From Gammaproteobacteria bacterium (GTDB lineage Bacteria; Pseudomonadota; Gammaproteobacteria; Acidiferrobacterales; Sulfurifustaceae), in contig JACQFZ010000048.1 in NCBI GenBank assembly GCA_016199745.1, positions 124,001-188,000 on the forward strand: a DNA stretch of 64,000 nucleotides, written 5' to 3'. Positions 1 to 64,000 of this stretch are shown piece after piece. The position numbers and the translations under genes were made by a program. Within the stretch, counting starts at the first letter, position 1; each line of letters opens with the position of its first letter. The notes beneath the pieces are model-generated. The model did no database searches. It had not been told where the DNA came from and saw nothing but the letters and a program-made list of their open reading frames with translations.

Positions 1-209
1 TGCTTTAATTCCGAGTAAGCGCCGAGCGCCTGCTGGCGATATAGCCGAGTGTTGAGCAGGTTTTCCAGGTCGCGGCGAATTTGTACTTTTATTTCCTTTA
101 ATAAAATCGCCGCTGATTTGGGCGCCTCCAGCGCTTCCTGCGGGTCTTCATCGATGAGCCGATCGAGCAACGACGGCAAGATCGGCTGTTGGCTTCTGAC
201 GCGCGCCAT
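1..209 (-). CDS. tssE: T6SS baseplate protein TssE, N-terminal part (runs off the left edge)
   Basis: Reading leftward from an ATG at 207-209, the protein begins MARVRSQQPILPSLLDRLID and continues with a helix rich in Lys/Glu and then R-R-D-L-E-N-L-L-N-T-R. This is the arrangement of the gp25-like TssE wedge protein: an 'LLDRL' start, then 'xIRRDLExLLNTR'. TssE is a cytoplasmic part of the T6SS baseplate. Only about 69 codons are present and the gene is cut by the window edge. It starts three bases after the tagJ stop, so the two are probably co-translated. tssF, tssG and tssH usually follow tssE, which would explain their absence here. Confidence 0.85.
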   Translation of the reverse strand, partial: MARVRSQQPILPSLLDRLIDEDPQEALEAPKSAAILLKEIKVQIRRDLENLLNTRLYRQQALGAYSELK

Positions 210-212
210 GTT

Positions 213-1022
213 TTAGGCGCCGGCCACGGCTTCAACCGTTTGCTCGGCGTTGACGGTCTGAATATCGCCCAAGCTCAAGGCTTCGTCGCCGACCAGCCAC
301 ATGCGCTGCCCGACTCCACGAACAATTCCGCCCTGCTCCACCCATTCTGTCTTGCGACCAACTCGCGTGTCGGCGTCAACCGCCGGCATGCTATACAGAG
401 TCGGAATAAATACGTCGCCTTCGCTACCGCTGTGCAAAATCATCGTCGCTTTGCGCCATAACAAATCTAACGGGCGCTCCGGTTTGGCAATCTGCAACTC
501 GCGAATTTGCTGCACATCGATCCAAAAATATTTGCCATTGCTGGCCAACACTTCAAGAATACCGGCGCTGGTATCGTCGAGGTCGCGCACATCGTCGGTC
601 GGTATTCCATTGATCACCGGCTGCCAAGGCTTGCGCGAACCTTCCAACGCCACGGCCTTTTCGGCAGCGGCGGCAATATTGCCTTCGCGCAGTGACAATA
701 AAATCGACAGTTGTTGCTGAATAGTCGGAGTAGGACTATCGACAACTTCCGGCGCTGCGCCTTTCTGATACACATCGTTACGCGCTTGCGCTGCCCGGAT
801 GAGCTGTCGCCAAGTACCTGCGGTCAGCATTGCGCCAGGATTCAGCGATCCCAGCATGCTGACTTGTTTATCGGCACGTTCCAGGTCGTTGTTAAAACAA
901 AGCAGCTCGGCCAAAAAAGCGCGTTTGGCCGAATCGCCTGGCTTGTTGCGCAGCTCCTCCGAAAGAACTGCGATAGCAGCGTCCAGGTCGCCTTGCTCAT
1001 AAAATGTTTTTGCAGTTGTCAT
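213..1022 (-). CDS. tagJ: T6SS accessory protein TagJ (ImpE family)
   Basis: The 269-residue protein opens with an ImpE/SciE-type TPR-like half (FYEQGDLDAAIAVLSEEL at about 7-24, then ERADKQVSMLGSLNP at about 48-62). Its C-terminal half has the ImpE landmarks 'GKYFWIDVQQI' and 'RPLDLLWRKA'. TagJ homologues bind TssB and tune sheath handling by ClpV. The length is typical of the family. The gene sits immediately before tssE and behind effector-related ORFs in the hcp-led part of the cluster. Confidence 0.85.
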   Translation of the reverse strand: MTTAKTFYEQGDLDAAIAVLSEELRNKPGDSAKRAFLAELLCFNNDLERADKQVSMLGSLNPGAMLTAGTWRQLIRAAQARNDVYQKGAAPEVVDSPTPTIQQQLSILLSLREGNIAAAAEKAVALEGSRKPWQPVINGIPTDDVRDLDDTSAGILEVLASNGKYFWIDVQQIRELQIAKPERPLDLLWRKATMILHSGSEGDVFIPTLYSMPAVDADTRVGRKTEWVEQGGIVRGVGQRMWLVGDEALSLGDIQTVNAEQTVEAVAGA

Positions 1023-1066
1023 CGTCGTATCCCGTAAAATTTGGCGAACCTGAATATCGATCAGAC

Positions 1067-1255
1067 TCAGTTTGCACAGCTAATAGACAGCTTGAGCCCA
1101 TCTTTATAAAGAATGGAGCTGTCAGGGTTTACAACGAACCCAAACTCTTCCTTTTCAACAGTTTCTACTTTTTGCTGCGCCATGCAGGGTTGCGCCACAA
1201 ACGAAGCCAAAAGAATAAGGACGGCTTTTATGCGCTTACCGCTTTGTTCCGCCAT
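1067..1255 (-). CDS. Small secreted protein of unknown function (possible remnant of an immunity protein)
   Basis: A 62-residue ORF with a basic start, a hydrophobic stretch (AVLILLASFVAQPCMA, about 11-26) ending in an Ala-x-Ala-like cleavage site, and a short mature part of about 36 residues. Its ATG lies inside the end of the tiny upstream ORF at 1236-1310, which itself looks like the first residues of an effector. A periplasmic partner of a lost peptidoglycan-targeting effector would fit. The mature part is too short to assign, so this is inference. Confidence 0.45.
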   Translation of the reverse strand: MAEQSGKRIKAVLILLASFVAQPCMAQQKVETVEKEEFGFVVNPDSSILYKDGLKLSISCAN

Positions 1256-1310
1256 AGGTGGCGTTTCCGTACCACGTAAGCTTTGTTCCGTCGTAAATCA
1301 TGTCTTCCAT
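1236..1310 (-). pseudogene. Remnant of the N-terminus of a Tlde1/DUF2778-like T6SS effector
   Basis: A ribosome binding site GGGAGGAT precedes an ATG at 1308-1310. The ORF encodes MEDMIYDGTKLTWYGNATYG followed by four residues and a stop. 'YDGxxLTWxGxATY' is the way many DUF2778 (Tlde1-type L,D-transpeptidase-fold) T6SS effectors begin. The rest of such an effector is absent and the frame ends inside the start of the small secreted ORF, consistent with an internal deletion. The resemblance is judged by eye from about 18 residues. Confidence 0.35.
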
Positions 1311-1378
1311 CTGATCCTCCCATTTTTGTTTTTAATGTAATTGCGTTTAAAACTTGGAAACGCTCCATCTTTTGTAGG

Positions 1379-1780
1379 TTAAGGGTTGCCCAACGCACCA
1401 ACGATTTTCTCTCGAGTCAACTTCAACTTATCCGTAACCGGCTGAAGAACGTTTTCTTTAATATTTTTGTCGAGATACTGCAGCGCCTCGGGATAAGCAA
1501 GATATCGGTAGTCTTGCTCCTTCTCGGCGACAGTTGGGTATTGATGTTTAACATCGTCTAGCGTGCCGTTTCGATACACGACCACCTTGATGTCATACGT
1601 AGTCGGCCTCGAGTCACCGTGTGGCAACCATTGCCACCACTCCATTCCAAGCAGCTCGTAAGCCATCGCTTGCGGACCGAAGTCTTCATAATTCAGTACG
1701 ACCGTTTTTTGGTCGGCGCTCTGCCCTGCACCGACGCAGCCAGCCACCATCAAAACTACCGCAAGCAAGAAATTTTTCAT
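1379..1780 (-). CDS. Lipoprotein, candidate immunity protein for the upstream effector
   Basis: From the ATG at 1778-1780 the protein is 133 residues with a lipoprotein signal: MKNFLLAVVLMVAGC, in which VAGC is a good lipobox. A longer reading with upstream starts overlaps the effector gene and would hide the signal, so the internal ATG was chosen. The mature part is acidic/aromatic (MEWWQW) with no family I recognise. The gene begins four bases after the stop of the Cys/His hydrolase-like ORF. A periplasm-facing lipoprotein directly behind a putative cell-wall hydrolase is the classic layout of a T6SS effector/immunity pair. Confidence 0.6.
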   Translation of the reverse strand: MKNFLLAVVLMVAGCVGAGQSADQKTVVLNYEDFGPQAMAYELLGMEWWQWLPHGDSRPTTYDIKVVVYRNGTLDDVKHQYPTVAEKEQDYRYLAYPEALQYLDKNIKENVLQPVTDKLKLTREKIVGALGNP

Positions 1781-1784
1781 GTTG

Positions 1785-2483
1785 TTAGCCACATTTGAGT
1801 GCTGCGACGGTCCGCAGCAACGCACCGTGATCAGGTGGCACGACGATGGTGCCGCTTAACCAGGGATAACCGGCGAGCGATGACTTCTCGTAAAGGTTCG
1901 GGCCGATGCCAGCCCAATGGACTTCATAGACATCACCTTTGGAATAAAGCCAGGTATGCGTGCCCCCGCGCGAGATGCCAAAACCAAATCTCACGAGGCG
2001 TAGCGCAGAAATATCGACCTCGTTTAAAGTCGTCTCCTCACGCTTAGGGTTGACCTTCTGAAACCCTGGTTCGTCTTTGGCAGTAGGGCGATAGTTAGCG
2101 ACTTTGTAAGAAATCGGAACGCCGTAATATTGGCAACTACGCTCAGTCGTCAAAGCGGAGAACGTATGCTCTGTGTTAGCGTCGCGTGGATGGTTTACAT
2201 CCGGGTTGATATATATTCCTTTCCAATGGTGCTGATTAACTAAATAAGCCGCCAACTTATTACCATACTTGCCGAGGGCCCACGCGCGACGCGCCGCTTC
2301 TGCATTTCCCATCTTCTCGAAGGCGTAGCCGATTACGTTAAGCACGTAGGTGATGCAATCCGTGGACTTGTATTTCTCATAAGATTTCGGATCACTTAGC
2401 TTGAGCTGGCTTCCTACCTCATTGTCGTGGTTGAGGTAGAGGTCATCCATTTTTTCGACGGCATAATCGGTAAATGTCGGCAT
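1785..2483 (-). CDS. Candidate T6SS effector, Cys/His (papain or NlpC/P60-like) hydrolase
   Basis: A 232-residue protein without a signal peptide, encoded just behind hcp in the same direction. It has a Cys in a helix-start context (STDCITYV, Cys43) and a His in a strand context after a glycine pair (RGGTHTWLY, His176), followed by another His (VYEVHW, His189). This order and setting recall papain-fold amidases such as NlpC/P60 and Tae effectors, which cleave peptidoglycan stems in the periplasm of rival cells. No Tae family was recognised, so the fold call is inference. The small size suits delivery inside the Hcp tube. Confidence 0.5.
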   Translation of the reverse strand: MPTFTDYAVEKMDDLYLNHDNEVGSQLKLSDPKSYEKYKSTDCITYVLNVIGYAFEKMGNAEAARRAWALGKYGNKLAAYLVNQHHWKGIYINPDVNHPRDANTEHTFSALTTERSCQYYGVPISYKVANYRPTAKDEPGFQKVNPKREETTLNEVDISALRLVRFGFGISRGGTHTWLYSKGDVYEVHWAGIGPNLYEKSSLAGYPWLSGTIVVPPDHGALLRTVAALKCG

Positions 2484-2723
2484 TATTCTTCTCCGTGAGC
2501 AATTAGGAACGTGTCCGATTAATTGCTACTTTTTTTCTTAGGATTCACTACTAACGATGCACTGATACTCGGCATCGAAAAACAGACCGGCATCCAGTCG
2601 AATACGACCAACTTCACCGTACCCATCCTAGATGCCAGCCTGCCACTTCACGATACATACCTTAAAAATTAAGCGTCCGCATAACTCACCTAAGCGAAAC
2701 CCTCAAGGCGTATCGTTCGCCCA

Positions 2724-3212
2724 TTACTTCTTGACGTTCTTCGCGGTATCGAAGCCAACCGCGATCGGCGAGGTTGCCTTGCCGTCTTCGTCGTACGGGG
2801 TGTACTTGGACTCGAGCTCCACGAAACTGATGGTGATCGACTCGGTGGGACGCTCTTTATCGGTAGCGTTGCCGCCGACCGAGTAGTGGCTGATCAAGGC
2901 GTTTTTCAGCTTATATTCCTGGTACACGTCCGAGCCAGTACCCGAGCCGGTTTTGGACAAGTGCAGTATCACGTTCTTACCGGTACCGCAGCAAGATTCC
3001 AGAAACAGTTTCGGCGAAGAGCTGTCCATGCGCTTCGTGATCGTGAGATCGGTGATCTTGGCGTTGGTCGACTCACGGTCATTCTGAGTCGACGTCGACG
3101 AGGTGATTTGACGAGCTACGCCCCACGACCAGGAATCAACGTCGATCCACTTGGCATGCCCCTGGTCAGACGACTCACCTTGAATACCTTCGTAATTTAA
3201 AAAAATAGACAT
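2724..3212 (-). CDS. hcp: T6SS tube protein Hcp (TssD)
   Basis: A 162-residue Hcp. It has the expected opening (IFLNYEGIQGES), the 'WSWGVARQ' strand, 'ITDLTITKRMDSSSPKLF' in the middle, and 'ESITISFVELESKYTPYDEDGK' near the end. Hcp stacks as hexameric rings to form the inner tube and can carry small effectors in its lumen. The ATG at 3210-3212 follows a GAGAGAGGGAC ribosome binding site. The gene leads the effector/immunity pair that follows. Confidence 0.95.
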   Translation of the reverse strand: MSIFLNYEGIQGESSDQGHAKWIDVDSWSWGVARQITSSTSTQNDRESTNAKITDLTITKRMDSSSPKLFLESCCGTGKNVILHLSKTGSGTGSDVYQEYKLKNALISHYSVGGNATDKERPTESITISFVELESKYTPYDEDGKATSPIAVGFDTAKNVKK

Positions 3213-3526
3213 TTGGTCCCTCTCTCTCTTTTGTGTTAGTGATTTGACGAGTTACTACTTCCCAACTACAACTTATTTACTGCTTACAGATTTACTCCCT
3301 TACGGCTTTTACTACGCACTACGACTGCACTACTGCGAAAGAGCAGACCGACCGACGTCTCGTACCAACAAAATCGGGCCGACGGAATACCCGTTCAACT
3401 CATCTCGCGAAGTTATTTCGATAGCTCCATAGGATCTTCCTTGCAGCAGAACATGCAACTGAAAAAAGCACGGGCAAGCACACTGCTACGGCGTTACCTC
3501 TTGTCCAACTGTTCAAAATTCCGTTC
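3213..3526. other. Intergenic gap between the second tssC gene and hcp
   Basis: About 310 bases with no convincing ORF. It carries the CT-rich tract that forms the hcp ribosome binding site on the minus strand. No clear terminator or sigma-70/sigma-54 promoter could be picked out by eye, although an hcp promoter would be expected here. Confidence 0.5.
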
Positions 3527-5011
3527 TTAAGCATTCACGCCTACAGCACCAATAGCCAGTTCGGTAACCAACTTGATACTGGATACCAATTGGTCAAGCT
3601 GAAAATGCGGCTGCAGATGAACGACGCAGGTGAAAAAACCTGGACGCCCCAGCTTCTCGCGCACCTCGACTTTGCTACCCGCTAATGGGTAGCGCGCTTT
3701 AAGCTCGGCCGAGTCGGAATCGCTGGTGATGGTGTATTGATTGAGCCAGTTTTGTAGGAATGTCTGGCAGTCGATGGCGTTGGCAAAGCTACCGACTTTG
3801 TCGCGTCCCATGACTTTGATGTAGTGCCCAAAACGCGACACGCACAGCATGTACTGAAGCATTGCCGATAGACGCGCGTTGATGTTGGCGATCTCGCTGC
3901 CGTAATCGGCAGGCTCATGCAGCGAGCTATTGCTGTAGAACACCGAATGTTCGGCGCTGTGATAACTGCACAGTGGAATAAAACCTAAGTCGCTTAGCTC
4001 GCGCTCCAGGTAGTCATCGATACGAGCATTAGTGGTCGGGCGAGCGGCAATCCCTTTGGAGTCCATGTCGTACGGGGCATAGGTCATGCCTCGCACGACG
4101 CCACCTTCGCCGAACTCGTGAATTCCGCCGCGAATGTCGGCAAACCAGTTGGTGTTGGCGAATGCTCGAATTAATACACCGCCGAAAGCATAACAAGCGT
4201 TGCCCCACAGGTAGCCGGCATTACTCTCGCTGGATTCGTTGTACGGGAAATGCTCAGCACGCGTGCCGTCATCGCGATACGGTACGCGCATCAGTATCTG
4301 CGGCAGTATCACGCCGACAAAGCGCGAGGTTTCCTGCTTACGCAATGCACGCCACTTGATGTACTCCTGCTGTTTAAAAATGGCCTGCATATCCAGCGGA
4401 TGACCCAGCTCATCGAATTCATCGACGCCAAACAACTCACGGCTGGCGTTGGTGATGAACGGGCACAACGCCGCTGTCGCGATTTGTGCCACCTCGGCGA
4501 TGACATCGACATCGTTGGCAGTAGCGTCGGGACGCGGGCGATGGGAGATCTGATAGTCGCCCAGTAGAACGCCGAACGGTTCGCCGCCCGGCATATCGAA
4601 TTCTTCGCTGTAGACGTGCCGAAAGAGTTGGCTTTGGTCGAACTCGATAGCACGCGTGACATCCTTTGCCAGTTCTCGCCAACTCAGATCCAGTAATTTG
4701 ATCTTGACCGTAAGGTCTTCGTCGTAGTCGGCTTGGGTCTCAACAAGGTGATGCAGCCCACGCCATGAAGCCTCCAGCTGTTGAAAGCGCGGGTGGTGCA
4801 GTATTTGATCCAATTGACGTTGAATGAGCTTGTCGATGTCCAGAATGGCGCGATCGACGAGATCCAGCACACGTTCTGGGGCTACACGGTTGCGCTCAAG
4901 CCACACCTTGACTTGGTGTCCCGTGGGCACACCGCGCGGAAGGCTAACCAGGTACTGGGCCAGCGATCCATTTGCAGCGGCCGGAACCATTTTCGTTCGT
5001 TGTGTAATCAA
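3527..5011 (-). CDS. Second TssC/VipB-type sheath protein paralogue
   Basis: A 494-residue member of the TssC (DUF877/EvpB) family. It keeps the core landmarks: 'FQQLEASWRGLHHLV', 'AIEFDQSQLFRHVYSEEFDMPGGEPFG', 'EYIKWRALR', and 'CVSRFGHYIKVMGRDKVGSF' near the C-terminus. It is clearly divergent from the tssC at 5598-7070 and has no tssB partner of its own. The predicted start is a TTG behind GGGAGG; an ATG seven codons inside is possible but has no Shine-Dalgarno. It may form a mixed or alternative sheath or baseplate-proximal element. Confidence 0.88.
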   Translation of the reverse strand: MITQRTKMVPAAANGSLAQYLVSLPRGVPTGHQVKVWLERNRVAPERVLDLVDRAILDIDKLIQRQLDQILHHPRFQQLEASWRGLHHLVETQADYDEDLTVKIKLLDLSWRELAKDVTRAIEFDQSQLFRHVYSEEFDMPGGEPFGVLLGDYQISHRPRPDATANDVDVIAEVAQIATAALCPFITNASRELFGVDEFDELGHPLDMQAIFKQQEYIKWRALRKQETSRFVGVILPQILMRVPYRDDGTRAEHFPYNESSESNAGYLWGNACYAFGGVLIRAFANTNWFADIRGGIHEFGEGGVVRGMTYAPYDMDSKGIAARPTTNARIDDYLERELSDLGFIPLCSYHSAEHSVFYSNSSLHEPADYGSEIANINARLSAMLQYMLCVSRFGHYIKVMGRDKVGSFANAIDCQTFLQNWLNQYTITSDSDSAELKARYPLAGSKVEVREKLGRPGFFTCVVHLQPHFQLDQLVSSIKLVTELAIGAVGVNA

Positions 5012-5066
5012 AGCCTCCCTTCCCTTGAATTATTCTTTTACGTTTTTTTTATTGAGTCGTCGAACA

Positions 5067-5285
5067 CTACTGCTCTTTATTCAAACTATCGAGCGTATTC
5101 TCAAGCTTGGTCTCCTTCCCTTCTATTAGCCTGCTGCCGTCGCAATGGTTCGCCGCGTAAAGCGGGGAAGTCTGTTCCTTAAGAAGGAGAACATACTCGC
5201 CCGACGTTTTCCAAGATAATGCGCAATTAGTGGCGCTAAGGACAGCAACTTTAGTCGCATTTTTACCTTTCCAAGTCTTGCGCAC
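5067..5285 (-). CDS. Fragment resembling the C-terminal half of a TIMP/netrin-like domain
   Basis: From a GTG at 5283-5285 there are 72 codons. The pattern 'TWKG', then a Cys in 'TNCALSWKTSGEYVLLL', then 'ANHCDGSRLI', looks like the second half of bacterial NTR (TIMP/netrin-like) proteins (WKG...C.f..G..YLV...C..S..L). The N-terminal half with its signal peptide and CxC motif is absent. The frame upstream is the same frame as the small membrane ORF and is separated from it by a TGA at 5313-5315 plus nine codons. Probably a truncated gene. Confidence 0.4.
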   Translation of the reverse strand: MRKTWKGKNATKVAVLSATNCALSWKTSGEYVLLLKEQTSPLYAANHCDGSRLIEGKETKLENTLDSLNKEQ

Positions 5286-5312
5286 CTTAGTCGTATCAAT
5301 AACTCGCCACTC

Positions 5313-5480
5313 TCACGAGTTTTTTAACTTGTGCCGTAGCCGAATATTATCGGCCAGCACAATAAGTAGAACTACCGCAGGAAACGTCGTGAGTCCTTCT
5401 TTGCCCAAGAAGTGCCAGATGGCCCAGCCGATCAGCGCAGAGCCAATCACTGCCGAAAGAAGTAAAAGTTGATCTTTCAT
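5313..5480 (-). CDS. Small membrane protein, 55 residues
   Basis: ATG at 5478-5480, stop TGA at 5313-5315. The peptide has two hydrophobic spans (LLLLSAVIGSALIGWAIWHF and FPAVVLLIVLA) and a basic tail (RLRHKLKNS), predicting a two-helix membrane protein. There is no recognised family. It lies between the terminator of tssABC and the second tssC gene, on the same strand. Confidence 0.45.
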   Translation of the reverse strand: MKDQLLLLSAVIGSALIGWAIWHFLGKEGLTTFPAVVLLIVLADNIRLRHKLKNS

Positions 5481-5560
5481 ACCGCCACCGCTTTATCCGC
5501 GTTACTTAAATACATCTCCGTTTCCCAAATACACACTGCAAAGAATCGATGCTGAAAAGA

Positions 5561-5589
5561 CGATCGCCCGGACGGGCTCCGGGCGATCG
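5561..5589 (-). terminator. Rho-independent terminator after tssC
   Basis: A perfect 12-bp inverted repeat (CGATCGCCCGGA / TCCGGGCGATCG) with a 5-base loop. On the minus strand it is followed by TCTTTTC. It starts 9 bases beyond the tssC stop and would end the tssABC transcript, leaving the second tssC and hcp to separate promoters. Confidence 0.8.
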
Positions 5590-5597
5590 GATGACAA

Positions 5598-7070
5598 CTA
5601 GCCACCCATCTCCGGAATTCTGGCGACCATACGCAACGAGGTCGTCAGCTCTTCCATTTGCAGCCAAGGCCGCAGCCACGCTACGGCGTTGTAAGATCCC
5701 GGGCTGCCCGGAACCGGCTTCACTTCGATCTTGGCTTCACGCAGCGGATAGCGGGCGCGCATATCCTGGCCACCCTCTTCGCTAGCGTTGACGTAGTTGT
5801 TGATCCAGCGATTGAGCCAGTGCGCCATATCTTCGGCTTCCATAAAGCTACCGATCTTGTCGCGCGCCATCACCTTCAGGTAATGCGCGATACGCGAGGT
5901 TGCCATCAGGTACGGCAAGCGCGCGGAGATCGCCGCGTTGGCGGTGGCTTCCGGCCGATCGAAAACTTGCGCCTTCTGCGCCGTCTCGCCGCCAAAGAAT
6001 ACGGCGTAATCGGTGCTCTTGTAGTGCGACAACGGCATGAAACCCAATCCACTGAGCTCGGCTTCGCGACGATCGGTAATCGCGATTTCCGTCGGGCACT
6101 GCATATCGATGTCACCATCGTCGGTCGTGGTCAGATGGACCGGCAAATTCTCGACGCGACCGCCGCCTTCGGCGCCGCGAATCGCTGTACACCAGCCGTA
6201 CTCGGCGAAGGCATTTGTCAAGCGCGTGCCCAGCACGTAAGCCGCATTCATCCAAGCGTAGTCGTCGTTTTTCGGCGGAGTGCCGTCGTTCATTTCTTCG
6301 AAATTAAAGGCTTCGACCGGCTTGGTCGCTGAGCCGTATGGCAAACGCGACAACACGCGCGGCATGGTCAAGGTGACGAAACGCGAGTCTTCGGAATCGC
6401 GGAACGAACGCCACTTCACGTATTCGGCCGAGTCAAAAATCTTCGCTAGGTCACGCGGCTTGGACAACTCGCTCCAATTATCGAACCCGAATAAGGCCGG
6501 ATCGGAAGCAGTCAAGAACGGACAAAACGCCGCCGCCGCTACGTTCGACATGCTGTTGAGGAACGCCATGTCGTCCGGGTGATTGCCGAACATGTAGTCG
6601 CCGATCAAGGCGCCATACGGTTCGCCGCCGGGCGTGCCGAACTCGCTCTCGTAGATCTTCTTGAAGACTTGGCTTTGATCGAACTCGACTGCTTTCGCGA
6701 GATCTTTACCGACTTCGCCCTTGCTGGCGTTGAGCACGCGAAGCTTCAGCGTGGTGCTGGTTTCGGTATTCGACACCAGATAATGCGCACCACGCCAGGT
6801 TCCTTCGAGGCGCTGAAATTTCTCGTGATGCATGATCTCGCGTAACTGGTTGCTGATCGCCATGTCGATGGTCTCGATGGCTTTGCGAAACGTTACCGTG
6901 AGATTTTTATTCCAGGTGACCGTGCCTTTCAGCGCTTGCTCGGTCAACGCCTTCAACAGCGACTGCGCCTGTTCGGCGTCGGTTTGTTTGGTGGCTAGAA
7001 GAGCCTGCTCCAGCAAGCTCGGCGATGTTCCGGCGGCGGCTGTCTTCGTCGTTTCTACTGCCTTACTCAT
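5598..7070 (-). CDS. tssC: T6SS contractile sheath large subunit TssC (VipB)
   Basis: A 490-residue TssC. Landmarks include '[21 protein letters not shown]', '[27 protein letters not shown]', '[18 protein letters not shown]' and '[21 protein letters not shown]'. Together with TssB it builds the contractile sheath around the Hcp tube. Its ATG overlaps the tssB stop (ATGA at 7067-7070), the usual coupling that keeps the two subunits in balance. Confidence 0.95.
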
Positions 7071-7582
7071 GATTTGTTCTCCTTGTCTGCTTCCGCACCC
7101 ACAGCCTTGGCCAGCTCGCTCAAGTCGCCTTGATTGGTCAACACGCGCTCGATAATCCGTTCCAACTCTTCCGAACGGTCGGCCTTGGTCGACAAGTCGC
7201 GCAGCTTGTTGCGCGTTTCCATGAGCTTGCGCAACGGCTCAACTTGATTCACGACCGCCGCCGGATCGAAATCGTCCAGCGAATCGAATTTCAGGTTGAC
7301 CTGAAATTCACTGTCGTCACCCTTCAACGTGTTTTTTACCTTCAAGCTGAGGCCGGGCGTCATGCTCTTTAGCACTTCGTTGAAATTGTCCCGATCGATC
7401 TGGACAAAGCGACGATCCTTGAGTGAACGCAGCGGCGCTGTCGAGTCGCCGGAAAAATCGCCCATGACACCGACGACGAAAGGCAACTCTTTCTGCATGA
7501 GAGCGCCTTCTGTTTCAACATCGTAACTAATGTGAACTCGCGGCTTGCGCACACGATTGAGTTTTTTATGAATGCTTTCCAT
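7067..7582 (-). CDS. tssB: T6SS contractile sheath small subunit TssB (VipA)
   Basis: A 171-residue TssB with the standard motifs: '[21 protein letters not shown]' (split by no gap), '[13 protein letters not shown]' and '[18 protein letters not shown]'. The acidic C-terminal helix '[13 protein letters not shown]' may bear on TagJ/ClpV interaction. It lies between tssA and tssC in one operon. Confidence 0.95.
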
Positions 7583-7653
7583 CGTCTAAGTCCTTAGGAA
7601 GGTTAATGGATCCTTAACGCCAGAACGCTTCTCCCTGGCTGTTGAAGGAGGTC

Positions 7654-8757
7654 TTATTTCTCTACTTTGCGCTCACGAATTCCGGTTAAGGTCTGATACT
7701 TGTTCCGGGCGCTCTCGTCCGGTAGCAACTCTCGCATTAAGTCAGGCAACGACAGCTCACTCCAATAAACAGCCTGCTCGATGGCGTAGGAAATCGGTGA
7801 ATGCGGCTCGGTGCGACGAAAAAAATTAGCGGCACTGCGCAGCGACTTAAGCGCTGCTTCCCGATCCTGGATCAGGCCGCTATTCAATCCGACATGACCG
7901 CCTGCGGTTCCGTTACTTGCGTTCATATCGCCCTCCCCGTCATCCGCTATCACCAAACGACTGCCAGCAAGGTAAATAAGCGTCTGGTGACTCGCGTTAA
8001 GCGTTTCATAGATTTTGCCGGTCGGCTGCGGATCGCTCTGGCAATATTTATCGACGGTCGCGCGGAATGCTTCATACACCGCTAACGCCGCGCGAATGTC
8101 CGTCTGTAACGTTTGGAAAAATGGCGTCGGTGTTTCAACGACAGCGCGATCGATATCGTCTTTGGAAACAGCCCCTTGCTTGTAGCGCGCCTGCCGCTTA
8201 TTCGGGTCGGAGATGCGCGATACTTCCATTGCCTGCTCGCATTGCCAGACAGCGAACGGCCCGCAAGACGCGCCTTGGGTAATGGGAATCGCTTTAAGGG
8301 GAGGAATTAACGCACCATCGCCGCCGAAGCCGTTCAGACCGATTAACGGCGCCAACTGAGTAGCGACGCCTTCTTCATCCGGCAGCGGATAAAGCGTTTC
8401 GCCGTACCGCTCGATCAGCTGGTTAGCGAGATTGAACCCGACGGCAACGCCTTTAAAACCATCGCGCCGCACCAACGCTTCGATGAGCCACGAGGTAACT
8501 TCGATATCTTTGGCGGAACTGGTGAGCAACGTCGGCGCTACATCGAGAATCGGCGCCCAATCGGAAACATTGACGTAGCTCGCCACCCCTTCGGCCAGCG
8601 CACTACGTTCTCTATTACGGGCTTGAATGCGGACTTCGCGTAAACGTTGATAAGCGGATTCGGCTGAAATGTTCAACCGTAGATCAACTCCCGCCGGGTT
8701 TTCGGCGGAGATCGGCTTAAGCAATGCCTCTACTTCTAACAAGGAACTACCCGCCAC
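7654..8757 (-). CDS. tssA: T6SS cap/assembly protein TssA
   Basis: A 367-residue protein with the ImpA_N domain first: 'LLKPISAENPAGVDLR', then 'YQRLREVRIQARNRERS' and 'DWAPILDVAPTLLTSSAKDIEVTSWLIEALVR'. It ends with a short helical C-terminal part containing 'RREP/RTEPHSPISYAIEQAVYWSELSLPDLMREL'. TssA primes and coordinates sheath and tube growth at the baseplate. The start is a GTG with a GAGGGAG ribosome binding site. First gene of the leftward unit. Confidence 0.92.
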   Translation of the reverse strand: MAGSSLLEVEALLKPISAENPAGVDLRLNISAESAYQRLREVRIQARNRERSALAEGVASYVNVSDWAPILDVAPTLLTSSAKDIEVTSWLIEALVRRDGFKGVAVGFNLANQLIERYGETLYPLPDEEGVATQLAPLIGLNGFGGDGALIPPLKAIPITQGASCGPFAVWQCEQAMEVSRISDPNKRQARYKQGAVSKDDIDRAVVETPTPFFQTLQTDIRAALAVYEAFRATVDKYCQSDPQPTGKIYETLNASHQTLIYLAGSRLVIADDGEGDMNASNGTAGGHVGLNSGLIQDREAALKSLRSAANFFRRTEPHSPISYAIEQAVYWSELSLPDLMRELLPDESARNKYQTLTGIRERKVEK

Positions 8758-9330
8758 GAGCTCTCCCTCGCGTATTCGTTTTTGTTGTGCCCTTCGTATG
8801 GACCCCGTATATCACAACATCGAGATTCGTCAAATGAAAAACCTCCGAACATGCAGTGGTTGCTGACTGACGGTATATAACCGCGTTCGGACGAATAATT
8901 TGCCGATCGACGTTTTTATTTTTTTGGAGGGAGCACAACACAATAGTGCCGCGTGACTGAACGGTGGTAACTAACGCATCAGTAGCGTTGCTGCCGGAAA
9001 CTCCCCTTGCAACGCTGAAAGCAGGGACTGCCATATGTCTGTCGATATCCATATTGTTGTTGATAGTGGCTTCCCGTTTATCGTCAAGAAGCCGGCCTCC
9101 CTAACCCAATTCAACGCGCACGGATTCTTGCGGGCTTGATGAATAGCGGCAACCGACTAAAGTGCCTCGTTCGTCTTAGACGTGTGATGTATAGAGTTCA
9201 GACTCTCACCAAGAAGTGGCGCGTAATTTGCGCGACGGACAAATGTTGCTAGTTGTTGCAGAGAATACGTGCGATTCGTTTCAATTGGTTTAATATGCCG
9301 CCTAAAGATCCGTTTAAAAAAATAAAGATC
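8758..9330. other. Divergent intergenic region between tssA and tagH
   Basis: About 570 bases that must hold the promoters of both T6SS units. ORFs in it (for example one of 101 codons on the minus strand at 8747-9052) have no ribosome binding site and unconvincing composition. I could not identify a clear -35/-10 or -24/-12 pair. There is an AT-rich stretch around 8880-8930. Confidence 0.5.
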
Positions 9331-10521
9331 ATGAATCTTGAACTCAAACTCATCCGAAAGGGAGTCTGGCCGACTGGCCAAAAAGCCAGCGCGACGTTCG
9401 ATCAAACGGGAGGCGCCATTGGGCGTGACGACAGTTGCCGCTTTATACTGCGCTGCAAAAATGGATTGGTTTCTCGGCTACACGCAAAAATCGATTTCCG
9501 TGACGGGCGTTTTTATATCCACGGCACGAGCACCAAGGGGGTGTTTTTAAACCACGCCAAAAAATCGATCGGAAAGAACGGATTCGCACCACTTGAAGAT
9601 AATGACATTATTACTGTGGGCGATTTTGAAATGAAGGTTAGGCTAATCGACGATATGAAAACGACAACGCTACCCTCCTCTTTACCCGCAAGAAACACCG
9701 CGGAGTTCGGACACCCGAACGATCATTTCAATCCGCCGAAACCGTTGATCCCGGAACACTGGGAGCTCGACTTATCGCGCAGATCGCAGACGCCGGCAGA
9801 CGTCGTCGCCGACAAGGCGCCCATCGATTTCAGCAACGACCAACAACGCCATGCGATCGATGCGTTGCTCAGAGGTTTAGGCCTCGAGGGATCGTTAACC
9901 GCGGAATCGATCAAGCCGGAAGCCTTGGAGCTGATCGGCCAGTGCCTACGCACGACCCTCAGCAACCTACTGAACCTACGCGACAGTCAAGCGGAAATGG
10001 AACGCCACTTATCGACCGCGCCGCAAACACTGCCGGCGATAAAGCCTGAATTACAGCCCCTGGGAGACATTCGCAGCGTCGATGAACTCCTCGAGCGCCT
10101 AATGACCAGCTACGACGGCGATTCGATTTTCGAAGGTCGCGAGATACTGGAAAATCTTCATAAGATGATCGAGGGGCAGCACGTTTTCATGGTCGAAAGC
10201 CTGACCAAGATCTCCGACTTCGTCGCCGACCGATTCTCTCCGGAGCGCATTGAATCGCTCTATAACAAGGCCGTTACGAACCTAGAAAAAGAATCGTTTA
10301 TGAACCGACGCCTGTCGCGACGCCTCAATCCGAAAGCCAGCAGGTGGGATTTCTTCCGAACCCACTTCGACCGGCTGCGTAAACAGTCGTACATCACGTC
10401 GCGCCATTCGTTTGAGAAAATATTTTTGGCTGTATACGCTAAGCGGCTGCGAGATGCCCCGCGACCCCCAGCGAATACCGGCGAGGAAAAGCGCTCCGAA
10501 CCAGCCGTAACAACTAACTAA
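9331..10521 (+). CDS. tagH: FHA-domain T6SS protein TagH
   Basis: From the ATG at 9331 the protein is 396 residues. The N-terminal FHA domain spans about residues 1-105 with 'GAIGRDDSCRFIL', 'LVSRLHAKIDFRDGRFYI' and 'TSTKGVFLNH', the phosphothreonine-recognition loops. The C-terminal type VI FHA-associated helical domain (about 200-370) includes 'EGREILENLHKMIEGQH' and 'RRLNPKASRWDFFRTHFDRL'. TagH homologues relay PpkA/PppA threonine-phosphorylation signals, but neither gene is visible here. The longer reading from 9253 uses a non-ATG start and was not preferred. Confidence 0.9.
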   Translation: MNLELKLIRKGVWPTGQKASATFDQTGGAIGRDDSCRFILRCKNGLVSRLHAKIDFRDGRFYIHGTSTKGVFLNHAKKSIGKNGFAPLEDNDIITVGDFEMKVRLIDDMKTTTLPSSLPARNTAEFGHPNDHFNPPKPLIPEHWELDLSRRSQTPADVVADKAPIDFSNDQQRHAIDALLRGLGLEGSLTAESIKPEALELIGQCLRTTLSNLLNLRDSQAEMERHLSTAPQTLPAIKPELQPLGDIRSVDELLERLMTSYDGDSIFEGREILENLHKMIEGQHVFMVESLTKISDFVADRFSPERIESLYNKAVTNLEKESFMNRRLSRRLNPKASRWDFFRTHFDRLRKQSYITSRHSFEKIFLAVYAKRLRDAPRPPANTGEEKRSEPAVTTN

Positions 10522-10584
10522 CCGAAGGCATTCGCCATTAACGCACTTCAATATCAGCACCGGCCGTCGAAAATAAATCGAGGA

Positions 10585-11145
10585 TTGGCGGTAACCGGTT
10601 TGTTGCTCACCTTGCTCTCCAGTGGTTGCAGCGCCGTCACGTACGTTTGGGCCGCTTACGACAAGGTAACGATCCAGGCGACGCAAGAGGTGAATCCGGA
10701 CAAAGCCGGCCGCCCCTCGCCCGTTCGGGTCAAGCTTTATGAACTATCGACGCGCACCGTCTTCGACAACTTAGATTTCGAAGGCGCCTTTAATAAGGGC
10801 ACCACGCTACTGGGCGACCAGTTGTTATCGCAGGCGGAATATATGTTGCAGCCCGGGGAATCCGTTACCCATCAAGTCGACTTAAAAGAGAAAGCAGCGT
10901 TCATCGCCGTGCTAGCGGCGTACCGCGACATCGATAGCGTGCGCTGGAGTCGAATTTACGAAATCAAAGACTACAACCACGCCAGCCATACCGTGACGCT
11001 GACGAAAAACGGCGTGGTCTTAGGCGAAGTTACTCCTGAAAAAAAATCGGACTCGACAGTTAATCCTCAGGAAACCGTCGATCGCGTGAAAACGGCCAAA
11101 GAGCCGCCGAGCACTCCAAGTGCTCCTAGCGTTCCAAGATATTAG
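10585..11145 (+). CDS. tssJ: T6SS outer-membrane lipoprotein TssJ
   Basis: A 186-residue protein opening with a lipoprotein signal (LLLTLLSSGCSA; Cys at about 15) and the TssJ core: 'VTIQATQEVNPDKAGRPSPVRVKLYEL', 'FDNLDFEGAFNKGTTLLGDQL' and 'EKAAFIAVLAAYRDIDSVRWSR'. TssJ anchors the TssL-TssM membrane complex to the outer membrane. The TTG start at 10585 lies right against GAGGA, so the true start may be upstream (the frame stays open to about 10541). A Pro/Ser-rich tail ends the protein. Confidence 0.92.
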   Translation: MAVTGLLLTLLSSGCSAVTYVWAAYDKVTIQATQEVNPDKAGRPSPVRVKLYELSTRTVFDNLDFEGAFNKGTTLLGDQLLSQAEYMLQPGESVTHQVDLKEKAAFIAVLAAYRDIDSVRWSRIYEIKDYNHASHTVTLTKNGVVLGEVTPEKKSDSTVNPQETVDRVKTAKEPPSTPSAPSVPRY

Positions 11146-11161
11146 TGGGAGCGGCAACGAC

Positions 11162-11308
11162 ATGAATGGCGACAAGAAACAACATCTCGACCCCCAACTA
11201 TCGTTCATGGCATTTCCGGCGCCAGATAGAGAGACTCTCTGCTGCGACGAAACGCGAGCAGAAAAATCCGCTGACCGTCTAGAATCGCTCAACCTACGAA
11301 ACTATTAG
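11162..11308 (+). CDS. Small ORF between tssJ and tssK, unknown
   Basis: ATG at 11162 preceded by GGGAGC at a reasonable distance; 48 codons, stop eight bases before tssK. The peptide is hydrophilic with a CC pair and no recognised family. It could be a genuine spacer peptide or merely a chance ORF that happens to couple tssJ and tssK. Confidence 0.3.
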   Translation: MNGDKKQHLDPQLSFMAFPAPDRETLCCDETRAEKSADRLESLNLRNY

Positions 11309-11316
11309 CCTATCTT

Positions 11317-12657
11317 ATGAGCATCAATAACAAAGTCGCTTGGCTCGAAAGTCAATTCCTGTTTCCGCAACACTTCCAACAACAGGATCGCTATTTTGAA
11401 TCGCGCATCGAAGCGCGCAGCCAACCGATACGCCCTTATGTGTGGGGCTTCACCCGCTTACAAATAGACAACAACAATCTCGTCAAAGGCGACCTCGGCA
11501 TAGTTACCGCACAAGGCATCATGCCGGACGGTACACCGCTCGACCTTCCGCATCACGACACGCTGCCGGCGCCGTTGCAGGTACCGCGGCAAGCGAAGAA
11601 TTTGTTGATCTATTTAGTGTTGCCGGAATATCAGCCGGGCGCTTGCCTACTGGAAACGAAGAACGCCCAATCGAACAATCAGACGCGCTATCGCCTGCAA
11701 GAAATGGACGTGTACGACTACTGCGGCGGCAACACCGCGGTCGAGCGCGTTGAAACGGCGGCGCTACAGTGTCGCTTGGCATCGGAAAGCGAAGAGCTCG
11801 GCGGCTTCACCCGTCTGCCGATCGCACGCGTGCAGGAAGTGACGCAAGAAGGCGCCATACTGTTGGACAAACGATTCATTCCACCGAGCATCCGCATCCG
11901 CTCGAATCCGGAGCTCAACCACTACCTGCAGGACACCCTCGGCCGACTGCAAGAACGCGGCGACGCGCTCGCGCAACGCTTCATTGCCTCGCGCCAAGTC
12001 GGCGGCTCAGCGGCTATCGCCGACTTCATGCTGCTGCAATTGGTCAACCGCTTCGAGCCACGCCTGCGTCACCTCGACAGCGACGAATCAGTGCACCCTG
12101 AGACGCTTTATCAAGAGTTGTTGGGCCTTGCCGGCGAGCTGGCAACCTTTACCACCATGGGCAAACGCCCGCTGCCCACGCCGGCTTACTGCCACGAGGA
12201 TCTGTACACCTGCTTTCAACCGCTGATGGACAACCTCGGTCGCCACTTGAGTGCCGTGCTGGAACGGACCGCCATTCCGCTGACATTGGAACAGCGCCAA
12301 TACGGCATCCGCGTCGCCCGCGTCACCGATCGTTCGCTGTTGCACCAAGGCCGGTTCGTGCTCGCCGTCAAAGCCGATGCATCGACCGACGATGTTCGCG
12401 ACCGCGTCCCAACCCACATGAAAGTCGGCACGGTCGAGACCATCCGCGATTTGGTTAACAACCAGCTGCCAGGTATCGAGCTGACCGTTCTGCCAATAGC
12501 GCCGCGAGAAATTCCGTATCACGCAGGCTCAGTTTATTTCGAGCTCGGCCGCAACAGCGACTACTGGCAGAAGCTCAAGCAGTCGGGCGGTTTAGCGCTA
12601 CATGTGACCGGCGATTTTCCGGGACTCGATATTAATTTGTGGGCGATACGGGAATAG
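11317..12657 (+). CDS. tssK: T6SS baseplate protein TssK
   Basis: A 446-residue TssK. It has 'VAWLESQFLFPQHFQQQDRYFES' type opening, the 'RPYVWGFTRLQID' strand, 'LPHHDTLPAP' and the C-terminal neck/head region ending 'YFELGRNSDYWQKLKQSGGLALHVTGDFPGLDINLWAI'. TssK joins the TssEFG wedge to the TssLM membrane complex. It is followed by a long palindrome-rich gap before tssL. Confidence 0.95.
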   Translation: MSINNKVAWLESQFLFPQHFQQQDRYFESRIEARSQPIRPYVWGFTRLQIDNNNLVKGDLGIVTAQGIMPDGTPLDLPHHDTLPAPLQVPRQAKNLLIYLVLPEYQPGACLLETKNAQSNNQTRYRLQEMDVYDYCGGNTAVERVETAALQCRLASESEELGGFTRLPIARVQEVTQEGAILLDKRFIPPSIRIRSNPELNHYLQDTLGRLQERGDALAQRFIASRQVGGSAAIADFMLLQLVNRFEPRLRHLDSDESVHPETLYQELLGLAGELATFTTMGKRPLPTPAYCHEDLYTCFQPLMDNLGRHLSAVLERTAIPLTLEQRQYGIRVARVTDRSLLHQGRFVLAVKADASTDDVRDRVPTHMKVGTVETIRDLVNNQLPGIELTVLPIAPREIPYHAGSVYFELGRNSDYWQKLKQSGGLALHVTGDFPGLDINLWAIRE

Positions 12658-12680
12658 TGACGGGTTGAAAACAACGAATA

Positions 12681-12780
12681 CCCCCTCTCCCCCTTGGGGG
12701 AGAGGGTTGGGGAGAGGGGGTAAGCTTCGATGGCGTTGCTTCCCTCTCCCCTAGCCCCTCTCCCGTAAGCGGGAGAGGGG
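12681..12780. repeat. Pair of CTCTCCC-type palindromes (REP-like) between tssK and tssL
   Basis: Within the 346-base tssK-tssL gap there are two hairpins: CCCTCTCCCCC-TT-GGGGGAGAGGG at 12683-12706 and CCCCTCTCCCG-TAAG-CGGGAGAGGGG at 12755-12780. The same type of palindrome recurs near 14430, 38570, 45130 and 47730. The rest of the gap (12781-13003) shows no ORF or site I recognise beyond the tssL ribosome binding site. Confidence 0.85.
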
Positions 12781-13003
12781 AATAAAAGATGAGTCAGTAG
12801 ATAACTATCTAAGTGAATTTCGATTAACCGATCTTGACGCTTCGTTGTTTCAGCAGTGAGAGGAATGGCGCAACAAGTGTGAAGATTATTAAAGCTAAAA
12901 AACACAGGCAGCGCGAAGTATAAAAATTAAATCGCGCTAACAATCGCGGAAACAAACCGCGCGAATACTACGCTCCGCCACTCAAGCGGAGCGAAGGAAA
13001 GGG

Positions 13004-14374
13004 ATGGAAAACGATAACGTCACTCGCAAGCCGAGACCGGGACACCGCGGTGATACGGCGGCGGAAGTGAATCCGGACGTCGAACGTGCGGCGAGCAAGC
13101 CTCGCCCCGGCGGCCGTCCCCTGCCCGTTGCGCCGACGCCAGCGGAAAATTTCGACCCGACGCTGGTCAAACCGCGTCAGGTTGCACCGCATACGCCGAT
13201 TACGCTGAGCGATCCGCCGAAATTCAAACAATCGGTGTTGGTCGATGCGGCATCGCAGTTGCTCTCGCTCACGCCGCAACTACGTTACCTCGACAGCCAA
13301 ATCAATGTGCCGCAGCTTCACCTACAAGCGGTGCATTGCGTTAAGCGATTGCAACAAGTGTTGGCCGGCGCCGATCTGACGGAAAAAGTGCGGACCAATG
13401 CGAGTTACGTGCTATGCGCGCTGGTCGACGAAACCGTGCTCAATACGCCGTGGGGCGAGCACAGTACCTGGAGCCAAAAAACACTGCTCAGCGTGTTTCA
13501 TCACGAAACCTACGGCGGTAAACGATTCTTCGACATCTTGCGCGAAGCGCTGGACGGGCCGCGTCGGGATTACGATTTTATCGAGTTGCTCTACTTGTGT
13601 ATGTCGTTAGGTTTCATGGGCAAGTACCGCATCGACCCGCAGGGCAAAGTTCATATCGAGCAACTGCGCGCCGATACGCACGCCATCTTGCAGGCCGGAC
13701 GCGATCGCTACAACGAAACGTTGTCGGTCAACATCAAATCGGCGTCCGACATCAAACGGCAATTACACAGCTATCTACCGGTTTGGTTACTGACCGGCAT
13801 ACTGGCGCTGGCCGCCTTCGGCCTCTACACCCACTGGCTGCTCGGCCTCAATCAACGCACCGACCAACTACGCACCGAGCTGGCCTCGCTGGTTCCAGCG
13901 CCGGCGCAGCCGTTGCCGCAGGGTCGTGTTCGTCCCGTGGTCGTGCAACTGCGTGAGCTGCTCGCGCCGGAAATCGCCCGACAGATTTTGCGGGTCGACG
14001 ACTACGGCACGCGCATTACCATCGTGCTGCAGACGGAAGAGATGTTCACCTCCAGTCAAAGCGACATTCATGCGGCGTTCCATCCGATATTGGACAAAAT
14101 CGCCAAAGCACTGGAAGCGATCCCCGGCCGGGTGACTGTTTCCGGCCACACCGACGATCGCGACATTCGCACATCGAGCTTCCCCTCCAATTGGCATTTA
14201 TCGCTCGCCCGCGCCAGCGAGGTGACCAAATACATGAGCAGCGTCGCGGCGCTAACTGCACGTCTGATTCCGGAAGGACGCGGTGCTAACGAACCGATTG
14301 CCGGTAACGACACGCCGCAAGGGCGAGCGCAGAACCGACGCGTGGAGATTGAAATCTTCAATTCGAGTACTTAG
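13004..14374 (+). CDS. tssL: T6SS inner-membrane protein TssL with C-terminal OmpA domain
   Basis: A 456-residue protein in three parts. A Pro/Arg-rich N-terminal tail covers about 1-70. The DotU domain covers about 78-245, with 'YVLCALVDETVLNTPWGEHSTWSQKTLL' and 'FHHETYGGKRFFDIL'. One membrane helix covers about 258-280 (YLPVWLLTGILALAAFGLY). A periplasmic OmpA-like peptidoglycan-binding domain covers about 345-456, with 'VSGHTDDRDIRT' and 'GRAQNRRVEIEIF'. The fused OmpA domain would anchor the complex to the wall without a separate TagL. Confidence 0.95.
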   Translation: MENDNVTRKPRPGHRGDTAAEVNPDVERAASKPRPGGRPLPVAPTPAENFDPTLVKPRQVAPHTPITLSDPPKFKQSVLVDAASQLLSLTPQLRYLDSQINVPQLHLQAVHCVKRLQQVLAGADLTEKVRTNASYVLCALVDETVLNTPWGEHSTWSQKTLLSVFHHETYGGKRFFDILREALDGPRRDYDFIELLYLCMSLGFMGKYRIDPQGKVHIEQLRADTHAILQAGRDRYNETLSVNIKSASDIKRQLHSYLPVWLLTGILALAAFGLYTHWLLGLNQRTDQLRTELASLVPAPAQPLPQGRVRPVVVQLRELLAPEIARQILRVDDYGTRITIVLQTEEMFTSSQSDIHAAFHPILDKIAKALEAIPGRVTVSGHTDDRDIRTSSFPSNWHLSLARASEVTKYMSSVAALTARLIPEGRGANEPIAGNDTPQGRAQNRRVEIEIFNSST

Positions 14375-14414
14375 CGACGGTAACAAAATGAAACAAGTAT
14401 CGAGCCAACCGCTT

Positions 14415-14491
14415 CCCTCACCCCAACCCTTCTCCCGGGAGGAGAGGGGTTTTAAGCCCTTCTCCCCCCGGGAGAAGGGTGGGGATGAGGG
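14415..14491. repeat. Large imperfect palindrome between tssL and tssM
   Basis: Outer arms CCCTCACCCCAACCCTTCTC and GAGAAGGGTGGGGATGAGGG flank an inner CTCCCGGGAGGAG. It belongs to the same pyrimidine-rich REP-like class as the element after tssK. It lies 40 bases after the tssL stop and could act as an attenuator or mRNA stabiliser. Confidence 0.75.
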
Positions 14492-14587
14492 AAACGTGGC
14501 ACCGTATTTTCATTTTGTTACCGTCTCTTAGGCAAAGTTACAGCATGAATATTTAGTCGTCAGAAGAAAAAAGCGTGGAGAACCCCT

Positions 14588-17500
14588 TTGTTTAGACGTT
14601 TGTTCAGACGTTTTTTCGCCTTCCTGATGCAGCGCTGGGTGTTGGCGCTGCTGGTCATTATCGTCCTGGCGTTGCTGATCTGGTTCGTCGGCCCGTTGAT
14701 TGCCGTCGCCGACTACAAACCGCTGGTCTCGCAAGTCGTTCGCCTGCTGATCATCGTTGCGATGCTTATCATTTGGGGGCTGACCAATCTGCGCCTGCGG
14801 ACGGTGGAGACCAAGACCAATAAAGCGTTGGCGGAGAAAATCGAACGTAACGTCGACGACAGAGAAACGCCCCATTCCCCGAAAAGCGCGGCGATCACCG
14901 CCGATGAATCGATCTTGGGCGAACGCCTCAAGGAGGCGTTGCGTTCCCTCCAAAACGCCAAGCTCGGTCGCGGCCGGAAGCTCTATCAATTGCCGTGGTA
15001 CGTAATCATCGGTGCGCCAGGTTCCGGCAAAACGACGACGTTGAAAAACTCCGGCCTGCGTTTTCCGCTGCAAAGTCAGCTCGGTGATGAACCCGTTAAA
15101 GGCGCCGGTGGAACTCGGTATTGCGATTGGTGGTTTACCAACGAAGCGGTGTTGATCGACACCGCCGGCCGCTACACCACGCAAGACAATCCGCAAAAAA
15201 TCGAGAATCGTGCCTGGCTCGGTTTTCTGAACTTGTTGAAAAAGACCCGGCCCAAGCGGCCGCTCAACGGCATCATTATCGCCGTCAGCATCCTCGATGT
15301 TTTGCGCAAGACACCGACACAGCAAGCGCTGCAAACCAGCGCCATCAAACGCCGCATTCAGGAGCTGAACGAGCAGCTGAGCATGAATTTGCCGGTGTAC
15401 GTAATCTTTACCAAGCTCGACACCATTGCCGGCTTCGCCGCGTTCTTTGCCGACCTCGAACCGCAGCAGCGCGAGCAAGTTTGGGGCATGACGTTCCCCA
15501 TCAACATCAGCAAATCGGGTAAGGCCGGCAACACGCTGGCACAGTTCGATGCCGAATATCAGGCGCTCATCAGCCGCGCCAACGATCGCGTCACCAACCG
15601 CCTGCACAACGAACGCGACCCGCAACGGCGCACGTTGGCCTATGAATTTCCGCGGCAGATGCTTGGGCTGCAGAACCAAGTGCATGCGTTCTTGCAGAAT
15701 ATTTTTTCACCCAACCAATTCGAACTGACCGCGCTGTTGCGCGGGGTCTTTTTCCTGAGCGGAACCCAGACCAACGCACCGGCACAATGGGTAACGGGCG
15801 TTTTGCCGGTCGACCGTTGCACGCCGCCGGTGACCACCTACAGCGTCGATCCCAAAAGTTTTTTCATCAAAAATCTGTTCAGCAATCTCATTTTTGCCGA
15901 GGCCAACATGGCGTCGGCCAACACCCGCGCCGAACGCCGATTCCGTTGGGTCTACGCCGCTTTTGTGATCGCCGTCGTCTGCAGTTTCGTCGGCACGCTC
16001 GTGTTCTGGAAAATCAGCGAGCAACGCAACCTCGCCCACATCGACCGGATTTATGCCGACATCACCCGTTACCGCGAGCAAACCCACGGCGGCGTTAAAT
16101 CCGCGGTCGACTGGTTGACCTTGGCTAACGGCTTGGACGTGCTCAAAGCGATGCCAACGGGTTACGACCAGGGCGACAAACGGCCGATGATGCTCATGGG
16201 CTTCGGTCTGTATCAAGGCGACAAGATCGGTGCGCAGGCGCGACTCACCTATCTCAAGATCCTCGAGCGCTTTTTCCTGCCGGCAGTCTCCGAGCAATTG
16301 CTGCAGCAAATGCGCGACGCACGGAACGATCAAGATGCGTTGTATCAGGCGTTGAAGTTCTACCTCATGCTCCACCAGCCGGAAAAAATGGACGCCAAAC
16401 TGTTTGGCGCGTGGGCTGATGCGTTATGGCAACGCCAACTTCCGGGCGAACCCTATGCGCCGCTGCGCGAGTCGCTGAATATGCACCTACAAGTCGCGAT
16501 CGCCCAACAGCTTCCGCCACCGGCGATCGACCAGCGCCAAGTCGATGCCGCGCGTGAAATATTGAACAAAGCGCCGCTGGAACAGCGGTTGTACCGCAAC
16601 CTAAAGAACCAGCTGCTGCGCGACCACTCGCAACAGTTTGTCGTAGCCGACGTATTAGCCGGGAAAGCCGACACGTTGTTCTTTCGCCGCAGCGGTGCCC
16701 CGCTCACCCAAGGCATCCCTTGGCTATTTACCTACGAAGGTTTCCACACCGGCTTCAACTTGCAAACCAAGCAATTGGGCAAACGCTTGGCCGATGAACA
16801 ATGGATCTACGGCGACTACGCCGCCAAGCTGTCGGCCGATCAGACCAATGAATTGATCGCGCTCGTCGAACGCCAGTATTTCAGTGAATACATCGATCGC
16901 TGGAAAGCGTTGCTCAATGACTTGGCGGTCAACTCGTTCAACAACGCCAACCGCGGCGGCGCCGTACTGCGCACGCTGTCGAGTAGCAGTACGCCGTTGC
17001 TGACCTTCCTAAAGAGCGTTCGCCGGCACACCGCGTTGAGCGAATTACCCGGCGTCTCCGATCAAACGAAGCAAGTGGCGGCAACCCTCGCGACCCAGGC
17101 AACGCCGAATCGGCTCACGCAGTTCGTGCCACTCGGCAACGACGTGAAAGTGCGCCTACCGGGACAAGTCGTCAGCGACGAGTTTCAGACGCTCAATGAC
17201 TTCGTCAATAAAGACGGAGACGGCACGCCGATCCGGCAATTGCAGCAATCGCTGGTAGCGCTGAACGGATATTTCCAGAATTTGACCCAGACCGGCGATA
17301 TCCAGCGCGCCGCCTACGATGCCAACACCAGCGCGGCCCAGGGCACCGACCCGGTGTACATGGTCTCGCGTGCCGTCGCCGATTCGCCATCGCCGGTACG
17401 AGAATGGTTCCAATCCGTTAGCGTCGACAGCAGTCGGGTGACGGCGACGGCGACGCAAGGCCACTTGAACTCGGTGTGGAGCAGCGAGGTCGTCAGCTTC

Positions 17501-18151
17501 TTCGACCAAGCCATCAAGGGCCGTTACCCGATCGATCCGGCGAGCGCCGTCGACGTCAAGCTCGACGACTTTACCGCCTTCTTCGGCCCCGGCGGCATTT
17601 TGGATCGGTACTTCACTACGAACATCAAACCGTTCGCCGATACCGATCGCGAGCAATGGCGCTGGCGCAAACCAGTCGGCCTGTCCGACAGCGCGCTGAA
17701 ACTGTTCGAGCGCGCCCGTCGCATTCAGCGAGCCTATTTTGGGAGCAAACCCGGCGCACCGCAGGTTGGCTTCAAGCTAGTCCCCTATTCGCTCGACCGC
17801 GCCGCCAGTCGCGTACTGCTCCAGGTTGGCGATCAAAGCGTCGCCTATGAACACGGCCCGCTGCACACCAGCACCGTGGTATGGCCAACACCGGATAACG
17901 ACAGCGCCAAAGTCGTGTTTACGCTGGCGAACAAAGGCACACCGATCAGCGCGCAAACGCAAGGTCAGTGGAGCTGGTTCCGGTTGCTCAACAAATACGC
18001 CACCCGTGAACGCGGCACTCAGAATGACGACTTCCTGTTGACGTTCACGGTACAAGGCGTCGAGGCGCGCTTCGAGCTAAGCCCGCAAAGCACGTACAAC
18101 CCGTTTGCTAACAACGACGTCCAACACTTTACGGTGCCACGGCGGCTATGA
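14588..18151 (+). CDS. tssM: T6SS membrane protein TssM (IcmF)
   Basis: A 1187-residue TssM. The N-terminus has two membrane helices (about 14-40 and 50-72). A GTPase-like cytoplasmic domain follows with Walker A 'GAPGSGKTTTLKNSG' at about 141-155 and 'AVLIDTAGRYTTQ'. A third membrane helix at about 455-477 precedes the large periplasmic region, and the C-terminal 'ARFELSPQSTYNPF' segment is the TssJ-contacting domain type. The start is a TTG; ATG at residue 14 is an alternative. The stop overlaps the tagF start (ATGA). Confidence 0.95.
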   Translation: MFRRLFRRFFAFLMQRWVLALLVIIVLALLIWFVGPLIAVADYKPLVSQVVRLLIIVAMLIIWGLTNLRLRTVETKTNKALAEKIERNVDDRETPHSPKSAAITADESILGERLKEALRSLQNAKLGRGRKLYQLPWYVIIGAPGSGKTTTLKNSGLRFPLQSQLGDEPVKGAGGTRYCDWWFTNEAVLIDTAGRYTTQDNPQKIENRAWLGFLNLLKKTRPKRPLNGIIIAVSILDVLRKTPTQQALQTSAIKRRIQELNEQLSMNLPVYVIFTKLDTIAGFAAFFADLEPQQREQVWGMTFPINISKSGKAGNTLAQFDAEYQALISRANDRVTNRLHNERDPQRRTLAYEFPRQMLGLQNQVHAFLQNIFSPNQFELTALLRGVFFLSGTQTNAPAQWVTGVLPVDRCTPPVTTYSVDPKSFFIKNLFSNLIFAEANMASANTRAERRFRWVYAAFVIAVVCSFVGTLVFWKISEQRNLAHIDRIYADITRYREQTHGGVKSAVDWLTLANGLDVLKAMPTGYDQGDKRPMMLMGFGLYQGDKIGAQARLTYLKILERFFLPAVSEQLLQQMRDARNDQDALYQALKFYLMLHQPEKMDAKLFGAWADALWQRQLPGEPYAPLRESLNMHLQVAIAQQLPPPAIDQRQVDAAREILNKAPLEQRLYRNLKNQLLRDHSQQFVVADVLAGKADTLFFRRSGAPLTQGIPWLFTYEGFHTGFNLQTKQLGKRLADEQWIYGDYAAKLSADQTNELIALVERQYFSEYIDRWKALLNDLAVNSFNNANRGGAVLRTLSSSSTPLLTFLKSVRRHTALSELPGVSDQTKQVAATLATQATPNRLTQFVPLGNDVKVRLPGQVVSDEFQTLNDFVNKDGDGTPIRQLQQSLVALNGYFQNLTQTGDIQRAAYDANTSAAQGTDPVYMVSRAVADSPSPVREWFQSVSVDSSRVTATATQGHLNSVWSSEVVSFFDQAIKGRYPIDPASAVDVKLDDFTAFFGPGGILDRYFTTNIKPFADTDREQWRWRKPVGLSDSALKLFERARRIQRAYFGSKPGAPQVGFKLVPYSLDRAASRVLLQVGDQSVAYEHGPLHTSTVVWPTPDNDSAKVVFTLANKGTPISAQTQGQWSWFRLLNKYATRERGTQNDDFLLTFTVQGVEARFELSPQSTYNPFANNDVQHFTVPRRL

Positions 18152-18894
18152 CGGACACGACTAACCCCTGCGGTCTGTTCGGTAAGGTGCCGCAACAAGC
18201 GGACTACGTCAGCCACCATCTGCCGGAGTCCTTCACCGAGTATTGGCATCACTGGCTGCAATCGGCAATGAGCGTCAGCCGCGAGCAATTGGGCGAGCGT
18301 TGGCTCGACTTCTATTTGACTAGCCCGATTTGGCACTTCGCCATTTCGCCGGGCGTCTTTGGCCACCAAGCGGCGGTCGGTGTATTGATCCCGAGCATCG
18401 ATGAAGTCGGCCGCTATCTGCCGCTGACCGTGGCGCATGTACACGCGACCCATCAACCCTGGCCGGCCTATCTCAAAGGCGGCGATTGGTATCGGGCGGC
18501 ACAGGATGTTGCCTTGAGCGCGCTCAACGAACAAACGAGCTACACGCAATTGATCGGCGCGCTCGAATCATTGCAGGCGCCACCGTTCCCGCCGGTGCCG
18601 TACTACGAGACGCAACACGCGAATCACGGTTTGGGCAAAGGCTACTGCGTCTCTGCGCCGGCCGATCAAGCCCGCGAGCAACTCACCGCGAGCTTGCTTG
18701 ACGTCACGTACACGCGGTTACTCAACAGCTACAGCGTGTGGTGGACCGACGGCTCAGCGCATGTCGAACCTTGTTTGCTAATCAGCGCCAACCTGCCGGA
18801 AGCCGGGCAGTTCGCCGCCATGCTCGACGGCCAGTGGCAACGCTGGCACTGGTCGATCGAGCAGCGCGTCACACGAGAGGCGAATGGACGGTAA
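18148..18894 (+). CDS. tagF: T6SS-associated protein TagF (ImpM family)
   Basis: A 248-residue protein with the TagF N-terminal pattern 'GLFGKVPQQADYVSHHLPESFTEYWHHWL' (read in shorter pieces), then 'LTSPIWHFAISPGVFGHQAAVGVLIPSIDEVGRYLPL'. TagF is a post-translational repressor of T6SS firing in several species, often acting with the FHA protein, and tagH is present in this cluster. It overlaps tssM by four bases. Confidence 0.9.
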   Translation: MTDTTNPCGLFGKVPQQADYVSHHLPESFTEYWHHWLQSAMSVSREQLGERWLDFYLTSPIWHFAISPGVFGHQAAVGVLIPSIDEVGRYLPLTVAHVHATHQPWPAYLKGGDWYRAAQDVALSALNEQTSYTQLIGALESLQAPPFPPVPYYETQHANHGLGKGYCVSAPADQAREQLTASLLDVTYTRLLNSYSVWWTDGSAHVEPCLLISANLPEAGQFAAMLDGQWQRWHWSIEQRVTREANGR

Positions 18895-18964
18895 CGCATC
18901 GAGCGTTCGTCATCGCATCTAACGACAATTTATCGATCAATGAAAATGAAAAGGAGAAAAACGC

Positions 18965-19054
18965 ATGGGAGCTAAGCCGGCCGCCCGTAAGCATGTAGCG
19001 TGCGCTGTGCGCACGATTCGACGAAAATCGTGCGCACGGCGCACGCTACGGTAA
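18965..19054 (+). pseudogene. Remnant of a PAAR gene start, interrupted by a palindrome
   Basis: A strong ribosome binding site (AAGGAGAAAAACGC) precedes an ATG at 18965. The first ten codons give MGAKPAARKH, the usual opening of short PAAR spike proteins (xxKPAARxxD). Codon 11 coincides with the first base of the 55-bp hairpin repeat at 18995. The frame then runs through the repeat and stops at 19052. No further PAAR sequence is seen before vgrG. A functional PAAR must then come from elsewhere. The call rests on a short match plus context. Confidence 0.45.
18995..19049. repeat. REP-like inverted repeat, 23-base arms
   Basis: Arms GTAGCGTGCGCTGTGCGCAC(GAT) and its complement, with a single mismatch that still pairs as G-U in RNA, flank a 9-base loop. 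Elements of this GTAGCGTGCGC type occur as dispersed intergenic repeats in many gammaproteobacteria. Here it lies between tagF and vgrG and apparently replaces most of a PAAR gene. Confidence 0.85.
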
Positions 19055-19168
19055 TTAATCAGGATTTCCCTAAAAAATCTTTGCACCACAAAAAGGACGA
19101 ACGAAGGGTAAGGCCGCTGCTCGACAGCGGATCGTTCAAAACAAAAGCGAATAAGGAGGATAATCGAC

Positions 19169-20890
19169 ATGACCGCCGCACTTCCCACCCAAGCCAAGCG
19201 CTTGGTTCGTATCAAGACCACGCTCGGTGCCGACGCGCTGATCGTCAATAGCGCCCACTTTTCAGAATCGATGTCGGCGCCCTTTCGTTACCACCTCGAT
19301 GTGTTCTCGGAAACGCATCTCCACCTAACCGCTAAAGATATGGTGGGAACACCGGTGACGATCGAGCTGGTGCGCGACGACAACACCTTGCGCCCGTTTC
19401 ACGGCTACATCAGTTCACTACAGATTATCGGCGGCGCGCGCGAAGGCCAGCAGACGCACTATCAGATCGCCGTCGAATCATGGCTGATGTTCTTGCGACA
19501 CTCGAGCGACTGCCGAATTTTTCAGAACATGAAGGTCGATGAAGTCCTGAAACAACTCTTCGCGAACGTGAAGCTCGCCAAGCATAAATTCACGCTGACG
19601 CAATCGCATGTCACCCAACCGTACTGGGTGCAATACAACGAGACGAGTCTCAACTTCTTCCACCGCCTATGCCAGCGCGAAGGGTTAAGTTATTACTTCA
19701 CGCACAAAGACGGCGAGCACACCCTCAACGTGGTCGATTCTGCCGACAGCCTGCCCTTCCTCGATCCGTCGGCACTGAAATTGCAGCCGGGCACCGCCGC
19801 CCATGGGCATCTAACCAGTTGGATTCCCAGCAACCAATTCGTCACCGGCAAACACGTGCAACGCTCGTACAACTACGAGCAACCGCGCGACACGCTGACC
19901 GCGAACGCCACCGTCCCGGGCGACATCGCCGGGGTTGCCAACGTAACCGACGTCGAGCACTTCAACTACAGCGAAGACTACGACTACAGCAACGACGGCC
20001 AAGAAGAAACTGCCCGGCGCGCGCATCAACAAGCGGTCGCGGCGCACAACCTATGGCGGGCAAAAGGCGATTATCTGCACATCGCCCCGGGTCATCATTT
20101 CCAAGTGGTGCCGGTGCCGAGCAGCCCCAGCTTCGCCGATAACGGCAAAACCTTTACCGTCATGAGCGTCGCGATCCACGCCGACGACGTCAGCGGCACG
20201 TGCAGCGCCTCGTTCGAGGCAATTCCCCAGGGCTCCTTGGTCTTTGCGTCGGGCGATTCCTGCCGGATCCATAGTTTACAAACGGCCGTCGTCACCGGCC
20301 CCGCCGGCGCCGAGATCCACACCGATGCTTTTAACCGCATCAAGGTGCAGTTCCACTGGGACCGCTACGGCAAGAACGACGAGAACACCACTTGCTGGCT
20401 ACGCGTCATGCAAGCCGTCGCCGGCCCCGGCTTCGGTGCGCATTTCACGCCGCGCATCGGTCAGGAAGTCGTGGTCGCCTTCGAGAACGGCAATCCAGAT
20501 CGCCCGTTCGTGCTGGGCTCGCTGTATCACGCCGAGAACAATCCGCCCTACGCCGCTCAAAACGGTACCCGTAACGGTCTGCGCACACGCTCGACCAAAG
20601 GCGGCGGCGCGTCGAATTTCAACGAGCTCTACTTCGAAGACAGCAAAGGGGCCGAAGAAGTGTATGTGCAGGCGGAAAAAGATCTAAACGCCAAGGTCAA
20701 GAACAACGAGACCCGCAACATCGGCAACAACCAGACACACAAGGTGGGTAAGGTCGTGACCGTCGAGGCCGGCGAAAAAATCCTGCTCAAGGCCGGCGCC
20801 AGTACGATCGAATTGAACGCCGATGGCACGATTAAGATCAACGGCCAAACATTGGTCGAGGTGAAAGGCGGCACGGTCACGCTGAACTAG
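19169..20890 (+). CDS. vgrG: T6SS spike protein VgrG (TssI)
   Basis: A 573-residue VgrG behind a perfect AAGGAGG site. The gp27-like part includes 'FSESMSAPFRYHLDVFSE' and 'VESWLMFLRHSSDCRIFQN'. The gp5/OB part includes 'KVQFHWDRYGKNDENTTCWLRV', 'GAHFTPRIGQEVVVAFENGNPDRPFVLGSLYH' (read in parts) and the C-terminal beta-helix repeats ending 'ELNADGTIKINGQTLVEVKGG'. There is no extra C-terminal effector domain. It lies 45 bases before the rhs gene and is probably its carrier. Its 19915-19987 segment is duplicated at 26248-26320. Confidence 0.95.
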   Translation: MTAALPTQAKRLVRIKTTLGADALIVNSAHFSESMSAPFRYHLDVFSETHLHLTAKDMVGTPVTIELVRDDNTLRPFHGYISSLQIIGGAREGQQTHYQIAVESWLMFLRHSSDCRIFQNMKVDEVLKQLFANVKLAKHKFTLTQSHVTQPYWVQYNETSLNFFHRLCQREGLSYYFTHKDGEHTLNVVDSADSLPFLDPSALKLQPGTAAHGHLTSWIPSNQFVTGKHVQRSYNYEQPRDTLTANATVPGDIAGVANVTDVEHFNYSEDYDYSNDGQEETARRAHQQAVAAHNLWRAKGDYLHIAPGHHFQVVPVPSSPSFADNGKTFTVMSVAIHADDVSGTCSASFEAIPQGSLVFASGDSCRIHSLQTAVVTGPAGAEIHTDAFNRIKVQFHWDRYGKNDENTTCWLRVMQAVAGPGFGAHFTPRIGQEVVVAFENGNPDRPFVLGSLYHAENNPPYAAQNGTRNGLRTRSTKGGGASNFNELYFEDSKGAEEVYVQAEKDLNAKVKNNETRNIGNNQTHKVGKVVTVEAGEKILLKAGASTIELNADGTIKINGQTLVEVKGGTVTLN

Positions 20891-20935
20891 GAACGTCGAA
20901 AGATAACGACGACACAACAACGAGAGGGAGATCAC

Positions 20936-23900
20936 ATGTCCACTGTTATGCCAACCACGCCTGGCGTGTTGGAAGTTCTACCGTTTACGAGCCGCCAGCC
21001 GTCGTTTCATCCGCCGCTCGTGGTATATGGGCTAACCGAGCTCTGGGTGTTTACCGACGGTGCATTTACACCGAGTCCGTGGTTGCTGTTATTTCGCCAA
21101 TCGCGGGCGATGCCGCGGGTTGACCACTTGCGTTACGACAGCCTCGCCCTAGCCGGCCGGCCACCCTTAAGCGGTGTCTATCGCCACTTCTTCGGCGATG
21201 GGGCCACGCCGCATACGAGTGGCTGGTCGGCGCTCACGGATCTTAATCGACTGCAAAATGCGCTCGATAGCGGCACGATTCGGCTGTATCGGTTGAATCG
21301 GCGCTTGCATGAATCGCGGTTGCATAACCCGCAGGATCCGCTGTGGGTCGACCCTCCGCAACATCTCTACGATGCCGCCAATCTGGACGACAACCGTTCG
21401 GCATTGATTCACGAGCTGGGGCTCACACTGCTCGCGCGCTGGCACGCGCGCGATCTCGACAACGGCGCGTTTTATGCGGCGTCGTGGAGCGAGCAACGCT
21501 TGATCGAAATTAAAGCCTCGTTCGCGGCGGCGCGTACCGGCGTGCAGGAAGGCGTGACCAGTCTTAAGCACTTGCCCCAGGAGTTGAAGGCGCTGGGGTC
21601 GGCGGCACTGACGCTGGCCGCCGATGTCGGGCGGGTCGAGCTCGATATTCTGGAGAAGATCGGGCATGTCGTGACACTCGACACCGAGGCGATGGCGAAA
21701 GATGTCGAAGCCTTGAACCGCGAGTTCGTGGCGCTCGGTATCCGTACTATCAAAAATACGCAAGAGCTGATCGCGTTGCTCAAGAAGGGACGCGATATGT
21801 GGAACCTCGTGTACACCGATCCCCTCGTACGCGACGCCTTGCTGTCTTACCTCGTCGGTTACACCCAATCCATCGGTCATATGACCGAGCTTAAGGCCGA
21901 CAGCAAGTTCGCAGGCCGCGTGGTGTTCGAGGTGCTGTTGTTCGTCGCCGGCGGCGAGGTCATCGATGCCGTCAAGGCCGGTGTCATGGCCACACGCGCC
22001 GGGATGGCGGGTCGTGGCGCCGCCGCGGCGGCGGCCGAAGCGAGCCGGTTCATTGGGCCGTTCACGAAGCGCGCGCTGGGTTATGTGACGAAGTTGGCGG
22101 ACTTGATGCAGGCGCGGAAGCTGAAGGCGGCGCAGGAGGCGGAAGCGGCGCGGCTGGCGAAGGCGCCGGCGAGTCAGGGGGCGCCGGCACGCGCGGCAGA
22201 ATCCGAGGCGGCGGCGACGAAGGAGGCCGAGGCCAACGGGGGGAAGAATAAAAATGGCGAGGGATGTTCGGCGAATAGCAAGACTTGCCAAGGCGGCGAG
22301 CCGATCAGTCTCGTCACTGGCGAGGAGCTGCTAAGTCGCAACGACTTTACGCTGGCGGGTTTATTGCCGCTGACCTGGGCGCGCCACTACCGCACCAGCA
22401 ATCCTGACGACATTGGCTTGGGTTATGGCTGGACGCACCCGCTGAGTGAACGACTCACGATCACGGGGGATCGGACGTATTACGAGGATGCCGAAGGTCG
22501 TCTCATTCCCTTTATTACGCCAACGATGGGTGGTGAAAGCAGCAATCGATCGGAACAGCTGACGCTGTGTTGCCCAGCGCCGAATCGTTATGTCATTCGT
22601 GCGAGCCAAGGGGGACGCATTGCGCATCATTTCGCCCAGGTGGGCGATGCCTATCGATTGACGCAGATTCGCGACAGCGCCGGCAACCATCTGGACCTGC
22701 ACTACCCTGATGGCGTGTTGACGCAAGTCACGAGTGGCATGGGCGAGGCGTTGCGATTCGAGTACACCGACGATGCGCGGATCAAAGCTGTCCACAAGCA
22801 TACGGCCGATGGTGAGACGACATGTCTCGTCCGATACGAGTACGACGCGCAACACGACCTGGTCGCAGCGTATGACGAAGTTGGTGCCTGCGAGCGCTAC
22901 GAATACGTCAATCACGTCATCACCAAGCGCACGTTAAAGAGCGGTTACTCGTTCCACTTTGAATGGGATCAATACACCTCGAAGGCACGCTGCCTGCGCA
23001 ATTGGGGTGATCCTATCGATGGGGAACCAACGTACGATTATCGGTTTGAGTGGGACCCGACCAATAAAACTAACTCCGTTATTGATACGCGCGGTGGACG
23101 ACAGACGTACCAGTTCAACGACCTCGGCCTACCGGTCTATCACCGCGATGCCGAAGGAGGAGAAACGCGTTATGCCTATGATGCGGACGGCAAACTGATC
23201 CAGATCACGGATGTGCTGGGACATAGCGAGCGCTTCACTTATAACCAACGGGGGTTGTTGCAAACCCGCGTCGACAAAAACGGTCACCGGCACCAGTACC
23301 GCTACAGCGTTAATGGCCAGCCGGTCAGCTACACCGACCCGCAAGGTCACGTCTGGCAGCGGCAATACAACGAACACGGTCAACAAATCGCGAGTCTCAA
23401 TCCGCTGGGTGAGGCGACTCGCTATCAGTACAACGCGCTGGGACTGATCAATGGAGTGACAGATCCGCTCGGTCGGCATACGCGGTATGTCTGGGATAAT
23501 AAAGGACAGTTGACGGCGATCCGCGATGCCATGGGGCAACACACGCGCTATCGCTACGACGGCCAAGGGCGGTTGAGCGAAAAGGTGCGGCCGGATAACC
23601 AGCGCCTTCGCTACGAGTACGATGTGCGCGGGCGTTGCACCGCGGTCATTCAGCCGGACGGGACGAAGCGCCAATACCAATACAACAGCCTCGATCTACT
23701 CGAACAGATTACAGATGAGAGCGGTAAGCCGACGCGGTATGAGTACAACGGCTTGTCGCAAGTCACCCGCCGCATTGATCCCCTGGGCGAGGTATTGCGC
23801 TATCACTACGACGGCGAGCGCAATCTCATCGGTCTTACGAATGAGTCGGGAGAACGCTACCGATTACGGTATGACTTAAACGAACGCCTGATCGAAGAGA

Positions 23901-25834
23901 TCGGCTTCGATCAGCGCCGTCAACAGTATCACTACAACCTTGCCGGCCACCTGATCGAACAGCGGGAGATGGGGAAGAAAGGCGCCCTCCTCACCCAAAC
24001 CCAGTTCGAGCGCGATCCGATGGGGCGGTTGCTGGGCAGCGATAGCGGCGACAGCAGCACGCGATTTAGCTATGACCCGATAGGCCAATTAACCGCCGCC
24101 GACAACGCGCATCGGAAGCTGCGCTGGCAATACGACCCGGTCGGACGATTGCTCGAAGACTGGCAGGATGAGGCCAAGATCGAGCACCGGTACGACGCGG
24201 CGGGCCAGCGGATTAAAACCACCCTACCCGATGGCCAGATGTTGCGGTTTGAGTACGACGACATCGGCGGGTTCACGGGGCTGTATCGTAACGATCAGCT
24301 CATCGCGAACGTGGGGCGGGATCTGGCTGGGCGTGAGATCAACAAACGTTACGGTAATCACCTTGAGACGCACAGTGACTATGACCCACAGGGACGACTC
24401 ATTGCGCAGCGCACGATAAAACTCGCGGGTGATGCCGTTGCGAATCATCCTACCGTCGATCCCTTCGCCATACGAAACTACCAGTACGACGCGCGCGGCC
24501 GGCTGACCGGGATCGATGATAATCGCCGGGGTGGGATTCGTTACCACTACGACGCGATGGATCGGCTGACGCAGGTTGACGGCCCAACGCCCGAAGCGCT
24601 GCTCCATGATCCGGCCAACAACGTGCTCGCGATGGCGGCGAATCGGGACGATGCCGATGCTGAAGCACTTAGCACGAAGGTCCAAGGTAATCGACTGCTG
24701 TTCCAAGGCGACACACATTATCGCTACGACCAACGTGGTAACCGCATCGAGGCGGCGCGGGGGAAAAACAAGAAGCTCAAGACACGCTATGTCTACAACA
24801 ACAGAAACCAGCTGACCGATGTTGTCAAAAACGACGACCAGTACGTTACATTCCAATACGACGCGCTCGGACGGCGTATTAACAAAACGCTCGAAGGGAA
24901 ATACACGACGCGCTATCTGTGGAACGGGGACGTACTGCTCCAGGAAACGCGGACCGAGAAAGCAGCGACGGAAGTAGAACAGGAAATCGCCCTTCCCGCT
25001 CGGACTTATCTGTATCAACCCGACACGTTCAAACCGCTGGCGCTCGTTGAGCAGGATAAGATCTTTTACTACCACTTGGATCATCTCGGTACACCGCTCG
25101 AACTGTCCAACGAACACGGCGAGATGGTTTGGGCGGTTAGCTATAAGAGTTATGGCAACCTTGCGATTAAGCATGAAGCGCAGATTGAGCAGCCGATTCG
25201 GTTTCAGGGACAGTATTACGATGAAGAGACAGGGCTGCATTACAACCGGTATAGATATTATGATCCCGGAATCGGCCAATTCATTACGCAAGATCCGATC
25301 GGCCTCAAGGGCGGCATTAACAGTTATCAGTACGTTCCCAATCCCACGGGGTGGGTCGATCCGCTGGGATTGACGGCGAAGGAAATCGCAAGCGTTTGCC
25401 CGAAGTCGCTTCCTAAAGGAATAGATTATGATGGAACCGTATATCGGTTTGAAAATCCCGATCGAATTAATACAACGTGGGATACCCATCAGTGGAATAA
25501 GGCCGCAAATCATCGATATACAGAGCCCGGTAGAAGCGGCGTATATGGTGCAACCTCTGCTAATACAGCGCATGCAGAAATTTCACACTATGGCGCACTG
25601 CAAGGCAGGGAGCTGGTTAGCAAACAAGTCCATGTCGAGAATGTCTTGGATTTAACAAGCCCTCAGGTAAGAGAGCAGCTCGGCGTATCTTTGGAAGATA
25701 TAACAGCTGGAAACAGCTACGATGTTACCCACCAGTTGGGCCGCTTCGCTCAAGATAACGGCTATGGGGGTATTTTAGCCCCATCAGCTCGAGATTCAGC
25801 TGGTTCAAACTTAATATCCTTCTCTGGACTCTAA
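20936..25834 (+). CDS. Rhs-repeat T6SS effector with C-terminal RES-type toxin domain
   Basis: A 1632-residue protein. Residues 1-430 are a non-PAAR N-terminal region with amphipathic/hydrophobic helices (about 330-385). The Rhs cage starts at about 440 (SKTCQGGEPISLVTGEELLSRN) and contains many YD repeats (for example RYAYDADGKLI, RYQYNALGLI). It ends with 'GQFITQDPIGLKGGINSYQY' and 'WVDPLGL', where Rhs proteins self-cleave. The tip (about 1480-1632) has the RES signature: HRY (Arg1527), VYGATS (Tyr1537), AHAEIS (Glu1548) and LAPSAR (Ser1617), ending in SNLISF. RES toxins deplete NAD+. The tip's DNA is visibly more AT-rich than the cage, as for swapped Rhs tips. No EagR-type chaperone gene is present. 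Confidence 0.9.
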   Translation: MSTVMPTTPGVLEVLPFTSRQPSFHPPLVVYGLTELWVFTDGAFTPSPWLLLFRQSRAMPRVDHLRYDSLALAGRPPLSGVYRHFFGDGATPHTSGWSALTDLNRLQNALDSGTIRLYRLNRRLHESRLHNPQDPLWVDPPQHLYDAANLDDNRSALIHELGLTLLARWHARDLDNGAFYAASWSEQRLIEIKASFAAARTGVQEGVTSLKHLPQELKALGSAALTLAADVGRVELDILEKIGHVVTLDTEAMAKDVEALNREFVALGIRTIKNTQELIALLKKGRDMWNLVYTDPLVRDALLSYLVGYTQSIGHMTELKADSKFAGRVVFEVLLFVAGGEVIDAVKAGVMATRAGMAGRGAAAAAAEASRFIGPFTKRALGYVTKLADLMQARKLKAAQEAEAARLAKAPASQGAPARAAESEAAATKEAEANGGKNKNGEGCSANSKTCQGGEPISLVTGEELLSRNDFTLAGLLPLTWARHYRTSNPDDIGLGYGWTHPLSERLTITGDRTYYEDAEGRLIPFITPTMGGESSNRSEQLTLCCPAPNRYVIRASQGGRIAHHFAQVGDAYRLTQIRDSAGNHLDLHYPDGVLTQVTSGMGEALRFEYTDDARIKAVHKHTADGETTCLVRYEYDAQHDLVAAYDEVGACERYEYVNHVITKRTLKSGYSFHFEWDQYTSKARCLRNWGDPIDGEPTYDYRFEWDPTNKTNSVIDTRGGRQTYQFNDLGLPVYHRDAEGGETRYAYDADGKLIQITDVLGHSERFTYNQRGLLQTRVDKNGHRHQYRYSVNGQPVSYTDPQGHVWQRQYNEHGQQIASLNPLGEATRYQYNALGLINGVTDPLGRHTRYVWDNKGQLTAIRDAMGQHTRYRYDGQGRLSEKVRPDNQRLRYEYDVRGRCTAVIQPDGTKRQYQYNSLDLLEQITDESGKPTRYEYNGLSQVTRRIDPLGEVLRYHYDGERNLIGLTNESGERYRLRYDLNERLIEEIGFDQRRQQYHYNLAGHLIEQREMGKKGALLTQTQFERDPMGRLLGSDSGDSSTRFSYDPIGQLTAADNAHRKLRWQYDPVGRLLEDWQDEAKIEHRYDAAGQRIKTTLPDGQMLRFEYDDIGGFTGLYRNDQLIANVGRDLAGREINKRYGNHLETHSDYDPQGRLIAQRTIKLAGDAVANHPTVDPFAIRNYQYDARGRLTGIDDNRRGGIRYHYDAMDRLTQVDGPTPEALLHDPANNVLAMAANRDDADAEALSTKVQGNRLLFQGDTHYRYDQRGNRIEAARGKNKKLKTRYVYNNRNQLTDVVKNDDQYVTFQYDALGRRINKTLEGKYTTRYLWNGDVLLQETRTEKAATEVEQEIALPARTYLYQPDTFKPLALVEQDKIFYYHLDHLGTPLELSNEHGEMVWAVSYKSYGNLAIKHEAQIEQPIRFQGQYYDEETGLHYNRYRYYDPGIGQFITQDPIGLKGGINSYQYVPNPTGWVDPLGLTAKEIASVCPKSLPKGIDYDGTVYRFENPDRINTTWDTHQWNKAANHRYTEPGRSGVYGATSANTAHAEISHYGALQGRELVSKQVHVENVLDLTSPQVREQLGVSLEDITAGNSYDVTHQLGRFAQDNGYGGILAPSARDSAGSNLISFSGL

Positions 25835-25840
25835 AGAACT

Positions 25841-26095
25841 ATGAACGATCAGCAGTGGAATGATTATGCCTCCCTGTTCTTGCAGGAGTGGAAAAGCTCG
25901 GATATCAACGATCAACTTCTGGGCGTGGTCGGCGATAAATTACTAGCATCGGTAATAGCCTTTCATTTCGGTAAAGATGCATTGCATTGGCTGGATCGAC
26001 CCGTCGATGCCCTGGGCGGTCGGAAACCACGAGAATGTTTGAGCACGACGAATGGAATCAAAGACCTAAAAGAAATACTTATGCGCATGCACTGA
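25841..26095 (+). CDS. Candidate immunity protein resembling the Xre/MbcA/ParS antitoxin toxin-binding domain
   Basis: An 84-residue protein starting six bases after the rhs stop. Its second half (about 44-84) reads GKDALHWLDRPVDALGGRKP then ECLSTTNGIKDLKEILMRM. This is the pattern of the Xre/MbcA/ParS C-terminal toxin-binding domain (A..WL..P...LGGR.P...L.T..G...V...L..I). That domain partners RES toxins in chromosomal toxin-antitoxin pairs. The helix-turn-helix half of such antitoxins is missing, so it should not bind DNA. By position it is the immunity protein of the Rhs-RES effector. Confidence 0.7.
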   Translation: MNDQQWNDYASLFLQEWKSSDINDQLLGVVGDKLLASVIAFHFGKDALHWLDRPVDALGGRKPRECLSTTNGIKDLKEILMRMH

Positions 26096-26150
26096 AACGG
26101 GAGCTCACGTCACACCCATCTGGCATCCGAGGAGATAAAGGGGTCGTATT

Positions 26151-26217
26151 AGCTATTGTATAGCTATTGAGCTATTGAGCTATTGGGAGCTGAGCTATTG
26201 TGAGCTGGAGCTATTGG
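26151..26217. repeat. Short irregular tandem repeat of AGCTATTG
   Basis: Six copies of AGCTATTG occur within about 67 bases, some abutting and some separated by 3-7 bases (GGAGCTG, TGAGCTGG). It lies between the RES immunity gene and the vgrG relic. It looks like replication-slippage or recombination debris and has no spacer regularity. Confidence 0.8.
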
Positions 26218-26234
26218 GGACGCTACCCTTAAAA
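26216..26234 (+). repeat. 19-bp direct repeat, left copy
   Basis: GGGGACGCTACCCTTAAAA. A copy with one mismatch lies in the same orientation at 27822-27840. The two copies bracket the vgrG relic, the orphan immunity-like ORF and the broken transposase. Confidence 0.7.
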
Positions 26235-26247
26235 CAATGACTCCCTC

Positions 26248-26320
26248 CCCGGGCGACATCGCCGGAGTCACCAACGTAACCGACGTCGAGCACTTCAACT
26301 ACAGCGAAGACTACGACTAC
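26248..26320 (+). pseudogene. vgrG relic (73-bp duplicated fragment)
   Basis: This segment matches vgrG positions 19915-19987 with three mismatches in 73 bases. In vgrG it encodes the end of the gp27-like region (DVEHFNYSEDYDY). Immediately after the match the sequence diverges into a stretch encoding a hydrophobic segment (ALLIGAVIAVIGF) and a stop. It is a leftover of a second vgrG-like gene or a gene-conversion scar. Confidence 0.85.
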
Positions 26321-26354
26321 TATGCGCTGTTGATCGGGGCGGTGATCGCTGTGA

Positions 26355-26606
26355 TTGGTTTTTGTTCTCCTGAAAAACGAAGATGAAAAGCTGCCTCATT
26401 TGTTGAAGGTGTTTTCAGAAGAAGGGACTGAACTCGCGGAGATCACGACACCGAAAGACTTTCAATTTTACTATCTGACAAAACATCCGGTGCTGGGCAC
26501 CGCAATCGTAGGTGTAACGAATAATGCCATTGACGGGTGGCAAGATTGGCATTTTGGATATGATGCAAAAAAGAAGGCGCTATTCAGACACTCGCCTTCG
26601 TACTAA
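26355..26606 (+). CDS. Orphan immunity-like small protein, possibly truncated
   Basis: An 83-residue ORF from a TTG start with no good ribosome binding site. It has a mixed alpha/beta composition (KLPHLLKVFSEEGTELAEI, then WQDWHFGYDAKKKALF) and no recognised family. The frame just upstream encodes a membrane-helix-like stretch in another phase (ALLIGAVIAVIGF), so an original membrane-anchored protein may have been frameshifted near 26360. The place, behind a vgrG relic, suggests an orphan immunity gene. Confidence 0.4.
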   Translation: MVFVLLKNEDEKLPHLLKVFSEEGTELAEITTPKDFQFYYLTKHPVLGTAIVGVTNNAIDGWQDWHFGYDAKKKALFRHSPSY

Positions 26607-26614
26607 ATATAAGC

Positions 26615-27789
26615 GGCTCTTCGCGCAATCGTGTGGGTGATTTTCGACCATTTTAGAGGACCGGCAACATGCACGTCAGTATCTTGAGCCGCAGGTATTC
26701 CTCGTCACGCAGACCGTAGGCGCGGCGCTGGATGACGCGGATCTTGTTGTTGAGTCCTTCGACGAAGCCGAGTGAGACTTTGTTCTCGGGTTCACAGTAC
26801 ACGGCGATGCCATCCCAATGACGATCGATCATCTCGGCGAACTTCTCGAAGGGTTCGAGTCGCTGCCACTTAAGGCTGGCGCGCCAATTCTCGAAGAAGC
26901 GCCGTGCCCAACCCTCGCGTTCGTAGCTCCACAGTTGGCCGAAGGATTCCTTGAGCAGGTAGGCGGTGTTCAATCGTTTGTTGGCGACCAACAAGTTCTT
27001 CAACGCTTTCCTGCCATCGAGATTCAAGTTCTCGCGGTGCGAGAGCAGCGTGTATTTCTGGCCTTTGATGTAGTGACGTTTCTTGCCGGTGAGCCTGGCG
27101 TATTCTTTCTTACGCACCTGATCAAGCGCCTCGTTCAAGTGGCGCAGGATGTGGAACTTGTCGAACAGGATCGCGGCCGCCGGTGCGCACTCGCGGGTTA
27201 CGTTACGAAACGGCTTCCACATATCCATCACCGCCAGACGGAGTCGTTTTACCTTCTTTTTCCCGAGCCAATCGTAGAACTGACGCATGCTGGCCTCCTA
27301 GCGGTCGTCACCGCCAAACCAGATCGGACGGTGGCGCACGAGGTCACTTACGACGATGCGGTAGGTGTGTCCCTTGCGGATCGAGATCTCATCGATGCCG
27401 ATGGCCTTAGGTGCTGGGGTGCCCATGCGTTTCAACTGTTCACGCATGTACTGCTTCTCCAGTTCCTTGATCGTGTGCCAGTGGAGCTTCAATTCGTGCG
27501 CCACGTCCTTGATGCTGGCGGTGCGACAGCGTCGCCCGACGAACCAGGCAAACCGCTTGGTGTAAAACGGATTGTCGGCCAGGAAGTCGAGTCGCTCGCG
27601 TTTCACCTTGCGGCAACGCCGACAGAAGACGCGCCGCACCTCGAATTCGAGAGTGACCCGCATATCGGCGCAGCCGAGATCGCGCACCGATCGCGACGTG
27701 CGATCGTACCAACCCGCGTGCGATCGCCCGCAGGCGCCACAACCTGTTTTTTTGAGCGCCGAGTGAGCGTGATGACGCGTGCCGTCGGA
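26615..27789 (-). mobile_element. Degenerate insertion sequence, ISL3 family type
   Basis: One end begins GGCTCTTCGCGCAATCGTGT at 26615, the usual ISL3-family terminal motif (GGCTCTT). The transposase reads leftward toward that end. No matching inverted repeat was found near 27790-27890, so the promoter-proximal end appears to be truncated or replaced. No target duplication could be seen. Confidence 0.6.
26653..27789 (-). pseudogene. ISL3-type transposase, broken by an amber codon and truncated at the N-terminus
   Basis: The upstream part (27298 upward) carries a zinc-binding pattern (CGACGRSH and later FCRRCRK), a helix-turn-helix region and the first catalytic Asp region (AIGIDEISIRKGH). 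The downstream part (26653-27288) has 'AVMDMWKPFRNV', 'FDKFHILRHLNEALDQVRK' and 'NNKIRVIQRRAYGLRDEEY'. The two lie in the same frame, separated by TAG at about 27298-27300 inside a conserved stretch (IWFGGDDR-stop-EASM). The frame is closed upstream by TGA at 27790-27792. A run of seven A residues near 27747-27753 offers a further frame change to an upstream ORF. Not functional as it stands. Confidence 0.85.
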
Positions 27790-27821
27790 TCACCGAAGAC
27801 ACCGCGCACCGTCGAAATATC

Positions 27822-27840
27822 GGGGACGCTTCCCTTAAAA
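27822..27840 (+). repeat. 19-bp direct repeat, right copy
   Basis: GGGGACGCTTCCCTTAAAA, one mismatch from the copy at 26216-26234. It lies 50 bases before the membrane-protein gene and may mark the far border of the rearranged block. Confidence 0.7.
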
Positions 27841-27891
27841 AACGCCGTCAATACATTTTCATCGTCGCTCAACGTCATCGGAGGAAAACAA

Positions 27892-28344
27892 ATGCGCGTC
27901 GTTGCGTTAATTCTTAATGCCGTCTTTCTGTGCTTGACCTTGCTGTTGGCGATGCAACGGGTGGTATGGCCGTTGCTGGCGGACGGAACGCTGTGGCTTT
28001 GGCTGTCGGGAGGTCCGTCGGCCGAGTTGGCGCAGTCTATGTTCTGGCTGGATATCCAGTCGTTGAATTTCCTTAGCTGGCTGTTCTTGTTGTTACCGCT
28101 GGTATATCTACTGGTGCTGGTCTATCTCGCGCGCCGCCGCTGGTCGCGTCTGCCCTATGTCGGCAGTTATGTGTTGCTGGTCGTGGCCGTGTTCCTGACC
28201 GCGACCGAGGTCGTGATGATGGCGACTGGAAGCCGGACCGGCGGCGACGTGGCGATGCTCGCCGGGGCATTGGTCATGGCGGCGACGACCTGGGTCAGCG
28301 GGCGCTTGCTGAAAGCGTTCAAGCCGACGCCGGCGGTGGCCTAG
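27892..28344 (+). CDS. Four-helix membrane protein of unknown function
   Basis: ATG at 27892 with a strong GGAGGAAAACAA site; 150 residues. Hydrophobic spans lie at about 3-22, 54-82, 93-112 and 120-138, with a basic loop RRRWSR between the second and third. An in-frame extension upstream to 26818 would run antisense through the transposase and was rejected. No family recognised. It stands alone between the IS remnant and the decayed ORF. Confidence 0.6.
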   Translation: MRVVALILNAVFLCLTLLLAMQRVVWPLLADGTLWLWLSGGPSAELAQSMFWLDIQSLNFLSWLFLLLPLVYLLVLVYLARRRWSRLPYVGSYVLLVVAVFLTATEVVMMATGSRTGGDVAMLAGALVMAATTWVSGRLLKAFKPTPAVA

Positions 28345-28644
28345 CGGAATCGCTTACCCCCGGTCGCCGGCCCCACGAAATGGGGTCTTGCACTGCAACA
28401 TATCGGCGCCGGCATCATGCGGGCGTCGTTGGTTTGCAGCTTTGGAATTGTTGGTGGAAAAGTGTCTTAACGAACGAGGCCACTTCTCTTTGACATGCTT
28501 AAATCCGATTACAAGCTCGTAGAGTCGCGAGATTATTCTTTCGATACAGCCTTGATAACATCGATAAATGGCAACGAGCTATGCCATATCAGCTTATAGA
28601 CGACACACTCAAGGCAGCTCGATCAATTTCGATAGAGCTTCCTG
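28345..28644. other. Gap holding the apparent 5' part of a decayed gene
   Basis: The first 150 bases hold no ORF or clear site. From ATG 28495 a 34-codon ORF (MLKSDYKLVESRDYSFDTAL...) stops at 28599. A second frame from 28581 gives QLIDDTLKAARSISIELPDG. The third frame then opens as the ORF at 28645. These pieces read like one protein broken by two frame changes. Confidence 0.4.
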
Positions 28645-28998
28645 ATGGTCCTTATGGTCGGCCATCTGATAATCAATACACCAAATATATCCAACAAAGC
28701 CGATTGGGAAATGGAAGATTGGAAATTCATTATTGTAGGTTTGGAGTATCTGCTGCAGTTTCAGAAACAACCGATGGAATACGTCGACATTATGTGCGAC
28801 GCCATCATACAGAAAAGAGGAATGTCATTTTCTGTTCCGGAAACTTTAGCTGCTCTATCTGACGTCAAAAAAGCCGACGTAGATATCGCAACGTTACTTC
28901 CCCAACCGCATTCGGAGGCGACGCTGCGTGAATTTTTTGCAGCGTTGGAGGCGAAATTAATCGAAACGAACTCATCGTCTTTGTTGCCGCCTCTTTAA
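28645..28998 (+). CDS. Hypothetical protein, probably the C-terminal part of a decayed immunity-like gene
   Basis: A 117-residue ORF, largely helical, with 'WKFIIVGLEYLLQFQKQPMEYVDIMCDAII' like content and a C-terminal 'TLREFFAALEAKLIE' helix. The ATG has only a weak AGAG site, and the frame upstream is closed by TAG ten bases earlier. Two short ORFs in the other frames upstream could supply a lost N-terminus. No family recognised. AT-rich relative to the T6SS core. Confidence 0.4.
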   Translation: MVLMVGHLIINTPNISNKADWEMEDWKFIIVGLEYLLQFQKQPMEYVDIMCDAIIQKRGMSFSVPETLAALSDVKKADVDIATLLPQPHSEATLREFFAALEAKLIETNSSSLLPPL

Positions 28999-29015
28999 AA
29001 AGAAAAGACGGGGTC

Positions 29016-29231
29016 ATGAACAAGAGTGACGCTGCTAAAAAATTGAAATATTTAGTGGAGAAATATTTAGTTAACGACCCAGATCGAGCTTATCTGGGCA
29101 GCATCATAGACGACCCGCAACGCCCGCTTCCAATAAGAGGCGTATTAGACCACATGGGAAAGTACCGGGGCCAACCGTATACGGTCGACGACAGAGGGCT
29201 TATCGATGAACTTTTATATCACTACGGTTGA
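29016..29231 (+). CDS. Small hypothetical protein
   Basis: 71 residues, starting 17 bases after the preceding ORF. It is charged and helical at the start (KSDAAKKLKYLVEKYL), then has 'RAYLGSIIDDPQRPLPIRGVLDHM'. The site before the ATG (GACGGGG) is weak. No family recognised. The region is of the orphan-immunity type, so a small immunity protein is possible. A further 44-codon ORF (29236-29370) links it to the HD gene but has an unusable ribosome binding site. Confidence 0.45.
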   Translation: MNKSDAAKKLKYLVEKYLVNDPDRAYLGSIIDDPQRPLPIRGVLDHMGKYRGQPYTVDDRGLIDELLYHYG

Positions 29232-29370
29232 GAGGATGAACTTGGTCCAGAGGTTCGTATCTGGCGGAATTGCTATGTGGGCATGCATCGAATGGCAAAT
29301 CGTTAAAGCAAAAAAGCCAAATAAATTTTTCTTCCTCGTTTCGCATGACCCAAAAATTAGGAGTTTTTAA

Positions 29371-29826
29371 ATGAGCAATCTACTGGAGGCTGCCTTGCAG
29401 CTTGCCCTAGTCGCACACAAGGGGCAGAAGGACAAAGCGGGCCAACCCTACATTCTCCATCCACTACGACTAATGCTTAAACTTCAGCATGAAAATGAAA
29501 GAATCGTGGCGCTGTTGCACGACGTCGTAGAGGACAGCAACATTAGCTTGGACGATCTGCGTAGGCATGGATTTAGTGATGATCTCGTCGCGGCGGTTGA
29601 CTGCTTATCGCGCAAAAGTGGCGAATCCTATGATGACTTCATCCAAAGGATTTCGAATAGCCCTTTGGCGATAAAAGTAAAGATAGAAGACCTGAAGGAC
29701 AATTTGGATTTGACGAGGCTAGATGACATTCACGAAAACGATTTGTCTCGTCTAAAAAAATACCATGTGGCGCTGAAGTATTTGCTGCAACAAGAACGAA
29801 CAACGCCACCGCTACCGCTACGATAA
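29371..29826 (+). CDS. HD-domain protein, small alarmone hydrolase-like (SpoT/Mesh1 hydrolase type)
   Basis: 151 residues behind AGGAGTTTTTAA. The RelA/SpoT hydrolase layout is complete: AHKGQ (His16), YILHPLRL (His30), ALLHDVVED (His50-Asp51 and Glu54-Asp55) and KIEDLKDN (Asp107, Asn111). Single-domain proteins of this kind hydrolyse (p)ppGpp or related nucleotides, a Mn-dependent 3'-pyrophosphohydrolase activity. There is no synthetase domain. Being among toxin remnants, it could counter an alarmone- or (p)ppApp-making toxin, but that is inference. Confidence 0.75.
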   Translation: MSNLLEAALQLALVAHKGQKDKAGQPYILHPLRLMLKLQHENERIVALLHDVVEDSNISLDDLRRHGFSDDLVAAVDCLSRKSGESYDDFIQRISNSPLAIKVKIEDLKDNLDLTRLDDIHENDLSRLKKYHVALKYLLQQERTTPPLPLR

Positions 29827-29851
29827 CCATCACAACGAAACGACTCTGCTG

Positions 29852-30022
29852 ATGTCACAAGTTCGCGAACTCCGGCAACTCGAACCACCCTCCTCTCTCG
29901 ATACGAGCAAGGCTGGCGAAAGCTATTCCGCCGACGCCATCGCTTGCCAAAACGGCGAACCAACTAATCTCCTGATCGGCGAAGAACCGTTAAGCCGCAA
30001 TAAAATAACGATGCTCAATTGA
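29852..30022 (+). pseudogene. Relic of the start of an Rhs core
   Basis: A 56-codon ORF whose second half reads ACQNGEPTNLLIGEEPLSRN. This matches the Rhs protein at 22285-22340 (TCQGGEPISLVTGEELLSRN) position for position over about 20 residues, with a looser match just before (AGESYSADAI against GEGCSANSK). It then ends at TGA instead of entering the cage. It is the leftover 5' end of a second rhs gene. Confidence 0.8.
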
Positions 30023-30070
30023 GACGAAGAAGCGGGACTACTCCAACAAATAATTCACTCAACGGACACT

Positions 30071-31738
30071 ATGTTCATCGGCATTGATTTAGGTACTACC
30101 CACAGCGTTATCGGCGTTTGGCGCGAGCATGGCGTTGAATTAATTCCCAACGCCCGCGGCGAGTTACTCACACCGTCGGTCGTTGCGCTCGGCGAAGCCG
30201 ACACGATTTGGGTCGGCGATGCTGCGCTCGATCGTCTGGTAACTCACCCAGATCGCACAGCAGCCGAGTTCAAACGTTACATGGGCACCGACAAAACGTT
30301 TCACCTGGGCGCGCGCCAGTTTACACCCGAGGAGTTGTCGGCGTTAGTGTTGCGCAGCCTCAAACACGACGCCGAGAGCTATCTGGGACAGGCTATCGAT
30401 GAAGCGGTCATTTCTGTGCCCGCTTACTTCAACGATCGCCAACGGCGCGCGACCCAACGCGCCGCGCAATTGGCGGGGCTGACGGCGGAACGATTGATTA
30501 ACGAGCCAAGCGCGGCGGCGTTGGCCTATGGATTAGACAACACGGCCGCCGACGAAAAAACGTTCCTGATCCTGGATCTCGGCGGTGGCACATTCGATGT
30601 TTCTATTCTGGAAATATTTCAAGGCACTTTTGAAATCCGTGCGTCCGCCGGCGACAACCACCTCGGCGGCAGCGATTTCACAGAAATCGTTCTCGAGCAT
30701 TTTTTAAAAACACACGCGTTGAATGGCGTCATGTTGTCATCCGTCAACCGCCAAAGACTTACCCGCCTGTGCGAATCACTAAAGCGGCGATTATCGAACG
30801 ATAGTAGCGCCAGCGCATTCTTCGACGTCGATGGTACACGCTATGAATATACGTTGGATCGGGAAGGTTTTCAGACATTGTGCCGACCGCTTTGGGAGCG
30901 CCTGCGTCATCCGCTGGTGCGAGCGTTGAACGATGCCAAGTTAAAAACGGACGATCTCGCGGGCGTCGTTCTCGTCGGCGGCGCGACCCGAATGCACGCG
31001 CTGCGTTCTCAGGTCAGCCGTTTGTTCGGCATGATTCCGATGAGCCACTACCAACCGGACCATGCCGTGGCCATGGGGGCGACAATCCAGGCGATGCTCA
31101 AGTCCAAACGGCGTGCGGTCGACGATATCGTCATGACCGATGTCTGCCCGTACACCTTGGGCGTCGAGGTGGTCAATCGGCGAAACCAACTGGAATTCAT
31201 GCCGATCATCGAGCGCAATACGACCATCCCTGTTAGCGAAACACGTGCGGTTTACACCTGCCATCCGAATCAAGAAACGGTTGTCATTAAAGCCTACCAA
31301 GGGGAAAGCTACGCGCCTAAAGACAATGTCTTCTTGGGAGAACTGACCGTCGAGCTTCCAAAAACTGGCAAGATCGAAGAATTACTACTGACATACACCT
31401 ACGATTTGAACGGTGTCCTAGAAGTGGAAGTCTGTATTGTCTCCATCGGACATAAACAACGGGTCATCGTTAAAAATAAAGCTATCGATGTCGATGAATC
31501 GTTACTGATGGCGCGGTGCGAAGCGCTGCAAGCGCTAAAAATACTGCCGCGCGATCAACAAGAAAATATTGCATTGCTGGCGCGTTTGGAACGCCTATTC
31601 GAGGAAGCTTTGGGGAGAACCCGAGAACAAATCGCCGCGATGATTTCGGCGTTTCGGGCAGCGCTGGACAGTCACAACAAGCAGCACGTTGCCGAAGAAC
31701 GCGAACGCATCAACAAGCAATTGTGCAGTTTGGCGTAG
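30071..31738 (+). CDS. hscC: HscC-type Hsp70 chaperone
   Basis: A 555-residue DnaK relative, shorter than DnaK (about 640) and in the size range of HscC. The ATPase domain has 'FIGIDLGTTHSVIGVW' at 2-17, 'ISVPAYFNDRQRRATQRAA', 'INEPSAAALAYGL' and 'LILDLGGGTFDVSIL'. A short substrate-binding domain begins with 'DVCPYTLGVEV' and 'FMPIIERNTTIPVSETR'. HscC is a specialised chaperone whose known J-partners are DjlB/DjlC, and a J-like gene follows here. The C-terminal lid is much reduced. Confidence 0.88.
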   Translation: MFIGIDLGTTHSVIGVWREHGVELIPNARGELLTPSVVALGEADTIWVGDAALDRLVTHPDRTAAEFKRYMGTDKTFHLGARQFTPEELSALVLRSLKHDAESYLGQAIDEAVISVPAYFNDRQRRATQRAAQLAGLTAERLINEPSAAALAYGLDNTAADEKTFLILDLGGGTFDVSILEIFQGTFEIRASAGDNHLGGSDFTEIVLEHFLKTHALNGVMLSSVNRQRLTRLCESLKRRLSNDSSASAFFDVDGTRYEYTLDREGFQTLCRPLWERLRHPLVRALNDAKLKTDDLAGVVLVGGATRMHALRSQVSRLFGMIPMSHYQPDHAVAMGATIQAMLKSKRRAVDDIVMTDVCPYTLGVEVVNRRNQLEFMPIIERNTTIPVSETRAVYTCHPNQETVVIKAYQGESYAPKDNVFLGELTVELPKTGKIEELLLTYTYDLNGVLEVEVCIVSIGHKQRVIVKNKAIDVDESLLMARCEALQALKILPRDQQENIALLARLERLFEEALGRTREQIAAMISAFRAALDSHNKQHVAEERERINKQLCSLA

Positions 31739-31778
31739 TTTTCTGGTCATTATTTGGTTTTATGGATAGGGAGAAAAC

Positions 31779-33950
31779 ATGACGTGTTGGGAAGTGTTGT
31801 GCATCCGTCCGACGACCAGTCAGCGGATGATAAAAAAAGCCTATGCGGATTTGCTAAAACGCTGCAATCCGGAAGATAAACCGCAAGAATTTCAGACGCT
31901 GCGCAAAGCTTATGAACGGGCGCTGGCGGAATCGCGTTTAGTCGAATCCTCGCCGGACGCAGGCACGCCACCAGAACCAGAACACATCATTAATCCGCCG
32001 ACGCCCAGTGCGTCAGCACCGACATCCTCTGCCGTTGCAAGCGCGAGCGGCACAATTGTCAGTGTCGAGGCGTTGCGCACGGCAACGGAAGGCTTGTATC
32101 AGAACGTAAAGAAGCGTTGGCAACTTCAAGCATGGCAACAACTATTGCAGGAGCCCATATTCTGGGACCTCAATAGCTGCAACGCCGTTGGCACTTTCTA
32201 CATACGTTTTCTCGCGGCGCACCACTACCTACCGAAGCAGGTGTTATTTGAGCTAAATCGTTTTCTGCGTTTTAGCGAAGAGTATGCACGCTGGCGACAG
32301 CAGACGGACCTCGCCGATGCGGCAGAACAGCTAATCATTTACTTAAACACGCTGCACTTGCGATTAGACCATACGGCGATCGCTACGCATGCTATCCCCT
32401 TCGACATGCTCCACAAGCATTTGCAATTACGCGAGCAAATGGAGAACGCCTATATTTTTGAAAGTGCATCGATTGACGCGTTAGCGCCGCTGTATCGTCA
32501 GGTACAACCGGAGTGTTCCGCAGATTTTGATCTGCAGGCGTTTATGGCAAGGCTATACCTGCAAGCCGGCGAACTGCCAGTCGCAACCGACCTCTACGAA
32601 CAAGTGGTGGCAGCGCAATCCGAACCAGCGCACATGTTGGATCTAGCCGAGATCTATTATCAGTCGGAGAACGTGGCACAAGCGAGCGCGCTCTACCAAG
32701 ATGTACTGAGTCGGAATCCCAGTAATATCCGCGGGCTAAAAGGCATTGCCTTATGTCATCTAAAACAGCGCCGGCCAGAAATCGCCGCGCACTTGCTTGA
32801 AGAAGTCGTGCGGCAAGTGCCGAGCGATATACAGATGAAGGCGGCGTTGACCGCCGCGCGGCGCGACTACTGCTTGGTGCTGGAAAGAAACGCCGGACAA
32901 TCGCCATCCGAGATTGAGAGCAACATCCGCACGCGGGCGCAGTTGCTCTATGATCTCCAGCGCTTTACCGAGTGTCTTGAATTAATAACACAATGCCCCG
33001 TCACGTTTCCCGACGGCGAAAGTGTGCTGCCAGCACTGTGTTATAGCGGACTCGGGCAGGACGATGATGCCCTCGCCGCGTTTTACGGCCTTATCCGTAA
33101 TATCCGCGCCAAGGGAGAAAATCCGCTCGATTCGGTTAAGGACATGATCATTCATTATCACTATTTGCTACCGGAAGATGTTTTGCACGAGTTGGTGATG
33201 CCTTATCTGTCCGGCTTAAGCGATCCGCACGCGGCCGACCCGGATTACGTTTTTGCCGCGGCGCTGGCGTTCAAGCAAATTGAGTACACGCTGACGCTGT
33301 CGGACGAACAGACTCAGCACTACAAAAATTGGGCGGTCGAGTGCATCAATCGTGCAGTAGCTATCCAACCGCTTAATGAAAAATACCACTATCAGCGCGG
33401 TTTCATTATGTCGAATGCAGAGCGGTACGAGGACGCTTTGGAGAGCCACCGCTACGCGCGGCAAAGCCGTCGGCATGGAGCTCATCTGTCGCGTTGCATG
33501 GGCAACTGTTACGTTGCGCTGGAGCGTTTCGATGAAGCGTTCGATGCGTATGAGGAGGCGCTATCCTACACCAGCGATGGCGAACTCCGGAAAATGCTCC
33601 TCGAACGAATCTGCACAGCGAGCGAAAAGTCTGGGAATTTCTCAAGAGCGGTGAATATCGTAAAAGAAATCCAGTCAGCCTGCGAGTCGCTGCACCCCGA
33701 ACTGTTTCTTGAGACGCAATACCAGCTGGCGTCCTTATATATGAAGCAGGATGAACGGCATAACCAAGAATGGTCGGAGGCAACCGTTTTAGCACACGAA
33801 CAGTTTGTCGATCATTGTGCGAATGGCTACGACGACGATTCAAAAGAGGAACTGCTCAAGATTGTGCTTGGCCGACTCAGCCGATATTTTGACGGCAAGG
33901 ATCGCCGCAAAACAAAACATTACCAGCGCCAACTTGCATCGCTGCGTTAA
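31779..33950 (+). CDS. J-domain-like/TPR protein, DjlB/DjlC-type partner of HscC
   Basis: 723 residues. The N-terminal ~50 residues are J-like: TCWEVLCIRPTTSQRMIKKAY, then LLKRCNPEDKPQEFQTLRKAYERAL. The catalytic HPD tripeptide is replaced by N-P-E (30-32). The rest is helical with TPR-type repeats, clearest at about 250-345 (for example ALYQDVLSRNPSNIRGLKGIALC) and 525-660 (YEDALESHRYARQ; FDEAFDAYEEALSY). It would present clients to the adjacent Hsp70. Loss of HPD is known for some HscC partners but may weaken ATPase stimulation. Confidence 0.75.
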   Translation: MTCWEVLCIRPTTSQRMIKKAYADLLKRCNPEDKPQEFQTLRKAYERALAESRLVESSPDAGTPPEPEHIINPPTPSASAPTSSAVASASGTIVSVEALRTATEGLYQNVKKRWQLQAWQQLLQEPIFWDLNSCNAVGTFYIRFLAAHHYLPKQVLFELNRFLRFSEEYARWRQQTDLADAAEQLIIYLNTLHLRLDHTAIATHAIPFDMLHKHLQLREQMENAYIFESASIDALAPLYRQVQPECSADFDLQAFMARLYLQAGELPVATDLYEQVVAAQSEPAHMLDLAEIYYQSENVAQASALYQDVLSRNPSNIRGLKGIALCHLKQRRPEIAAHLLEEVVRQVPSDIQMKAALTAARRDYCLVLERNAGQSPSEIESNIRTRAQLLYDLQRFTECLELITQCPVTFPDGESVLPALCYSGLGQDDDALAAFYGLIRNIRAKGENPLDSVKDMIIHYHYLLPEDVLHELVMPYLSGLSDPHAADPDYVFAAALAFKQIEYTLTLSDEQTQHYKNWAVECINRAVAIQPLNEKYHYQRGFIMSNAERYEDALESHRYARQSRRHGAHLSRCMGNCYVALERFDEAFDAYEEALSYTSDGELRKMLLERICTASEKSGNFSRAVNIVKEIQSACESLHPELFLETQYQLASLYMKQDERHNQEWSEATVLAHEQFVDHCANGYDDDSKEELLKIVLGRLSRYFDGKDRRKTKHYQRQLASLR

Positions 33951-33972
33951 CGTAAAAAATAAGGATCAAACG

Positions 33973-34620
33973 ATGAGTGGAATGCTGTCAGATAAACAAC
34001 GTAGGATGGTGAATTTGAGCGCATTGCTCGCGGAGATGAATGGGCTGACCTGCGACAACCTGGAACTCGCCGACAGGAGCGACGAGAAGCAGATCATCGA
34101 GTGGCGGCGCACAATGAAGCGCGATTGGGGCATCGAGACCAAGCAGGAATTGCTAGACATGCTAGTTTGGCTACGAAACGACGGACACAACGAATCCTAT
34201 CGCCGAATGAGCCAATACTGGAACCGTTTCTCGGAACCGCAATTTATGCATGAGCTACGGCGCGTTCAGGACGAGAAACTGCAACGGCAGATCTGGCTGT
34301 GTTACTTACATCGATCCGTGCTGCGACGCGTTGGCATCGCCGCCTGGGACTACGGCCGGCACGTGTATCTTTGCCGTTGGGGTTATTACACCGACTTACT
34401 AACCGAGACGGAAACCTGGGAGCAAATCGAGCCGGTCGCGAACGATGCCCAAAAAATATTCGACAGCTGGGAGCAGTACGGAATCAGCTATGTCGTCGGG
34501 AGATTGTATTGGATCGGTGGAAGCATTGCCGAAAGTGTGTGCGAAGGGTTTTTTGGGCAGCTCAACGCGATGTTGCGCAGCGAAAACGGCGCATGGCAAC
34601 GACTAGGCTGGCATTTATAA
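33973..34620 (+). CDS. DUF1266 (YbeU-like) protein
   Basis: From the ATG at 33973 the protein is 215 residues. The C-terminal part contains 'AAWDYGRHVYLCRWGYY', 'AQKIFDSWEQYGISYVVGRLYWIGG', the DUF1266 core (WD.gR......G...g.......W.....W..y...y..Gr..w). In E. coli the DUF1266 protein YbeU is encoded beside djlC and hscC, so gene content here matches that system. It starts 22 bases after the J-like gene. Its molecular role is not known. Confidence 0.7.
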   Translation: MSGMLSDKQRRMVNLSALLAEMNGLTCDNLELADRSDEKQIIEWRRTMKRDWGIETKQELLDMLVWLRNDGHNESYRRMSQYWNRFSEPQFMHELRRVQDEKLQRQIWLCYLHRSVLRRVGIAAWDYGRHVYLCRWGYYTDLLTETETWEQIEPVANDAQKIFDSWEQYGISYVVGRLYWIGGSIAESVCEGFFGQLNAMLRSENGAWQRLGWHL

Positions 34621-34682
34621 AACAAGGGCGGTACGCAAGACAGCCTTAGTAGCGCGCATTGTTTATTAATTGGAGAGCCACT

Positions 34683-34949
34683 ATGGCGCTTAGCGGTCAA
34701 ACAGTTGCAATCATTAATAGACTGGCATACCCCATCATCTTCGAGAAGAACCCTTTAAATGCCGTCGATTGGGTAATAGAGACTTCGGTCGATAGTATTT
34801 CGACATCGGCCAGCAAGACGAAAATTGTGCCTGCGCTACAAGAAGCATTAAAAAATAGTGGATGGATCGAACAGATAGCCGTTCGTGGAAACCATACTGA
34901 AGAAACAATGAAGCAGTTTCTTCAGGCCATCCTATCTAAATTGATGTAA
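34683..34949 (+). CDS. Small hypothetical protein
   Basis: 88 residues from an ATG behind GGAGAGCC. It has an amphipathic start (GQTVAIINRLAYPIIFEK) and a C-terminal helix (EETMKQFLQAILSKLM). No family recognised. It follows the HscC operon by 62 bases and may be its last gene or an independent orphan. Confidence 0.45.
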   Translation: MALSGQTVAIINRLAYPIIFEKNPLNAVDWVIETSVDSISTSASKTKIVPALQEALKNSGWIEQIAVRGNHTEETMKQFLQAILSKLM

Positions 34950-34988
34950 TGCATCTGACCAATCGCAGCGACAAGGCATTCCTTGGCA

Positions 34989-35219
34989 GTGGATAGGTAC
35001 TACGCGCTTGTTACTCTTAAAAAAAAGCGGCCGATGGATATATGGGTATACGAATATCTAGGCGAAATTACTGATACATTCTATTTAAGTAAACGTTTTT
35101 CAAATGATCATGATCTTTTACATCAACAGCACTTGCCGCTTCCGGATGACTACCCCGAGTGGATCAGGTCACTAGCCTTAACATGCGAAAAGTGCTTCTT
35201 AGAGAAACTCCGCAAGTAA
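34989..35219 (+). CDS. Small hypothetical protein
   Basis: 76 residues if started at the GTG at 34989 (a TTG lies two codons upstream); neither start has a good ribosome binding site. It reads RYYALVTLKKKRPMDIWVYE, then a Lys/Arg-ended helix (CEKCFLEKLRK). AT-rich. No family recognised; an orphan immunity protein is possible. Confidence 0.35.
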   Translation: MDRYYALVTLKKKRPMDIWVYEYLGEITDTFYLSKRFSNDHDLLHQQHLPLPDDYPEWIRSLALTCEKCFLEKLRK

Positions 35220-35339
35220 GGTATGGTGAACGACGGGAAAAGTCTGAATAATCGGCATCTAGCCACGGAAGACTAAGAAAATTAAACTACTCGATATCAA
35301 ATAAACACCATCCAACTAAAATTAAAGGACCCCCGTTCC

Positions 35340-35762
35340 ATGAGAATTAGTACAAAAAACAAGAACAGTCGTTTATCTGCTAAGTCCCCCGCCAAGAAGC
35401 ATCGTCGCCTATCAGCGGTGAAATCAGCCAAGCGTGCCAAAGGGCGCCCTATTTCGAATAAAAACGACAAGGGTCGTGGCGTGAAAAACCCTCTACGGCA
35501 ACTGCTGGCCGCCCGTTTTCGGTCATTGCGTGAAGCACGCGGCTGGTCCCAGGAAGAGCTTTCGGAGGCAAGCCGGCTACATCGGACCTATATCAGTCTG
35601 ATCGAACGTTCGCAGTGCAATGTCAGTCTGGATAATCTTGCACGCTTTGCCGGTGCCTTTGGTCTCACGATAACCGAATTGTTTACCTTCGATGAAAAAA
35701 CCGCCGGACGTTCGACATCTGCTTTGTCGAAACGCAAAACGAAAGGAAAAGGGAAACGCTAG
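35340..35762 (+). CDS. XRE-family regulator with long basic tails
   Basis: 140 residues. A Cro/C1-type helix-turn-helix spans about 53-115: RFRSLREARGWSQEELSEAS, then HRTYISLIERSQCNVSLDNL and 'FGLTITELF'. The first ~50 residues are almost entirely Lys/Arg/Ser/Ala and the last ~20 are also basic, which is unusual for this family and recalls histone-H1-like tails. An AAAGGA site precedes the ATG. The strong hairpin at 35878 lies downstream. Confidence 0.85.
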   Translation: MRISTKNKNSRLSAKSPAKKHRRLSAVKSAKRAKGRPISNKNDKGRGVKNPLRQLLAARFRSLREARGWSQEELSEASRLHRTYISLIERSQCNVSLDNLARFAGAFGLTITELFTFDEKTAGRSTSALSKRKTKGKGKR

Positions 35763-35877
35763 CACCCGTTTCTTCTTCGAAAGCGGGAGTCCGTAATATT
35801 TGATGCGGACTACCGCAGTCGACTCTCGAAAGCGCACGCGAAGATCGCGCTGCGGCTTAAATTTAAACGGGAGAGAG

Positions 35878-35912
35878 AACAACAATGCCCGCTTGCGCGG
35901 GCATTGTTGTTT
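35878..35912. terminator. Bidirectional intrinsic terminator
   Basis: A perfect 15-bp stem (AACAACAATGCCCGC / GCGGGCATTGTTGTT) with loop TTGC. It has T residues on the right side and A residues on the left. It separates the rightward XRE gene from the leftward tRNA-Ser and serS block and could end transcripts from both sides. Confidence 0.85.
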
Positions 35913-35924
35913 CGTGACTGAAAA

Positions 35925-36012
35925 TGGCGGAGAGGGAGGGATTCGAACCCCCGGACCCTTTCGGGTCAACAGTTTTCAAGACTGCCGCCTTAAACCGCTC
36001 GGCCACCTCTCC
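35925..36012 (-). tRNA. tRNA-Ser (anticodon UGA)
   Basis: Read leftward, the acceptor stem GGAGAGG pairs with CCTCTCC, followed by discriminator G and an encoded CCA. The D arm (GCCGAGCGGTTTAAGGC), anticodon loop (CTTGAAAA, anticodon TGA), a long variable arm (GTTGACCCGAAAGGGTC) and the T arm (GGGGTTCGAATCCC) are all present. The long variable arm is the class II feature used by seryl-tRNA synthetase, encoded just upstream. Length is 88 bases with CCA. Confidence 0.97.
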
Positions 36013-36361
36013 GGGGCGGCAAGCATACCGTAAACGGTGCATGCCGAAAAATGCTGAGTTGAAATGTTAGTAGAGAAACTCGCCGCTCTCGATTTGCAGC
36101 GACATCTCCTATTCAACCCCTACCCGCTCCCTGCAGAAGAGGGTGGCTGCCTGGATGGTACCTACTTAAAGCAAAAGCTGAGGCGCATCAATCGCCATCC
36201 CTCCCCCTCAGGGGGAGGGATGGGGTGGGGGTGGGTTTTTTCATTAACCATCGCAACCCACCCCCATCCTGTCCTTCCCCCCTGAAGGGGAAGGGACCTG
36301 CTAATAAGTTCGGGGTGGGTGAATTTAATAACATAGTTTAGTTAATTCGGTGGTGCCCTAC
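36013..36361. repeat. Non-coding gap with CATCCCTCCCCC-type palindromes
   Basis: The gap between serS and tRNA-Ser holds CCATCCCTCCCCC-TCA-GGGGGAGGGATGG at 36195-36223. A second hairpin, CCTTCCCC...GGGGAAGG, lies at 36273-36293, with an inverted ACCCACCCCCA/TGGGGTGGGGGTGGGT motif between them. The pair may end or attenuate serS transcription. Nothing coding was seen. Confidence 0.75.
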
Positions 36362-37654
<1,293 letters not shown>

Positions 37655-37669
37655 TTATTATTCCTTGAA

Positions 37670-37978
37670 TCAAGCTTCGTTCACGCGCGCTGGCCAAGTT
37701 ACGATGTGGCCTGGCGGTACTAAATCTTTCAAGTGATCTAAGATCACTTCCGTTTTCGTCGGTTCGTCAAAAAATTCGATGACAACCGGCAAGTCGAGCG
37801 ACAAATCGAGCAATGTCGTCGAATGCATAACACCCGACCGCCCGAAACCGGCGATACCGCGAAACACCGTGACGCCACGCACCTTTTCCTCGTCGTGCAG
37901 TTTCGTCAACAACCGTTTCGTCAGTCTTTCACCTTCGGTGACGTAGATTCGGACCACCGTTACATCGCTGTGATTCAT
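37670..37978 (-). CDS. DUF190 family protein
   Basis: From the ATG at 37976-37978 the protein is 102 residues. It contains 'VRIYVTEGERLTKRLLTKLHDE', 'RGVTVFRGIAGFGRSGVMHS' and 'LPVVIEFFDEPTKTEVILDHL', the DUF190 layout with a PII-like fold. Its start overlaps the crcB stop (ATGA). DUF190 genes are repeatedly found next to crcB, suggesting a role with the fluoride channel, but the function is not established. Confidence 0.85.
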   Translation of the reverse strand: MNHSDVTVVRIYVTEGERLTKRLLTKLHDEEKVRGVTVFRGIAGFGRSGVMHSTTLLDLSLDLPVVIEFFDEPTKTEVILDHLKDLVPPGHIVTWPARVNEA

Positions 37979-38349
37979 AGCTGCCTCGCCAGAAACACGC
38001 CGATCCAGGTCGATGCCAAGCAGAGCACAACGCTTAACGACGCGTTGAGCGCCGCCTTGAGCCATGCGCCTTGCTCGATCAAATTGTACGTTTCGATGGA
38101 AAAACTCGAGAACGTGGTGAATCCACCTAATACGCCGATTAATACACCGGCGCGCAGCACCGTATCGTTACTAAATCGATCGACAAATACAACAAACAAG
38201 AAACCCATCAGCAAGCAGCCCAGCACATTAACCGACAACGTGCCGAACGGAAAACCTCGACCGGCGAACGCGTGCACCACGTTCGACAGCCAAAAGCGCA
38301 GCACGCTACCCACAGCACCGCCGATGGCAATGGCAAATAGGTGTGTCAT
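37975..38349 (-). CDS. crcB: Fluoride channel CrcB/FluC
   Basis: From the ATG at 38347-38349 the protein is 124 residues with four membrane helices. The family motifs 'GGAVGSVLRFWLSN', 'GTLSVNVLGCLLMGFL' and 'GVLGGFTTFSSFSIET' (pore Phe and Thr/Ser residues) are all present. It exports fluoride passively as a dual-topology dimer. I saw no fluoride riboswitch in the 250-base gap upstream, which is filled with repeats. Confidence 0.93.
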   Translation of the reverse strand: MTHLFAIAIGGAVGSVLRFWLSNVVHAFAGRGFPFGTLSVNVLGCLLMGFLFVVFVDRFSNDTVLRAGVLIGVLGGFTTFSSFSIETYNLIEQGAWLKAALNASLSVVLCLASTWIGVFLARQL

Positions 38350-38390
38350 CGTTGGCAATTCACCTTGGTCCTTTATTTCGTTATTCCTGT

Positions 38391-38460
38391 AGGGTGGGCA
38401 ATGCTTTTGCTGCCCACGCGGATTTGAAAAACACGTGGGCAGAAAAACGCTGCCCACCCT
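38391..38460. repeat. REP-like inverted repeat (AGGGTGGGCA / TGCCCACCCT)
   Basis: Ten-base outer arms AGGGTGGGCA and TGCCCACCCT enclose a second inner pair (CTGCCCACG / CGTGGGCAG). Nested palindromes of this kind are dispersed intergenic repeats in gammaproteobacteria. It lies between rarA and crcB. Confidence 0.85.
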
Positions 38461-38472
38461 GCATAACTGTTT

Positions 38473-38510
38473 GTAGCCCGGATGGCGGCGCGAAGCGCCG
38501 TGATCCGGGA
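38473..38510. repeat. REP-like repeat of the GTAGCCCGGAT type
   Basis: GTAGCCCGGATGGCGGCGCG-AA-GCGCCGTGATCCGGG folds into one hairpin with a central GGCGCGAAGCGCC. This is another common dispersed intergenic repeat class, next to the AGGGTGGGCA element. A third short CCCCTCTCCC stretch follows at about 38560-38600. Confidence 0.8.
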
Positions 38511-38603
38511 AACGTCGCCCCTACAAGTTTGAGATAGCTTATGGCGATCTCTATATAAACCCCTCTCCCTCCCCGCCTCTCGCAAAGGGGTGAGGATGAT
38601 GAT

Positions 38604-39956
38604 TTATTGCCGCGGTGGTGTCGCCGACTTCTTGCTCTGTGCAGCACGATTGCGAGCACGCAGCTCGGTTAAGCGTTCGGCAATGCGAATCTCGAGGCCA
38701 CGCTCGACCGGCTGATAATACGTGCGCGCCTCCATGCCTTCGGGAAAGTAACGTACGCCGGCGGCGTAGGCATCGGTCTCGTCATGGGCGTAACGGTATT
38801 CTTTGCCGTAACCCAGTTGCTTCATCAACTGGGTGGGCGCATTGCGCAGGTGCAGTGGTACTTCTAGCGAACCGAGACGCTTGGCATCGGCCATGGCCTC
38901 GCCGAAAGCGCGATAAACGGCATTGCTCTTCGACGCGCACGCGAGATACACGACCGCTTGGGCAATGGCGAGCTCGCCTTCAGGACTCCCCAAACGATCT
39001 TGCACATCCCAAGCATTCAGTGTTAGTGCCAACGCGCGTGGATCGGCGTTGCCGATGTCCTCGGAAGCAATGCGCACGACCCGGCGGGCGATATATAACG
39101 GATCGCAGCCGCCATCGAGCATGCGCGCGAGCCAGTACAACGACGCATCCGGATCGCTGCCACGGATCGATTTGTGCAATGCCGAAATTTGATCGTAGAA
39201 CGCTTCGCCGTGTTTATCGAAGCGGCGCGTACCACCGGCGACCACTTCGCGAACCTGGTCGACGGTTAATTCTTTCGTATTGCTAGCGGCGGCGATGTCG
39301 GCCGCCATTTCCAACAAATTGAGCGCCCGTCGGGCGTCGCCGTCAGCCGCTTGCGCCAACAACATTAACGCCTCGGCCGACGCCGTGATTTCTCGATCGC
39401 CAATACCGAGCACACGATCGGTCAACGCTCGTTCCAAGACTTGCCGCATGTCCTCAATCGTCAACGACCGCAGCACATAAACGCGGGCGCGCGACAACAA
39501 CGCACTGTTGAGCTCGAACGACGGATTTTCGGTGGTAGCGCCGATGAAAGTGAGCGTGCCGTCTTCGACATACGGCAGAAAGCCGTCCTGCTGCGCCTTG
39601 TTGAAGCGATGCACCTCGTCGACGAACATCACTGTGCGTCGACCCTGGGCGCGCAATTGCTTGGCCTCGTCGACAGCGGCGCGGATTTCTTTCACGCCGG
39701 CGAACACCGCCGACAAGACGATGAAATGCGCGTCGCTGCGAGCGGCGATCAGTCGGGCGAGCGTGGTCTTGCCGGTACCGGGCGGGCCCCACAAAATCAT
39801 CGAATGCAGCACACCCGCTTCGATCGCTTGGCGTAACGGCTTGCCAGGACCGAGGATGTGCGTTTGGCCGATGTAGTCTTCGAGTTGCTTGGGGCGCAAC
39901 CGATCAGCGAGCGGCTGCCACGGCGATGGCGCGGGCTGTTCGAAGGAGGTCTGCAT
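38604..39956 (-). CDS. rarA: Replication-associated recombination protein A (RarA/MgsA)
   Basis: From the ATG at 39954-39956, behind AAGGAGGT-type spacing on the complementary strand, the protein is 450 residues. It has '[21 protein letters not shown]', Walker A 'GPPGTGKT' at 57-64, Walker B '[10 protein letters not shown]' at about 109-118, and the sensor region '[24 protein letters not shown]'. RarA is an AAA+ clamp-loader-like ATPase acting at stalled forks with SSB. Further upstream in-frame sequence overlaps lolA and was not used. Confidence 0.95.
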
Positions 39957-39967
39957 GACCTCGGCGA

Positions 39968-40720
39968 CTACGGCTGACTGACGATGTCCGCCCCTTTGGG
40001 CGGTGTAAAGTCGAAACGGCTGGCGTCCAGTGCGGCATTCTCTTGGACGTTGCGCAACGTGTAGCGCGTCGTCTGCCCGAAGTTGTCGTGCAGCTCGATA
40101 ACTCGTAGCCCACCTTGTTCGAAGCCGAGACGAATTTTGTCGAAGCTGGCGTCCTTGTCCTTGTTCTTCGGCAGCAACTGTACCCATTCCATTTTGTTTT
40201 CGGTACCAAGATCTTTGATCACGAACTGTTGATCGAGCCGACCTTTGCCGGAAAGCAACATCGCCGGCGTATCTTGCAAACCGTTTTCCAACGAGCGCAC
40301 GACCACTTGTCGCAGGTCTTCGTCGTACATCCAAAGATGTTCGCCGTCGCAGACGATTTGTTGCTTAGTCGGCGATTCGTAGTTCCAACGAAACTTGCTC
40401 GGCCGTTCGATCCATAACCGGCCTTTGGACTCTTGAACTTGTTTGCCGGATTCGTCGAGCACGACTTGCTGAAAAGTCGCGCTATAGCTACGAATCTCGG
40501 CAAAGAAATGTTCGAGGCTACGAACCGAGCTGATCGGCACCGTGAGTACCGGTGCTTTGGGCGTTGCCGGTGCCGCCGGTGTCGACGATTTTGTCGGTTT
40601 AGCCGGCTTTACCGGCGCCGTTGTCGCGGCCGGTGCCGTCGGCTCTTCCGTCGTCGGCGTCGCTGCCATCAGCGCCACCGACCAACTGCAAACCACTGCT
40701 GCTAACAGATAACACTTCAT
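39968..40720 (-). CDS. lolA: Outer-membrane lipoprotein carrier protein LolA
   Basis: 250 residues from the ATG at 40718-40720. A signal peptide ends at about residue 20 (VALMAA). The LolA domain (about 70-250) has '[21 protein letters not shown]', '[18 protein letters not shown]' and '[20 protein letters not shown]'. Between them is an unusual ~45-residue Pro/Ala/Thr/Lys-rich linker, making the protein about 45 residues longer than typical LolA. It carries lipoproteins across the periplasm to LolB. Its start overlaps the ftsK stop (TGATG). Confidence 0.95.
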
Positions 40721-43035
40721 CAATCGATCTCCACCGGCGGCGGCGCAATCACTTCGCGACTGCCGTTCGGTTGCAGCGGGCCGACGACGCCGGCGCGCTC
40801 CATATCTTCGATCAACCGCGCTGCGCGGTTGTACCCAATGCGTAACCGTCGTTGCACGCCGGAAATAGAGGCGCGCCGCGATTCAGTGACGATCTTTAGC
40901 GCCTCGTCGTACAACGGATCGGCTTCGCCGGTGTTACCACCTTCCAGGCCACCCTCTTGCAGCACGCCGGCGTCGTTGACGCCGGAATCACCGCTGACGA
41001 TCTGATCGTCGTAGATCGGTCTGCCGCTCTTCTTCAAGAAGCTCGCGACTTTATGAACTTCATGGTCGGCGACAAACGCACCGTGTATACGCATCGGCGA
41101 ACCGCCGCCCGGCTGGACGAACAGCATGTCGCCTTGGCCCAGTAGTTGCTCGGCGCCCATTTGGTCGAGCACCGTGCGCGAATCGACGCGCGATGACATC
41201 TGGAAGGCAATACGTACCGGAATATTGGCCTTGATCAAACCGGTGATAACGTCGACCGACGGACGTTGCGTCGCCAACACCAAGTGCAAGCCCGAGGCGC
41301 GCGCCTTTTGCGCCAACCGCGCGATCAACTCTTCCACCTTCTTACCGACCACCATCATCATGTCGGCGAGCTCGTCGACCAAGATCACGATCAGCGGTAA
41401 CGGCCGCAATGTCGGCGCCTGGTCTTCTGGACTGGTCGGCTTGTACATCGGATCGATGATCGGCTTGCCGGCGTCGATGGCGTCCTTGACCTTGCGATTG
41501 AAGCCGGCCAAGTTACGGACGCCGAGCGCCGCCATCAACCGATAACGGCGCTCCATTTCGGCGATACACCATTTAAAGGCATTGGCCGCCTGCTTCATAT
41601 CAGTCACGACCGGCGCCAACAGATGCGGAATGCCGTCGTACACCGCCAGCTCGAGCATCTTCGGATCGATCATGATCATGCGCACCTGCTCGGGCGTGGC
41701 CTTGTAGACCATGCTCAAGATCAGCGCGTTGATCGACACCGACTTACCGGAGCCGGTGGTACCGGCGATCAGCATGTGCGGCATCTTGCAGAGGTCGACA
41801 ACCGTCGGGTTACCGCTGATGTCCTTGCCGAGCGCCAACGCCAATGGCGAGGGCTCTTCTTCGTAGACCTTAGACGACAACACTTCGGACAAGCGCACGG
41901 TCTCGCGCACTTCGTTCGGGATTTCCAAGCCGACGTGGGTCTTGCCGCGAATATTCTCGACCACCCGCAGGCTCACCACCGACAGCGAGCGCGCTAGGTC
42001 GCGCGATAAATTGGTGATCTGCGACGCCTTCACGCCGGCGGCGGGCTCGATCTCGAATTGGGTGATAACCGGGCCGGGATGCACCGCCATGACCTGCGCC
42101 TGGACACCGAAGTCGAGCAACTTCTTTTCCAGCAGGCGCGACATGCTCTCGAGCGACTGCTTGGAGAACTGTTGGCCCTTCTGCTTGTCGGCCGGATCGA
42201 GCAACGACAACGGCGGCAACTCGTTCGCCCCCGGGGTCTCGAACAGCGGTACCTGCTTTTCGCGCTCAGCGCGTTTACTGGTCTCGATCTTGGCCACCAC
42301 CACCGGCTCGATGCGTGGCGGCGGATGCCTCTCTAGGACCTTCTTCTCGACCTTCACCGTCTCTTGGCGCTTCTTCTTAGCGCGCATGCCGATCAGACGG
42401 TCGTATTGCTCGGAAATGAACCCACGCAGCCACGCAATCGCCACGAGCGTGCCGCGGCCAGCGGCATCCATGAGCCTCAACCACGACAGGCCGGTATACA
42501 GCGTCACGCCCGATAGGAAGATGGCCAGCAGGAACAACGTGGCGCCGACGGGACCTAGGCCAGAAGACAGACCATCACCGATGAACTTACCGAGCCCACC
42601 ACCAGCAGCAAACGGCATGCCGGTGGCGGCCTCTGAATAATGTAGGCTGGCAAGCCCGCAAGCGCCGATGAGTGCGCCGAAGAAACCGCTACCGACGATG
42701 ATCCGCTGGTTGAGACTGGCCGGCTCAGGATCATTGCGATGCAAGTAAATCTTCCAGCCACCGATCGCGATCATGATGGGAAACAGGTACGCGACATAGC
42801 CGAACAAGTAAAACAGCGCATCTGCCAGCCACGCCCCGATCCGGCCACCCATGTTGACTACGGCCGCACTAGGGCCACGGTGCGACCAAGACGGATCAGC
42901 GGGTTGGTAGGACCAGAGGGAAATTAATAAGTAGATACCGACGGCAGCCAAGGCATACAGCGCAACCTCGCGCAGGAGCCGGACAAGTCGGGGGGTTAAC
43001 GGGGCTGTCGTTTTCTTCCAGGTCGCCTGACTCAC
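40720..43035 (-). CDS. ftsK: DNA translocase FtsK
   Basis: 771 residues from a GTG. Four membrane helices lie in the first ~190 residues, followed by a short linker (about 190-290, much shorter than in E. coli). The motor has Walker A 'AGTTGSGKSVSINALIL' near 425 and Walker B 'PLIVILVDELADMMMVV'. The C-terminal gamma domain (about 705-765) reads 'SRRASISGVQRRLRIGYNRAARLIEDMERAGVVGP', which recognises KOPS. It pumps chromosome ends to the septum and activates XerCD at dif. Confidence 0.96.
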   Translation of the reverse strand: MSQATWKKTTAPLTPRLVRLLREVALYALAAVGIYLLISLWSYQPADPSWSHRGPSAAVVNMGGRIGAWLADALFYLFGYVAYLFPIMIAIGGWKIYLHRNDPEPASLNQRIIVGSGFFGALIGACGLASLHYSEAATGMPFAAGGGLGKFIGDGLSSGLGPVGATLFLLAIFLSGVTLYTGLSWLRLMDAAGRGTLVAIAWLRGFISEQYDRLIGMRAKKKRQETVKVEKKVLERHPPPRIEPVVVAKIETSKRAEREKQVPLFETPGANELPPLSLLDPADKQKGQQFSKQSLESMSRLLEKKLLDFGVQAQVMAVHPGPVITQFEIEPAAGVKASQITNLSRDLARSLSVVSLRVVENIRGKTHVGLEIPNEVRETVRLSEVLSSKVYEEEPSPLALALGKDISGNPTVVDLCKMPHMLIAGTTGSGKSVSINALILSMVYKATPEQVRMIMIDPKMLELAVYDGIPHLLAPVVTDMKQAANAFKWCIAEMERRYRLMAALGVRNLAGFNRKVKDAIDAGKPIIDPMYKPTSPEDQAPTLRPLPLIVILVDELADMMMVVGKKVEELIARLAQKARASGLHLVLATQRPSVDVITGLIKANIPVRIAFQMSSRVDSRTVLDQMGAEQLLGQGDMLFVQPGGGSPMRIHGAFVADHEVHKVASFLKKSGRPIYDDQIVSGDSGVNDAGVLQEGGLEGGNTGEADPLYDEALKIVTESRRASISGVQRRLRIGYNRAARLIEDMERAGVVGPLQPNGSREVIAPPPVEID

Positions 43036-43257
43036 GAAATTTCGTCGCTGAATATCATAAAAGTATGCTGATTTTCCCTTTTTCCCGTCCGCCCCACAAG
43101 GCGAAATCGACTGAGTGGGTCAGTTTTCACGATGGCGAGGTCTGAAGGTTGAAGTGCTTGCGGCAATCCCCACTTATCACTTTCGCGGCGGCTTACCTGT
43201 TACTGACCGATAGCGTAGCATTAGCCGCTTATTTTGCTTGTGACTTTTTATCGTTAA

Positions 43258-44229
<972 letters not shown>

Positions 44230-44316
44230 TACCCCTCTTCCCATTGCCGGCCGGGTTTGGCACCGGTCGGCAATGGCGATTATATTTCCCCTTAAGACCA
44301 CCTCTGGAGCCGGCCC

Positions 44317-44868
44317 TTGGCTAGCGACGCTGATGACAAGGACGATCCAGCACTGTTCCGCGCTCTCGTTGGAAAGGTCCGGCGGGTCAAGCAAGACCGC
44401 GTCGCGCCACATCGCCCTAAACGCAAACCCATCCCCGAGCAATCGCAGCGTGACGCCGCCGCGGTCATCCAAAGCCTGTTATCGGACGACTACGAACCCG
44501 ACGCGATCGAAACCGGCGAAGAACTGCTGTACGCCCGTCCTGGGCTGCAACACAGCGTTATGCGTAAGCTGCGCCGTGGCGTCTATGCCATCGAGGCCGA
44601 ACTCGATCTACACGGCCGTACGGTTCCAGAGGCACGCGAACAGCTGGACGCATTCATTCGTGATATGCGTGGACTTGGTAAACGTTGCGTACGCATCATC
44701 CACGGTAAGGGCCGCAGTTCGGAAGGCAAGCTGCCGGTACTCAAAGGCAAAGTAAACGCCTGGCTGCGTCAGAAAGATGAAGTGATGGCATTCTCCACGG
44801 CGATCCCACGCGACGGTGGCGCCGGCGCGGTATACGTCTTATTGCGGCGCGGCAAATCTGCCGGCTGA
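44317..44868 (+). CDS. Smr-domain protein
   Basis: 183 residues from a TTG preceded by GGAG. A charged helical N-terminus (about 1-80) precedes the Smr domain (about 95-175) with 'ELDLHGRTVPEAREQLDAF', 'RCVRIIHGKGRSSEGK' and 'VLLRRG'. The DLHG and HGKG motifs are the catalytic/binding landmarks of SmrA/SmrB-type nucleases. Stand-alone proteins of this type (SmrB) cut mRNA at collided ribosomes. Which Smr class this one belongs to is not certain. Confidence 0.85.
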   Translation: MASDADDKDDPALFRALVGKVRRVKQDRVAPHRPKRKPIPEQSQRDAAAVIQSLLSDDYEPDAIETGEELLYARPGLQHSVMRKLRRGVYAIEAELDLHGRTVPEAREQLDAFIRDMRGLGKRCVRIIHGKGRSSEGKLPVLKGKVNAWLRQKDEVMAFSTAIPRDGGAGAVYVLLRRGKSAG

Positions 44869-45226
44869 CGTGCATCCAGATCAGCAGCGCCTACGTAGAG
44901 TCTTCATCAGCTGCAAATAGTTAGTGTTCCGAGTCATTAATAAAGAATTCCCGGTCGCTTGATGCGGCGTCTCCCTCTCCCCTTGCGGGAGGTGAGGCGG
45001 AGTTTTCGCGGACACACTTAACACTTAACGTGTGTCCGCGCCGCCGAACGGGTGCAGGCGATTTTCCTGCACCCAGGTGGGAATACAACAAGGAAGAGGG
45101 GAAAATTATAGGGCTCCCCCTCTCCCCCGGCCCCTCTCCCGCAAGGGGAGAGGGGAGTGGCTAGCGATACATCTATTCAACACCAATGACTCGGGACACT
45201 AGGACGCGAGCCGACACGGAACACCG
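44869..45226. repeat. Non-coding gap rich in hairpins
   Basis: No ORF. It contains CTCCCTCTCCCCTTGCGGGAG near 44971, a perfect 11-bp inverted repeat CGCGGACACAC / GTGTGTCCGCG (45008-45018 and 45030-45040), GGGTGCAGG / CCTGCACCC (45050-45058 and 45066-45074), and a CCCCTCTCCC-GCAAG-GGGAGAGGGG element at about 45131-45155. The GGGTGCAGG stem is near the end of the first block and could terminate the smr transcript. Confidence 0.8.
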
Positions 45227-45895
45227 ATGGCAAACATAACCCGGCAGGTGTTCATTACCGGCGGTAGCGGTTACCTCGGCCGCGCACTGGTCCCCGCCCT
45301 GCTCGATCGTGGTCACAAGGTCCGGGCAATCGTGCGGCGCGGATCGGAACATAAAATTCCCTCGGGGTGTGATGTCGTAAGCGGCGATACACTTGACAGC
45401 ACGACGCTTATTCACGAAATCGGAAATGCCGATACGTTCGTTCATTTGATCGGCGTTTCTCATCCCAGCCCGAGCAAAGCGAAGCAATTCCTCTCGGTCG
45501 ATCTCGCTTCGATCGACGCCGCCATAACGGCAGCGATACGATGCAACATTAAACACTTCGTTTACGTCAGCGTCGCTCAACCAGCGCCGATGATGCGCGC
45601 TTTCGTCGCGGCGCGCGCGGAAGCCGAACGTTTATTGCAAAGCAGCGGGCTCAACGTCACGGTCCTGCGACCGTGGTACGTGCTCGGACCTGGCCATCGC
45701 TGGCCATATGTATTGTTACCCGCCTATGGGTTGCTGGACTATTTACCGGCGACACGCATGACCGTTCGACGACTCGGATTAGTCACGCTGCCGCAAATGA
45801 TCGCCGCATTAGCAAACGCCGTCGACACCCCCATCGCCGGTCGGCGCATCATCGACGTTCCTGCCATTCGCCTCGCGGCAACTGGCATCGCTTAG
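45227..45895 (+). CDS. Short NAD(P)-dependent epimerase/dehydratase-like protein
   Basis: 222 residues. It has the Rossmann motif 'VFITGGSGYLGRALVPALLDRGHKV' at 8-32, 'DTFVHLIGVSHPSP', 'HFVYVSVAQPAP' and 'AEAERLLQSSGLNVTVLRPWYVLGPG'. The Tyr-x3-Lys pair of classical SDRs is not seen (ARAEAE instead). The protein is short, like NDUFA9-type atypical SDRs. The substrate is unknown. It stands alone after the hairpin-rich gap. Confidence 0.75.
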   Translation: MANITRQVFITGGSGYLGRALVPALLDRGHKVRAIVRRGSEHKIPSGCDVVSGDTLDSTTLIHEIGNADTFVHLIGVSHPSPSKAKQFLSVDLASIDAAITAAIRCNIKHFVYVSVAQPAPMMRAFVAARAEAERLLQSSGLNVTVLRPWYVLGPGHRWPYVLLPAYGLLDYLPATRMTVRRLGLVTLPQMIAALANAVDTPIAGRRIIDVPAIRLAATGIA

Positions 45896-45980
45896 GTCCG
45901 ATCGCACGCATCCAAACGTTCTCCGGCGCCGTATTACAGGGCGGGAATACTCCCGACTATAAAACACGGAGAACGTCATC

Positions 45981-47444
45981 ATGAAACTTCGCCATCTAAC
46001 GATCGCTATGCTCGCCGCCGCCGCGACGGCGGTGCCGAGCATCGGCGTGCAAGCATCGAGTCATCGTGAAGCACCCGGCATTACGGAAATGCCGAAAGTC
46101 GATGGAACCGATTTTTACATGTTCCGCAGCTACGAGCCTGGTCGTGAAAACTACGTCACGCTGATCGCGAACTATGTTCCGCTACAAGATCCCTACGGCG
46201 GCCCGAACTTTTTTGCGCTCGATCCCGATGCGCTCTACGAAATCCATGTCGACAATAACGGCAACGCCAAAGAAGACATCAGCTTTCAGTTCCACTTCAA
46301 AAACACACTAAAAGACATTCAGCTCAAGGTGGGTGACAAACAAGTTTCGATTCCGCTCATCCAAGCCAACGCTGTCTCGGCTGCCGACACCAGCGCGCTC
46401 AATGTCACCGAAAGCTACAACGTCGATGTTGTGCGTGGCGATCGCCGCAAAGGAAAACACCAAGCGATCACGAACGCCGGCAGCGGCGCCGACAGTTTTA
46501 TCAAACCGGTGGACAACATCGGTAATAAAACTATCGCCGACTATGCCGCCTATGCTGCCGCCCATGCCTACAACGTCAACATCCCCGGTTGCGGCTCCGG
46601 TCGCATGTTTGTCGGTCAACGTAAGGACCCGTTTGTCGTCAACCTCGGCGAAACGTTCGACCTGATCAATACCAATCCGCTCGGTCCGGTCGACGGCGAA
46701 TCGGATTTGCTGGCCGATAAGAACATCACGTCGTTCGTGCTCGAAGTACCGATCAGCTGTCTCACCAACGGCAGCGATCCGGTCATCGGCGCTTGGACCA
46801 CCTCGAGTGTTCGGCAGGCGCGGCTCCTGCGGACCAATCCGTCGTTCGATAAGTCGTCGATCGAAGGCGGCCCGTGGATTCAGGTATCGCGTCTCGGCAT
46901 GCCGCTGGTCAATGAAATCGTCATCGGCCTCAAGGACAAGAACAAGTTCAACTTCTCGAAGCCGGAAAACGATACGCAGTTCGCTGACTACGTGACCAAC
47001 CCGACGTTCCCGGCACTGATCGAGACGCTGTTCCCGGCGGCACCGGCGCCGAATAACTTCCCGCGCCAAGACTTAGTCGCCACGTTCCTCACTGGCGTGC
47101 AAGGCTTGAATCAGCCGGCAAACGTGCAGGCGTCGGAAATGCTGCGGTTGAACACGTCGATTGCACCTGTCGCTAAGGGATCGCAGAAGAATTTAGGTGT
47201 GATCGGTGGCGACACCGCAGGTTTCCCGAACGGCCGGCGTCCGGGCGATGACGTGGTCGACATCGAGTTACGCGTAGCGATGGGCGTGTTGTGCACGCTG
47301 AACAACCCGGCGGTGTTCGGCTGCGTACCGGCCAACGCACCAGCGGGCGGAGCGGCGTTCACCGACGGTGCGCTCGTCAATGACAGCATGTTCGACCCCA
47401 CCTTCCCTTACGTGCGCACGCCGTTACCGGGTTCGCCGAACTGA
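45981..47444 (+). CDS. DUF4331 family secreted protein
   Basis: 487 residues with a signal peptide (LTIAMLAAAATAVPSIGVQA, about 6-25), so the mature protein starts near 'SSHREAPGI'. 'SSHREAPxI...DxTDFYxFRS' and 'YVTLIANYVPLQDPYGGPNFF' followed by 'YEIHVDNNGNAKEDISFQF' are the DUF4331 hallmarks. Function is not established. Several Cys residues (IPGCGSG, ISCLTNG, LCTLNNPAVFGC) may form disulphides. It is followed at 26 bases by a small lipoprotein gene. Confidence 0.85.
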   Translation: MKLRHLTIAMLAAAATAVPSIGVQASSHREAPGITEMPKVDGTDFYMFRSYEPGRENYVTLIANYVPLQDPYGGPNFFALDPDALYEIHVDNNGNAKEDISFQFHFKNTLKDIQLKVGDKQVSIPLIQANAVSAADTSALNVTESYNVDVVRGDRRKGKHQAITNAGSGADSFIKPVDNIGNKTIADYAAYAAAHAYNVNIPGCGSGRMFVGQRKDPFVVNLGETFDLINTNPLGPVDGESDLLADKNITSFVLEVPISCLTNGSDPVIGAWTTSSVRQARLLRTNPSFDKSSIEGGPWIQVSRLGMPLVNEIVIGLKDKNKFNFSKPENDTQFADYVTNPTFPALIETLFPAAPAPNNFPRQDLVATFLTGVQGLNQPANVQASEMLRLNTSIAPVAKGSQKNLGVIGGDTAGFPNGRRPGDDVVDIELRVAMGVLCTLNNPAVFGCVPANAPAGGAAFTDGALVNDSMFDPTFPYVRTPLPGSPN

Positions 47445-47470
47445 CATCGCTAATTTAAGGAGACAGGAAC

Positions 47471-47707
47471 ATGAAGCGCATAGCATTAGTGATAGCGGTC
47501 CTCGGTTTAACGGCCTGTGGTGGGGGCGGTGGAGGCAACAACAATGGAGACAATAATGACGCCCCCGCACCAACAGCTAACGACGAAGACGCGTTCATGA
47601 CGTCGACATTGCGAATCGCCGAAAATCCTTCCGACGACGCAGAACCGGAAGACGTCGACCAAAACATGCCGACAGCTTCTAACCAGGCCGAACCGCAGTC
47701 GCTCTAG
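47471..47707 (+). CDS. Small Gly/Asn-rich lipoprotein
   Basis: 78 residues. The signal 'IALVIAVLGLTACGGGGGG' has lipobox LTAC with Cys at 16. The mature part is low-complexity, acidic and probably disordered (GDNNDAPAPTANDEDAF). An AAGGAGACAGGAAC site precedes the ATG. It is probably co-transcribed with the DUF4331 gene. Confidence 0.7.
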   Translation: MKRIALVIAVLGLTACGGGGGGNNNGDNNDAPAPTANDEDAFMTSTLRIAENPSDDAEPEDVDQNMPTASNQAEPQSL

Positions 47708-47722
47708 TATTTCTACGACCCT

Positions 47723-47744
47723 CCTCTCCCCTTCGGGGGAGAGG
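47723..47744. terminator. Hairpin between convergent genes
   Basis: CCTCTCCCC-TTC-GGGGGAGAGG, lying between the rightward lipoprotein gene and the leftward ispF gene. It belongs to the CTCTCCC palindrome class. The place suggests use as a two-way transcription stop, though no long T tract follows. Confidence 0.55.
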
Positions 47745-47763
47745 ATCGGGTTTAATCCAACCA

Positions 47764-48237
47764 CTACTTCTGTATCAACACTACCGCCTGAGCAGCAATT
47801 CCCTCTTCCCGGCCCTCGAAACCTAGGCGTTCAGTCGTCGTCGCTTTGATGTTGACGCAACTCTTCGCTATCCCAAGATCCTCGGCAATATTGGTCGCCA
47901 TCGCCGTCCGATAAGGCGCCAACTTCGGCGCCTGCGCGATCACGGTGGCATCGACGTTAACGACTTCCCAATCCCCGTCCTGAAGTGCGGCACGTACGCG
48001 CCGGAGCAATACGCGGCTATCGATGTTTTTGTAGCTGTTGTCGGTATCGGGAAAATGTTGGCCGATATCGCCCAATCCGGCAGCGCCGAGGCAAGCGTCG
48101 CAAACGGCATGGATCAACGCGTCGGCGTCGGAATGTCCTTGCAGCCCCTTAGAATGCGGAATTTTCACGCCGCCAAGAACCAGATCGCGACCTGCGACTA
48201 ATGGATGCACGTCATAACCCTGACCGACGCGAATCAT
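47764..48237 (-). CDS. ispF: 2-C-methyl-D-erythritol 2,4-cyclodiphosphate synthase
   Basis: 157 residues. Metal ligands are in 'GQGYDVHPL' (Asp9, His11), and the family motif is seen in '[33 protein letters not shown]' (read in parts). The C-terminus '[22 protein letters not shown]' is also diagnostic. It makes MEcPP in the MEP isoprenoid pathway. Its ATG overlaps the ispD stop. Confidence 0.97.
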
Positions 48238-48950
48238 GCACCTTCCTCGAGTTGTTGTTTCAGATAAAGCTCGGCAAGCGCTAAATCGGCAGGGAGCGTA
48301 ATTTTGATGTTATCGGGACGGCCTTCGACGACCAACGGCCGCCCGCCGGCACATTCAATCGCCGCCGATTCATCGGTGATTTCTTCGCCGCGCATCAGCG
48401 CCGCCGACAACGCTTGTCGCAATTGACCGACACGAAACATCTGCGGCGTCAGCGCCCGCCATAGCGCGGTCCTGGGGATTGTGCCGGTTATTCCGCCGGT
48501 GGCATCGGTACGCTTCAGCGTATCGATAAGCGGTAACGCCAACAGCGCGCCATCGGCATGATTCGCGGTCGCCGCGACAAGTTTGGCGAGATCGCTGTGC
48601 CGCACGCATGGGCGAACCGCATCGTGCACCATGATCCAATCGTCATCACCCGCGCGGGTTGCCAGCGCCTGCAATCCGTTCAGCACCGTCTGCGCACGCG
48701 AACTGCCGCCGTCGAACGTACCCGCTAATTTAGAAAGAGGAGTAACGTCGAGTGATCGCCAATGAGAATCGGCAGCGGCGAGACCCACCAACACGCCGCG
48801 TAAACGCGGGAAACTGCAGAGACGCTCAAGCGTATGAAGAAGAATCGGACGACCGCGCAGCGGCAAATATTGCTTGGGCATGCCAGCCTGCATTCGCGTC
48901 CCAGAGCCCGCCGCGGGGACGAGCGCCCAAATACCTGCCTCCGCGGTCAC
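48234..48950 (-). CDS. ispD: 2-C-methyl-D-erythritol 4-phosphate cytidylyltransferase
   Basis: 238 residues from a GTG. The nucleotide-binding loop '[20 protein letters not shown]' lies at about 10-29, with '[11 protein letters not shown]'-type sequence ([12 protein letters not shown]) and '[20 protein letters not shown]' later. It activates MEP with CTP, the step before IspE/IspF. The order carD-ispD-ispF suggests one transcript. Confidence 0.95.
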
Positions 48951-48976
48951 GAACGACTAAACCTCAGTAACGGCCG

Positions 48977-49489
48977 TTAGGCCTCGGTCTCAACACCGAT
49001 GCAATCGCGGATGCGGTCGAACGCAACGGCGGTTTCGATGCCCTGCACGGCGGCAATCTCGCGCGCGAGATAACCGCTAGCGGTCTCGAGCAACATCGAC
49101 TCTTCGAAGGAAAGGCCCGACTGCTTCTTCCAGCGCATTAGATCGCGCACGACCTCACCGAGCTCGAGACATGAGCCAGAGTTAATCTTGCGTTCGATTT
49201 CCTTGCAGCGCTCGGTCCAGTTGCCGCCAGTGACACGCTGCCGGCCTTTGGCCGACAGCACTTTGAAAAGCTCTTTGAGTTTGCGATTCGTCAACAGCGG
49301 GCGGATGCCGCATTTCTCCACATTATCCTGTGGCACTTTGACGGTCATGCGGGTCTCGGCGATGTGAATCACTAAGCAAGGCTTGAAGTCGCCGGCAACA
49401 TACAGCTCTTCGATCGCCTGAATGGTGCCGACCCCCGCGGAGGGATAGAAAATTGTTTCGCCGACTTTAAAACGCGGACGCTTTGCCAT
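48977..49489 (-). CDS. CarD-family RNA polymerase-binding regulator
   Basis: 170 residues. The N-terminal Tudor-like RNA polymerase-interacting domain begins 'FKVGETIFYPSAGVGTIQAIEEL' and contains 'VKVPQDNVEKCGIRPL'. The helical C-terminal half has 'NWTERCKEIERKINSGSCLELGEVVRDLM' and 'FEESMLLETASGYLAREIAAV'. CdnL/CarD proteins stabilise open promoter complexes at rRNA and other promoters. It is divergent from mfd, whose RID domain shares the fold. AAGGAAGGTGG is the ribosome binding site. Confidence 0.92.
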   Translation of the reverse strand: MAKRPRFKVGETIFYPSAGVGTIQAIEELYVAGDFKPCLVIHIAETRMTVKVPQDNVEKCGIRPLLTNRKLKELFKVLSAKGRQRVTGGNWTERCKEIERKINSGSCLELGEVVRDLMRWKKQSGLSFEESMLLETASGYLAREIAAVQGIETAVAFDRIRDCIGVETEA

Positions 49490-49650
49490 TAAGCCACCTT
49501 CCTTTGCTAATTATTTGTCGCAACCCCTTGGTAACTTACTGGTAATTTTTCTTATATTCGTTGAAATTATCCCCCTAAGTCCCCACCTTGACAAGTGTTT
49601 TGCTCCTACGTTGTCTGGTGTCTTCCTAGAGTACAATCGCGCGCTTTAGT

Positions 49651-52600
49651 ATGACGTTAGACTCACAAATGGCTTCTATATCCCTTACTTCCGGCAACCG
49701 CCGCTCCCCATCGCCGTTAAACCCCGTAATCCCGGAGAATTTAGAGACTCCGCTCGAATGGTGTCGACTGTTGGGGAGTGCTCGCGGTTTAGCCATTACC
49801 ACCGCTGCCGCTCGCCATGATGGCCCGCTGCTAGTCATAACCCACACTGTTCAAGCCGCCTATCAACTCGCGGATGAGATTCACTTCTACTCACCCGATG
49901 ACTCCATTCCGGTACGGCTATTCCCCGATTGGGAATGCTTGCCGTACGACATCTTTTCACCGCACCAAGGACTGATCGCCGAGCGTCTCGAAACGCTCTA
50001 TCGCCTGCCGAATCTGACGCGCGGCGTCGTGCTGGTGGCGGCGTCGACGCTGCTCTATCGCTTACCGCCGCGTGACTACGTGGCGGCGCACAGCTTTCTG
50101 ATCGACGTCGGTAGCCGGCTGGATATTGAGAGACTGCGGTTACAACTCACCCAAGCGGGTTATAACGGTGTGTCGCAAGTCATGGAACCGGGCGAATACG
50201 CCGTGCGTGGCGGATTGATCGATCTTTATCCGGTCGGCATGCCGCATCCGTATCGCATCGACCTCTTCGGCGACACCGTCGAAACCATCCGCGAATTCGA
50301 TCCGGAGACACAACGGTCGGGCCAGTCGCTGCCACGCATACAACTGCTGCCAGCGCGAGAGTGTCCGCTGACGGAAAATACCATTCAGCAGTTCCGTCAA
50401 AAATTTCGGGCACGCTTTGAAGGCGATCCGCAGAAAGTGCCGCTATACCGCGATGTCAGCAAAGGGCACTCGCCGCCGGGCATTGAATTTTTCCTGCCGT
50501 TGTTCTTTGAATCGACGGCGACGCTATTCGACTACTTGCCGTCAAATGCATTGTGCGTGCTCGAAGACGGTGTCGATCAAGCAGCGGCTGACTTCTTACG
50601 CGACGTACGCGCGCGCCACGAGCAACTCGGCCATGATCTCGAACGTCCGCTATTGAAACCGGACGAGTTGTTTCTCGATGTAGCAACACTAACCGACATG
50701 GTAGCGCAGCGCCGTCGCATTCAGCTGCTCGACTTCAGTCCAACGACGACAACCGATACCCGCTTAGTGGACTACGCCACGCCGGCGCCGGCCAACTTAC
50801 CGACCGAGCACAGGGCGGATGTTCCGCATCATGCGCTGTTCGATTATCTGCGCAGTTACGAAGGACGCATATTGCTGGTCGCCGAGACTGTCGGCCGCCA
50901 CGAAACACTACGCGCGCTAGTCAGCGAGCATGGCTACACGCCCACTGACATTAATGACTGGAACGATTTTTTACAGAGCTCGATCCAGCTTGGACTGACA
51001 ACGGCGAGCCTAGAGCGCGGCTTAGCACTCGACGCGCCGGCGATTGCTGTCATCACTGAAGCCCAGCTCTACGGCGAGCGCGCCGTACAACGGCGGCGAC
51101 GTCAACGTGGCGGCCGCGAGCGCGATCCGTCGGCAGTTATCCGCAGCCTGGCGGAGCTTAAGATCGACGACGCCGTCGTACACGAAGAACATGGCGTCGG
51201 CCGTTATCGCGGCCTACTGAGCCTCGACGTCGGCGACGGGCCGACGGAATTTTTGTGCCTGGAGTACGCCGGCGGCGACAAGCTTTATATCCCTATTCTG
51301 TCGCTGTACCTGATCAGCCGTTACACCGGCACCGATCCGGAGCACGCGCCGTTACACAAGCTCGGCGGTGATGCGTGGGAGAAAGCCAAGCGGCGGGCAA
51401 TGCAAAAGGCGTATGACGCCGCCGCCGAATTGCTCGAGATTCACGCCATGCGCGCCTCTCGTCAGGGGCACGCATTCCCAGCGCGCGACGCTTCGTACAA
51501 CGCTTTTATCGAAGCGTTTCCGTTCGAAGAAACGCCCGATCAGGAACGAGCGATCGAAGAAGTCCTGCGCGACATGGAAACCGAGAAGCCGATGGATCGA
51601 TTGGTCTGCGGCGATGTCGGCTTCGGCAAGACCGAGGTAGCGATGCGCGCGGCATTCCTGGCACTGCACGGGCAACGTCAGGTCGCGATTCTGGTACCGA
51701 CCACCCTGCTGGCGCAACAGCATTACCAGAACTTCAAAGACCGGTTCGCCGGCATGCCGTATCGCATCGAGTTGCTGTCGCGTTTTCGCAGCAAAACTGA
51801 ACAAACCGAAGCGTTGAAGTTAGTTGCCGATGGCAAGGTCGATATGGTTATCGGTACCCATCGGCTGTTGCAAGACGATGTGCGTTTCAAGGACTTAGGC
51901 CTATTGATTCTCGACGAGGAACATCGCTTCGGTGTCCGGCAAAAGGAAAAGCTGAAACGCTTACGCGCGGAGGTCGACATCCTCACGCTGACGGCGACAC
52001 CCATTCCGCGCACACTCAATATGGCGCTCGCCGGACTGCGCGATGTCTCCATCATCGGCACAGCACCGGAAGGCCGGATGGCGATCAAAACGCTGGTGGC
52101 GGAACGCAACAGCGATCTGATTCGCGAAGCCTGCCTGCGTGAAATACGCCGCGGTGGACAGGTGTACTTTCTGCACAACGAGGTCCGCACGATCGAACGC
52201 GCCGCGCATGAGCTCAAGGAAATCGTACCGGAAGCAACCATCGGCATCGCCCATGGACAAATGCCGGAGCGCGAGCTCGAGCAGGTAATGCTCGATTTCT
52301 ATCATCATCGGTTCAATATTTTGCTTTGCTCAACGATCATCGAATCGGGCATCGACGTGCCGACGGCGAACACCATGATCATCGAACGCGCCGACAAATT
52401 CGGGCTGGCGCAACTGCACCAATTGCGCGGCCGCGTCGGTCGCTCGAACCATCGCGCGTATGCCTACTTGCTGATCCCCGGTCGCAGTGCAATCACCGCC
52501 GATGCGCAAAAACGGCTCGAGGCGATCGAATCGCTGGAACAATTGGGAGTCGGCTTCGCGCTCGCCTCGCACGACCTCGAGATCCGCGGCGCCGGCGATC

Positions 52601-53214
52601 TACTGGGTGAATCGCAAAGCGGCGAGATCGATGAAGTCGGCTTCGCGCTTTACTCGGAACTGCTCGAGCGCGCGGTTCAGTCGATCAAGAGCGGTCAACC
52701 GATGCCGACGGAAACCGCACCGCGTGGCACCGACATCAATCTGCACGCGCCGGCGTTACTGCCGGATGACTACCTGCCGGACGTGCACATGCGCCTGGTG
52801 CTGTACAAACGCATTTCCAGCGCCGACAGCGCCGAAGGCCTATGGACATTACGCGAGGAGATTGTCGATCGTTTTGGTCGGTTGCCGGAGCCGAGCCTGC
52901 TGCTGTTCAAAGCGGCCGAGCTCAAGATCCGTGGCGAGCGGTTGGGAATCCGCAAGATCGATGCCGGCGCCAAAGGGATACGCGTGGAGTTCGTCGAGAA
53001 ACCGCCGATCGATCCGGGCGTGGTGATGCGGTTGTTACATTCTTCGCCGCGGTTATACCGGTTGGATGGGCCGAACCGGCTGCGCATTTTGGGCGACTTC
53101 CCAACTACCGAAAAGCGCGTTCAGTCGTTGACGACGTTGCTGACCGCACTCGAGCCGGCGATTGAACAACCGCCAGTGCCCAAACCGCAGACGGCGATTA
53201 GTCCGCGGCGCTAA
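49651..53214 (+). CDS. mfd: Transcription-repair coupling factor Mfd
   Basis: 1187 residues. The UvrB-like N-terminal region (about 25-400) contains '[23 protein letters not shown]'. The CarD-like RID follows at about 505-560 ([20 protein letters not shown]). The RecG-like translocase has Walker A '[17 protein letters not shown]' near 651 and '[19 protein letters not shown]' near 752, and the TRCF C-terminal domain ends the protein. It removes stalled RNA polymerase and recruits UvrA. A second ATG at codon 7 is an alternative start. TTGACA at 49588-49593 may be part of its promoter, but no good -10 partner was found. Its last 17 bases overlap def. Confidence 0.97.
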
Positions 53215-53749
53215 CGCGCTCGCCGGCTTTCTTCCGTTCCGGAAATAGCACGTCTTCAAATCCAAACTGACGTAGATCCTTAAGCCGCATTGGATAAAGG
53301 ACACCGTCGATGTGATCACATTCGTGCTGCACGACACGCGCATGGAAGCCGGACACGGTGCGATCGATCGGCGTACCGCGCTGATCGTAACCGGTATAGC
53401 GCAACTGCAGGTGCCGTGCGACCAAGCCACGCATCCCCGGCACGCTAAGACACCCTTCCCAACCATCCTGCATTTCGATGCCGATGGGTTGCAGTACCGG
53501 ATTGATCAACACCGTCGTTGGCACCGGCTCGACATCGGGATAACGCGGATTGGACTGAACGCTGAAGATCACCACGCGTAGCGATACACCGATCTGCGGC
53601 GCCGCCAGACCGGCACCGTTGTAAGCCGCCATCGTGTCAAACATGTCCTCGATCAAGCGATCGAGCTCAGGCGTGTCGAACGTCGCGACCGGCGCTGCCT
53701 TTTGATAGAGCAGCGGCTCACCCATTCGCAAAACTTCTCTGACCGCCAT
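53198..53749 (-). CDS. def: Peptide deformylase
   Basis: 183 residues. The three metal/catalytic motifs are '[10 protein letters not shown]' (45-54), 'EGCLSVPG' (Cys100) and 'QHECDHIDG' (His142, Glu143, His146). The Asp in HECDH replaces the more common Leu. It removes the formyl group of nascent proteins. Convergent with mfd, sharing 17 bases. The C-terminal tail is Arg/Lys-rich. Confidence 0.95.
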
Positions 53750-53817
53750 CGATCGGTTCTCGAAATAGACGTAAAGTTACGGGATACTATAGCGAACCAA
53801 AACGACGGGAAATACTG

Positions 53818-54378
53818 ATGGCGAGCCGGATAGCAATCGTTCTGTTAACGTGGCTGAGCGTTATGCCGGTATTCGCGGCAACAACGACGACAACCACGAC
53901 TACATCGATGTACGAAATCGAGGTAGTCGTGTTCGAAACGCGTCTTCCCGATATGGAAGGATCCGAGCTCTGGACGCGCGATGCCGCGGCGACTATCGAT
54001 ACGGCAACGGCGACTAAGGCGGGTGAAACACCAGCAGCATCTACACTATCGTCGGCAATTAACGCGTTGCAGAACGATGGAAGGTTTCACGTTTTACTGC
54101 ATCGACGTTGGCTACAGAACGCCGATGCCAAAACGAATGCAACTCCGGTGTTATTAGCGACGGAAGATAAGACGCTTGATGGGGCGCTGAAGTTCTATTT
54201 GAGCCGGTTCCTGCATGTCGAGCTCAATCTCGCATTCAAACCGCAAACGGCCAACCTAGACACTGCACCGGTTTATCAGATCAACGAAGAACGACGCATT
54301 AAAAGCCAAGAGCTGCACTTCTTCGACCACCCGAAATTCGGCGCGCTGGTGCGGATCTCGCCTGCTTCACCGGGTTAA
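53818..54378 (+). CDS. csiV: CsiV-type (DUF2803) periplasmic protein
   Basis: 186 residues with a signal peptide (IAIVLLTWLSVMPVFA, about 5-20) and a Thr run just after it. 'MYEIEVVVFETR', 'DGRFHVLLHRRWLQ' and the closing 'INEERRIKSQELHFFDHPKFGALVRISP' are the CsiV pattern. CsiV is a peptidoglycan-binding partner required for DsbA-mediated assembly processes in some gammaproteobacteria, and its usual place is downstream of mfd, as here apart from the intervening def. Function in this organism is inferred only from the family. Confidence 0.8.
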   Translation: MASRIAIVLLTWLSVMPVFAATTTTTTTTSMYEIEVVVFETRLPDMEGSELWTRDAAATIDTATATKAGETPAASTLSSAINALQNDGRFHVLLHRRWLQNADAKTNATPVLLATEDKTLDGALKFYLSRFLHVELNLAFKPQTANLDTAPVYQINEERRIKSQELHFFDHPKFGALVRISPASPG

Positions 54379-54384
54379 TTCTTT

Positions 54385-55134
54385 TTAAGTCGTTACCACC
54401 AACGGAATGGCGTATTCCAACCAGGTGCGCACCTTCGCCATTCCCTTTTCCAGGTTTTCTTCGATATCTTTCAGACTGATCGTCGACGCTTCTTTACCGG
54501 CGGCGCGGTTCGCGACCACCGCGATGGCGGCGTATTCGAGATCGAGCTCACGCGCCAGCCCCGCTTCCGGCATGCCAGTCATACCGACGATGTCGGCACC
54601 GTCACGTTCCAGCCGCCGTATTTCTCCGGCGGATTCGAAGCGCGGTCCTTGCGTGGCGGCATAGGTTCCGCGTTCGGCGGCGCTGATACCGGCACGACGT
54701 GCAGCATCGATCAATACTGCCCGCAGCTCGAGCGAATACGGATAGGTGAAATCGACATGCGTCACCTTCTTGTTCTCGCCGTCGAAGAAGGTATGCGCGC
54801 GGCTGTAGGTGTAGTCGATGATCTGATCTGGAACGACGAGAGCGCCCGACGCGAGGTGATCGGTGATTCCACCGACCGCCGCTACCGCGATGACATGACG
54901 AATACCGGTTTGCTTGAGCGCCCAAATATTGGCGCGATAGTTGATCTGATGCGGCGGAATGGTATGGCTCGGTCCGTGCCGCGGCAAAAAAACGACTTCG
55001 TTCCCGCTAAGCTGGCCAAACACCATCGGCGCCGACGGCTCGCCATACGGCGTGCGGACGACCTCGCGGTGCTTGATCTCCAGATTCTTCAAATTGGTCA
55101 GACCGCTGCCGCCAATAATCGCTACACGCGTCAT
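54385..55134 (-). CDS. 5'-methylthioadenosine/S-methyl-5'-thioinosine phosphorylase
   Basis: 249 residues of the MTAP/PNP class II family. Motifs are 'IIGGSGLTNL', 'FLPRHGPSHTIPPHQINYRAN', 'TYAATQGPRFESAGEIRRL' and 'GMTGMPEAGLARELDLEYA' (phosphate and base/ribose sites). It splits methylthio-nucleosides formed during polyamine and quorum-signal synthesis. The Pseudomonas relative prefers methylthioinosine; specificity here is not certain. It overlaps hpt by four bases, linking the freed base to salvage. Confidence 0.9.
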   Translation of the reverse strand: MTRVAIIGGSGLTNLKNLEIKHREVVRTPYGEPSAPMVFGQLSGNEVVFLPRHGPSHTIPPHQINYRANIWALKQTGIRHVIAVAAVGGITDHLASGALVVPDQIIDYTYSRAHTFFDGENKKVTHVDFTYPYSLELRAVLIDAARRAGISAAERGTYAATQGPRFESAGEIRRLERDGADIVGMTGMPEAGLARELDLEYAAIAVVANRAAGKEASTISLKDIEENLEKGMAKVRTWLEYAIPLVVTT

Positions 55135-55688
55135 CGTGCTTCCGCCTCTGCATAAATGCCCGGGGCATTACGTAAGTAACCTTTGTAGTCCATGCCATAA
55201 CCGAACACATAGCGGTCCGGCACCTCGAGGCCGATGAAGTCTGCCGAGATATCGACGGCACGCGGTCGGTGCTTTACCACTAACGCCGCTTTGAGCACGG
55301 CGCTCGCACCTTCAGCACGGTAACGCGCCTCGATGCCGGCCAAGGTCATTCCTTCATCTAAGATATCGTCGACCAACACCACTACTCGCCCTGCTGGGCT
55401 CTCCGATGGGCCGACATGCCAATGCAACTGACCGCCTTGAAGCTGGCGTCCATAACGCGTGGCATGGACATAATCGATCTCGAACGGAAACTGCAGGCGC
55501 GGCAACAACTTGCCGAACAACACGACACCGCCGGTCATGATACAAACCAACAGCGGATTCGCCGCTGCTAGGCGCTGCGTGATTTCGCGCGCCATTCGGT
55601 CGATGGCTGTTTCGACGGTCTCCGCCGGATAAAGGCAATCGGCATTTTGAAAGACTTCCCAAGCTTGTTGCGGTGTAATCGTCTTCAA
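55131..55688 (-). CDS. hpt: Hypoxanthine-guanine phosphoribosyltransferase
   Basis: 185 residues. The PRPP-binding loop 'VVVLVDDILDEGMTLAGIE' (about 100-118) and 'LVCIMTGGVVLFGKLLPRL' are diagnostic. It converts hypoxanthine/guanine plus PRPP to IMP/GMP. Translationally coupled to the following phosphorylase, which releases a purine base, so the pair forms a salvage unit. Confidence 0.9.
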   Translation of the reverse strand: MKTITPQQAWEVFQNADCLYPAETVETAIDRMAREITQRLAAANPLLVCIMTGGVVLFGKLLPRLQFPFEIDYVHATRYGRQLQGGQLHWHVGPSESPAGRVVVLVDDILDEGMTLAGIEARYRAEGASAVLKAALVVKHRPRAVDISADFIGLEVPDRYVFGYGMDYKGYLRNAPGIYAEAEAR

Positions 55689-55695
55689 CGGGAGT

Positions 55696-56574
55696 TTAGA
55701 GCTTCAGCTTCTTTAGATAATCCCTGAAATTCGAATTCAGGTCCGGGTGATCGAGCGCGTATTCAACGGTCGCTTGCAAGTAACCGAGCTTACTGCCGCA
55801 ATCGTAACGCTTGCCGTCAAACTCATAAGCGAGCACCGGCTCCTCGGCCAGCAATGCGGCGATACCATCGGTCAATTGTATTTCGCCACCGGCACCGGCA
55901 GCCACACCGCGCAATAGTTCGAAGATTCGCGGCGTCAGTATGTAACGACCGACGACCGCGAGGTTAGACGGTGCCACTTCGGGCTTCGGCTTCTCGACAA
56001 TCGCGCTGACCCGATACAGCCGCTCACCGGTCGGCTTGGCGTCGACGATACCATAACTGCTCGTGTCCTCACGTGCGACCCGCTGCACGCCGATTACCGA
56101 ACAACGATGACGTCGATACACCGCGACCATTTGTTCGAGCACGCTCGGCGTCGCCCGAATAAGGTCGTCGGCCAAAATGACGGCGAACGGCTCGTCACCC
56201 ACGGCCGGCCATGCGCACAGAATCGCGTGTCCCAGACCAAGCGCTTCCGGTTGACGGGTATAAATACACGATGCGTTATCGGGCAAAACATTACGCACGC
56301 TGTCGAGCAACTGATTTTTGCCCTTAGCGGCGAGCTCGGTTTCAAGCTCATACGCCTTGTCGAAGTGATCCTCGATCGCGCGTTTATGCTTACCGGTTAC
56401 GAAGATCAGCTGATTGATACCGGCGGCGATCGCTTCCTCAGCGGCATACTGAATGATCGGCTTGTCGACAATCGGTAATATTTCTTTCGGGCTCGCCTTG
56501 GTGGCCGGTAAGAATCGCGTACCCAAACCGGCTACCGGAAAAACCGCCTTCATCACTTGCTTAGCCGATTCCAT
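55696..56574 (-). CDS. galU: UTP-glucose-1-phosphate uridylyltransferase
   Basis: 292 residues. '[22 protein letters not shown]' near the start is the nucleotide-binding loop, followed by '[16 protein letters not shown]', 'AVILADDLI' and '[24 protein letters not shown]' (in parts). It makes UDP-glucose, the substrate of Ugd and GalE encoded just upstream, so all three form one UDP-sugar supply unit. Confidence 0.96.
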
Positions 56575-56575
56575 T

Positions 56576-57907
56576 TCAACGTCCTATGCCGTAGTAGGTA
56601 AATCCAGCTTCACGCAGGGCGGACGCGTCATACTGATTGCGCCCGTCGAAAATGACCGGCGCCTTCATCGTGCCTTTTATACGTGCAAAATCCGGATGTC
56701 GAAACGGTTTCCATTCAGTGACCAATACGAGCGCATCGGCACCGGTAACGACATCGTATTGATGATTAACCAACTGCAGTTGCCCGGACTCGAACCAAGC
56801 GCGCGGCAACGTCCGACGCGCCACTTCCATCGCCGCCGGATCGTATGCCTTGATCTTGGCGCCCGCCTTTATCAACTGACTCAATAACACAACCGCGGGT
56901 GCTTCACGCATATCGTCGGTTCCGGGTTTAAAGGCCAGGCCCCAAAGACCGAAACTGCGTTTGCCGATATCGGCGCCGAAGTGCCGCGTGATCTTTTCGA
57001 ACAAGATGCGCTGCTGTGTCTGATTGCGCGCCTCTACGGCCTGCAATACCTTCGGTTCAAAATCGGCGGCCTTCGCCATATGGACTAACGCGCGCACGTC
57101 CTTCGGAAAGCACGAACCACCGTAGCCGGCGCCGGGATAAATAAACGAATAGCCGATGCGCGAATCCGAACCGATGCCGACGCGCACGTTTTCCACGTCG
57201 ACCTGCAATCGATCGCATAAAGCGGCGATTTCATTCATGAACGAAATCTTGGTCGCCAACATGGCGTTGGCGGCGTACTTCGTCATCTCGGCATCGCGTA
57301 TGCCCATAAAGATGACACGCTCACGCGTGCGCATGAACGGGGCGTAAACCTCCCGTAAGATTTCGCGGGCACGCTCGCTGTCCGAACCGATGATGATGCG
57401 ATCGGGCCGCATGAAATCCTGCACCGCGTCGCCTTCCTTCAAAAACTCCGGATTGCTGACGACATCGAACGAAATATCTAGACCGCGCTTCTTGAGCTCG
57501 ATATCGATAACGCTGCGCACTTTGTCGGCAGTACCGACCGGCACCGTCGACTTATCGACGACGACGCAATAATCGGTTATCTGCCGCCCTATTTCCTTGG
57601 CAACCGCTAACACATACTGCAAATCGGCCGATCCATCTTCACCGGGCGGCGTACCGACAGCGACAAAATAAACCTGCGAACGACTGATCGGATCTGCGAG
57701 CGAGGTTGCAAATTGCAACCGACCCTCTTTGTAGTTGCCAGCGACGATAGCATCGAGCCCCGGCTCATAAATCGGTAATACACCACTACGTAACTGCTCA
57801 ATTTTGCGCTCGTCGACATCGACACAGGTAACGTTGTTACCCATCTCGGCCAAACACGCTCCGGTTACTAAACCGACGTAACCCGTACCAACGACTGTGA
57901 GCTTCAC
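56576..57907 (-). CDS. ugd: UDP-glucose 6-dehydrogenase
   Basis: 443 residues. NAD site '[19 protein letters not shown]' at 5-23, '[15 protein letters not shown]', catalytic Cys266 in '[14 protein letters not shown]', and '[18 protein letters not shown]'. It oxidises UDP-glucose to UDP-glucuronate for surface polysaccharide. One base separates it from galU and its start overlaps the galE stop. Confidence 0.96.
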
Positions 57908-58902
57908 GACTTGACCTCGCTAAATTTTTTGTGCGCCATTTTTTGCTCCCACGCCCAGGCATGACGGACGATGGTTTCGAGATCGCCATATTTCGGCTGC
58001 CAACCGAGCTCCTCGACCGCCCTTTTGGAATCGGCGATTAAAACCGCCGGGTCGCCGGAACGACGTGGACCGACGGTAAACGGTACTTTTTTTCCAGTTA
58101 CTCGCTCAGCCACAGCGATGATCTCTTTGATAGAGAATCCTTTGCCGTTGCCCAAGTTGTAGGCAGCGCTGCGATCGTGGCTCTGCAAGTATTCAAGTGC
58201 GCGCCAGTGCGCCTCGCAGAGATCGACGATATGGATATAGTCACGGATGCAAGTGCCGTCCGCCGTTGGATAGTCAGTGCCGAAAATGGTAACCGATGAC
58301 CGACGTCCGGATATCGCTTGCAGCACCAGTGGAATCAAATGCGTTTCCGGCTCATGCCGCTCACCCAGGATTCCATCAGGGTCGGCCCCGGCGGCGTTGA
58401 AGTAACGTAGACTCACCGAGCGCAATCCGTAAGCCTTCTCGTAGTCGGCCAGCATCCGTTCAATCACCCATTTGGAAAAACCATAGGGATTGATCGGCGA
58501 CTTCGGATGCGCCTCGTCGATCGGGACATAATTCGGTTCGCCGAACACTGCCGCGGTCGACGAAAAAATAAACCGATTGACCCCCGCCGCCCGCATAGCG
58601 TTCAGCACGTTTGCGGTGCCGATCAAATTCGTTCGATAGTACTTATCGGGATGCTGCACCGATTCGCCGACCTGAATCAACGATGCGAAATGCATAACGG
58701 TGTCGACGCGGGCTGTGGCGAACGCTCGCGTTAAATCCGCCGGCTCGTTGATATCGCCCTCGATGAATTCACCACCGACAACAGCGTCGCGATAACCGCC
58801 CGATAAATTGTCGAACGTGACAACATCGGTGCCGCGCGCAAGCAACATCTTGACCATATGGGAACCGATGTAACCGGCCCCGCCTGTGACGAGAACTCTC
58901 AT
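57904..58902 (-). CDS. galE: UDP-glucose 4-epimerase
   Basis: 332 residues. 'VTGGAGYIGSHMVKMLL' at 5-21, 'FSSTAAVFGEP' (catalytic Ser/Thr), and Tyr140-x3-Lys144 in 'NPYGFSKW', with 'CIRDYIHIVDL' later. It interconverts UDP-glucose and UDP-galactose or their N-acetyl forms. Ten bases from the upstream dehydratase gene. Confidence 0.95.
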   Translation of the reverse strand: MRVLVTGGAGYIGSHMVKMLLARGTDVVTFDNLSGGYRDAVVGGEFIEGDINEPADLTRAFATARVDTVMHFASLIQVGESVQHPDKYYRTNLIGTANVLNAMRAAGVNRFIFSSTAAVFGEPNYVPIDEAHPKSPINPYGFSKWVIERMLADYEKAYGLRSVSLRYFNAAGADPDGILGERHEPETHLIPLVLQAISGRRSSVTIFGTDYPTADGTCIRDYIHIVDLCEAHWRALEYLQSHDRSAAYNLGNGKGFSIKEIIAVAERVTGKKVPFTVGPRRSGDPAVLIADSKRAVEELGWQPKYGDLETIVRHAWAWEQKMAHKKFSEVKS

Positions 58903-58911
58903 GAGGGAATA

Positions 58912-60801
58912 CTATTTTTTTGGAAGCCCGCGAACCAAAGATAATTTTTTCTCGGTGCTGGTCTTCGTTGTCGTTGTTTGGGCGGATATGGCAACAAAAC
59001 TCATCAACAGCTTGCGCAACTCGACTTCATTATTCGTCGCCTGACAAGCCTGCGCCATCGTTTCTATTTCTCGCTCGACCATACGTAAATCGAGTTTACG
59101 GCTGCGTGCGAGCAATGTTTTTGGGTGTGGCGTTTCCATCAATTCTTCGCAATCGTAAAATAATTCCTCGTAGGGTTTCTCGCCGGGACGCAAGCCAGTG
59201 TAAATCACTTCGATATCTTCACCCGGTCTCTTCCCGGACAATAGGATCAGTTGCTCGGCGAGGTATTTTATATTTACCGGCTCGCCCATATCGAGCACAA
59301 AAATTTCCCCACCGTGACCCACGCTACTCGCCTGAAGAATTAACTGCGCGGCTTCAGGAATAGTCATGAAATAACGAGTGACGTTCTGATCGGTGACAGT
59401 GACCGGCCCGCCCTCGGCAATCTGCTTCTGAAATAACGGAATCACACTGCCGGCGGATCCTAATACATTGCCGAATCGCACGGTAATGAACTGTGTGCGG
59501 GAATGTTCATTCAAGCTTTGGCAATAAACCTCCGCCACGTGCTTGGTCGCACCCATGACGTTACTGGGGTTTACCGCTTTATCGGTGGAAATTAACACGA
59601 ACGATTTACAATTATATTTACCCGCCAAACGGGCGATGTTGCGCGTGCCCAAGACATTATTACGAATGGCGGTTCGCGCCTGACCTTCAAGCAAGGGCAC
59701 GTGCTTATAGGCAGCAGCGTGAAAAATAATATCCGGCGCATACGTCTTTAAAACTTGCTCAACCAACTGCTCATCACCGACGTCGCCTAACACAGAAACT
59801 AACGACAGGTGCGGGAAGCGGCGGCGCAGCTCGAGATCGATCGTATAAAGATTGAATTCACTGCGTTCTAAGATCACCAGCGACGACGGCGCAAGTCGAG
59901 CAATCTGCCGGCATAACTCCGAGCCGATAGAACCACCGCCGCCCGACACCAGGACGCAACGTCCGCAACTACTTTGACGAATGGCTTCCCACTCTAGCGT
60001 TACCGCCTCACGACCGAGCAAATCGTCGATCTTTACCTGCCGCAGGGCATTCACACTCGCCTTGCCGGTTACAAAATCTTCCAACCGGGGCAACGTCCGG
60101 AACGGCACACCGGTTTTTTCACATAATCCGACAATACGCCGCATTTCCGTCGATCGTGCCGATGGAACGGCGATCAAGATAATGTCGACGTTGGGCGCTA
60201 ACTCGGGAATATCATCGGTAGTCCCCAACACACGAATACCGTGGATTTCCAGCCCCTGTTTCTTCGAATTGTCATCCACAAAACCAGACGGCTCGAACTC
60301 ACGATTGGAATCACGCAATAAGTCGCGCACCAACATCTCGCCGGATTTACCGGCACCTACCACCAGCGCTTTCTTGCCTTCCTGTCGATAAAGCTTGTGA
60401 TCTTTGATCCAGCGGTAAGCAAACCTCGGACCGCCGGCCAACATCAATAGTAATAAGCTGTAGATCGGCAGTACCGAGCGGGGAATTCCTTCCATTCGAG
60501 TGAATAGAAAGATCGCGACCGCGGCGATGCCGGTACCAACGATCACCGATTTCATTAACCGGATAAGATCGGGCATTGAAGCGAACCGCCAGATGCCGCG
60601 ATATAACCCGAAGTGCCAGAACAATGATCCCTGGATAATGACGACGAACGGCAGAATTCCTAACGCTGGGCGCAGGTAGTTGTTGGGAATCAGCTCCAAA
60701 TTGAACCGGAGCCAATATGCCCCGAACCAAGCGACAGGGATAACTAAAAGATCATGGAGAAATGCGGCAGATCTACTTCTTATCCAATTAAGATTTTTCA
60801 T
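58912..60801 (-). CDS. Membrane-bound nucleoside-diphosphate-sugar 4,6-dehydratase (WbpM/CapD type)
   Basis: 629 residues. Four N-terminal membrane helices (about 12-110) are followed by a first Rossmann-like region ('ALVVGAGKSGEMLVRDLL'). The catalytic domain has 'VLVSGGGGSIGSELCRQIARL', 'FHAAAYKHVPLLE', and 'LISTDKAVNPSNVMGATKHVAE'. WbpM/PglF-type enzymes convert UDP-GlcNAc to the 4-keto-6-deoxy sugar that starts QuiNAc/FucNAc-type sugar synthesis. Usually the anchor gene of an O-antigen locus. Confidence 0.93.
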   Translation of the reverse strand: MKNLNWIRSRSAAFLHDLLVIPVAWFGAYWLRFNLELIPNNYLRPALGILPFVVIIQGSLFWHFGLYRGIWRFASMPDLIRLMKSVIVGTGIAAVAIFLFTRMEGIPRSVLPIYSLLLLMLAGGPRFAYRWIKDHKLYRQEGKKALVVGAGKSGEMLVRDLLRDSNREFEPSGFVDDNSKKQGLEIHGIRVLGTTDDIPELAPNVDIILIAVPSARSTEMRRIVGLCEKTGVPFRTLPRLEDFVTGKASVNALRQVKIDDLLGREAVTLEWEAIRQSSCGRCVLVSGGGGSIGSELCRQIARLAPSSLVILERSEFNLYTIDLELRRRFPHLSLVSVLGDVGDEQLVEQVLKTYAPDIIFHAAAYKHVPLLEGQARTAIRNNVLGTRNIARLAGKYNCKSFVLISTDKAVNPSNVMGATKHVAEVYCQSLNEHSRTQFITVRFGNVLGSAGSVIPLFQKQIAEGGPVTVTDQNVTRYFMTIPEAAQLILQASSVGHGGEIFVLDMGEPVNIKYLAEQLILLSGKRPGEDIEVIYTGLRPGEKPYEELFYDCEELMETPHPKTLLARSRKLDLRMVEREIETMAQACQATNNEVELRKLLMSFVAISAQTTTTKTSTEKKLSLVRGLPKK

Positions 60802-60991
60802 GCCCTCGGCGATTCCTTAGTGGTGTCGCACATCCTGTCCGCGCGTAATCTTTTGTGGGGCATCGTTCTAAGTTTAAGTCTAGTAAGGGAAAGCGTTGTT
60901 GCTACCACTTTTTCAATGATAAACGGCAGCTAGACAGGGCGTCTATATTAAAGAGCTCCCCTCTTACAGGTTAGTAGGCGCCAAGTGGCGA

Positions 60992-62041
60992 TTAACGGCT
61001 GTTATTGGCCAGTCTGGTCGCTTCCATCCGCTTCACCCCGCCGGCGAAAACGACATAACCCAATATCCACGCCGCTATTACGCCCCATTGGACGACAATG
61101 GCGGCCGACAAGACCCAAAGCATAGACCCGGCACAACCCAGCATCAAAACATATTCGGATAACACCGTTCGGCGATGTCCCCAACCCAACTGCACCAGGC
61201 GCTGGTAATAGTGGGTTCTGTGCGCCTGCCATACTTTTTCGCCCCGGAATAGCCGGCGGCAGAGAGTCACGCTGGCATCGACAACGAATGGCGAGAACAA
61301 CAATAGCGCTGCCCAGAACGGAAACATTCCCTCGCCGACGCCCCATAACGATATCCCGGCAGCCAACAACCCAAATGTCGACGAACCCACATCACCCATA
61401 AAGATTCGCGCAGGTGGAAAATTGAACAATAAAAAGCCTGCAGCCACGGCGGCAATGGTGGCGTTGACTGCGAAATACAGTTCATCGCCCGCCATAAAGC
61501 CGACCAGCGCCAACGCGCTAAATCCGATTAGCGTCATTCCGCCGGCGAAACCGTCCATCCCGTCCATGAAGTTGTAAAGATTGATCATCCAAACGATAAA
61601 AAATATTGAAACAACGGCGGCAACAGTGCCACTTAATTGCCATGACAAACCAGGCAAATCGAAATGGATTAGGACAAAGCCACCGAACACCATCGCCGCG
61701 GCCACCATAAGATGGACGCCGAAACGCAGCGCGGCCGAGAGATTGATGCAATCGTCGATGTAGGAAACGATGGCGATTGTCATGGCGCCGGCTGCCAACC
61801 ATCCGAGTCGGCTCTTTTCCCCATCGAGATAAATCGCGACCAGCACACCGACAATCGCTAACGCCGCGGTCATCGCAATCCCACCGGTGCGCGGTGTCGG
61901 TGTCGTATGCAACGAACGCTCGTTAGGATGGTCCAGAATGCGCCAGCGCGACTCCGGACGACAAAAACATTGAGTCAACCAGGCGGACAACACAAACGCC
62001 ACGACTGAAAACAAAAGAACAATAAGAAGGGTATGGCTCAC
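60992..62041 (-). CDS. Undecaprenyl-phosphate sugar-1-phosphate transferase (WecA/WbpL family)
   Basis: 349 residues, about ten membrane helices. Family motifs: 'PTPRTGGIAM' near the start, 'IVSYIDDCINL' (Asp-Asp metal site), 'YNFMDGMDGFAGG' and 'IFMGDVGSSTFG'. It starts glycan assembly by moving a HexNAc-1-phosphate onto undecaprenyl phosphate. Which sugar is used cannot be told; WbpL-type enzymes take FucNAc/QuiNAc/GlcNAc. The 190-base gap to the dehydratase gene holds no ORF. Confidence 0.92.
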   Translation of the reverse strand: MSHTLLIVLLFSVVAFVLSAWLTQCFCRPESRWRILDHPNERSLHTTPTPRTGGIAMTAALAIVGVLVAIYLDGEKSRLGWLAAGAMTIAIVSYIDDCINLSAALRFGVHLMVAAAMVFGGFVLIHFDLPGLSWQLSGTVAAVVSIFFIVWMINLYNFMDGMDGFAGGMTLIGFSALALVGFMAGDELYFAVNATIAAVAAGFLLFNFPPARIFMGDVGSSTFGLLAAGISLWGVGEGMFPFWAALLLFSPFVVDASVTLCRRLFRGEKVWQAHRTHYYQRLVQLGWGHRRTVLSEYVLMLGCAGSMLWVLSAAIVVQWGVIAAWILGYVVFAGGVKRMEATRLANNSR

Positions 62042-62050
62042 TTTTTTTGT

Positions 62051-63046
62051 TTATCGATTGGCAATGGTTTCGCGATACCGCTTCACCATCTCCGGTATCG
62101 CCATGGTTAATGCTTGACGGGGTTGGTAACCGAGCTCACTGCCTATTTTTTCGGAACGATACCAAGCGGTACCGATTAGCTTATTGAGAGCGGCGCTGTC
62201 AAACGCAAACGGCTTGCGGCGAAGGCGCCCTATTCCGTCTCCCAACTTTGCCATGAATTGTAATGCGCTTAGCGGAATGGCAAGGCGGGAATACGGCTTA
62301 CCCAGCGCCGCACGAATCATGTCGTAAAGTTCACGCGTGGAATACGCGGCACCGTCGGTAACGAGATATACCTGTCCATTCGATCGGGCGCCGACCGCGA
62401 CCAACATCAACGCTTGGACCACATCGCTCACATGAACCATCGAGCGACGATTACCCAGCTCAGGTAGCGGCGGAAACCAACCACGGTCGACGGCGGCGAT
62501 CATGCGCGGCAGATTTCCGCGCAACTCCGGGCCGTATACCATCGGCAAACGTAATACGCAGGCGTGCATTTCCGAACTGCCGGCCGCGAGCACCGCAAGC
62601 TCAGCCGCACGCTTGGCCCGACCGTACACCGTCGATGGCTGCGGCGCGGTGGTCTCATCGACCGACCCTTGGGTCGACTCACCCATCGCCTTTACGCTGC
62701 TAACGAAGATAAATCGTTGCACGCCGGCATTGCGAGCTTGGTCCAACAACGCTGTTGTTCCGTCGATCGTCACGAGCCGATGGCGCTCGGCGCTCGCCGC
62801 CGAGCCTTCGTCAACCGCATGCGCATAACCGGCGAGATGAAAAACGGTGTCGATCCCGACGCAGACGTTCTGCAAGGTATCGGGTTGTTCTAAATCACCG
62901 AGACAATGGCGGACACCGCTAGGCAGGGCGTCGATAGCACGCTGACGATGGCGAACCAATGCGGAGACGGTATAGCCGGATGCCGCCAGTTGCGACACTA
63001 GATGCCGACCAATAAACCCTGTCGCGCCGGTAACTAGCGCACGCAT
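62051..63046 (-). CDS. NAD-dependent epimerase/reductase for nucleotide sugars (WbpV/FnlB-like position)
   Basis: 331 residues from the ATG at 63044-63046; the longer reading upstream lacks sense before 'MRALVTGATGFIGRHLVSQL'. Landmarks are 'TVFHLAGYAHAVDEGS', 'FIFVSSVKAMGEST' and Tyr-x3-Lys in 'TVYGRAKRAAE'. Next to a WbpM-type dehydratase and WbpL-type transferase, a 4-keto-sugar reductase role is likely, as in QuiNAc/FucNAc pathways. Confidence 0.85.
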   Translation of the reverse strand: MRALVTGATGFIGRHLVSQLAASGYTVSALVRHRQRAIDALPSGVRHCLGDLEQPDTLQNVCVGIDTVFHLAGYAHAVDEGSAASAERHRLVTIDGTTALLDQARNAGVQRFIFVSSVKAMGESTQGSVDETTAPQPSTVYGRAKRAAELAVLAAGSSEMHACVLRLPMVYGPELRGNLPRMIAAVDRGWFPPLPELGNRRSMVHVSDVVQALMLVAVGARSNGQVYLVTDGAAYSTRELYDMIRAALGKPYSRLAIPLSALQFMAKLGDGIGRLRRKPFAFDSAALNKLIGTAWYRSEKIGSELGYQPRQALTMAIPEMVKRYRETIANR

Positions 63047-63083
63047 CGTTGCGCTACTCCGAAATGAACGCCGGTTAACTCGC

Positions 63084-64000
63084 TCACGCCGCACCGCGAC
63101 GAACGCTGGCGTACTGCCCTGCGCCGGCAATGTCGGCGTAATAATCAACGTAAGCGCGTAGCAACCGGTCCTGCGAAAATAATTTCACTGCCCGTTCGTT
63201 GGCGCGCTGCCCCATGTTACGCCGCAACTCGGCATCATTGGCAAGCGTGAGCATATGCCGCGCCAACGCATCTACATCGTCGGCACCGTGCAACAAACCG
63301 GTAACACCGTCTTCGACGGCGTCGACGATTCCGTAAATCCGCGACGCCACCGACGGAATACCGACTGCTGCCGCTTCAACTAATACCAAGCCGAATCCTT
63401 CTCGTTGGCTCGGCAGGCAAATAACATCCGCTGCCGCCATATATTTTTCCGGTTGATCGGTATAACCGTACGCATGAACAAACGGCATATCGTCCTTATA
63501 CTGTTGCGCCAAGCCGGGCAACAACGTGTCCTCATCGGGTCCGACGACGAAGAGATGAACGCCCGGTCGCTTTTGCCGTAATTGCCGAAAAGCCTGAAGC
63601 AAGAACTGCACACCTTTGTCACGTGTAATCCGGCCGGTATAAAGAAATACCAGCTCGCCATCGTCGACACTAGCCGCACGCCGTATTTCCGCTCGCGCAT
63701 CTCGATTCGGTCGGAATCGCGTCGTGTCGACACCCGATATCGAACCATTGGCCAACACTATCGCCCGGCGCGCCGATAACACACGCTCTTTCTCTAGAAA
63801 TACACGCTCGGAATCGCTGATGACGAGGATATGGGTGGCGGCTGCTGCAGTAATCTTGTCCATCCATTTAAGAACGGAACGCCACAACCCTTTGCGCGTC
63901 GCCCACACCTCACCCTGAAAAGTATGCACTCGCACTGGAACGCGTGCGAGCCAGGCCGCGACCATGCCGAGCAGCCCCGCCTTTGGTGCCACCGTATGAA
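63084..64000 (-). CDS. GT4-family glycosyltransferase, C-terminal part (runs off the right edge)
   Basis: At least 305 residues are present; the N-terminus lies beyond position 64000 (the frame stays open, reading HTVAPKAGLLG at the edge). 'VFLYTGRITRDKGVQFLLQAFRQL', 'PFVHAYGYTDQPEKYMAAADVICLPSQREGFGLVLVEAAAVGIPSVAS' (in parts) is the GT4 nucleotide-sugar site with the E-x7-E motif. It probably adds a sugar to the lipid-linked chain started by the WecA/WbpL-type enzyme. Confidence 0.93.
   Translation of the reverse strand, partial: HTVAPKAGLLGMVAAWLARVPVRVHTFQGEVWATRKGLWRSVLKWMDKITAAAATHILVISDSERVFLEKERVLSARRAIVLANGSISGVDTTRFRPNRDARAEIRRAASVDDGELVFLYTGRITRDKGVQFLLQAFRQLRQKRPGVHLFVVGPDEDTLLPGLAQQYKDDMPFVHAYGYTDQPEKYMAAADVICLPSQREGFGLVLVEAAAVGIPSVASRIYGIVDAVEDGVTGLLHGADDVDALARHMLTLANDAELRRNMGQRANERAVKLFSQDRLLRAYVDYYADIAGAGQYASVRRGAA

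What the first reader, a model, noticed from the sequence alone, without database searches (positions are those of the whole stretch)
25375..26095. Rhs effector tip is a RES-type toxin, guarded by an antitoxin-like protein that has lost its DNA-binding half
Seen: after the WVDPLGL end of the Rhs cage, the last ~150 residues carry Arg1527, Tyr1537, Glu1548 and Ser1617 in the contexts expected of RES domains. Six bases on, an 84-residue ORF has the WL..P...LGG..P pattern of the Xre/MbcA/ParS toxin-binding domain and no helix-turn-helix. Known: RES toxins consume NAD+, and Xre-type antitoxins block them by inserting their C-terminal domain. Inference: a chromosomal RES/Xre toxin-antitoxin module was recruited as a T6SS effector/immunity pair, with the immunity protein reduced to the toxin-neutralising part.
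Basis: partly seen in the sequence, partly recalled or inferred. Interest (0 to 1): 0.88.

Follow-up and report, generated by a model that had tools for sequence, protein, structure and literature searches.

The report
Injected RES toxin with stripped-down antitoxin
This bacterium's type VI secretion weapon ends in an enzyme of a family that destroys the cell fuel NAD+, and next to it lies a small protective protein related to the toxin-binding half of an ordinary toxin-antitoxin repressor; the same pair occurs in many Pseudomonas, where the small protein had been reported as having no recognisable relatives.

Summary
Confirmed, and broader than the window. The last ~150 residues of the Rhs protein score to Pfam RES (47.2 bits, cut-off 23.2). 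In a predicted model they match the solved RES toxins MbcT, NatT, ParT and P. putida RES (Z 9.9-15.7; next other fold 5.9). The 84-residue ORF six bases downstream scores to the Xre/MbcA/ParS toxin-binding domain (31.7 bits, cut-off 24.5). The rhs stop codon closes its frame just upstream, so it cannot carry a helix-turn-helix. Twenty-six other genomes (24 Pseudomonas, two enterobacteria) carry the same tip followed at once by a 92-93-residue relative, probably including Tfi2 of P. fluorescens F113, published as having 'no homologues or recognizable features'; the window protein links that family to antitoxins. Rhs-RES effectors are already known. New are the origin of the immunity protein, the swapped gene order, and a second loss: these proteins also lack the last few residues of ordinary antitoxins, the end that in NatR reaches into the toxin's active site. 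Activity, neutralisation and binding mode are untested.

The parts
13004..14374 (+). TssL (DotU + OmpA domains), T6SS cluster
   Evidence: Pfam DotU 189.7 bits, OmpA 56.2 bits
14588..18151 (+). TssM (IcmF)-like T6SS membrane protein (judged by length, position and sequence; not scanned)
   Evidence: ORF of 1187 aa between TssL and TagF
18148..18894 (+). TagF
   Evidence: Pfam TagF_N 146 bits
19169..20890 (+). VgrG spike protein, directly upstream of rhs
   Evidence: Phage_GPD 230 bits, Gp5_trimer_C 76 bits
20936..25834 (+). Rhs effector, 1632 aa: N-terminal 453 aa without Pfam match, DUF6531, 15 RHS repeats, RES tip
25292..25372 (+). Rhs-core autoproteolysis motif DPIGL-x17-DPLGL; the tip begins after it
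   Evidence: RHS core match ends at residue 1479
25376..25831 (+). Toxin tip, RES domain (Pfam match 25439-25825)
   Evidence: PF08808 47.2 bits, E 3.1e-12; fold match to MbcT Z 15.7
25514..25516 (+). codon of Arg1527, RES active-site type residue
   Evidence: invariant in 18 tips and 21 of 21 ordinary RES toxins
25544..25546 (+). codon of Tyr1537
   Evidence: invariant in 18 tips and 21 of 21 RES toxins
25577..25579 (+). codon of Glu1548
   Evidence: invariant in 18 tips and 21 of 21 RES toxins
25784..25786 (+). codon of Ser1617 (Arg1619 follows, present in 20 of 21 RES toxins)
25841..26095 (+). Immunity protein, 84 aa, Xre/MbcA/ParS C-terminal toxin-binding domain without helix-turn-helix (Pfam match 25976-26089)
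   Evidence: PF09722 31.7 bits, E 1.5e-7; model pLDDT 94.3, pTM 0.84; fold match 8gug_B Z 6.6, 1.7 A over 54 residues
26248..26320 (+). 73-bp remnant of vgrG (96% identical to 19915-19987) just past the immunity gene

Best explanation
The rhs gene encodes a T6SS polymorphic effector. Its Rhs cage should cut itself at DPLGL and release a RES-family enzyme of the MbcT/NatT kind into a neighbouring bacterium, where it consumes NAD(P)+ by phosphorolysis or hydrolysis and stops growth. The gene directly downstream encodes the cognate immunity protein. It is homologous to the C-terminal toxin-binding domain of Xre/MbcA/ParS antitoxins, lacks the helix-turn-helix and the last few residues, and protects the producer by binding over the RES active-site cleft. 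Without a helix-turn-helix it most likely works by binding alone and is made from the effector transcript. Shown here: family membership of both proteins, the RES fold and conserved active-site residues, the pairing in 26 other genomes, absence of the helix-turn-helix and of the terminal residues. Inferred: secretion, NAD(P)+ loss, neutralisation, binding site, and descent from a toxin-antitoxin module.
For: RES profile score over cut-off, the only RES in this 4.3-Mb genome. Fold of the tip: MbcT Z 15.7, NatT 15.2, ParT 11.5, VPA0770 10.5, P. putida RES 9.9-10.4; next fold PARP2 at 5.9. R47, Y57, E68, S137 of the tip (Rhs 1527, 1537, 1548, 1617) invariant in 18 tips and 21 of 21 ordinary RES toxins. 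Immunity: PF09722 over cut-off; 18 of 26 family members match PF09722 and 20 of 26 match NF049845 individually at E<=1; all 13 leading structural matches are antitoxins of RES/ParT toxins. Profile comparison of the window protein with ordinary antitoxins P 1.1e-6, with the Pseudomonas family 5e-11, reversed control 0.35. Pairing: 26 relatives of the tip, each with the small gene starting at the tip's stop codon or within a few bases of it; in 398 genomes of the phylum, tips in full-length Rhs frames and the small protein occur in the same two genomes. Setting: VgrG upstream, T6SS genes, DPIGL-x17-DPLGL; cassette GC 47.6% against 56.6% in the Rhs core, as expected of an exchanged tip. Relatives in the literature: RES toxins deplete NAD+; NatT is an NAD(P)+ phosphorylase (PMC11535050, PMC12204516).
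Against: No activity data. ParT, a RES-fold relative, is reported to ADP-ribosylate a target rather than only to consume NAD+ (PMC12204516), and an Rhs tip of ADP-ribosyltransferase fold modifies RNA (PMC13324451), so the target could differ. The tip lacks the last ~20 positions of the RES profile (match ends at 135 of 157). The fused tip-immunity model is not confident overall (pTM 0.65). Without the window sequence the Pseudomonas immunity family reaches ordinary antitoxins only weakly in profile comparison (P 0.049).
Confidence: 0.83

Rival explanations
1. The tip is a RES-fold enzyme that transfers ADP-ribose to a protein or RNA (as ParT or some Rhs tips do) instead of depleting NAD(P)+; the neighbour is still its immunity protein.
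For: ParT, a RES-fold relative with Z 11.5 to the tip model, is reported as an ADP-ribosyltransferase (PMC12204516); RhsF, an Rhs tip of ART fold, modifies RNA (PMC13324451).
Against: Closest folds are MbcT and NatT (Z 15.7, 15.2), clearly above ParT; NatT is an NAD(P)+ phosphorylase (PMC11535050). The tip keeps the RES residues shared with 21 ordinary RES toxins, Arg1619 included.
Confidence: 0.12
2. The 84-aa protein is not an immunity protein but a leftover of a toxin-antitoxin operon, or a regulator, that merely lies next to rhs.
For: Stand-alone PF09722 proteins of 65-90 aa without an evident nearby RES exist elsewhere.
Against: 26 of 26 relatives of the tip are followed at once by the same small gene; no helix-turn-helix and no room for one; where the tip frame is broken (L061) the small gene is still intact.
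Confidence: 0.05
3. The immunity protein is unrelated to antitoxins and resembles them only by convergence on the same toxin.
For: The Pseudomonas family by itself reaches antitoxin profiles only weakly (P 0.049), and most identity is in one short motif.
Against: The window protein scores over the Pfam cut-off and aligns along its whole length with ordinary antitoxins (P 1.1e-6) and with the Pseudomonas family (5e-11); its model matches 8gug_B at 1.7 A over 54 residues.
Confidence: 0.05

Closest known systems
Tfe2-Tfi2 of Pseudomonas fluorescens (ogarae) F113 (PMC7970981)
   Same: Rhs effector with a RES tip and a 92-aa gene immediately downstream; P. brassicacearum, P. thivervalensis and P. 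corrugata relatives found here have the same layout and a 92-aa immunity protein. The F113 sequences themselves were not at hand, so membership of Tfi2 in this family is inferred.
   Different: F113 Tfe2 has an N-terminal PAAR domain and an EagR chaperone; the window's Rhs has no recognised PAAR and follows VgrG directly. Tfi2 was reported to have 'no homologues or recognizable features'; here its probable family is linked to antitoxins.
RES-Xre toxin-antitoxin modules (P. putida Xre-RES, NatR-NatT, MbcA-MbcT, ParS-ParT, VPA0769-VPA0770)
   Same: Both proteins are homologous to the two partners; same active-site residues; same toxin-binding domain.
   Different: Toxin fused to an Rhs cage for injection; gene order toxin then immunity instead of antitoxin then toxin (30 of 30 ordinary pairs); no helix-turn-helix; last few antitoxin residues missing.
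Tox-RES of polymorphic toxin systems (Zhang et al. 2012, PMC3482391)
   Same: RES as a tip of RHS and filamentous-haemagglutinin toxins was listed, T6SS delivery included.
   Different: The immunity listed there for polymorphic RES toxins is Imm51; DUF2384 is listed only for the toxin-antitoxin form. The enzyme was then predicted to be an RNase.
T6SS NADase effectors Tne1-Tne5 and Rhs NADases of Serratia (PMC13285283, PMC10539506)
   Same: Injected NAD(P)+-consuming tips with a cognate immunity gene.
   Different: Other enzyme families; the passages read do not mention RES, MbcT or Xre. PMC10539506 is known here from its abstract only.

Membership tests
RES toxin family (PF08808) | Profile score above the curated cut-off | tested here: met
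   47.2 bits against 23.2; relative P0001 52.7 bits
RES toxin family (PF08808) | Conserved Arg, Tyr, Glu and Ser of the active site | tested here: met
   Present, invariant in 18 tips and 21 ordinary RES toxins
RES toxin family (PF08808) | RES variant of the ADP-ribosyltransferase fold | tested here: met
   Model matches the solved RES toxins at Z 9.9-15.7, others at 5.9 or below
RES toxin family (PF08808) | NAD(P)+ consumption | not testable with these tools
   needs an enzyme or cell assay
Xre/MbcA/ParS antitoxins (PF09722) | C-terminal toxin-binding domain | tested here: met
   31.7 bits against 24.5; all 13 leading structural matches are such antitoxins
Xre/MbcA/ParS antitoxins (full-length, autoregulating) | N-terminal helix-turn-helix | tested here: not met
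   84 aa, frame closed by the rhs stop, no HTH family hit; relatives are 92-93 aa from their best ATG, likewise
Xre/MbcA/ParS antitoxins (full-length, autoregulating) | C-terminal end beyond the last helix, which in NatR enters the active site | tested here: not met
   Window protein and 8 aligned relatives end about 5 residues before the 6 antitoxins of the P. putida type and about 2-3 columns before the 4 ending in RGKV/RGRV/RGKI
Xre/MbcA/ParS antitoxins (full-length, autoregulating) | Neutralises a cognate RES toxin | not testable with these tools
   pairing in 26 genomes is consistent; fused model inconclusive, pTM 0.65
T6SS Rhs effector with cognate immunity | RHS repeats with C-terminal core motif and variable tip | tested here: met
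   RHS_repeat 237.6 bits, Rhs_assc_core 98.5 bits, DPIGL-x17-DPLGL
T6SS Rhs effector with cognate immunity | T6SS genes and VgrG next to it | tested here: met
   TssL, TagF, VgrG
T6SS Rhs effector with cognate immunity | PAAR or other known N-terminal trafficking domain | tested here: inconclusive
   no Pfam match in residues 1-453
Imm51 (immunity listed for polymorphic RES toxins) | Imm51 profile match | tested here: not met
   no Imm51 among the Pfam families matched by any of 26 members at E<=1

The most novel reading that the evidence does not exclude
An antitoxin was converted into an effector immunity protein by losing both its DNA-binding half and the C-terminal end that reaches the active site in the toxin-antitoxin form, with the gene order reversed; the immunity protein must then block a RES enzyme in a way not seen in any solved RES-antitoxin complex, and without any autoregulation.
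Probability: 0.35. Interest if true: 0.65.

Novelty: new variant of a known kind. Interest (0 to 1): 0.52.

Why it matters
It ties an immunity family that was reported without recognisable relatives, present with its effector in at least 24 Pseudomonas genomes, to a well-studied antitoxin domain, and so predicts where and how it binds. It gives a concrete pair for the question of how toxin-antitoxin modules and injected effector-immunity pairs turn into one another, including what an antitoxin may lose once it no longer regulates its own operon.

Tried and rejected
Viral contigs, phages and plasmids: no close relative of the tip; the weak plasmid hits (24-44% identity) are mostly ordinary RES toxins. 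Profile of the immunity family against solved-structure sequences: best E 0.55, though the two best are antitoxins. A first mixed alignment misplaced the N-termini of the small proteins and was replaced. A regular-expression search for antitoxin neighbours of RES genes was too strict and was replaced by the PF09722 search. Rejected: chance match (two independent families, both over cut-off, side by side); a longer immunity ORF with an HTH (frame closed by the rhs stop).

Full report
What is there. The window holds part of a type VI secretion cluster: TssL, a TssM-like protein, TagF, VgrG, then an Rhs protein of 1632 aa (20936-25834) with 15 RHS repeats and the core motif DPIGL-x17-DPLGL. After DPLGL come 153 residues of tip. 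Six bases after the rhs stop an 84-aa ORF begins (25841-26095). The organism belongs to the same class as Pseudomonas (kinship table; G746 and Pseudomonas syringae PA-4-7F share a contig of 135,612 bases); it was not identified further.

The tip. Pfam RES (PF08808) scores 47.2 bits against a cut-off of 23.2 and covers profile positions 2-135 of 157. It is the only RES in the genome. In the AlphaFold2 model the tip part matches the solved RES toxins far above everything else: MbcT Z 15.7 over 146 residues at 2.7 A, NatT 15.2, ParT 11.5, VPA0770 10.5, P. putida RES 9.9-10.4, then PARP2 at 5.9. The NatT paper lists R82, Y93 and S184 among the conserved active-site residues and R186 among those that hold a phosphate (PMC11535050); the order and spacing in the tip fit, which is my reading, not a residue-by-residue superposition. 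NatT's Flap (residues 26-66) has no counterpart of that length: 22 residues separate Arg1504 and Arg1527 in the tip.

The small protein. Pfam Xre_MbcA_ParS_C scores 31.7 bits against 24.5 over residues 46-83. Its model is confident (pLDDT 94.3, pTM 0.84): helices 3-14, 21-30, 33-51, a turn, helix 70-82. All 13 leading Foldseek matches are antitoxins of RES/ParT toxins, though each with a weak E-value (best 0.06); VIA-align gives VPA0769 (8gug_B) Z 6.6, 54 residues at 1.7 A, residues 31-84 on 90-145, i.e. only the last third of that 150-residue antitoxin. The Z is below the level that would stand alone, but it agrees with the sequence scores. The rhs stop lies in the same frame two codons before the ATG, so the open frame is only 86 aa: no helix-turn-helix can be hidden upstream.

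It is a family. The tip has one relative among 398 genomes of the phylum in a full-length Rhs frame (61% identity) and none in 95 relatives of the host. A scan of 85,000 species genomes gave 26 homologous tips at 55-62% identity: 24 Pseudomonas, Erwinia oleae and Winslowiella arboricola (a 27th hit, 38% over a short stretch, was not used). In every one a small gene of 92-93 codons (counted from the best ATG) begins within a few bases of the tip stop. The window protein is 25-32% identical to them over the whole length, with W50, V55, A57, L58, P63, C66 and L67 among the invariant residues. Individually 18 of 26 match PF09722 and 20 of 26 match the RES/Xre antitoxin model NF049845 at E<=1; L035's protein alone gave no Pfam hit. 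Profile comparison shows the window protein as the link: to ordinary antitoxins P 1.1e-6, to the Pseudomonas family 5.3e-11, Pseudomonas family to antitoxins alone 0.049, reversed control 0.35. A search of 398 genomes with the immunity profile found only the two genomes that carry the tip.

What was known. Zhang et al. 2012 (PMC3482391) listed RES as a tip of RHS and haemagglutinin toxins, with Imm51 as immunity and DUF2384 only in the toxin-antitoxin form. P. fluorescens F113 Tfe2-Tfi2 is an Rhs-RES effector with a 92-aa downstream gene; [quoted passage not shown] P. brassicacearum, P. thivervalensis and P. corrugata in my set have 92-aa immunity proteins in the same place, so Tfi2 very probably belongs to this family (inference; its sequence was not at hand). 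No paper found links an Rhs-RES immunity protein to the Xre/MbcA/ParS domain; the library holds open-licence papers only.

Differences from toxin-antitoxin modules. In 30 of 30 ordinary pairs read off the antitoxin gene comes first; here the toxin does, as an Rhs tip must. Most ordinary PF09722 frames are about 120-200 aa. The immunity proteins end about 5 residues before P. putida-type antitoxins, which continue with a tail such as E-x-G-V-Y-S, and 2-3 columns before those ending in RGKV. In NatR the last helix reaches into the active-site cavity (PMC11535050).

History of the locus. Tip and immunity gene have 47.6% GC, the Rhs core 56.6% and VgrG 58.6%; third positions 41% in the tip against 63% in the core. 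A 73-bp piece of vgrG, 96% identical to the gene upstream, lies 150 bp past the immunity gene, followed by an ISL3 transposase. This fits exchange of Rhs tips by recombination. Erwinia oleae has a tip with only 57 codons of open frame before it, and Winslowiella a broken tip with an intact immunity gene. Whether the toxin-antitoxin form or the effector form came first is not tested.

Mechanism, step by step. Shown: families, folds, active-site residues, pairing, absence of the helix-turn-helix and of the terminal residues. Taken from relatives: NAD(P)+ phosphorolysis or hydrolysis (NatT and other RES toxins; PMC11535050, PMC12204516). Inferred: release of the tip by autoproteolysis, delivery by this T6SS, neutralisation by cleft binding, absence of autoregulation.

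Noticed in passing
window 26248-26320: 73-bp fragment 96% identical to vgrG (19915-19987) downstream of the immunity gene, probably a scar of recombination in the effector region.
   Followed up: partly
window 26653-27687 (-): ISL3-family transposase split over two ORFs, probably a decayed insertion sequence.
   Followed up: no
window 26355-26606 and 28645-29231: Small ORFs without Pfam matches between the Rhs locus and an HD-domain-like gene; candidate orphan immunity genes.
   Followed up: no
window 20936-22295: The first 453 residues of the Rhs protein match no Pfam family, so no PAAR domain is recognised although VgrG lies directly upstream.
   Followed up: no
L003:176-520 (G000:C20, -): A 114-aa protein with a second Xre_MbcA_ParS_C domain at the very end of a contig; a toxin partner would lie beyond the contig end.
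   Followed up: partly
L036:2-1416: Another RES domain (51.9 bits) at the end of a longer protein cut off by the contig end, followed by a Cys-rich 147-aa ORF with no clear family: possibly a different kind of RES immunity protein.
   Followed up: partly
L077:2915-3960: Three tandem genes with Xre_MbcA_ParS_C domains (72, 69 and 129 aa), two of them too short for a helix-turn-helix as well.
   Followed up: no
L078:4163-4360 and L079:3405-3677: Stand-alone Xre_MbcA_ParS_C proteins of 65 and 90 aa with no evident RES gene among the listed neighbours.
   Followed up: no
L061:4001-4713: Winslowiella arboricola: the RES tip frame is interrupted while the immunity gene is intact.
   Followed up: no
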